A stretch of 35,950 nt of DNA. Origin: Candidatus Arcticimaribacter sp. GTDB taxonomy: Bacteria > Bacteroidota > Bacteroidia > Flavobacteriales > Flavobacteriaceae. This document shows positions 1-35,950 of the stretch, one piece after another. The notes beneath the pieces were generated by a model. It was not told the origin of the DNA. It ran no database searches and saw only the letters and a program-made list of their open reading frames with translations. The first letter of the stretch is position 1; each line of letters begins with the position of its first letter. The translations under genes were made by a program, and so were the position numbers. The stretch spans positions 1 to 35,950 of the forward strand of contig PXYQ01000005.1 in assembly GCA_003023645.1 (NCBI GenBank). Reading direction: 5' to 3'.

Positions 1-340
1 CCAAAAGATCCAAAAGATTCATTTCTTTCCCAATGAAATTAAGTTTATCCCTACTGACAATTTTCGATTTCATACGAGTTAATTCTCCTTCGTTGGCACT
101 CGGTAATTCTTCGAATAGGTAGCGTGCAACAATGGTACTTAAGATAGAATCTCCTAAATACTCTAAGCGTTCAAAGTTTAAGGGAATCCCCTCTGTGTCC
201 TTGATGTTCATGGAACGATGTGTAAACGCAGCTCTATAAACAGCTTTATTGCTGGGTGTATAACCCAATATTTTTTTTAGTCTTACAAAGAGAAGATGGT
301 CTACAGGTTTTTTAGACCAGATTTTTGGAATGAATTTCAC
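1..340 (-). CDS. rnc: Ribonuclease III, N-terminal part (truncated by window edge; GTG start)
   Basis: Reverse-strand translation VKFIPKIWSKKPVDHLLFVRLKKILGYTPSNKAVYRAAFTHRSMNIKDTEGIPLNFERLEYLGDSILSTIVARYLFEELPSANEGELTRMKSKIVSRDKLNFIGKEMNLLDLF; RNase III signature LNFERLEYLGDSIL. Follows acpP-fabF on the same strand. Confidence 0.93.
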   Translation of the reverse strand, partial: MKFIPKIWSKKPVDHLLFVRLKKILGYTPSNKAVYRAAFTHRSMNIKDTEGIPLNFERLEYLGDSILSTIVARYLFEELPSANEGELTRMKSKIVSRDKLNFIGKEMNLLDLL

Positions 341-348
341 ATTCCAAA

Positions 349-1599
349 TTAAGAAATTTCTTTGAATATCACACAAGCATTGTGTCCTCCAAATCCAAAA
401 GTATTCGATAAAGCAACCTTTACCTCTCTTTTTTGAGCTTTTCCAAAAGTGAAATTGATCTTAGGATCTATTTCTTCATCTGGTGTCTCATGATTAATGG
501 TTGGTGGAACAATATTTTTTTGAATACTCATAATGGAGGCTATTGCTTCAATCGCACCAGCTGCTCCGAGTAAGTGACCCGTCATGGATTTGGTCGAATT
601 GATATTCATCGAATATAAATGCTCTCCAAAAACTTTTTTGATCGCTTTAGATTCTGCAATATCTCCTAGTCCAGTTGACGTTCCGTGCATGTTGATTATA
701 TCAACATCTTCAGGTTTTAGGTTTGCATCTCGTAAACAGTTCTTCATTACATTGATCGCGCCAATTCCTTCCGGATGTGGTGCTGTCATGTGATGAGCAT
801 CTGCCGAAAGACCACCTCCAACTAGTTCTGCATATATTTTAGCACCTCGTGCTTTGGCGTGTTCATATTCTTCAAGAATAAGGGAGCCAGCGCCTTCTCC
901 GAGTACAAAGCCGTCTCGATTCTTGTCAAAAGGGCGAGAAGCAGTTTGTGGATCATCGTTACGAGTAGACAGCGCATGCATTGCATTGAAACCACCGATT
1001 CCAGCATAAGTAACACAAGCTTCTGAGCCACCAGCAACAATAATATCGGCATGGTTTAGTCGGATATAATTTAATGCATCAATCATTGCATTTGCTGATG
1101 AAGCACATGCAGATACTGTTGCAAAGTTAGGACCTCTAAACCCATATTTAATTGAAATTAATCCCGGAGCTATATCCGCAATCATTTTTGGAATAAAAAA
1201 CGGATTGAAACGTGGTTTCTTATCGTTTTCAGCGAAATCTAAAACCTCATTTTGAAAGGTTTCTAGTCCACCAATCCCGGCGCCCCAAATAACGCCAACA
1301 CGGTCTTTGTCAATGGCGTCTAAGGGTAAAGCAGCATCTTCAATAGCTTCTTGTGTTGCTACAAGTGCATATTGCGTAAACCGATCTTGTTTTCGTGCTT
1401 CTTTGCGATCCATGAAATCAAGAACACTGAAGTTCTTCAGTTCGCAGGCGAATTTAGTTTTAAATTCTGTCGAGTCAAAATAGGTGATCGGGGCTGCACC
1501 GCTTTTACCAGAAACAAGACCTTCCCAAAATTCAGGAAGGGTGTTTCCAATAGGTGTTAATGCCCCCAGTCCGGTAACAACTACTCGTCTTGGAGTCAT
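349..1599 (-). CDS. fabF: Beta-ketoacyl-ACP synthase II
   Basis: 416 aa; MTPRRVVVTGLGALTPIGNT, active-site SACASSANAMIDA, HGTSTGLGD, NSTKSMTGHLLGAAGAIEA. Confidence 0.97.
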   Translation of the reverse strand: MTPRRVVVTGLGALTPIGNTLPEFWEGLVSGKSGAAPITYFDSTEFKTKFACELKNFSVLDFMDRKEARKQDRFTQYALVATQEAIEDAALPLDAIDKDRVGVIWGAGIGGLETFQNEVLDFAENDKKPRFNPFFIPKMIADIAPGLISIKYGFRGPNFATVSACASSANAMIDALNYIRLNHADIIVAGGSEACVTYAGIGGFNAMHALSTRNDDPQTASRPFDKNRDGFVLGEGAGSLILEEYEHAKARGAKIYAELVGGGLSADAHHMTAPHPEGIGAINVMKNCLRDANLKPEDVDIINMHGTSTGLGDIAESKAIKKVFGEHLYSMNINSTKSMTGHLLGAAGAIEAIASIMSIQKNIVPPTINHETPDEEIDPKINFTFGKAQKREVKVALSNTFGFGGHNACVIFKEIS

Positions 1600-1610
1600 A
1601 CGTTTTAGTT

Positions 1611-1844
1611 TTAGCTTGCTTGTTCGATGTATTGAATAGCTTGACCAACAGTAGCGATGTTTTCTGCTTGATCATCTGGAATTTGGATATCAAATTCCTT
1701 TTCAAATTCCATAATTAGCTCAACAGTGTCTAAAGAATCTGCGCCTAAATCATTGGTAAAACTTGCTTCAGTAACTACTTCGTTTTCGTCAACGCCCAAT
1801 TTGTCTACAATTATAGCTTTAACTCTTGATGAAATGTCTGACAT
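1611..1844 (-). CDS. acpP: Acyl carrier protein
   Basis: 77 aa with phosphopantetheine site [18 protein letters not shown]; upstream of fabF. Confidence 0.97.
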
Positions 1845-2008
1845 AATAAAATGGTTTTAATTTTGTTTCAAAGGCAAAAATAAAAAACTTTAGAGGATAA
1901 CGTCACTTAACTCTAGTAAATTGATTTTTTTTTAACTCTTTTTTTCAGGTAGCGGTCTATTTCCTTTTATGATTAGGGGATTATCCGTTATTTTGTTTTT
2001 TTAAAATC

Positions 2009-2575
2009 ATGTCAAAAAAAATTGTAATTCTAGCTTCTGGAAATGGTTCTAACGCAGAAGCAATCATGCGTCACTTCGATTCTTCTACTAAAATAGAAGT
2101 TTCTAGTATCATTTCTAATAACCGTCAAGCAGGTGTTTTTGACCGTGCAAAACGGTTTCGTGTTCCATGCTTGTGGATGGACAAAAAATCTTTTGAATCC
2201 GATGTAGTTTTAGACTTTTTGTTAACAGAACAGCCCGATTTGATTGTTTTAGCTGGTTTTTTATGGAAAATTCCTGCATCACTTGTTCAAACGTTTCCAA
2301 ATAAAATCATAAACATACATCCAGCATTGCTTCCAAAATACGGAGGTAAGGGAATGTATGGAGCACATGTTCATCGTGCTGTAAAAGAATCTGGTGATGC
2401 TCATACTGGAATTACGATTCATTATGTAAACGAGCATTACGATGAAGGCGGAGTTGTCTTTCAAACCCAAGTTGAAGTTGTGCCTGCGGACACACCTGAT
2501 ACGATTGCCCAAAAAGTACATCAATTAGAACACAAACACTTTCCCCTAATTATCGAGCAACTCTTAACCCAGTAA
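2009..2575 (+). CDS. purN: Phosphoribosylglycinamide formyltransferase
   Basis: 188 aa; VILASGNGSNAEAIMRHF, INIHPALLPKYGGKGMYGAHVHRAV, HYVNEHYDEGGVVFQ. Confidence 0.94.
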   Translation: MSKKIVILASGNGSNAEAIMRHFDSSTKIEVSSIISNNRQAGVFDRAKRFRVPCLWMDKKSFESDVVLDFLLTEQPDLIVLAGFLWKIPASLVQTFPNKIINIHPALLPKYGGKGMYGAHVHRAVKESGDAHTGITIHYVNEHYDEGGVVFQTQVEVVPADTPDTIAQKVHQLEHKHFPLIIEQLLTQ

Positions 2576-2580
2576 AAATT

Positions 2581-3057
2581 ATGGCAACTGCTCAAATACA
2601 TATTTACACCGACGGTTCGGCATTAGGTAATCCTGGCCCAGGTGGCTACGGTATTATCATCGAGCTGGTAGGGAAGCAGTATTTTAAAGAATATGCCCAA
2701 GGTTTTGCTTATACAACGAATAACCGCATGGAACTTTTAGCTGTGATTGTAGGCCTAGAGACACTTAAGAAACAGCCGATGAATGTAGTTGTTTTTTCCG
2801 ATTCTAAATATGTGATTGATTCTGTTGAAAAAAAATGGGTATTTGGGTGGAAAGCAAAAAACTTTAAGGGCAAGAAAAATCCAGACTTATGGAAACGATT
2901 CTTAGCAATTTATGCACTTCACAATGTTCGTTTTCAATGGGTGAAAGGGCATAACGATCACCCTCAAAATGAACGCTGTGACCGACTTGCTGTAAATGCT
3001 GCAAAGACAGGAAGTAAAGAGCAGGATGTTTTCTTTGAAAAAGAATCTAAGAAATAG
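2581..3057 (+). CDS. rnhA: Ribonuclease HI
   Basis: 158 aa; IYTDGSALGNPGPGGYG, NNRMELLAVI, SDSKYVIDSV, VKGHNDHPQNERCDRLA. Confidence 0.95.
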   Translation: MATAQIHIYTDGSALGNPGPGGYGIIIELVGKQYFKEYAQGFAYTTNNRMELLAVIVGLETLKKQPMNVVVFSDSKYVIDSVEKKWVFGWKAKNFKGKKNPDLWKRFLAIYALHNVRFQWVKGHNDHPQNERCDRLAVNAAKTGSKEQDVFFEKESKK

Positions 3058-3111
3058 CACTAAAATCTTTTTTGCACTAGAGAAGCCCAAAAGAAGTTTT
3101 ATCTTTGCCTT

Positions 3112-4053
3112 ATGAAGAACAAATTACTAGTTGTAGGTACTATGGCCTATGATGCAATCGAGACACCTTTTGACAAGGTTGATCGAATTTTAGGAGGAGC
3201 TGCAACCTATATTGCTCTTGCAAGTTCAAAGTTTGATATTGATTGCGGTTTAGTGTCAGTTATCGGAGACGACTTTGAAGATAGTGATCTCAAAATTTTA
3301 CAAGATTTAGATGTCGATACCACAGGAGTAGAACTGGTAGAAGGTGGAAAATCATTTTTTTGGAGTGGTCGTTATCATGACAATATGAACAGCCGAACCA
3401 CGCTCGATACGCAATTAAATGTTCTTGAAAACTTCACTCCAAATGTTCCCAATCATTACCGCAATGCGGAAGTAATGATGATTGGAAATTTACATCCTGG
3501 AGTTCAGCTTACTGCTCTGAACCAGATGAGTGGCAAATCTAAGTTTGTAATTCTAGACACCATGAATTTTTGGATGGACCATTTTTTGGAAACGCTGAAT
3601 GAGGTGATTGCTAAAGTAGATTTGATTACGATAAACGACGAGGAAGCGCGACAACTCTCTGGAGAACATTCTCTTGTGAAAGCAGCAGAGAAGATCCATG
3701 CTATGGGTCCTAAGTATGTGATTATAAAAAAAGGAGAACATGGGGCTATGCTTTTTGGAGAAGGAAGAATATTCATTGCTCCTGCATTTCCAATAGAACA
3801 AGTAGTCGATCCTACCGGCGCAGGTGATAGTTTTGCAGGCGGTATTTCAGGAATTCTTTCCAATGCAGATAAAATAGACTTTGAAACCTTGAAAATGGGA
3901 ATTATATACGGTTCGGTTTTAGCTTCTTTTACCGTTGAACAATTCGGAGTAAAAGCACTATTAGACGTAACTTCTGATTCAATAAACGACCGAATCGAAC
4001 AATTCAGAACCTTGACTAGTTTTGAGTGGAATGAAAAACAAAAAAACATATGA
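3112..4053 (+). CDS. PfkB-family carbohydrate/nucleoside kinase
   Basis: 313 aa; C-terminal PfkB signature DPTGAGDSFAGGISG; GGAATYIALASSKF N-terminal motif. Overlaps next gene by 4 bp (ATGA). Confidence 0.9.
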   Translation: MKNKLLVVGTMAYDAIETPFDKVDRILGGAATYIALASSKFDIDCGLVSVIGDDFEDSDLKILQDLDVDTTGVELVEGGKSFFWSGRYHDNMNSRTTLDTQLNVLENFTPNVPNHYRNAEVMMIGNLHPGVQLTALNQMSGKSKFVILDTMNFWMDHFLETLNEVIAKVDLITINDEEARQLSGEHSLVKAAEKIHAMGPKYVIIKKGEHGAMLFGEGRIFIAPAFPIEQVVDPTGAGDSFAGGISGILSNADKIDFETLKMGIIYGSVLASFTVEQFGVKALLDVTSDSINDRIEQFRTLTSFEWNEKQKNI

Positions 4054-5945
4054 GTGATGCTATCAAACACGAGTGCGGAATAGCCTTATTACGTCTCAAA
4101 AAGCCATTATCTTATTATCAAGAAAAGTACGGTACTGCTTTGTTTGGTATCAACAAGATGTATTTGATGATGGAAAAGCAGCACAATCGAGGTCAAGATG
4201 GCGCAGGGTTTGCGAGTATTAAATTCGACATGGAACCAGGAGAACGATACATTAGCCGTGTTCGTTCTTGTGAAAAGCAACCCATTCAAGATATTTTTAA
4301 TCAGATCAGCTCGCGTATTCAAAACACAATTGATGAGAAACCTGAGATTGAGAATGATACCGACTTATTGAAACAACATGCACCTTATCTCGGAGAGTTG
4401 ATGTTGGGGCATGTGCGTTACGGAACTTTTGGAAACAACGGTATCGAGAGTGTTCATCCTTTTCTAAGACAGAATAATTGGATGCACAGAAACTTAATCG
4501 TTGCCGGAAATTTCAATATGACCAACGTAAATGAGCTTTTTGACAATCTTATTTCGTTAGGACAACATCCAAAAGAACGAGCAGACACCATTACAGTAAT
4601 GGAGAAAATCGGACATTTTTTAGATGATGCAGTTGCAAAAATTTACAAGAAATTAAAAAAAGAAGGATACAATAAATTACAAGCTTCCCCTTTAATAGCA
4701 GAACGTTTGAATATCGCAAAATTCTTACGTAAAGCTGCCAAAAACTGGGATGGAGGCTATGCAATGGCAGGAATGCTCGGACATGGTGATGCTTTTGTTT
4801 TAAGGGATCCTGCAGGTATTCGCCCAGCTTTCTTTTATGAAGATGATGAAATCGTTGTGGTGGCTTCAGAGCGCCCCGTGATTCAAACAGTGTTTAATGT
4901 GCCTTTGGAGGAAATTCACGAATTAACCCCAGGGAGCGCTATTATCGTCAAAAAGTCTGGTGAAACATCCATCCAAGAGGTTTTAGAGCCTTTGGAGAAA
5001 AGAGCGTGTTCATTTGAACGTATTTATTTTTCTAGAGGGAGCGATGCTTCTATTTACAAAGAAAGAAAAGAATTAGGGAAATTGCTTTTCCCTAAGATTT
5101 TAGAAAACATCAATCACGATATTGAGAATACCGTATTTTCTTATATACCCAATACAGCTGAAACTTCCTTTTATGGTTTAGTTGGTGAAGCGCAAAATCA
5201 CTTAAAAAGTCAAATATCCAAAGAGATTGATAAGACACCTATCGATCGCGATCGTATAATGGAGTTGTTGAAGTTGAATCCTAGGATAGAAAAAATCGCA
5301 ATAAAAGATGCGAAACTAAGAACATTCATTACTTCTGATTCGAGTAGAAATGATTTGGTAGCTCATATTTATGATATAACGTATGGTATCGTAAAACCAA
5401 CCGACAATTTGGTTATTATTGATGATAGTATTGTACGGGGAACAACGCTAAAACAAAGTATTTTGACAATGCTTGACCGACTTGGGCCCAAAAAGATCAT
5501 CGTGGTTTCTAGCGCTCCTCAAATTCGTTATCCAGATTGCTATGGAATCGATATGGCAAAATTGGAGGACTTCATAGCCTTCCAAGCAGCTTTAGCAATC
5601 CACGAAGATCGTGGAACCTTGAAACAAACTCTAGATGCAATCTATGAAAACTGTATCGCTTCGAAAGAAGCATACGGAGAAGAAGTGTCTAATCATGTTC
5701 GAGCATTGTACCAGCCGTTCAGTGTTGAAGAGATTTCTGATAAGATTGCCTTTCTGTTGTCAGCTCCACATCTAAAGGCTGAGGTCAAAATCATATACCA
5801 AGGAATAGAAAGTTTACATGCAGCCTGCCCAGAAAACTTAGGGGATTGGTATTTCACAGGGAATTATCCAACACCAGGAGGTAATCGGGTAGTGAATCGA
5901 GCATTTATGAATTTCTACGAAGGTAAATCAGAACGGGCATATTAG
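4050..5945 (+). CDS. PurF-like amidophosphoribosyltransferase family protein (class II glutamine amidotransferase plus PRTase), divergent 631-aa form
   Basis: N-terminal MSDAIKHECGIALL (Ntn Cys after short propeptide), RGQDGAGFAS, LGHVRYGTFG, LRDPAGIRPAFF, VIIDDSIVRGTTLKQSI, SSAPQIRYPDCYGIDM. Confidence 0.88.
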   Translation: MSDAIKHECGIALLRLKKPLSYYQEKYGTALFGINKMYLMMEKQHNRGQDGAGFASIKFDMEPGERYISRVRSCEKQPIQDIFNQISSRIQNTIDEKPEIENDTDLLKQHAPYLGELMLGHVRYGTFGNNGIESVHPFLRQNNWMHRNLIVAGNFNMTNVNELFDNLISLGQHPKERADTITVMEKIGHFLDDAVAKIYKKLKKEGYNKLQASPLIAERLNIAKFLRKAAKNWDGGYAMAGMLGHGDAFVLRDPAGIRPAFFYEDDEIVVVASERPVIQTVFNVPLEEIHELTPGSAIIVKKSGETSIQEVLEPLEKRACSFERIYFSRGSDASIYKERKELGKLLFPKILENINHDIENTVFSYIPNTAETSFYGLVGEAQNHLKSQISKEIDKTPIDRDRIMELLKLNPRIEKIAIKDAKLRTFITSDSSRNDLVAHIYDITYGIVKPTDNLVIIDDSIVRGTTLKQSILTMLDRLGPKKIIVVSSAPQIRYPDCYGIDMAKLEDFIAFQAALAIHEDRGTLKQTLDAIYENCIASKEAYGEEVSNHVRALYQPFSVEEISDKIAFLLSAPHLKAEVKIIYQGIESLHAACPENLGDWYFTGNYPTPGGNRVVNRAFMNFYEGKSERAY

Positions 5946-6060
5946 CCGTTTGACCGATAAATAAGTATTTGGTCTATTTTATTGCAACGGTCTCAAAGAA
6001 TATTGCACTTTTACATCACCAGAACATAAGTAGGTTAAGTTCATGGTAAGATTTGGGGCA

Positions 6061-6089
6061 AAAAAGGAGGAATTTATTCCTCCTTTTTT
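6061..6089 (+). terminator. Rho-independent-type terminator downstream of the PurF-like gene
   Basis: Inverted repeat aaaaaggaggaa-ttta-ttcctccttttt followed by T run. Confidence 0.8.
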
Positions 6090-6134
6090 ATTTTACATCA
6101 TTCTCAACTACCAATTCCATTCACTTTATCGCAA

Positions 6135-6165
6135 AAAAAAGAGAGCCAAAGCCCTCTTAGTTTAT
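6135..6165 (-). terminator. Terminator downstream of sodB
   Basis: Reverse strand AAGAGGGC-TTTG-GCTCTCTTTTTTTT; 8-bp stem with one G-U wobble plus T tract. Confidence 0.7.
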
Positions 6166-6183
6166 TTAAATATTGTTCTTAGA

Positions 6184-6792
6184 TTATGCATTTTCAGCAT
6201 ACATTTCACTCACTTTTTTCCAGTCAACAACATTGAAGAATGCCTGAATGTAATCGGGTCTTCTGTTTTGGTAGTTTAAGTAGTAAGCATGTTCCCAAAC
6301 ATCAATACCGAGAATTGGAAATCCGTCACAACCGATACCCGGCATGAGTGGATTGTCTTGATTTGCCGTTGAGCAAACTTCTACAGCTCCTCCTTTGTGA
6401 ACACAAAGCCATGCCCATCCAGATCCAAATCGAGTAGCAGCAGCTTTTGCAAAAGCATCTTTAAACCCATCGAATGAACCAAAAGCAGTGTTGATTGCGT
6501 CAGCAAGTGCTCCAGTTGGGGTGCCTCCGCCATTCGGACTCATTACGTTCCAAAACAATCGGTGGTTGTAAAATCCACCACCATTGTTTCGAACAGCACC
6601 ATTGTTTGCATCGAGAGATGTAAGAATAGACTCAATAGTTTGTCCTTCTAAGTCTGTGCCAGCAATAGCATTGTTGAGGTTTGTTGTATATCCATTATGG
6701 TGTTTACCATGATGAATCTCCATAGTCCTAGCATCAATATGAGGCTCCAATGCATCGTATGCATAGGGTAATTTAGGTAATTCGAAAGCCAT
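6184..6792 (-). CDS. sodB: Superoxide dismutase (Fe/Mn family)
   Basis: Start reassigned to [55 protein letters not shown] signature. The longer N-terminus in the ORF track (start 6909) overlaps addA and is not supported. Confidence 0.95.
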
Positions 6793-6853
6793 AATTATTT
6801 TTTTAAGATTAGTATACAAACTTAAAGAATCTTTACATTTATACCATAATCTT

Positions 6854-9800
6854 ATGAAGCAGAATCTCACATCTATAGAAATTATTAGTGCCTCCGCCGG
6901 CTCAGGCAAAACCTACACCCTTGTTTTTCATTTTTTAAAAACCTTACTTTCCAAGCCCACGGCCGATACCTACCGTAAAATGATAGCTTTAACTTTTACG
7001 AATAAGGCCGTATTTGAGATGAAATCTCGTATTCTGAAAAGCTTAAAAGAATATTCCTCCGAAGCAGAAATAGATAAAACTCCGCAAATGGTTGTCGACT
7101 TATGTGAAGCATTGGAATTATCTACTGCCGAACTTGCTTTCCGCTCTAGACAAGCTTTGAAACTTATTTTACAAGATTATGCAGCTTTTGAAGTTGTCAC
7201 TTTAGATCGCTTTACGCACAGAATTATTCGAAGCTTTGCAAGAGACCTCGGGCTTTCTCTTTCTTTTGAAGTTGAAATTCAACAAGAACAAATGCTTATG
7301 CAGGTTGTTGAGCGGATTATCGATAAGGCAGGTTCGGATAAAGAAATTACTCCGCTTTTAGAACAATTTACTTTGCAGAAAATGGACGATCAACTCAGTT
7401 GGGATATCAGTGCAAATTTGTTCGAGATTGCTAAGTTACTGTTAAAAGAAAATGATCGAATTCCGTTACAGTACGTTCTGTCACAATCGAGAGTCGCTTT
7501 TAGACACCAACATGATTTTTTAAAAACGTACAGCAATACCTGCAAACAAAATATCAGTTTAATTGGTACAGAGGTTTTAGGACTGATTGAAAGTAAGCAG
7601 CTCACCCAGGCGGATTTCAGTAGAGGAACCTTGTACAAGCACTTTCAGAAATTAAAACAGCTAGATTTTACTCGTCTGTACGAGAATAAATTGGATGAAA
7701 ATTTAGAGGCAGAAAAAAATATTTATAATAAAAGTTTAGACTCCGATAAGGCAAGTCGTATTGATGAAATTTTGCCCGAACTCAGAAGTTCATTTCATAA
7801 AGCAAAACAATACTATCATCAATTTTCACTCGCTAGTGACATTTCAAAACAATGGATTCCTTTAAGTCTGATTAAGATACTGGATGAAGAACTTGAGCTA
7901 TATCAACGAGAAAACAATAAAGTTCTTCTTGGAACTTTTAATGATCGGATTTCTAAAGAAATCCTTCATCAACCAACTCCTTATATATACGAGCGCTTAG
8001 GAGAGCATTACCGTCATTATTATTTAGATGAATTTCAAGATACTTCGAGTCTGCAGTGGTCCAATTTAATTCCACTAATCAGTCAGCCACTAGAAGGCTT
8101 AGATGAGGATGGAGCTTCTGGATCTTTGCTGATCGTAGGTGATCCCAAGCAATCCATTTACCGATGGCGGGGAGGCCATGTAGAACAGTTTTTAAGCCTT
8201 TTGCAATCACAGAGCCCTTTTCAGGTGAACTCAACCATTAGTTCACTTGAAACTAATTACAGGAGCTATGATGTAGTAGTAAATTTCAATAATGCTTTTT
8301 TTGAAAGTCTTTTGCCTCAAATTCATGGACAGCAAAACCGTTCAATTTTTTCGGATAATTGCAAGCAAAATACAAATTCAAAAACAGGAGGCTATGTAGA
8401 GATCGATCAGTTTTTTTCTAAAGACACCAAAGAAGAAGTCACAAAAATCCATGTACAGAAAAGTTTTGAAGCGATTAATTCAGCTTTAGAGCAAGGTTTT
8501 GCACATAACGAAATTGCAGTCTTAGTTCGTACTAAGGCCCAGGCAACCGCAATAAGCGAGTTTTTGGTAGTACACGATATTCCTTTTTTATCTTCCGAAT
8601 CTCTGAATTTGTCACATTCCAAAGAGGTTCAATTTATTATAGGTTTGTTGCGATTGGTGTTGGATGAAAATAATTTAGAACATCGATTAACGGTGCTTGA
8701 ATTTTTAAGAACTGATTACGGTGGAGGAGAGACCTATCACGATTTTATTTCAACCCATTACCGGAAATCAATCCAAACAACTCTAAATGCATTTGAAATC
8801 GGCTTTAATTTTTCGAATTTTAAAGCAATGTCTCTTTATGAAGCTGTCGAAGCTGTCTTTTATGCTTTTGAACTCAGTTGTTCAATCGATGCTCATCTGC
8901 AAACTTTTTTAGATCATGTATTTGAATTTAGTCAACAGAAACACAACGACATTCTAAGTTTTATAATGCACTGGGAACTGCAAGGCGACTCTCTTTATGT
9001 TGCGACACCTAAAGGTATCAATGCAATTCAAGTACTCACAATACACAAAGCGAAAGGCTTAGAGTTTCCTGTGGTTATTCTACCTTTTTTGGACGATCCG
9101 ATTCAAGGGAATCATCAGGCAAAAGTTTGGCTCGATACGAAAGAATTTTTTGGAGAAGATATATCGAAAGGCTGGATTCCTTTTACAAAAAGAATTGAAA
9201 CCTACGGCGAACAGGGGAAGGCTTTGTTCGATAAAGTTCAGCAAGCAAACGAGTTGGATGCTCTTAATGTATTGTATGTTGCGATGACGAGACCTGTTGA
9301 GCAACTGATCTTGATTTCAAACGGTGCAGCAACCAAACAAGATTCCTATCCTAGTTTCATTCAGAATTTTTTAAACATTAATGGAAAGGAAGAAGGGGCA
9401 GTTTTAATTCTTGGTGAAAAACGATCCAATGCAGTTAATCAGGGTTTTGAAGCAGAACACGGGTTTTTCCCTATAGAAACTATACCAAAAGATTGGCAAA
9501 AGAATTTGATGTTGCAAGCGTATTCTCAGCCAGAATCAAAACGGAATTCTCCTAAGGTTCAGGGAATATTGATACATGAGCTTCTAGCAAAAATTGAAAT
9601 TGCCTCAGATATAGATTGGGTTCTTGAGGAGGCTTGTGCACTCGGTAAGATTGATTTGAATACCACCGAAACGTTCAAACAAATGCTTACTGATGTGGTA
9701 GATCATCAGGTGCTAAAGCCGTTTTTTAGCAATTCATACACTGTTTGGAACGAGCGCGATATTTTAATTCCAAACTCAGAAAACATCAGGCCTGATCGGT

Positions 9801-9976
9801 TGATGGAAAACGAATGTGAAATGGTTCTGATTGACTATAAAACAGGAAAACCCAAAGATGAAGATCATCAGCAAATCGCCCACTATAAGAAAGTTGTTTC
9901 TCAGGTGTTTAAGGGCAAAAAAGTTAAAACATATTTAATTTATATTCAAGAAGGAAAAAAAATTCAAGTAGTTTAG
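6854..9976 (+). CDS. addA: AddA/RecB-type UvrD-family helicase with C-terminal PD-(D/E)XK nuclease
   Basis: 1040 aa; Walker [71 protein letters not shown]-terminal [23 protein letters not shown]. Confidence 0.85.
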
Positions 9977-10051
9977 TTTCAAAACAAAAGTTACCTGCTG
10001 TTAATTCAAGGCTTAAGCCACTATTAAAAGAGCAAAAACTGGTCTTAATTT

Positions 10052-10082
10052 TTTGAAAACTCAATGAATATAATTACTTTTG
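10052..10082 (+). promoter_or_regulatory. Bacteroidetes-type promoter for the OmpA gene
   Basis: TTTG (10052-10055) - 19 nt - TACTTTTG (10075-10082), matching the TTTG/TAnnTTTG consensus of Bacteroidetes housekeeping sigma. Confidence 0.65.
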
Positions 10083-10117
10083 CAAGAATAGAGAATCAAA
10101 ACTAATTACAATATATA

Positions 10118-11491
10118 ATGAAAACAATCAAACAAATCTTATTTGTATGTGCAATGACATTAGCATTTTCAAGTGCTACTGCTCAAGATGCAAACAACCC
10201 GTGGGTTATCACACTTGGAGCAAATGCAATCGATGCTTATCCTACAAATTTACCTAGTTCAGATATTTATGGGCCACAAGGAAAATGGTTTAGTGAATTT
10301 TTCAACACTAAAGATCATTGGAATATCCTTCCAGCAGTAACAACGATCGGAGTTAATCGTTTTTTGAGTGACGGATTCTCAATAGGAGGACGTTTATCTT
10401 TAAATGAGATTACTAAAATAGGAAACGACAGATCTCCTAACTTTTCATACCAAGCATTAGACTTGATTGTACGTCGTTCTTTAGTTAAAGGAACTTCAGC
10501 TTGGGATCCTTTTGTTGAATTAGGTGGAGGTTACACTTGGTTTTCAGGTGATGGAACTCCTTCTTTTAATCTTGGTGCTGGTTTAAGTTACTGGATTAAT
10601 GATAATGTTGGTATTACGTATCAAACAGCTTACAAACATACTTTTGAAACTCATGGTGTAAGACACTTTCAACATGTATTTGGTGTAGCACTTAAATTTG
10701 GTGGTATCGATACAGACGGAGATGGTGTATATGATCAGTTCGATGAATGTCCTGAAGTTGCAGGCTTAGAAGAATTTGGCGGTTGTCCTGACACTGACGG
10801 TGATGGTATAGCGGATCGCGATGATGCTTGTCCAGAAGCTGCAGGTTCTGCAGAAATGAATGGTTGTCCTGACACTGATGGTGATGGAATATCTGACATC
10901 AATGACGCTTGTCCTGAGTTAGCTGGTACTGCCGCTATGAATGGTTGTCCTGATTCTGACGGAGATGGTATCAACGAAAAAGACGATGCATGTCCTACTG
11001 AAGCTGGACCGATTGCAAATAATGGATGTCCTTGGCCAGATTCTGATTCTGACGGAGTTGCAGATAGAGATGACGCTTGTCCAACACTTGCTGGCCCTGC
11101 ATCAAATAATGGATGTCCTGTTATTCCAGACGCGGTAATTGCTGAGTTGAATACAGAAGGTTCTATGATTCGTTTTAGAGCAGAAAGTTCAACGATCATG
11201 GGAGAAGAATCTCAGGTTGTTTTAGCAAAAATAAAATCAATATTAGATAGCTACCCAAAAAGTCAAGTTGTTGTTGAAGGTTATGCTTCAAGCGATGGAA
11301 GTAAAGGGTACAATCAAAAGCTGTCTGAAGAGCGCGCAGCTTCCGTTAAGGATGCTTTAACCGCTCTTGGTGCAGATACAGGTCGTATTTCTACTGTAGG
11401 TTTTGGAGAAGAAAAACCTTTAGGAGATAACAACCGTGCTGCTGGAAGAAAAATCAATAGAAGAGTTCAGTTTGCCGTTGGTAAAAACTAG
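10118..11491 (+). CDS. OmpA-family outer membrane protein with thrombospondin type 3 repeats (flavobacterial P60-like)
   Basis: 457 aa; signal peptide [23 protein letters not shown], beta-barrel, DTDGDGI..D.CP repeats, C-terminal OmpA peptidoglycan-binding [31 protein letters not shown]...[10 protein letters not shown]. Confidence 0.93.
10714..11126 (+). repeat. Tandem thrombospondin type 3 (calcium-binding) repeats in the OmpA gene
   Basis: About five diverged units of [DS]xDGDGIxDxxDACPxxAGxxxxNGCP, with related DNA units (gaCacTgaCGGtGATGGtaTa ... GCTTGTCC ... GGTTGTCCT). Confidence 0.88.
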
Positions 11492-11510
11492 AACATTTTT
11501 ATATCTATAC

Positions 11511-11540
11511 AAAAGCCTTGCAATTGCAAGGCTTTTTTTT
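11511..11540 (+). terminator. Rho-independent terminator after the OmpA gene
   Basis: aaaagccttgcaattgcaaggctttttttt: near-perfect inverted repeat plus T tract. Confidence 0.88.
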
Positions 11541-11596
11541 TACATCTATTTTAGATCAATGTCTAGTAATATGATATCATTTCTTTATTTTTAAGG

Positions 11597-14332
11597 GTGA
11601 AAACATTTTTAGAAGAAGCTGTATCTGAAATCCTCTCTAGTCATTCGACTATCGATGAGTTAATCATTATTCTTCCAAGCAGAAGAGCAGGTGTATTTTT
11701 TAAAGACGCACTAACTGCCCAATTGACCGTTCCAATTTTGTCTCCTAGAATATTCAGTATTGAAGAATTTATTCAAGAAATATCTACTCTAAAGTTAGCT
11801 CCATCTACAGCTGCTCTTATTGATTTTTATGAAATCTATAACGCAAATACTCCCAAGGAGTATTTGGATTCTTTTGAAGAATTTATTCGATGGGCTCCCT
11901 CGCTTTTAAAAGATTTTTCTGATTTAGATGCTTACCTCATAGAAGTGGATTCTGCATTTGAATACCTAAGTTCTTATCACGCTATTGGAACTCTTTTAGA
12001 AGATGACGCAACCTACGAGAAACAACAATTTTTTTGGCAATCGTTAGCCAATTACTTTGAGCTACACAAAACTTCTTTGAATTCAAAAGGCATGGGAACC
12101 TTAGGGATGTTGTACAGAGAAGCTGTAGATTCGGTTGAAATATACCTACAGAACACAAATAAGACGCATTACTTTATTGGTTTTAATGCCCTCAATACGG
12201 CAGAATCAAATTTACTGCAAGCCTTTTTAGAAGCAGATCGAGCAGAAGTGCTTTGGGATATTGATCAATACTTTTTTCAAGATCAACAACACGCAGCAGG
12301 TCGTTTTATACAACGCCACCATAAGGAATGGAATTATTATAGGCGTAAAAGTAAGCCAAAATTCCCATCTCATTTTGAAGAACCAAAAGAGATCAAAATC
12401 ATCGGAATTCCGAAGAATATCGGGCAGGCGAAATACGCAGCTTCCCTTTTGAAAAAAACTGCTTCTGACTCGGACGCACTTGCCAAAACGGCCCTTGTTT
12501 TGGGGAACGAATCTATTCTGATTCCGATTTTATCAGGCCTTCCAGCAGAAGTTGACCAGTGGAATGTAACGATGGGCTATCCGTTATTGAACACTCCAGT
12601 TGCTTCATTTTTTAATCATGTTTTTGAAATGCACCTTAAGGCTTCCGAGTCTGGATTTTCATATCAAGATGTTCTTCGAGTTTTAAGTTTTGATTGGATT
12701 CGTGATGCTTTACAAATCAATTCAAATAAGGGTTCTACTTTTTTCACTAGCCTGTCTAATTCTAATAAAGCATTTCTAAGAACAAAAGAGTTACAACCAC
12801 TTTTAGACCACCCAGTAGGGGTTTTAATTTTCACTCCCTTCGATACTGTTCATAGTTTTGTCAATCGGATTTTCACTTGTACGGTTGCGATTCAAGAATA
12901 CTTTAAAAAAGAAAACCGTTCAGAATACATATTGTTTCCTACTTATTTTACTTTAATTCAAGAAATCGTACAGCAGTTAATCAACATGGGCGATACGCTT
13001 AAATCGATTGACACAATGCGCGGAATTCATTTCTTATGGAATGAGTTGATACAGTCTTTATCGATAGACTATAAAGGAAACCCAATGGGAGGAGTTCAGA
13101 TTATGGGGATGTTAGAAACTCGAGTTTTAGATTTTGACACCATAATCCTCACCAATGTTAATGAAGGAATTCTTCCAATGGGAAGGTCTTCACAGAGTAT
13201 ATTTCCATTTGCATTAAAGCGAAAACTGGGCTTGCCTACTTTTTTAGATAATGATGCGATTTACACCTATCATTTTTATCGTTTATTACAACGCGCAAAG
13301 AACATTACACTGCTTTATAATACCGAAAGCGAAGGGCTAAATTCTGGAGAGCCAAGTAGGTTTATTCATCAATTACGTTTTTTGGGTTTAGCACAACACA
13401 AGCTTAGGGAGCAGTTTGTGTCAGCACCAACTCAAAGTCCTGAACCCAATAAAATTGAGGTTTATAAAACTCCAGAAGTTCTCGAAATTCTTCACAGTAA
13501 AGCAACGGCTGGTTTTTCGCCCTCTTCTTTAAGTGTTTATTTAAGAGATCCCCTACGTTTTTATAAAGAAAAAGTTCTTGGGGTTAGAGAAGAAAACTCC
13601 TTAGATAGTGTTTTGTCTTTGATGGATAGTGGAACCATTGCTCACGACACCTTAGAAGAACTTTACACCCCTTTTCTGAATAAACCCTTGGAGGTGGAAG
13701 ATTATAGGGTTATGGAGCAGGAAACATCTGCTATGCTTCTAAAGCACTATCGTAAAGTTTTTGGAGGTGACGAAAAAGTAACAGGTAAAAGCCTTTTAAT
13801 GCTTCATGCTTTAGAACAAAGTATTTTAAGGTTGTTTGCAGTTGAAAAAGATCAAATTCAAAAGGGAAACGTTCTAACGATTTTAGAATTAGAACAGGCA
13901 TTTGAATATCCATTGATGGTCGAAGGAGTTGGGCAGGTTCTTTTGAAAGGTAAAATTGACCGAATTGATCGGTACAATGGAGTTCTTCGCATTATTGATT
14001 ATAAGTCAGGTAAAATTGACCCAGCTAAGCTTAGAATATCAGATTGGGATGTATTTAAAGGCGACACGAAACGACTTCCTCTTTTTCAAATCCTACTCTA
14101 TTCGTACGTGAATAAAGCAATCTTAGAGACAGAACAGACTCTTGTGGCTGGGATCATTAGTTTCAAAAACATGGATGCTTACGTTCTTCCTTTTGGTATA
14201 AAACCTGACGGTAAAGGGAAGGTTGTTAGTGAATTAAACCTTGAGATTTTATCCTCTTTTGAGGAGGTCTTAGTAGGATTAATTCAAGAAATATTTGATG
14301 TTTCTAAGCCTTTTGCTTCTTTAGAAGAGTAG
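11597..14332 (+). CDS. addB: AddB-like PD-(D/E)XK nuclease / inactivated helicase-fold protein (GTG start)
   Basis: 911 aa; N-terminal IILPSRRAGVFFKDAL, MGMLETRVLDFDTIILTNVNEGILP, C-terminal GTIAHDTLEELY...LLKGKIDRIDRYNGVLRIIDYKSGKI. Confidence 0.8.
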   Translation: MKTFLEEAVSEILSSHSTIDELIIILPSRRAGVFFKDALTAQLTVPILSPRIFSIEEFIQEISTLKLAPSTAALIDFYEIYNANTPKEYLDSFEEFIRWAPSLLKDFSDLDAYLIEVDSAFEYLSSYHAIGTLLEDDATYEKQQFFWQSLANYFELHKTSLNSKGMGTLGMLYREAVDSVEIYLQNTNKTHYFIGFNALNTAESNLLQAFLEADRAEVLWDIDQYFFQDQQHAAGRFIQRHHKEWNYYRRKSKPKFPSHFEEPKEIKIIGIPKNIGQAKYAASLLKKTASDSDALAKTALVLGNESILIPILSGLPAEVDQWNVTMGYPLLNTPVASFFNHVFEMHLKASESGFSYQDVLRVLSFDWIRDALQINSNKGSTFFTSLSNSNKAFLRTKELQPLLDHPVGVLIFTPFDTVHSFVNRIFTCTVAIQEYFKKENRSEYILFPTYFTLIQEIVQQLINMGDTLKSIDTMRGIHFLWNELIQSLSIDYKGNPMGGVQIMGMLETRVLDFDTIILTNVNEGILPMGRSSQSIFPFALKRKLGLPTFLDNDAIYTYHFYRLLQRAKNITLLYNTESEGLNSGEPSRFIHQLRFLGLAQHKLREQFVSAPTQSPEPNKIEVYKTPEVLEILHSKATAGFSPSSLSVYLRDPLRFYKEKVLGVREENSLDSVLSLMDSGTIAHDTLEELYTPFLNKPLEVEDYRVMEQETSAMLLKHYRKVFGGDEKVTGKSLLMLHALEQSILRLFAVEKDQIQKGNVLTILELEQAFEYPLMVEGVGQVLLKGKIDRIDRYNGVLRIIDYKSGKIDPAKLRISDWDVFKGDTKRLPLFQILLYSYVNKAILETEQTLVAGIISFKNMDAYVLPFGIKPDGKGKVVSELNLEILSSFEEVLVGLIQEIFDVSKPFASLEE

Positions 14333-14372
14333 TCTGCCATTTTATTATTAGATTTACAGTACTATATTCATT

Positions 14373-15284
14373 ATGGCAAAAAAGAAGGACCTAGAACGGG
14401 GTAAGCTAAGTTGGTATCTACGACTGATAACCCTTGGTGATCGTTTCTCTTATCAAGACTTCTTTGATCGATTTAAAAAAGGCTTTGTAGAATTCCTAAT
14501 TGTATTTTTTGGGGTACTAGTTTCTTTTTCTGTAGAACAGCAGGGAGAAAATTTTGGTGACCGTGAATCTAATATTGACAACCTTACAGGTCTTCGTGAT
14601 GAATTGGTTGATATGCACGAATATACTTTAGAATATATTGCTCAAAACGAATGGGTAACGGAAATGTACAACGAGCAGTATTTACGTTGGGATCAAGACC
14701 ATGATAGTGTTTTCATTAATTATGAGTCAGACGAAGATTTTCATTATGCTCCAATGACTTTCTATACCAATCGAGATGCCTTCAATCCGCCTCGAGTTGT
14801 ATACGATGCCATTAAATTGGATGGAACCTTTCGTTTTTTAGGTTCGGATATTGGTCGCCTGATTAACAATAACTACGACGGAACAGATTTGAAGTATTTA
14901 ATCACAAATACAGATAAAGAAGAAAAAGGTTTTATTGACGACTTTTCAAACCGTTTAGGGCATCAATGGGTATTTGATTTGAAAGAAATTGATGTTGAGG
15001 ATACCGATTTTTGGGTTAACAATCGAAAATATATTCAAAGTGACTACTTCATCAAGTATAACTTGTTTAAACGAATCGAGCTATGGCGTCAGATCAGAGA
15101 ACAGCTTGATGATTATGATGTAAACTTACAAGAAAACATCAAAGTGTTAAACAAGGTTATAGCTGAAAAAGAAACTGAAATTGTAATTGTTTGGTGGTGG
15201 TTTAGTCGACCAAGCTGGCTACAAGCTTCCCAGAAATTAGAGCCGGAGGAACCCCAGGACCCGGAACCGTCAGTTGACCAGTAA
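14373..15284 (+). CDS. Hypothetical single-TM protein resembling DUF6090-type proteins of Bacteroidetes
   Basis: 303 aa; short cytoplasmic N-terminus, TM segment FVEFLIVFFGVLVSFSVEQ, then a hydrophilic helical region. Last 83 bp are antisense to crtI. Confidence 0.65.
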   Translation: MAKKKDLERGKLSWYLRLITLGDRFSYQDFFDRFKKGFVEFLIVFFGVLVSFSVEQQGENFGDRESNIDNLTGLRDELVDMHEYTLEYIAQNEWVTEMYNEQYLRWDQDHDSVFINYESDEDFHYAPMTFYTNRDAFNPPRVVYDAIKLDGTFRFLGSDIGRLINNNYDGTDLKYLITNTDKEEKGFIDDFSNRLGHQWVFDLKEIDVEDTDFWVNNRKYIQSDYFIKYNLFKRIELWRQIREQLDDYDVNLQENIKVLNKVIAEKETEIVIVWWWFSRPSWLQASQKLEPEEPQDPEPSVDQ

Positions 15285-16653
15285 AGAATAAGTTTTCTAC
15301 CTTTTTACTTTTTAATTTAGGGCGTAAAAATGCTGTCTGTAGTAGGGTGTTCGCCATGCCGTACGCATTTCCTTTGTAAGAGTTATATTCACTAACAAAG
15401 TCATTCACACAAAAAGATTCCTTGAATAAAATGGCATCTTTGATCGACTGTTTTGTAAGGTGCTCTAGTCGCTCGATAACCATGTTAAAATATTTGTCTC
15501 TCATTTCTTCGGTATCTTCAATTCCAGGACCAATCGGAATTAAAAGAAAACAAGCCTCTTTTCCTTCAGGAGCCATAGAACTATCTGTTATAGAGGGGAA
15601 ATTGCCATAGAACAGAGGATCTTTTGGCCACTCAGGTGTATCGTATATACTTCGAGCATGTGCATCAAAATCTACATCAAAAAATAAGGTGTGATGCGAA
15701 ACGTTTTTAACTTTTTTATCCAGGCCAATGAAAAACAAGAGGGATGAAGGAGCAAACACTTTTTTGTCCCAATAAGCATCTGTATAACCTCTTTCTTTTG
15801 GTTTTAGCAGGGATTCAGAATGATTATAATCTGCACCACTAACAACAACGTCAGCATCAATTTGAACTCCATTAGCGATTACACCCGTTGCTTTTCCATT
15901 TTCAACACAAATGGTTTCAACATTCTGACTTGTAGTGAATTTTACTCCAAGTTCTTTAGCCATTTTGACCATTCCTTCAACGACACTGTACATTCCTTTT
16001 TCGGGATGCCAAGTACCTAAACCAAAGTCTGCAAAATTCATGAAATTATAAAAGGCAGGCGTATTGCTTGGTTTTGCACCAAGGAAGAGAACTGGAAATT
16101 GCAAAATTTGCGCAAGGCGTTCGTTTTTAAACTCTTTAGTGACTTCTTTTTTTATGGTACTCAAGAAGTATCCTACTTTTTTAACAGTTGCAGGTGTAAC
16201 CAACTCCAAAGCCGAAATCCCTGGTCGATAGACCAAATCTTTGATGGCAATATTGTAATTGTCTTCGGCTTTTTTGATGAATTTTTTAAGCTTAACAGCA
16301 CTTCCTGTTTCTTCAGCTTCAAATGCTGCATAAATTTTTTCTAGGGTATCTCCAATTTTAATTGATTCCATTTGATCAAAATACACTTCATATCCTGGAT
16401 CTAACTTTTCAAGTGTATAATAGTCGCTAACCTTTCGATCAAAGTCGCCAAAGAATTTTTCAAAAACATCGGGCATCCAATACCAAGATGGCCCAATGTC
16501 GAAGGTGAACCCATCTTTTTTAAATTGACGCGCACGGCCACCTGGGGTAGAATTTTTCTCTAATATTTGAACAGTGTGTCCAGCTTTTGCTAGGTAGCAA
16601 GCTGCGGACATTGAAGAAAAACCAGACCCAATAATGATGATATTCTTTTTCAT
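15202..16653 (-). CDS. crtI: Phytoene desaturase (CrtI family)
   Basis: 483 aa; IIIGSGFSSMSAACYLAKAGHTVQILEKNSTPGGRARQF FAD motif; C-terminal LFFTGQLTVPGPGVPPALISGKLVASLV. Confidence 0.92.
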   Translation of the reverse strand: MKKNIIIIGSGFSSMSAACYLAKAGHTVQILEKNSTPGGRARQFKKDGFTFDIGPSWYWMPDVFEKFFGDFDRKVSDYYTLEKLDPGYEVYFDQMESIKIGDTLEKIYAAFEAEETGSAVKLKKFIKKAEDNYNIAIKDLVYRPGISALELVTPATVKKVGYFLSTIKKEVTKEFKNERLAQILQFPVLFLGAKPSNTPAFYNFMNFADFGLGTWHPEKGMYSVVEGMVKMAKELGVKFTTSQNVETICVENGKATGVIANGVQIDADVVVSGADYNHSESLLKPKERGYTDAYWDKKVFAPSSLLFFIGLDKKVKNVSHHTLFFDVDFDAHARSIYDTPEWPKDPLFYGNFPSITDSSMAPEGKEACFLLIPIGPGIEDTEEMRDKYFNMVIERLEHLTKQSIKDAILFKESFCVNDFVSEYNSYKGNAYGMANTLLQTAFLRPKLKSKKVENLFFTGQLTVPGPGVPPALISGKLVASLVD

Positions 16654-16711
16654 AAAAGTAAAGATGTGCTAATAGATTGAGGCCAAGCCTTGTGAATTAT
16701 ATGCGTTGAGT

Positions 16712-17425
16712 CTAATTGTTTTCTTTGTTTCGATTTTCTTTTTCAATTCGAATTTCTTCAACAAAAGAAGCACTGATTACGCCAGTTGGGATAGCAACTA
16801 CTCCAATTCCAACAAGTGAAATTAATGTAGCAAACAGTTTTCCACCAACAGTTACTGGGTATACATCCCCGTAACCAACAGTCGCTAGCGACACTGTAGC
16901 CCACCAGATTGATTCCGTTATGCTTGAGAATTTTTCAGGTTGTGCTTCATTCTCTAAATAATAAATAGCAGATGCTGAAAAAAGTATGGTTAAAACCGAA
17001 AGGAATAAGGTGAATATAAGTTCGGCCTTTACTCCGGCTAAAGATTTTGTGAAGACACGCAACGAGTTACTGTTTCTTCCAAGTTTAAAAATACGAGTCA
17101 ATCTAAATAATCTTAAAATCCGTAGGAATCGACCATCTAATTTCATGAATTGATTCAAGTAAAACGGGAGTATAGAAATCAAATCAATGAGTCCGAATAA
17201 ACTAAAAACATAGTTTGCAACACCTCTTTTACCTTCAGTAACAAAGGCATGGTAAACACGATAGATGTATTCTCCCGAAAAAATCAGTATAGAAATAAAT
17301 TCAAAAGCATGAAAATAAGTGCCATAGGCAACTCTTAAACTCAAATGAGATTCGAGCACCATAGCAAAAACATTTACGATAATTAATACGTAAATGAATC
17401 GGTCAAATAAATTGAATGATTTCAA
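16712..17425 (-). CDS. Voltage-gated-type potassium/ion channel (6 TM, TTG start)
   Basis: 237 aa; S4-like RFLRILRLFRLTRIFKLGRNS, selectivity filter SLATVGYGDVYPVT. First codon is TTG (17425-17423), overlapping the TGA of an upstream small ORF. Confidence 0.87.
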   Translation of the reverse strand: MKSFNLFDRFIYVLIIVNVFAMVLESHLSLRVAYGTYFHAFEFISILIFSGEYIYRVYHAFVTEGKRGVANYVFSLFGLIDLISILPFYLNQFMKLDGRFLRILRLFRLTRIFKLGRNSNSLRVFTKSLAGVKAELIFTLFLSVLTILFSASAIYYLENEAQPEKFSSITESIWWATVSLATVGYGDVYPVTVGGKLFATLISLVGIGVVAIPTGVISASFVEEIRIEKENRNKENN

Positions 17426-17511
17426 TTATTCTTCGATAAATCTCTTATGATTGCAATTACTACAAGTATGGAAGTAACAATAACAACATTTGCAACAAAA
17501 GTAGTGGTCAT
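17422..17511 (-). CDS. Putative 29-aa single-TM membrane peptide, overlapping the channel gene start
   Basis: ATG..TGA reads MTTTFVANVVIVTSILVVIAIIRDLSKNN; TGA overlaps the TTG start of the channel as TTGA. Not in the supplied ORF track (too short). Confidence 0.45.
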   Translation of the reverse strand: MTTTFVANVVIVTSILVVIAIIRDLSKNN

Positions 17512-17658
17512 AGATATAGCTTTTTATTACTTCAAAATTACTAAAATCTTTTGACACGAGATTCATGTTTTATTAGAAGAAATATTATAGTCCAAATCAC
17601 TTCGCTTTTTTTCGCTTTTGCTAACTTCTCTTCCTATCTTTATTGTGTTATATTATTT

Positions 17659-18333
17659 ATGAAAAACTTTACAACGCTGACACTATTCCATTTTAATTCT
17701 AATAGATTTTGGGCTTTTAAGCAAATGGGAATAGCCCCTTTTACGTTCCATAAAATTGAAGGCTTGGTGTTTTCTAAACTTATGGGTACTGGAGCTGGAG
17801 CTGGGTTTAGCTTGTTTCCAGATTTCTCAACCTATGCTTTTTTAGGCGTATGGGAAAGTGAGGCAAGTGCACAAGCTTTTTTTGAGTCCAGTAACTTCAT
17901 TAAAGAATATAAAAAACGAACCAATAAAATAAGAACCTTAAGTCTACGTCCTCTGCATAGTAGCGGAAAGTGGAGCGGTGAAAATCCCTTCGGGCCGAAT
18001 GTTGCAAAGGAAGATATGCCCCAAGGCAAGATTGCTATTATAACGCGCGCTACTTTACGTTGGAACCGTTTACTGTCTTTTTGGGCAGCAGTCCCAAAAG
18101 CCAGCAAAGCAATAGAAGCTGCTGAAGGAGTTCATTTTTATAAAGGCATAGGCGAGTGGCCTTTTATTCAACAAGCAACAATTAGCATTTGGGAGAACTT
18201 AGATGCGGTACATACTTTTGCTTATAAAGGTAAAGCCCATTCTGAAATTGTAAAAGACACCCGAAAGAAGAAATGGTATAAAGAAGACATGTTTTCTCGG
18301 TTTGAACTTTTAAATGATGTGACTTATGAGTAA
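17659..18333 (+). CDS. crtA: Spheroidene monooxygenase (CrtA)-family carotenoid ketolase
   Basis: MKNFTTLTLFHFNSNRFWAFKQMGIAPFTFHKIEGLVFSKLMGTGAGAGFSLFPDFSTYAFLGVW...; CrtA-like GTGAGxGFxxxPD and Trp-rich layout; next to crtD. Upstream in-frame extension from 17551 (TTG) judged unlikely. Confidence 0.8.
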   Translation: MKNFTTLTLFHFNSNRFWAFKQMGIAPFTFHKIEGLVFSKLMGTGAGAGFSLFPDFSTYAFLGVWESEASAQAFFESSNFIKEYKKRTNKIRTLSLRPLHSSGKWSGENPFGPNVAKEDMPQGKIAIITRATLRWNRLLSFWAAVPKASKAIEAAEGVHFYKGIGEWPFIQQATISIWENLDAVHTFAYKGKAHSEIVKDTRKKKWYKEDMFSRFELLNDVTYE

Positions 18334-19798
18334 AAAAGTAATCATTGTGGGTTCGGGAATTGCGGGTATTGCGACTAGTATTCGTTTGGCCAAAAAAGGA
18401 TATGCTGTTACCGTTTTTGAAGCGAACGCTTATCCAGGCGGAAAACTAAGTGCCTTCAACCTAGGTGCCTATCGTTTTGATGCTGGGCCTTCTTTATTTA
18501 CGATGCCTCAATTTGTGGAAGAGCTTTTTGAATTGTGTGAAGAAGATCCTAAACACTATTTTGAGTATGATAAAAAAGAAGTTGGCTGTAATTATTTTTG
18601 GGAAGATGGCACACGTCTAAAAGCCTACGACGATTCCGAACGGTTTTTATCTGAAGTTGAACAGGTGTTAGGAGTGCCTACAAAAACGTTAAAAGATTAT
18701 TTGACAAAGGCAAAAAAGAAATATGATTTAACCGAATCCATTTTTTTAAAACGTTCTTTACACCAACTCAAATCTTTTTTAAATCCAGAAACCCTTAAAG
18801 CCATTCTAAATGTTCGCACTTTAGAAATTGGTAAAAGCTTGCATCAAGTAAACGAGGAACAACTTCAAGAACCGCATTTAGTGCAATTCTATGATCGTTT
18901 CGCTACCTATAATGGTTCTAATCCCTATCAAACTCCTGGGATCATGACTTTAGTGCAGCACTTAGAAGAACATTACGGAACCTTTGTTCCCAAGAAAGGG
19001 ATGGAGTCTATAACGACCTCTTTGTTTGAGCTTGCTAAGCGTCAAGGAGTAATTTTTCATTTTAATGAGAAAGTAGAAGAAATTGTCATTGAAAAGCGCA
19101 AAGTTGTGGGTGTGAAAACCGAAAAGATGTTTTATCCTGCCGATCAGGTATGTTCCAATATGGATGTATACCCAACATATAAATATTTATTACCTCAAGT
19201 TGTTGCTCCAACAAAAACCTTGGAACAAGAACGCTCTAGTTCTGCCGTTATTTTTTATTTAGGAATTTCCAGAACATTCAAAGAATTGGACTTACACAAC
19301 ATCTTTTTCTCAAAGGATTATAAGGAAGAGTTTAAAGCAATTTTTGAAGACCAGACCGTGTCTGACGATCCAACGGTTTATGTAAACATAACATCCAAAG
19401 ACATTGCAGCTGATGCTCCAACGGGTTGTGAAAATTGGTTTGTGATGATCAATACACCTGCAGATAAAGGGCAAGATTGGGATGTAATTACACATTCGAT
19501 TAGGGAGCGTTTTATCAAGAAAATCAACTTGATTTTAGACGTTAATTTGGAAGATTATATTGTTGAAGAAGATTTTTTAACACCTCCACTGATTCAACAA
19601 AAAACACAATCTCATCAGGGAGCTTTGTATGGTTCTTCTAGTAACGACCGTATGGCAGCATTTTTACGGCACCCTAATTTTTCACAACAAATTAAAAATC
19701 TATATTTTTGCGGTGGAAGCGTACATCCTGGAGGAGGGATTCCGCTGTGTTTATTATCTGCAAAAATTGTTTCAGACCAAATACCCGAGCTACTGTAA
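18326..19798 (+). CDS. crtD: Carotenoid desaturase, CrtI/CrtD family (likely CrtD, 3,4-desaturase)
   Basis: 490 aa; VGSGIAGIATSIRLAKKGYAVTVFEANAYPGGKLSAF; C-terminal LYFCGGSVHPGGGIPLCLLSAKIVSD. Overlaps crtA by 8 bp and cruF by 1 bp (TAATG). Confidence 0.85.
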   Translation: MSKKVIIVGSGIAGIATSIRLAKKGYAVTVFEANAYPGGKLSAFNLGAYRFDAGPSLFTMPQFVEELFELCEEDPKHYFEYDKKEVGCNYFWEDGTRLKAYDDSERFLSEVEQVLGVPTKTLKDYLTKAKKKYDLTESIFLKRSLHQLKSFLNPETLKAILNVRTLEIGKSLHQVNEEQLQEPHLVQFYDRFATYNGSNPYQTPGIMTLVQHLEEHYGTFVPKKGMESITTSLFELAKRQGVIFHFNEKVEEIVIEKRKVVGVKTEKMFYPADQVCSNMDVYPTYKYLLPQVVAPTKTLEQERSSSAVIFYLGISRTFKELDLHNIFFSKDYKEEFKAIFEDQTVSDDPTVYVNITSKDIAADAPTGCENWFVMINTPADKGQDWDVITHSIRERFIKKINLILDVNLEDYIVEEDFLTPPLIQQKTQSHQGALYGSSSNDRMAAFLRHPNFSQQIKNLYFCGGSVHPGGGIPLCLLSAKIVSDQIPELL

Positions 19799-20457
19799 TG
19801 AAACTAAAACAGCTACTTGACGTACAACTTATAGCCATTGCGATTATTTGGCTGTTTCACGTTAGTGGAATTATAGGTATTCTTTATGGAAACTCGCAGT
19901 GGTTTGTTGCTGCTACACCAATTAATCTATCTCTTTGTTTTTTTCTACTTCTATTAGTAAGCTGGAAAACATCTGGGTTTGTTAAGATCGCAGCCATGAG
20001 TTTTGTAGTTGGAATGGTTGCCGAAATACTAGGTGTAAATTTTGGATATATTTTTGGTTCCTATGAATACGGTGAAGCGTTGGGGTGGAAGCTTTTTGGT
20101 GTGCCGCTATTGATTGGTGCTAACTGGACGATTTTGACAGTTTGTTCTGCTGCAATAGCAGCTCAACTATACGATCGATTAATCCCAAGAATTGTAATTG
20201 GATTGGGCTTAATGCTTCTTTTAGACTTTATGATCGAGCCTATTGCGCCTATCCTTGATTTTTGGGAATTTGAAGGCGGAATTGCGCCATCACAAAATTA
20301 TATAGGATGGTTTTTAGTTGCTTTACCGCTTCAGTTTTTGTACCATTATTGGAAGGTAGAACTTAAGCATTGGTTTGCACATCATCTGTTTTTATTACAG
20401 CTGTTGTTTTTTATGATCTTATTATTACAAATTAACACCTTACAAAATTTGCTATGA
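19798..20457 (+). CDS. cruF: Carotenoid biosynthesis protein (CruF / DUF422 family, carotenoid hydratase)
   Basis: Start reassigned to ATG 19798 (TAATG overlap): MKLKQLLDVQLIAIAIIWLFHVSGIIGILYG...; polytopic; EILGVNFGYIFGSYEYGEALGWKLFGVPLLIGANW; LLDFMIEPIAPILDFWEF. Characteristic of DUF422. Confidence 0.85.
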   Translation: MKLKQLLDVQLIAIAIIWLFHVSGIIGILYGNSQWFVAATPINLSLCFFLLLLVSWKTSGFVKIAAMSFVVGMVAEILGVNFGYIFGSYEYGEALGWKLFGVPLLIGANWTILTVCSAAIAAQLYDRLIPRIVIGLGLMLLLDFMIEPIAPILDFWEFEGGIAPSQNYIGWFLVALPLQFLYHYWKVELKHWFAHHLFLLQLLFFMILLLQINTLQNLL

Positions 20458-21029
20458 ATTCAACGTTTTTTAGGATTATAGGTTTAGTGTTTTTTCTTTC
20501 CGTGACTTCCTGTGAAATAAATGCATCGAAGTCAAAAAACGACCAATCAGAAGCTCTTGACAGTATTGCTAAGCCAATTGCAATACTTCCTGAAGCAAGG
20601 ATTTTTTTTATACCAAAAAATATAAAGGTTTTAGATTCTACGCTATACTTGAATGAGGCTTTCAATGTTTTTAAGAAAAACATTGAAACACTAAGTGAAT
20701 TAGATCCAACTAGTTTGGATCTCTATATAATTGCCTCACTAGGTTCGAGCAATAAACTTCTGAATGCAAATTTACCAGCCGGATTTGATGTTCCTGCAAT
20801 CAATAGCAGAATTCGAGTTGTTAAAACACAACTCTTACGGTGTAAATATTATAGCCAACAAGAAGATTTTGAGCTATTAAATCTAGGTCTAACTGAGCTC
20901 TTTGATTCGTATGATATCTTACTGAAGCGTATCGATGACATCGCGCTAAGCGAGGATGCACTTTCAGAAAATGAATTTAGTGTAAAAAAGGAATTGGAAG
21001 AACCGATGATGAGATTAAGGAAGAATTAA
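20454..21029 (+). CDS. Putative lipoprotein of unknown function, last gene of crt operon
   Basis: 191 aa; signal peptide with lipobox FFLSVTSC; ATGA overlap with cruF stop. Confidence 0.7.
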   Translation: MNSTFFRIIGLVFFLSVTSCEINASKSKNDQSEALDSIAKPIAILPEARIFFIPKNIKVLDSTLYLNEAFNVFKKNIETLSELDPTSLDLYIIASLGSSNKLLNANLPAGFDVPAINSRIRVVKTQLLRCKYYSQQEDFELLNLGLTELFDSYDILLKRIDDIALSEDALSENEFSVKKELEEPMMRLRKN

Positions 21030-21487
21030 CTCACTTTTTTCTCTTCTCTTAAAAGAAAGCTTTGTTTTTCAAAAATTCGATTGGTGTGCAATGAGTTTTT
21101 TAGTTTTTCAACAAAGCGAATCAATCCATTTTGCGATTCTGAATTTACATCAATTTCCATAATTTGAAGCATAAGCTCTATCATGGATTCATCCGATTCA
21201 ATAGCTTTGCTAAAGGCATTTTGTTTTTCAGAACCAATAGTCGCAATCATAATCTCTTCTCTGTTGTGGTTATGAAGAAACGACGGATCAAGCTCAACCT
21301 CTTTACCGTTTACAAGTGTAATAAGGTCATTGTAAATTCTATTTCGGACTGTAGCTTGAAGATTAAAAAAACGCTTGTACTCAGGAAGATGTTGTTTGTC
21401 TGCTGATTTCAAGTACGATAGTTTTGCCGAACGACATTGATTCAATGCCTTCTGGTAAATCCCTAAAAGTTCTTTATTAATAGACAT
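21026..21487 (-). CDS. Hypothetical helical protein, possibly DUF2383/ferritin-like fold
   Basis: 153 aa, all-helical; ELLGIYQKALNQCRSAKLSYLKSADKQHLPEYKRFF resembles the first helix pair of PA2169/DUF2383 proteins (weak). Confidence 0.55.
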   Translation of the reverse strand: MSINKELLGIYQKALNQCRSAKLSYLKSADKQHLPEYKRFFNLQATVRNRIYNDLITLVNGKEVELDPSFLHNHNREEIMIATIGSEKQNAFSKAIESDESMIELMLQIMEIDVNSESQNGLIRFVEKLKNSLHTNRIFEKQSFLLREEKKVS

Positions 21488-21539
21488 TTTTTCGTTTTAT
21501 TAAATTTACCAAAAACTCGTTCATGTTTAGAGTAACTCG

Positions 21540-22352
21540 TTAAGAGGATATTAACAAGTTTTTAACGCGAAAAGCATAGTTGAAATTTTGTAGAAGTTTC
21601 TCAGATGAAATTTTCCTATCAAAAGTTGCCGAATCCTTAAATAGAGGTAGGTTGCAGCCCAATTGAATTGCCATTTGCGTGTAGTATTCCACTCTATTTG
21701 GATGATAAGGTGTGACGCAGTTATAAACATTTTTAACGATGGGTTGACCTACTAGGCTACTTATGATATTGATACAATCCGTCAAATGAATTAAGTTGAT
21801 ACTTCCTTCCGGGTTCGTTACGAAGGCTTTTTTACTCAATTGAAATACTGGATGTCTATCGGATCCAATAAGACCTCCCATCCGAAGTATTGTAGTGTTC
21901 AAATGGACTGAATTAGATAGAAGCTCCTCGCATTGCAATAACTGTTTACCAGAATTAGTTTCAGGCTCAGTAATACTTTTTTCGGTAATTATTCCATACA
22001 AATTTCCATAAACGGATGTGCTGCTTATAAAAATCACTTCTTTAATGCCTTGTTCTATACAGGCTTTCTTAACATGATTTATCATCACATCAAATCTCCT
22101 TTTCGGATTCGACCGAAGACCGGGTGGCATGGCAATTATAAGCTTATCGACTGAACTGAAAAAACTCATTTCACCCACAATTCCTTCTTCGGTAACTTGA
22201 AGGATATACGGTTCAATGCTTTTAGAGTGTAGGGTGTTGAGTCTTTCTTCAGAAGTTGTACTTCCTTTTACTCGAAAACCTAAAGATAATAGGTGTTCTC
22301 CAAGGGGAAGTCCTAGCCAGCCGCATCCCAATATTCCAATTGATTTTGACAA
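21540..22352 (-). CDS. NAD(P)-binding Rossmann-fold / SDR epimerase-like protein (YeeZ-like)
   Basis: 270 aa; SIGILGCGWLGLPLGEHLLSLGFRVKGSTTS, VIFISSTSVYGNLYG. Confidence 0.82.
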   Translation of the reverse strand: MSKSIGILGCGWLGLPLGEHLLSLGFRVKGSTTSEERLNTLHSKSIEPYILQVTEEGIVGEMSFFSSVDKLIIAMPPGLRSNPKRRFDVMINHVKKACIEQGIKEVIFISSTSVYGNLYGIITEKSITEPETNSGKQLLQCEELLSNSVHLNTTILRMGGLIGSDRHPVFQLSKKAFVTNPEGSINLIHLTDCINIISSLVGQPIVKNVYNCVTPYHPNRVEYYTQMAIQLGCNLPLFKDSATFDRKISSEKLLQNFNYAFRVKNLLISS

Positions 22353-22507
22353 AAGTATTTGAATTTAATTTATGATATAAAGATAGGGAGAAGTTCAAGA
22401 ACTATTAAAATGTATTGCTTTTGCTTAGTTTTTACCCTTCTTATATCCAAGTAAAGGGTGTTGCTCGTTTATTTTTTATAACTTAGGGAAGATCTAAACC
22501 AATAATT

Positions 22508-22972
22508 ATGGCAATAAAAAGTTTTCAGGGAGAGCGAGAAACCAGTAAAAAGGTAGAGCAACCCACCGTTTTGGTAAAAGATATTATGACAACCAACTTA
22601 GTTCTTTTTACCGTTGAGCAGTCCATTCATGAAGTTATGAATTCCTTCATTAAGAATAAAATTTCAGGTGGACCAGTAGTCGATGACCGAGGCAAACTAA
22701 TTGGGGTTATATCGGAAGCCGATTGTATGAAAGAAGTTTCTGACAGTCGCTATTTCAATATGCCTATTTTAGATAAATCTGTCGGTCACTTTATGACTAA
22801 AGAAGTAGAAACTTTACCAGCATCCATGACATTATTTGACGCTGCGTCTCGATTTCATGAAACAAGTAGAAGAAGATTTCCAGTACTTGATAATAACAAG
22901 TTGGTAGGACAAATTAGCCGTAAAGACATCGTAATTGCCGCTATTAATTTAAAGAGTCAAAGCTGGCGTTAA
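22508..22972 (+). CDS. Tandem CBS-domain protein (AcuB-like)
   Basis: 154 aa; VKDIMTTNLVLFTVEQSIHEVMNSFIKNKISGGPVVDDRGKLIGVISEADC and second CBS RRFPVLDNNKLVGQISRKDIV. Confidence 0.88.
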   Translation: MAIKSFQGERETSKKVEQPTVLVKDIMTTNLVLFTVEQSIHEVMNSFIKNKISGGPVVDDRGKLIGVISEADCMKEVSDSRYFNMPILDKSVGHFMTKEVETLPASMTLFDAASRFHETSRRRFPVLDNNKLVGQISRKDIVIAAINLKSQSWR

Positions 22973-23871
22973 TCGAAAACATCTTTTGCAACCCGAAAAG
23001 TATTGGCATGTGCCTCTATGATAATTTTGATGTCTTTAGAATAACCACCACCCATGCTGCATTGCACAGGAATTCCGTGTTTTTTACATAGTTCTAATAC
23101 ATATCTATCGCGTTGTTTACATCCTGCTATGCTCATGCCTAGTCGACCCAATTTGTCTGTTTCTAGCACATCTACTCCACAGAGGTAAAAAATAAAGTCA
23201 GGTTGGTTTTGTGCTATTAATTTAGGCAAAGTGTTTTGAAGAATATTTAAAAACACCTCATCAGAACATCCATCTTCAAGGGCTAAATCCAAGTCGCTAT
23301 TTTCTTTGTGGAATGGGTAATTCTTTTCTCCATGCATAGAAAACGTAAAGACATCGGGGATGGATTCAAAAATTTCAGCAGTTCCATTGCCTTGATGCAC
23401 ATCTAAATCAACTATTAAAATGTTGGTAACTAGTTTTTTGTCTAAAAGATATTGTGCCGCAATAGCTTGATCATTGAAGAGGCAAAAAGCTTCACCATGC
23501 GCTCTGAATGCATGATGTGTGCCACCTGCAATGTTCATTGCTATTCCGTGTTGTAATGCTTTAAGTGCGCCCTGAACCGTTCCTCCTGCTATGATGATTT
23601 CACGTTCAATAAGTTCCTTGCTTAGTGGGAAGCCAATTTTTCGAGCTTCTTTTTTATCAAGATCAAGTGCCAATAGCTTGGCTATGTATTCTGAGTGATG
23701 AATACGTTCTATTGTTGCTAGATTCAAAGCGGTTGGAGTGAAAAAATCCTCTGGAGTGCAGGTGCCTTCATATATCAGTTGCCTTGGAAGCAAATCATAT
23801 TTCTCCATTGGAAAACGATGTTTCAAAGGCAGTGGTAATTGATAAATCGGATGGAAAGCGATATTAAGCAA
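22969..23871 (-). CDS. Histone deacetylase family protein (AcuC/HDAC-like)
   Basis: 300 aa; GGTHHAFRAHGEAFCLFNDQAIAA, ILIVDLDVHQGNGTAEIF, SMHGEKNYPF. Confidence 0.92.
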   Translation of the reverse strand: MLNIAFHPIYQLPLPLKHRFPMEKYDLLPRQLIYEGTCTPEDFFTPTALNLATIERIHHSEYIAKLLALDLDKKEARKIGFPLSKELIEREIIIAGGTVQGALKALQHGIAMNIAGGTHHAFRAHGEAFCLFNDQAIAAQYLLDKKLVTNILIVDLDVHQGNGTAEIFESIPDVFTFSMHGEKNYPFHKENSDLDLALEDGCSDEVFLNILQNTLPKLIAQNQPDFIFYLCGVDVLETDKLGRLGMSIAGCKQRDRYVLELCKKHGIPVQCSMGGGYSKDIKIIIEAHANTFRVAKDVFD

Positions 23872-23882
23872 AACGAATGAGC

Positions 23883-25943
23883 TTAGTTGATTTCAAAACC
23901 ATTGTCTATACTAGCATCTTCAGGCCCAATAACAATGAGTTTTCCTTCTTTGTTTTCAGTCATTAACAGCATTCCCTGGCTTTCAACTCCCTTAATGGTT
24001 CTTGACGCTAGGTTTGCCAATACGGTTACTTTTTTCCCAATCATTTCTTCTGGGGTATAACTCTCTGCAATACCTGATACTATGGTTCTAATTTCGAACC
24101 CGAGGTCAACTTTAAGATTAAGTAACTTTTTAGTCTTCTTTATTTTCTCCGCTTCGATTACTGTTCCCGTTCTTAAATCCATAGCATTGAATTGATCAAA
24201 ACTAATGTTTTCTTTTACGGGAGTTAGTTCAAAGTTAGCCTCTGCGTTATTCTTTTTGGTATCTTGAAGTCTCTCTAGCTGAGCTTGTATACTACTATCT
24301 TCAACTTTAGCAAAAAGCAACTCTTGACTTCCGATTACATGTCCAGCTACTAAAAGATCTTCAGTTGTTGCAACTGCATTCCATTCTGTTGGATTGGTAA
24401 TATTTAATATTGTTCGAAGTTTCTGAGCGCTATGCGGTAAAAATGGTTCTGAAACTGTTGCAAGGGTAGCTGCTATTTGTAGCGCAATATTCATGATGGT
24501 TTCGACACGAGTCGGATCTATTTTGATTATTTTCCAAGGCTCTTGATCAGCCAAATATTTATTTCCTAAACGAGCCAAATTCATTAATTCCTGACTGGCT
24601 TCTCTGAAGCGAAATCGCTCAATACTATCACCGATGATCGCCGGAAAAGCTTTCATTTTTTCTAAAGCCTCTTTATCCTCAGGAGTTTGATTTTTTCGAG
24701 CAGGAACGCTGCCGTCGTAATATTTTTGTGTGAGTACACTAACCCGATTAATGAAGTTACCGAATATAGCGACTAGTTCATTGTTGTTTCTAGCTTGAAA
24801 ATCTTTCCAAGTAAAATCGTTGTCTTTAGTTTCGGGAGCGTTTGCGGTCAGTACATAGCGCAAAACATCTTCTTGTCCTGGAAATTCTTCCAAGTATTCA
24901 TGAAGCCAGACCGCCCAGTTTTTTGAGGTGGATATTTTATTTCCTTCTAAGTTTAAGAATTCGTTAGCAGGAACATTTTCTGGCAAAATATAGTCACCCG
25001 CAGCTTTTAGGATGCAAGGAAAAATAATACAGTGGAATACGATGTTGTCTTTTCCGATGAAATGGACCAAAGAGGTTTCCTTATCTTTCCAATAGGGTTC
25101 CCAGTCTTTATTGTTTTTAGCTGCCCATTCCTTAGTCGAAGAAATATAACCAATAGGGGCATCAAACCAAACGTACAATACTTTTCCATCTGCGCCTTCA
25201 ACTGGCACAGGGATTCCCCAATCTAAATCACGGGTTACCGCTCTTGGTCGAAGTCCCTCATCAACCCACGACTTTACTTGTCCGTATACATTGGGTTTCC
25301 AGTCCTCTTTATGTCCTTCTATAACCCACTCCTTCATGAAGTCTTCATATTGGTCTAAGGGTAAAAACCAGTGCTTGGTTTCTTTTAAGATGGGTTCTGC
25401 ACCCGACAAGGTCGATTTTGGATTGATTAGTTCTGTTGCATTGAGTGAACTTCCACATTGTTCGCATTGATCTCCATATGCTTCTGTGTGGTTGCATTTT
25501 GGACAAGTTCCGGTAACAAAGCGATCGGCCAAATACTGTTTGGCTTCTGGATCGTAAAGTTGCTCAGTTACTTCTTCTACGAATTGCCCTGCTGTGTGCA
25601 TTTTTGAAAAAATATCAGATGCAGTTTCGTGGTGAATTGGAGCTGAGGTTCTTGAGTAATTGTCAAAAGAAATGCCTAGTTTATCAAAAGACTTACGAAT
25701 CATTCCGTCGTATTTGTCAATAATCTCTTTGGGACTTACGCCTTCTTTCTTGGCACGAATAGAAATAGCTACTCCATGTTCATCACTTCCACATATGAAA
25801 GCAACATCTTTCTTTTGGGCACGCAAATAACGACTGTAAATATCTGCAGGTACATAGACTCCTGCTAAGTGCCCAATGTGAATGGGGCCATTAGTGTAGG
25901 GGAGCGCAGCAGTAATTGTATATCGTTTTGCAGTAAGTGCCAT
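23883..25943 (-). CDS. metG: Methionyl-tRNA synthetase with C-terminal tRNA-binding domain
   Basis: [28 protein letters not shown], zinc [29 protein letters not shown] (KMSKS equivalent), C-terminal [21 protein letters not shown]...[14 protein letters not shown]. Confidence 0.96.
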
Positions 25944-26017
25944 AAAATAATTTTTCACAAAAATAAGCCTTTTTTTTAGGCGGTTTACTATTTTGGGGTC
26001 GCCAACCTAATTTTATT

Positions 26018-26377
26018 ATGAGTGAATCCTACACCTTCGGTCAAATTGCAGAACAAAGAGCCGTAACCTACCTTAAGAAGACGGGCTACGAAATCGTAGA
26101 ACAGAATTATCGATATCGAAAAGCAGAGATTGATATCATTGCTAGAAAAGACAATTTTATAATTGTAGTTGAAGTAAAAGCACGTTCCTCTTCTTATTAC
26201 GGGGCTCCTGAATCGTTTGTTAATCGAAAAAAAATTCAGTTGCTTGTCACGGCTATTGATGCCTACATTCAGAAGAATGATTTAGATGTTGAGGTGCGCT
26301 TTGATATCATCTCTTATTTGGTTGAAAACGGAAAATGGACTCGCGAGCACATTGAAAATGCTTTTTATCCATTCTAA
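26018..26377 (+). CDS. yraN: YraN/UPF0102 family endonuclease-fold protein
   Basis: 119 aa; GQIAEQRAVTYLKKTGYEIVEQNYRYRKAEIDIIARKDNFIIVVEVKARSS. Confidence 0.93.
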   Translation: MSESYTFGQIAEQRAVTYLKKTGYEIVEQNYRYRKAEIDIIARKDNFIIVVEVKARSSSYYGAPESFVNRKKIQLLVTAIDAYIQKNDLDVEVRFDIISYLVENGKWTREHIENAFYPF

Positions 26378-26385
26378 AAAAAATG

Positions 26386-26416
26386 TTGCAAATAAAACAA
26401 CTTGTTTTTATTTTTG
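26386..26416 (+). promoter_or_regulatory. Bacteroidetes-type promoter upstream of the ACT-like gene
   Basis: TTG (26386-26388) - 20 nt - TATTTTTG (26409-26416); a second TATTTTTG follows immediately at 26417-26424. Confidence 0.5.
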
Positions 26417-26448
26417 TATTTTTGATTTGAATCTAACAAAATACAAGG

Positions 26449-27108
26449 ATGAAAACCATAGCATCTGTAGTTGAGAACTACATTAAAACCAAGCCTTTCT
26501 TGTCAACAGCCTTATCGCAAGGGATTATTAATCTTACTTCATTGTCCCGTCAAATTCAACCCGAAATTGAACTCGCTCTTCAAAAAGAGGCGCGCAGTGG
26601 AGCGATAGTAATGGCATTGAAACGAATTTCTGACAACATGGAGTTTTTGTCTACTCACAAGATTGTAAAGGTTTTAAAAGGGATAGGCGATATAACGGTT
26701 CGTTCTTCCTTGGTAGATTACAGCTTTAAGATTTCGGAAACGTTACTCAGCGCTCAGGCGTCATTTTTGGCTCAAGTCAACGACAACAAAGAAGCTTTTT
26801 ACACTTCATCAAGAGGTGTTTCTGAATCCAATATCGTCATCAGTAGTACAATGAAACACTTGGTGTCGATTTATTTTGAAAATGAAGTATTGCTTGAGAA
26901 ATCGGAAAATCTATCGTCGGTGACCATTAAACTTCCGACAGAAAATGTTGATATTCCAGGGATTTATTATTTCATTTTTCAACGACTATCTTGGGAAGGG
27001 GTCAATATTCGACAGGTAATATCAACTTCAAACGAATTCACTATCCTTGTTGACGAGGATTCTGTGAATACAGCTTTTAAAGTAATCAAAGACTTAAAAT
27101 CACTCTAA
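26449..27108 (+). CDS. ACT-domain-like / truncated aspartate-kinase-like regulatory protein
   Basis: 219 aa; C-terminal half IPGIYYFIFQRLSWEGVNIRQVISTSNEFTILVDEDSVNTAFKVIKDL has ACT-domain pattern; no kinase domain seen. Confidence 0.65.
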   Translation: MKTIASVVENYIKTKPFLSTALSQGIINLTSLSRQIQPEIELALQKEARSGAIVMALKRISDNMEFLSTHKIVKVLKGIGDITVRSSLVDYSFKISETLLSAQASFLAQVNDNKEAFYTSSRGVSESNIVISSTMKHLVSIYFENEVLLEKSENLSSVTIKLPTENVDIPGIYYFIFQRLSWEGVNIRQVISTSNEFTILVDEDSVNTAFKVIKDLKSL

Positions 27109-30100
27109 ATCGGGAAGCACTTGAAGTGCTTGTTGTACACTGTAGATATCTTTAAATGCAAGTCGTAAACGCAAACCGGCTTTTGTTTGTTTCTCTTTCA
27201 TGTTTACTTGGTCAGCATGTTGTTGTACCCAAACTAGGAGTGCATGGAAACGTTCGCTTTGATAAAAAGGACTTTCTTGATCCGCAATAAAATACCCAAT
27301 GCATTGGTTTTTTTTAAGGAGTAAACGGTCGATTCCGAGATGTGCAGCTTTCCATTTCAAACGAACACTATCCAAAAGAGCTTCAGCTTCAAGTGGCAGT
27401 GGTCCAAAACGATCTTCAATTTCTTTTTGATACTGAACCAAGTCGGCTTCTACTTTTAAAGTTGTTAAGCGGTTGTATAGGGTCAACCGCTCACTTACAA
27501 TATTGATATAGTCATCAGGAAAAAGAACCTCTAAGTCTGTATCGATTTGAATTTCTTTAACAAAGGCTTTAGGTGCTTCTTCTTTGTCGCTATACAACGA
27601 TTTGAATTCATTTTCTTTCAACTCCTCGATCGCCTCTTTTAGTATCTTCTGATAGGTTTCGAAACCAATGTCGTTGATGAAACCACTTTGTTCTCCTCCC
27701 AAAAGATCACCTGCACCTCTAATTTCAAGATCTTTCATTGCAATTTGAATTCCAGATCCCAGTGCAGCAAATTGCTCGATGGCCTGAATTCTTTTTTGTG
27801 CATCACTGGACATAGCGCTATCAGGAGGTGTAATGAAATAGCAAAAGGCTTTTTTATTGCTTCGTCCTACACGGCCTCGCATTTGATGCAGATCACTCAG
27901 CCCGAAATTTTGCGCATTGTTAATGAAAATTGTGTTGGCATTGGGAACGTCCAAACCGTTTTCGATAATAGTAGTAGCAACCAAGATATCATAACTTCCA
28001 TCCATGAATTGGAGTAGGTTGTCTTCAAGTTTTTTTCCATCCAATTGACCGTGTCCAACCCGAATACGGGCATCAGGAACAAGACGTTGCAACATTCCAG
28101 CAACTTCCTTTATGTTTTCCACGCGGTTATGAATAAAGAATACTTGCCCTCCACGTTGTATTTCATAGGAAATACTGTCCCGAATAAGTTCTTCGTCAAA
28201 GCGGACAACTTCGCTTTCAATAGGGTATCGGTTTGGGGGTGCAGTAGCAATGACAGACATGTCTCGAGCTGCCATTAAACTGAATTGAAGCGTTCGCGGA
28301 ATTGGAGTGGCTGTTAGCGTTAAAACGTCAACATTGGTTTTAAGTGCCCGAAGTTTTTCTTTTACAGCAACACCAAATTTTTGTTCTTCGTCAACAATTA
28401 AAAGACCAAGATCTTTAAATTCCACACTCTTACCAACCAATTGATGTGTTCCAATGAGGATATCAATTTTACCCGTTTTGAGGTCTTCAATGATTTGTTT
28501 CTTATCTTTTGTAGAGCGGAAACGATTCAAGTAATCTACTCGAACTGGGAGGTCATCTAAGCGTTTAGAGAAATTTTTAAAATGCTGAAAAGCCAGAATG
28601 GTTGTGGGTACAAGAACCGCAACTTGTTTGCTGTTGTCTACAGCCTTAAAAGCGGCACGGATTGCAACTTCTGTTTTTCCAAAACCTACATCACCACAAA
28701 CTAGGCGATCCATGGGCTGCTCGCTTTCCATGTCTTTTTTCACATCAGCAGTTGCTGAGCTTTGGTCTGGAGTATCTTCAAAAATAAAAGAAGCCTCTAA
28801 TTCGTGTTGCAGGTAACTGTCAGGATCACAAGCGTATCCTATTTTCTGCCGCCGTTTGGCGTAGAGTTCGATTAGGTTAAAAGCGATTTGTTTTACCCGA
28901 GTCTTTGTTTTTTGTTTTAAACTTTTCCAGGTAGAAGAACCTAGTTTATATACTTTAGGAACCTTCCCATCTTTTCCGTTAAAACGTGAAATTTTATGAA
29001 GCGAGTGGATGCTCAAGTACAGAATATCGCGATCGGCATATACCAATTTGATAGCCTCTTGTTGGTTGCCTTCAACATCAATTTTTTGAAGCCCACCAAA
29101 GGTTCCAATCCCATGATCAATGTGGGTTACATAATCCCCAACTTCCAAATGGGTCAGCTCCTTCAGCGTAAGGGCTTCTTTTTTGGCTTTTGTTGTTTTA
29201 AGTTGGTATTTGTGGTAGCGCTCAAAAATCTGATGATCTGTAAAACAAGCAATCTTTGCATCGACATCTTCAAAACCTTCGAAAAGAGGGTTTACAAGAG
29301 TTTTGTAATGAACTGTTTCTTCTCCTTCTTCAAAAATATCTTTGAAGCGTTGGGCTTGTTGTTCGCTTGCACAGCAAATGAAGTTTTGATATCCTTTTTG
29401 GTGATTATCGTTGAGGTATACAATCAACCGATTAAACTGTCGGTTGAATGCTGGTTGTGGGCTTTGTTTGAAGAAGTGATTTTCTTGTGTATTTAAAGCC
29501 GCACTTTTGGTTAAACTCACCAGGCTGAGCATGGAGGTAGTTTGTATGAAGTTTTCCTTTGAAGTGAATAAGACATTTGGAGCCAAATGTTTTGTTTCGG
29601 TGTCCAAAGCAGTATAACTAGATAAGGCTTCCTCGTAAAAATGTGCTAAGCGAGCACTTATAAAATCAAAGTTCTGAGTGATTAAAACACCCTTAGGCGC
29701 AATCACTTCAATGATGCTTTTTCGCTTTGCTTTTGTAAAGCCCTCTGAAGTGTTTGGGAGTAATTTTATTTTATTGAGTGTGCTGATCGATAGTTGAGTG
29801 GCGACGTCAAAACTGCGAAGACTTTCGACTTGATCGTCATAAAACTCGATCCGATAGGGGTGCTGATTTGAAAAGGAAAAAACATCAATAATTCCGCCTC
29901 GAACTGAAAACTCCCCGGGTTGGGTTACAAAATCGACACGATTAAAGCGATATTCGAAGAGCATTTCATTGACAAAATCAAGAGAAAGGCGACTGTCCTT
30001 TATGACTTCAAGCGTATTCTTTTTTAGCGTAGCATGAGACACCACTTTTTCGAAAATGGCCTGTGGATAACTGACAATTAGTTTTGGTTTTTTGGAGCTG

Positions 30101-30460
30101 CCTAGTTTGGTTAAAACTTCGGATCGCAACAATACATTTGCATTATCTGTGGTTTCGGTTTGATAAGGCTTTCGGTAACTCGAAGGGAAGAAAAGAACAT
30201 TGTCTTCACCTAAAATACGTTCAAAATCATTGAGCTGATACGCGGCTTTTTCTCTATCCTCGCAGAGGAACAACATCGTTTTTCCAACGGTTTTGAAGCT
30301 GTTGGCTATGATAAAGCTGATTCCAGAACCTACACTGCCTTTTAAATATAGACATGCATTATCCCGTAAAAGCTGTTCTTCTAGTGCTTTTTGATTTTGA
30401 GTATTCGAAAAGGAAGTAATGAGAGACTCGATCCCTATTTTTTTTCAAAGATAAGTTCAT
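27100..30460 (-). CDS. mfd: Transcription-repair coupling factor; reading frame interrupted near the 5' end at an A8 tract
   Basis: [62 protein letters not shown]. In-frame homology ([40 protein letters not shown]) extends upstream of the ORF-track start 30276; only plausible ATG is 30460 in another frame. Confidence 0.9.
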
Positions 30461-30560
30461 TTTTCCTCTTTTCAATTCATATCAAAAGATTTTGAACCTT
30501 TTATTAAACTTTATTTTTAGCTCGGTTTTTACATGGTTGATAACTCCGCATAAAACCTTT

Positions 30561-30590
30561 TTTGTTCCCGGTTTGAATTTGTTATTTTCG
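30561..30590 (+). promoter_or_regulatory. Near-consensus Bacteroidetes promoter of dnaE
   Basis: TTTG (30561-30564) - 18 nt - TATTTTCG (30583-30590), ATG begins 30596. Confidence 0.4.
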
Positions 30591-30595
30591 TTCCT

Positions 30596-33500
30596 ATGTA
30601 TATCATCTTCGACACCGAGACTACCGGACTTCCAAAGCGCTGGAAAGCACCACTAACTGATTCTGAGAACTGGCCGAGATGTATCCAAATCGCTTGGCAA
30701 GTTCATGCCGATAGTGGCGAACTGCTGTCCCATGAAGATTATTTGATTCAACCCGACGGTTATACGGTTCCATATGATGCTGAGCAAATTCATGGAATTT
30801 CTACAGCTCTTGCCGAACAGCAAGGACGACCGCTTGCTGAAGTGCTTGCTCTTTTTTCTGCAGCTCTGGAGCAAGCTGATTATGTGGGAGGGCACAACGT
30901 TACTTTCGATCTGAATATTATGGGAGCCGAGTTTTTACGCTTGGGTGATCATAATCCGCTAGAACAAGCACAGGTGATTGATACCTGTACTGAAGAAACT
31001 GCACAACTATGCCAATTACCCGGAGGAAGAGGAGGTAAGTTTAAATTACCAACCCTGACGGAGTTATACATACATTTATTTGGTACAGGTTTTGGAGAAG
31101 CTCATAATGCTACTGCAGATGTAGAAGCAACGACCCGTTGTTTTTTAGAATTACTTAGAAAAGGACAGCTACATCCTCCCGTATTGGAAGGTAAAAGCGA
31201 ACAGCTTCGAGTGCTTCAAGAAGCTCAAACGAGTACGATTGAAGGGATTGGTCTCAAGCATGTGAATTTAAAAAAGGCTTCACAAAAACTAGTTCAAAAG
31301 CAAGAGTCAGAACCGATAAAACCTATTTCCACAAGCCTTTCTGCTGAACTTGACGCTGCGCCCTTTGTGCATCTGCATAACCATTCGCAATTTTCGGTAC
31401 TTCAGGCGACATCAAAAATGAGTCAAATGGTTTCTGTTGCTGCAGAAAATCAGATGCCAGCTATCGCAATTACGGACCACGCCAATTTGATGGGTGCTTT
31501 TCATTTCATTAAAGCGGTAGGAAATCACAATAAAGATGCAGTAGAAGAAGCACAAATAAAGCCTATTGTTGGCTGTGAATTTTATGTTTGCGAAGATCAC
31601 AAGGACAAAACTAGAAGAGACGATGGTTATCAAGTTGTCTTTTTGGCTAAGAATAAAAAAGGATATCACAACCTAGCCAAGATGAGCTCCATTGCTTATG
31701 TTGAAGGCTTTTACTATGTCCCGAGAATTGATCGTGCGGTTGTAGAAATGTATAAAGATGACCTGATTGTTCTGACAGGGAACCTCTATGGCGAGGTGCC
31801 GTCTAAAATATTAAACCTGGGTAACCGTCAGGCAGAGGAGGCTCTTCAGTGGTGGCACGACATGTTTGGAGCGGATCTCTATGTAGAGCTTATGCGACAT
31901 GGTCAGGAAGATGAAAAGCGAGTGAACGAAGTGCTTATTCCTTTAGCAAAGCAATATAAAATCCCTTTGATTGCATCGAACAACACCTATTATGCAACCA
32001 AAGAAGAAGCCAACGCACACGATATTTTACTTTGCCTAAAAGAAGGCGAAAAACAAGCGACACCTATTGGTCGTGGTCGTGGTTTTCGTTTTGGGTTTCC
32101 AAATCAAGAATATTACATTAAGTCGACTGAGGAGATGAAAACCTTGTTTAAGGATTTGCCTGAGGCGATTTTGAATATAGAAGCATTAATCGATAAAATA
32201 GAATCTTTTGAGTTGGCCAGAGAAGTGCTGCTTCCAAAGTTTGGTATTCCAGAAGAATACCTAGTTTCTGATGATCCTGACGGAAAATTAGGAGAAAACA
32301 ATTTCCTCCGATACTTAACGTACGAAGGAGCCAAAAAACGATACGGTACATTAACCGATGAAATCAAAGAGCGAATCGATTTTGAGTTGAGTGTAATTGC
32401 TAATACCGGTTATCCAGGATATTTCTTGATCGTTCAAGATCTAATTGCTGCTGCTCGTGAGATGGGTGTTTCGGTGGGCCCAGGAAGGGGTTCAGCTGCG
32501 GGTTCTGTGGTTGCCTATTGTTTAAAAATAACCAACATCGATCCGATTAAGTACAACTTGCTTTTTGAGCGTTTCTTGAATCCGGATCGTGTGAGTATGC
32601 CCGATATTGATATTGACTTTGACGATGAGGGTCGGGGTAAGGTGATGGACTATGTGATTGATAAGTACGGATCGAATCAGGTGGCTCAAATCATAACCTA
32701 CGGAACCATGGCAGCGAAGTCTTCGATTCGAGATACCGCTCGAGTTTTGGATTTGGCATTGAATGAAGCCGATCGGATTTCAAAATTATTACCCAACATT
32801 AAGTTATCCAAGATTTTTGGACTCCCAGAAAAAGAGCTAAAAAAATTACTGCGAGCAGATGAGTTCATTAAAGTAAAAGAGTTTTTGGCACTCGCCGAAG
32901 AGTCCAGTTTGTCTGGCGAAACCATTCAGCAAGCTAAAGTTTTGGAGGGCTCACTTCGGAATACAGGAACCCATGCTTGTGGGGTGATCATTACTCCAGA
33001 TGACATCACCAAATTCGTTCCGGTGGCTACTGCAAAAGATTCTGACTTATTTGTAACGCAGTTTGACAATTCAGTAGTTGAAGATGCTGGCCTGTTGAAA
33101 ATGGATTTCTTGGGATTAAAGACATTAACTCTAATTAAGGATACGGTCAATTTGGTGCAATACAAGCACAACATCACGCTGGATCCAGATACTTTTCCTT
33201 TAGATGATGTAAAAACCTATGAGCTTTTTCAACGTGGCGATACGGTTGGAATTTTTCAATATGAATCTGCTGGGATGCAGAAATATTTGAAAGACTTAAA
33301 ACCCACAGTCTTTGCCGATCTCATTGCGATGAATGCCTTGTATCGACCGGGGCCTTTGGAATATATTCCGAGTTTTGTTGATCGTAAAAACGGAAAAGAA
33401 GAAATCTCCTATGACTTAGACGATATGGAAGAGTACCTCCAAGAAACCTATGGAATTACAGTATACCAAGAGCAGGTGATGTTACTTTCACAGAAACTTG

Positions 33501-34918
33501 CAGGCTTTACCAAGGGTGAAGCAGATGTCTTGCGGAAGGCGATGGGTAAAAAAATACATGCCTTACTTGCCAAGCTAAAACCTCAGTTTATTGAAGGTGG
33601 AAAAGCCAATGGACATGATCCCGAAAAATTAGAGAAAATTTGGAAAGATTGGGAAGCCTTTGCTTCGTATGCTTTTAATAAATCACACTCTACTTGTTAC
33701 GCATGGATTGGATACCAAACTGCTTATTTAAAGGCGCATTATCCTGCTGAATATATGGCAGCGGTATTGTCAAACAATATGAACGACATCAAGCAGGTAA
33801 CTTTCTTTATGGAAGAATGCCGTCGCATGGGATTGAATGTCCTCGGCCCTGATGTAAACGAGTCCTTTTATAAGTTTACTGTTAACGATCAGCAGGCCAT
33901 TCGTTTTGGAATGGGAGCGATCAAAGGAGTAGGGCGTGGAGCAGTAGAAACCATAATCGAACATCGAAAAGATGCACGCTATACCTCTGTTTTTGATTTG
34001 ACAAAACGAATTGATTTGCGTGCTGCAAATAAAAAAGCAATCGAAAACTTAACGCTGGCTGGAGGGTTGGATTCTTTTGGGAGTTACCACCGGGCACAAT
34101 ATTTTAATCCCGATGGTGATGGGGTTCTTTTCTTGGAGAAAGCCATCCGATACGGAGCAAAACACCAAGAGAATCTGAATTCATCTCAGACCAATCTTTT
34201 TGGAGATGATAGTCAGGAACAGATCCAAGAGATTCAAATTCCAGAATGTGAATCTTGGGGAACCTTAGAATTGTTAAAAAAAGAAAAAGCAGTAGTTGGC
34301 ATTTATATATCTGCACATCCGCTGGACGATTTCAAACGCGAGATGAAGTATTTCTCTTCGGCAACTTTTGATATTTTGAGTGACCTAGATCCTTTGGTTA
34401 ATCGTGATTTGAGTTTTGGAGGGATCATCAATGATGTTGAACACTTGGTAACCAAAACAGGAAAAGGTTGGGGTAAGTTTACGATTGAAGATTTTTCAGA
34501 CCAGTATGAGTTTAAAATCTTTGGAGAAGATTATTTGAAATTCAGGCATTTTATATTACCGAATAACTTTGTACGTCTTCGCCTTCGGGTGGTAGAGGGG
34601 TGGCGTAATCGAGAAACGGGTCAATTGGGACCAGCTCGAATTCAGTTTAACAATTTCGAAATGCTCCACGACACCCTCAAGACCAACGTCAAGAAAATCA
34701 CCTTGATGTTCGAGGTGAAACAGCTCAATGAATCTAAGATACAAGACCTCAAGACGCTGATGAGTCCGTACAAGGGAGACAAGGGGCTTTATATGGATGT
34801 TTTCGACACGGAAGAGAAGATTAAATTGACACTCCCCAGTAGAAAGCAACGTGTTGAGGTGTCCAATGAATTATTGTTGGCTCTAGAAGAACGGAATATT
34901 CACTATCGACTCAATTAA
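30596..34918 (+). CDS. dnaE: DNA polymerase III alpha subunit with N-terminal DEDDh exonuclease domain fused to PHP-polymerase
   Basis: 1440 aa; MYIIFDTETTGLPKRW, HNVTFDLNIMG, HNATADVEATTRCF (exonuclease); FVHLHNHSQFSVLQ...ITDHANLMGAFHF (PHP); GPGRGSAAGSVVAYCL, MPDIDIDFDDEGRGKVMDYV (polymerase). Confidence 0.96.
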   Translation: MYIIFDTETTGLPKRWKAPLTDSENWPRCIQIAWQVHADSGELLSHEDYLIQPDGYTVPYDAEQIHGISTALAEQQGRPLAEVLALFSAALEQADYVGGHNVTFDLNIMGAEFLRLGDHNPLEQAQVIDTCTEETAQLCQLPGGRGGKFKLPTLTELYIHLFGTGFGEAHNATADVEATTRCFLELLRKGQLHPPVLEGKSEQLRVLQEAQTSTIEGIGLKHVNLKKASQKLVQKQESEPIKPISTSLSAELDAAPFVHLHNHSQFSVLQATSKMSQMVSVAAENQMPAIAITDHANLMGAFHFIKAVGNHNKDAVEEAQIKPIVGCEFYVCEDHKDKTRRDDGYQVVFLAKNKKGYHNLAKMSSIAYVEGFYYVPRIDRAVVEMYKDDLIVLTGNLYGEVPSKILNLGNRQAEEALQWWHDMFGADLYVELMRHGQEDEKRVNEVLIPLAKQYKIPLIASNNTYYATKEEANAHDILLCLKEGEKQATPIGRGRGFRFGFPNQEYYIKSTEEMKTLFKDLPEAILNIEALIDKIESFELAREVLLPKFGIPEEYLVSDDPDGKLGENNFLRYLTYEGAKKRYGTLTDEIKERIDFELSVIANTGYPGYFLIVQDLIAAAREMGVSVGPGRGSAAGSVVAYCLKITNIDPIKYNLLFERFLNPDRVSMPDIDIDFDDEGRGKVMDYVIDKYGSNQVAQIITYGTMAAKSSIRDTARVLDLALNEADRISKLLPNIKLSKIFGLPEKELKKLLRADEFIKVKEFLALAEESSLSGETIQQAKVLEGSLRNTGTHACGVIITPDDITKFVPVATAKDSDLFVTQFDNSVVEDAGLLKMDFLGLKTLTLIKDTVNLVQYKHNITLDPDTFPLDDVKTYELFQRGDTVGIFQYESAGMQKYLKDLKPTVFADLIAMNALYRPGPLEYIPSFVDRKNGKEEISYDLDDMEEYLQETYGITVYQEQVMLLSQKLAGFTKGEADVLRKAMGKKIHALLAKLKPQFIEGGKANGHDPEKLEKIWKDWEAFASYAFNKSHSTCYAWIGYQTAYLKAHYPAEYMAAVLSNNMNDIKQVTFFMEECRRMGLNVLGPDVNESFYKFTVNDQQAIRFGMGAIKGVGRGAVETIIEHRKDARYTSVFDLTKRIDLRAANKKAIENLTLAGGLDSFGSYHRAQYFNPDGDGVLFLEKAIRYGAKHQENLNSSQTNLFGDDSQEQIQEIQIPECESWGTLELLKKEKAVVGIYISAHPLDDFKREMKYFSSATFDILSDLDPLVNRDLSFGGIINDVEHLVTKTGKGWGKFTIEDFSDQYEFKIFGEDYLKFRHFILPNNFVRLRLRVVEGWRNRETGQLGPARIQFNNFEMLHDTLKTNVKKITLMFEVKQLNESKIQDLKTLMSPYKGDKGLYMDVFDTEEKIKLTLPSRKQRVEVSNELLLALEERNIHYRLN

Positions 34919-35020
34919 AACAAATCGAGTTTGATGATTTAAGTATAAGAAAATCAGATACGAACACAGGCGGTAGATTAAAAAAAAAGATACATTTGTA
35001 AAAAATAAAATATCATTATT

Positions 35021-35338
35021 ATGGCTATAGAAATAACTGACGCAAACTTTGAAGAAATTGTTTTAAAATCTACACAACCCGTACTCGTTGACTTTTGGGC
35101 AGCTTGGTGTGGTCCTTGTCGTATGGTTGGTCCTATCATTGAAGAAGTAAGTACTGATTTTGATGGAAGAGCTGTTGTAGGAAAACTTGATGTAGATACC
35201 AATCAAGAATTTGCTGCAAAATACGGAGTTCGTAACATACCTACAGTTTTGGTCTTTAAAGACGGTGAAATTGTGGATCGTAAAGTAGGAGTTTCTCCTA
35301 AAACAGCTTATGCAGAAGCACTTGAGGCTTTAATGTAA
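35021..35338 (+). CDS. trxA: Thioredoxin
   Basis: 105 aa; VDFWAAWCGPCRMVGPIIEEV, NIPTVLVFKDGE. Confidence 0.96.
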   Translation: MAIEITDANFEEIVLKSTQPVLVDFWAAWCGPCRMVGPIIEEVSTDFDGRAVVGKLDVDTNQEFAAKYGVRNIPTVLVFKDGEIVDRKVGVSPKTAYAEALEALM

Positions 35339-35340
35339 TC

Positions 35341-35377
35341 ACCCGCATAAAGTTTTTAGTTTTTTAGCGGTTTTTTA
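35341..35377 (+). terminator. Probable terminator after trxA
   Basis: ccgc-a-taaa ... ttta-gcgg stem followed by tttttta; one bulged A. Confidence 0.5.
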
Positions 35378-35409
35378 TTTGAGTTAAAGAAAAATGCAAT
35401 GTATATTTG
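35378..35409 (+). promoter_or_regulatory. Bacteroidetes-type promoter of tRNA-Asp
   Basis: TTTG (35378-35381) - 20 nt - TATATTTG (35402-35409). Confidence 0.65.
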
Positions 35410-35423
35410 CAATCGTTAAAAGA

Positions 35424-35497
35424 GGTCTGGTAGTTCAGCTGGTTAGAATACCTGCCTGTCACGCAGGGGGTCGCGGGTTCGAGTCCCGTCCAGACCG
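35424..35497 (+). tRNA. tRNA-Asp(GTC)
   Basis: Acceptor ggtctgg/ccagacc + discriminator g; anticodon stem-loop cctgcct-GTC-acgcagg; T arm gcggg-ttcgagt-cccgt; CCA not encoded. Confidence 0.95.
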
Positions 35498-35512
35498 CTC
35501 TAAAACACTAAA

Positions 35513-35541
35513 AGTCCTAGCATCTGCTAGGGCTTTTTTTT
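35513..35541 (+). terminator. Rho-independent terminator after tRNA-Asp
   Basis: agtcctagca-tc-tgctagggct followed by T tract. Confidence 0.85.
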
Positions 35542-35807
35542 ATTGTCTAATATTGAAATTATTCAAATGATTTGGAATTTGAAAGCAAACAACAAAAGAA
35601 TATTACAGAAATGGGGCCTGGGCTTTATAGTCCTTTTCTATTCGATGTGTTTATGGAAACGCTAGTACTCCCGTTGATCGATTTAGACAAGAGCCCAAAG
35701 AACGATCTGCATCTTCAAGGATGGGAGTTTTTGTGTTTTCTTGTGGTTACTGTTTGGTTATCGTTTTTTAAACAAGAGGTCTAAAAACAGAAACTCTTGA
35801 ATTTCGA

Positions 35808-35950
35808 TTAGAATCGATACTTGGCAAAGAGTTCAAATCCAGTTCTGGATATGTTGCTATTACCACCCACTCCAAAGTCGGTAGCATAGCCTATGTCGAT
35901 TCCCATTTTCAGTTTAAGCATGATCATTACGTAAGCATAATCGATACTTT
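35808..35950 (-). CDS. C-terminal end of a putative outer-membrane beta-barrel protein (truncated by window edge)
   Basis: Reverse-strand open frame SIDYAYVMIMLKLKMGIDIGYATDFGVGGNSNISRTGFELFAKYRF*; alternating aromatic pattern ending in terminal Phe, typical of a barrel beta-signal. Confidence 0.45.
   Translation of the reverse strand, partial: SIDYAYVMIMLKLKMGIDIGYATDFGVGGNSNISRTGFELFAKYRF

Follow-up and report, generated by a model that had tools for sequence, protein, structure and literature searches.

The DNA analysed here, called the window below, is a whole stretch of 35,950 nt from a genome of Candidatus Arcticimaribacter, a genus belonging to the NS5 marine group (PMC9122927); close relatives of the window in named collections carry the same label. 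The features with which this analysis is concerned are the following:

15202-16653, minus strand: crtI, phytoene desaturase of the bifunctional CrtI/CrtD type (NF058655, 2.5e-219, above the curated cut-off), the third gene of a peptide-channel-crtI unit.
16712-17425, minus strand: predicted six-helix K+ channel of the voltage-gated type with a TTG start (Ion_trans; TVGYGD filter; S4 arginines at every third residue).
17422-17425, minus strand: TTGA, in which the TTG start of the channel overlaps the TGA stop of the peptide; the overlap is identical in L077 and L084.
17422-17511, minus strand: 29-aa single-span membrane microprotein MTTTFVANVVIVTSILVVIAIIRDLSKNN, recognized by its conservation, purifying selection and a conserved helix face.
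17533-17540, minus strand: TAATTTTG, which fits the -7 promoter consensus of Bacteroidota (TAnnTTTG) and begins 29 nt upstream of the peptide start codon.
17659-18333, plus strand: divergent crtA-like gene, spheroidene-monooxygenase-like (NF045923, 2.6e-58, below the curated cut-off).
18326-19798, plus strand: second carotenoid desaturase-type gene of the divergent operon (Amino_oxidase family match).

A preliminary description, made from the letters alone, had noticed an ion-channel gene preceded by an unlisted ORF for a peptide of 29 aa, and both observations were right. The channel ORF (237 aa, 17425-16712 on the minus strand) matches the Pfam family Ion_trans (PF00520) at 2.3e-33, and the nearest solved chains are those of Kv4.2 (aligned at 1.3e-30), Kv1 and KCNQ; the gene is predicted to encode a Kv-type K+ channel. 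An in-frame TAA lies directly 5' of its TTG codon and no further start codon is present ahead of S1 in the same frame, which leaves TTG as the sole start giving a whole S1 helix. The peptide MTTTFVANVVIVTSILVVIAIIRDLSKNN is the translation of a 29-codon ORF (ATG...TGA) at 17511-17422 on the minus strand, and the overlap of its TGA with the channel TTG, at 17425-17422, is as it had been described.

The third gene, crtI, begins 58 bases past the end of the channel gene; the preliminary description treated the peptide and the channel alone and left this next gene of the unit unlinked. In Bacteroidota the -7 box has the consensus TAnnTTTG. Of 31 loci, 24 have an exact match to it within the 70 nt that precede the peptide ATG, usually at a distance of 21-34 nt, and the remaining ones have the near-matches TAATTTTA and TATTTTTA. 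This consensus match just upstream suggests a transcript that probably begins with the peptide gene and continues into the Kv-type K+ channel and crtI. The intergenic promoter region of the unit is shared with the divergent crtA-like gene, for which the ORF list gives a TTG start at 17551, while comparison with orthologues points to the ATG at 17659 as the likely one. At 15202-17511 the window has a K+ channel of the voltage-gated type inside a carotenoid unit, where most other Flavobacteriaceae examined place a MerR-type regulator before crtI.

Comparison with relatives revealed about 30 loci in which the 29-aa peptide is conserved. In 14 of the 15 closest loci, the same small peptide stands just 5' of the channel orthologue, with 72-95% identity among the channels; the exception is Candidatus A. 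forsetii (L003), which has no peptide upstream. Among 13 phylogenetically separate pairs of peptide sequences, differences at the three codon positions number 43, 24 and 117, and 112 of them are silent against 72 replacements, although without selection about three quarters would be expected to be replacements (binomial p ~1e-24). The pN/pS ratio in the same 13 independent pairs is 0.22 in the peptide frame versus 1.4 in the two other frames, while pooled values are 0.24 in copies coupled to crtI and 0.16-0.30 in stand-alone copies. Judged by this pattern, the 29-codon ORF is a real gene kept under purifying selection across related ocean bacteria. An ORF arisen by chance upstream of the channel might be suspected from the size of the peptide, which is below the usual ORF cut-off, and from the lack of any meaningful Pfam or NCBIfam match among its 39 family members, but this explanation is left with next to no probability by the frame-specific codon-position bias and the pN/pS ratio across dozens of genomes, and we rejected it on the strength of the substitution pattern. 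We also rejected the possibility that the peptide is a frameshifted N-terminus of the channel, as the upstream channel frame contains stops and no conserved coding sequence.

The family members are 27-31 aa long and have one membrane span, in agreement with the single hydrophobic helix described earlier. In the family profile, which comprises 28 positions and 39 members, V6 and D24 are invariant and V10 is nearly so. Conservation along the helix is strongest at a periodicity of 100 degrees per residue (permutation p 0.003-0.005), pointing to a single packing face with V6, V10, V17, I21 and D24. The C-terminus is rich in Arg and Lys, and the greater positive charge of the C-terminal end compared with the N-terminal end suggests a topology with the N-terminus outside and the C-terminus in the cytoplasm. 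Membership in a known family was rejected, as Pfam and NCBIfam gave no meaningful match and their weak hits are typical of any hydrophobic helix; a search of the PDB with the profile of the peptide family gave no convincing relative, and none of the papers listed on bacterial K+-channel and KdpF microproteins, on crt operons, on proteorhodopsin together with K+ channels, or on translational coupling deals with the peptide.

In 28 loci where the two genes are linked, the channel starts between -14 and +7 nt relative to the peptide stop (for L106 the channel start was taken from a separate inspection of the locus). TTG or GTG serves as the start in 16 of these 28 coupled channels versus one of six unlinked ones, a difference with a Fisher p of 0.09 that is uncorrected for common ancestry. 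The tight junctions and the frequent weak starts support translational coupling of the peptide and the channel, which we regard as likely. The coupling layout proposed in the preliminary description thus stood as far as the tight junction is concerned, but not in its exact form: TTGA is found only in the window and in the close relatives L077 and L084, while the other linked loci exhibit ATGA, TAATG, abutting codons, short gaps or a 14-nt overlap. Moreover, some orthologous channels have an ATG start and no small ORF beside them, in G001 (Ca. A. forsetii), G343, G155, G345 and G204, a finding that the preliminary description had itself named among those that would refute its proposal. The same geometry could be explained if the peptide were a leader acting only in cis, whose translation opens the start of the channel (or of crtI) and whose sequence is otherwise free. 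The tight junctions and the excess of TTG and GTG starts in coupled channels would fit such a leader; on the other hand, the amino acid sequence is conserved, including an Asp present in every member and one face of the helix, and copies with no gene within coupling range are conserved as well (G001, G013 and genus g138). These conserved unlinked copies make a pure cis leader improbable.

The peptide was detected in 20 of 346 genomes of the family sample, of which the sole one without a close channel orthologue belongs to genus g189. It is present in 19 of 20 channel-bearing genomes versus one of 326 others. Channels were counted in a sample of 400 genomes, of which the 346 are taken to be part, with G370 and G374 left out, and the co-occurrence is partly built in, since the final profile included unlinked copies of the peptide. 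The first profile, made from linked copies only, had already recovered three unlinked peptides in channel-bearing genomes. In five of the 19 genomes with both genes, the two are unlinked. The one channel-bearing genome with no detectable peptide, G204, is 88% complete. In a nested clade comprising G086, G360, G211 and G379, searches covering those genomes found neither a close channel nor a convincing peptide, and a tree of crtI, which is not a species tree, groups the genera with channel and peptide together, with this clade inside. The co-occurrence therefore largely reflects shared ancestry, with a few informative rearrangements. Outside the family sample, the only peptide match in an order-wide sample of 298 genomes was the window itself, and a narrow DNA pattern covering the start of the peptide found nothing in viral contigs.

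The rearranged loci bear most directly on the role of the peptide. In G001 (Ca. A. forsetii), G013 and G012, all members of the genus, the peptide gene is the immediate 5' neighbour of crtI; no channel gene intervenes, and the spacers appear too long for the two to be coupled. The channels of G001 and G013 are located elsewhere and adjoin the same antiporter-type gene, which suggests that one move of the channel probably explains both. The loci L078, L090, L092, L167 and L168 record the channel outside the crt locus and beside an antiporter-type gene in two species. G001 has no peptide at its channel locus, whereas G013 has two peptides, of which the channel-linked copy is relaxed (pN/pS 0.42-0.52, GTG start) and the crtI-linked copy is conserved; on G013 C2 the peptide accompanies the channel even after the exit of the latter from the crt locus. 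In genus g189, whose genomes are about 1.2 Mb in size, the peptide is found in 18 of 25 genomes, and in almost every one of these 18 its gene extends 8 nt into crtI; the two most complete peptide-bearing genomes of this genus lack a close channel and have only distant paralogous channels (~33-40% identity). The persistence of the peptide without an adjacent channel implies that it would act in trans and be more than a coupling leader.

Some of these loci would also fit a role on the carotenoid side, in which the peptide anchors, stabilizes or organizes either the membrane-associated enzyme CrtI or the membrane that bears the carotenoids; the channel gene would then be an insertion between those of the peptide and CrtI. 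This role would account for the peptide having stayed before crtI where the channel left, for the tighter constraint on the crtI-linked copy in G013, and for the overlap with crtI in g189, where pN/pS is 0.24. CrtI, however, is present in almost the whole family (351 of 400 genomes) while the peptide occurs in about 5%, the position upstream of crtI is held at most other loci examined by the MerR-type regulator instead, and the g138 peptides are away from crtI; all in all, we consider this role possible but rather unlikely.

In the two g138 genomes examined, the channel is located in the crt cluster without the peptide. The peptide genes of this genus stand alone with promoter-like boxes in several unrelated contexts, namely with an ArsR regulator, with GNAT/DedA-like genes and beside a secreted-protein gene, and are under purifying selection; the stand-alone relatives recorded at L115, L192 and L219-L244 are 26-32 aa long. 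Such genes would be expected if the peptide were a membrane or stress microprotein of general function, lacking a dedicated partner in the operon, and if its position at the head of the crt unit reflected shared regulation by light or oxidative stress. The family is, however, almost absent outside the channel-bearing clade, a distribution narrow for a general function, and we hold this explanation to be unlikely.

The reading that we favour, tentatively and at somewhat less than an even chance, is that of an accessory microprotein resembling KdpF or MgtU, with the Kv-type channel as its likeliest partner; in broader terms, this very small peptide probably assists a membrane protein, which may be the channel. 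An accessory role is suggested by selection in linked, crtI-coupled and stand-alone copies alike and by the conserved helix face. The channel is suggested as the partner by the tight junctions in 28 loci, by the peptide that followed it in G013 C2, by the co-occurrence in 19 of 20 genomes and by the nested clade that has neither, while g189 with its distant paralogues only, the relaxed channel-linked copy of G013, the genomes G001 and G204 and the shared ancestry argue against it. The earlier proposal of an accessory subunit or regulator of the channel is retained as to the conserved single-span peptide and its tight linkage to the channel, but not as to channel specificity, given the copies before crtI without a channel and the stand-alone genes; a subunit of this channel is one candidate role. 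According to the favoured reading, the peptide would be made first and the ribosomes would pass to the weak, overlapping TTG of the channel, as the geometry suggests; the peptide would then act in trans, its conserved face packing against a larger membrane protein, most likely the Kv-type channel, and the packing would stabilize that protein or tune its activity, as KdpF or MgtU do.

Several known microproteins offer parallels. KdpF is a single-span subunit of about 29 aa in the KdpFABC K+ pump, encoded by the first gene of its operon, and is thus similar to the peptide in length, in having one helix and in being encoded ahead of a K+-handling membrane protein. Here, however, the partner would be a Kv-type channel rather than KdpA or KdpB, and some copies of the peptide are not next to the channel gene. 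Assignment to the KdpF family was rejected, as none of the 39 members gave a meaningful match to a Pfam or NCBIfam model, and the neighbours of the peptide are the Kv-type channel and crtI, not kdpABC. KCNE proteins, single-span N-out/C-in accessories of the KCNQ Kv channels, resemble the peptide in its predicted topology, and the channel of the window matches KCNQ chains, but they are eukaryotic, exceed 100 aa and have no homology to the peptide, so the likeness is only an analogy. AcrZ, a single helix that packs on a large membrane protein, is not known to be operon-coupled in the manner of the peptide-channel pair; it has 49 aa and acts on an RND pump. KdpF itself stabilizes the KdpFABC complex (PMC8385062), AcrZ packs around the membrane domain of its transporter, MgtU protects MgtB and MgtR promotes transporter degradation (PMC10710835). 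MgtU, MgtR and MgtS, which act on Mg2+ transporters, are 28-31 aa long and bind their membrane transporter in trans to stabilize, degrade or inhibit it; the partner is different, no sequence similarity is claimed, and a comparable role of the peptide is proposed by analogy. The resemblance to KdpF, MgtU and MgtR is one of layout and size, not of homology.

In a more specific form of this proposal, which we regard as doubtful, the peptide family would be dedicated to a voltage-gated K+ channel as its accessory subunit, within an operon related to light, and channel activity would be matched to light-driven pumping. To our knowledge, no bacterial microprotein family of this kind has been described. 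A proteorhodopsin family member was found in 25 of 30 genomes checked, that of the window included, and one may speculate that a K+ channel beside carotenoid genes could relieve the membrane voltage arising from light-driven pumping. Should the peptide bind the channel, a Kv-type channel would have a natural regulator of minimal size, and the peptide would offer a way into the question of why these bacteria keep a voltage-gated K+ channel inside their carotenoid operon. In either case, the peptide represents an unannotated microprotein family, small enough to be discarded by gene callers, that is under selection in surface-ocean flavobacteria (the NS5 group and its relatives), and the rearranged genomes, in which the channel moved and the peptide was kept, or the channel was lost and the peptide became coupled to crtI, are ready-made natural experiments.

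Two minor observations may be added. In genus g83, a 75-aa membrane ORF follows the unlinked peptide and is common to both genomes (L191, 1676-1903; L193, 1664-1891). At the Rfam gathering score the window has a single match, a tRNA gene at 35424-35497 on the plus strand (RF00005).
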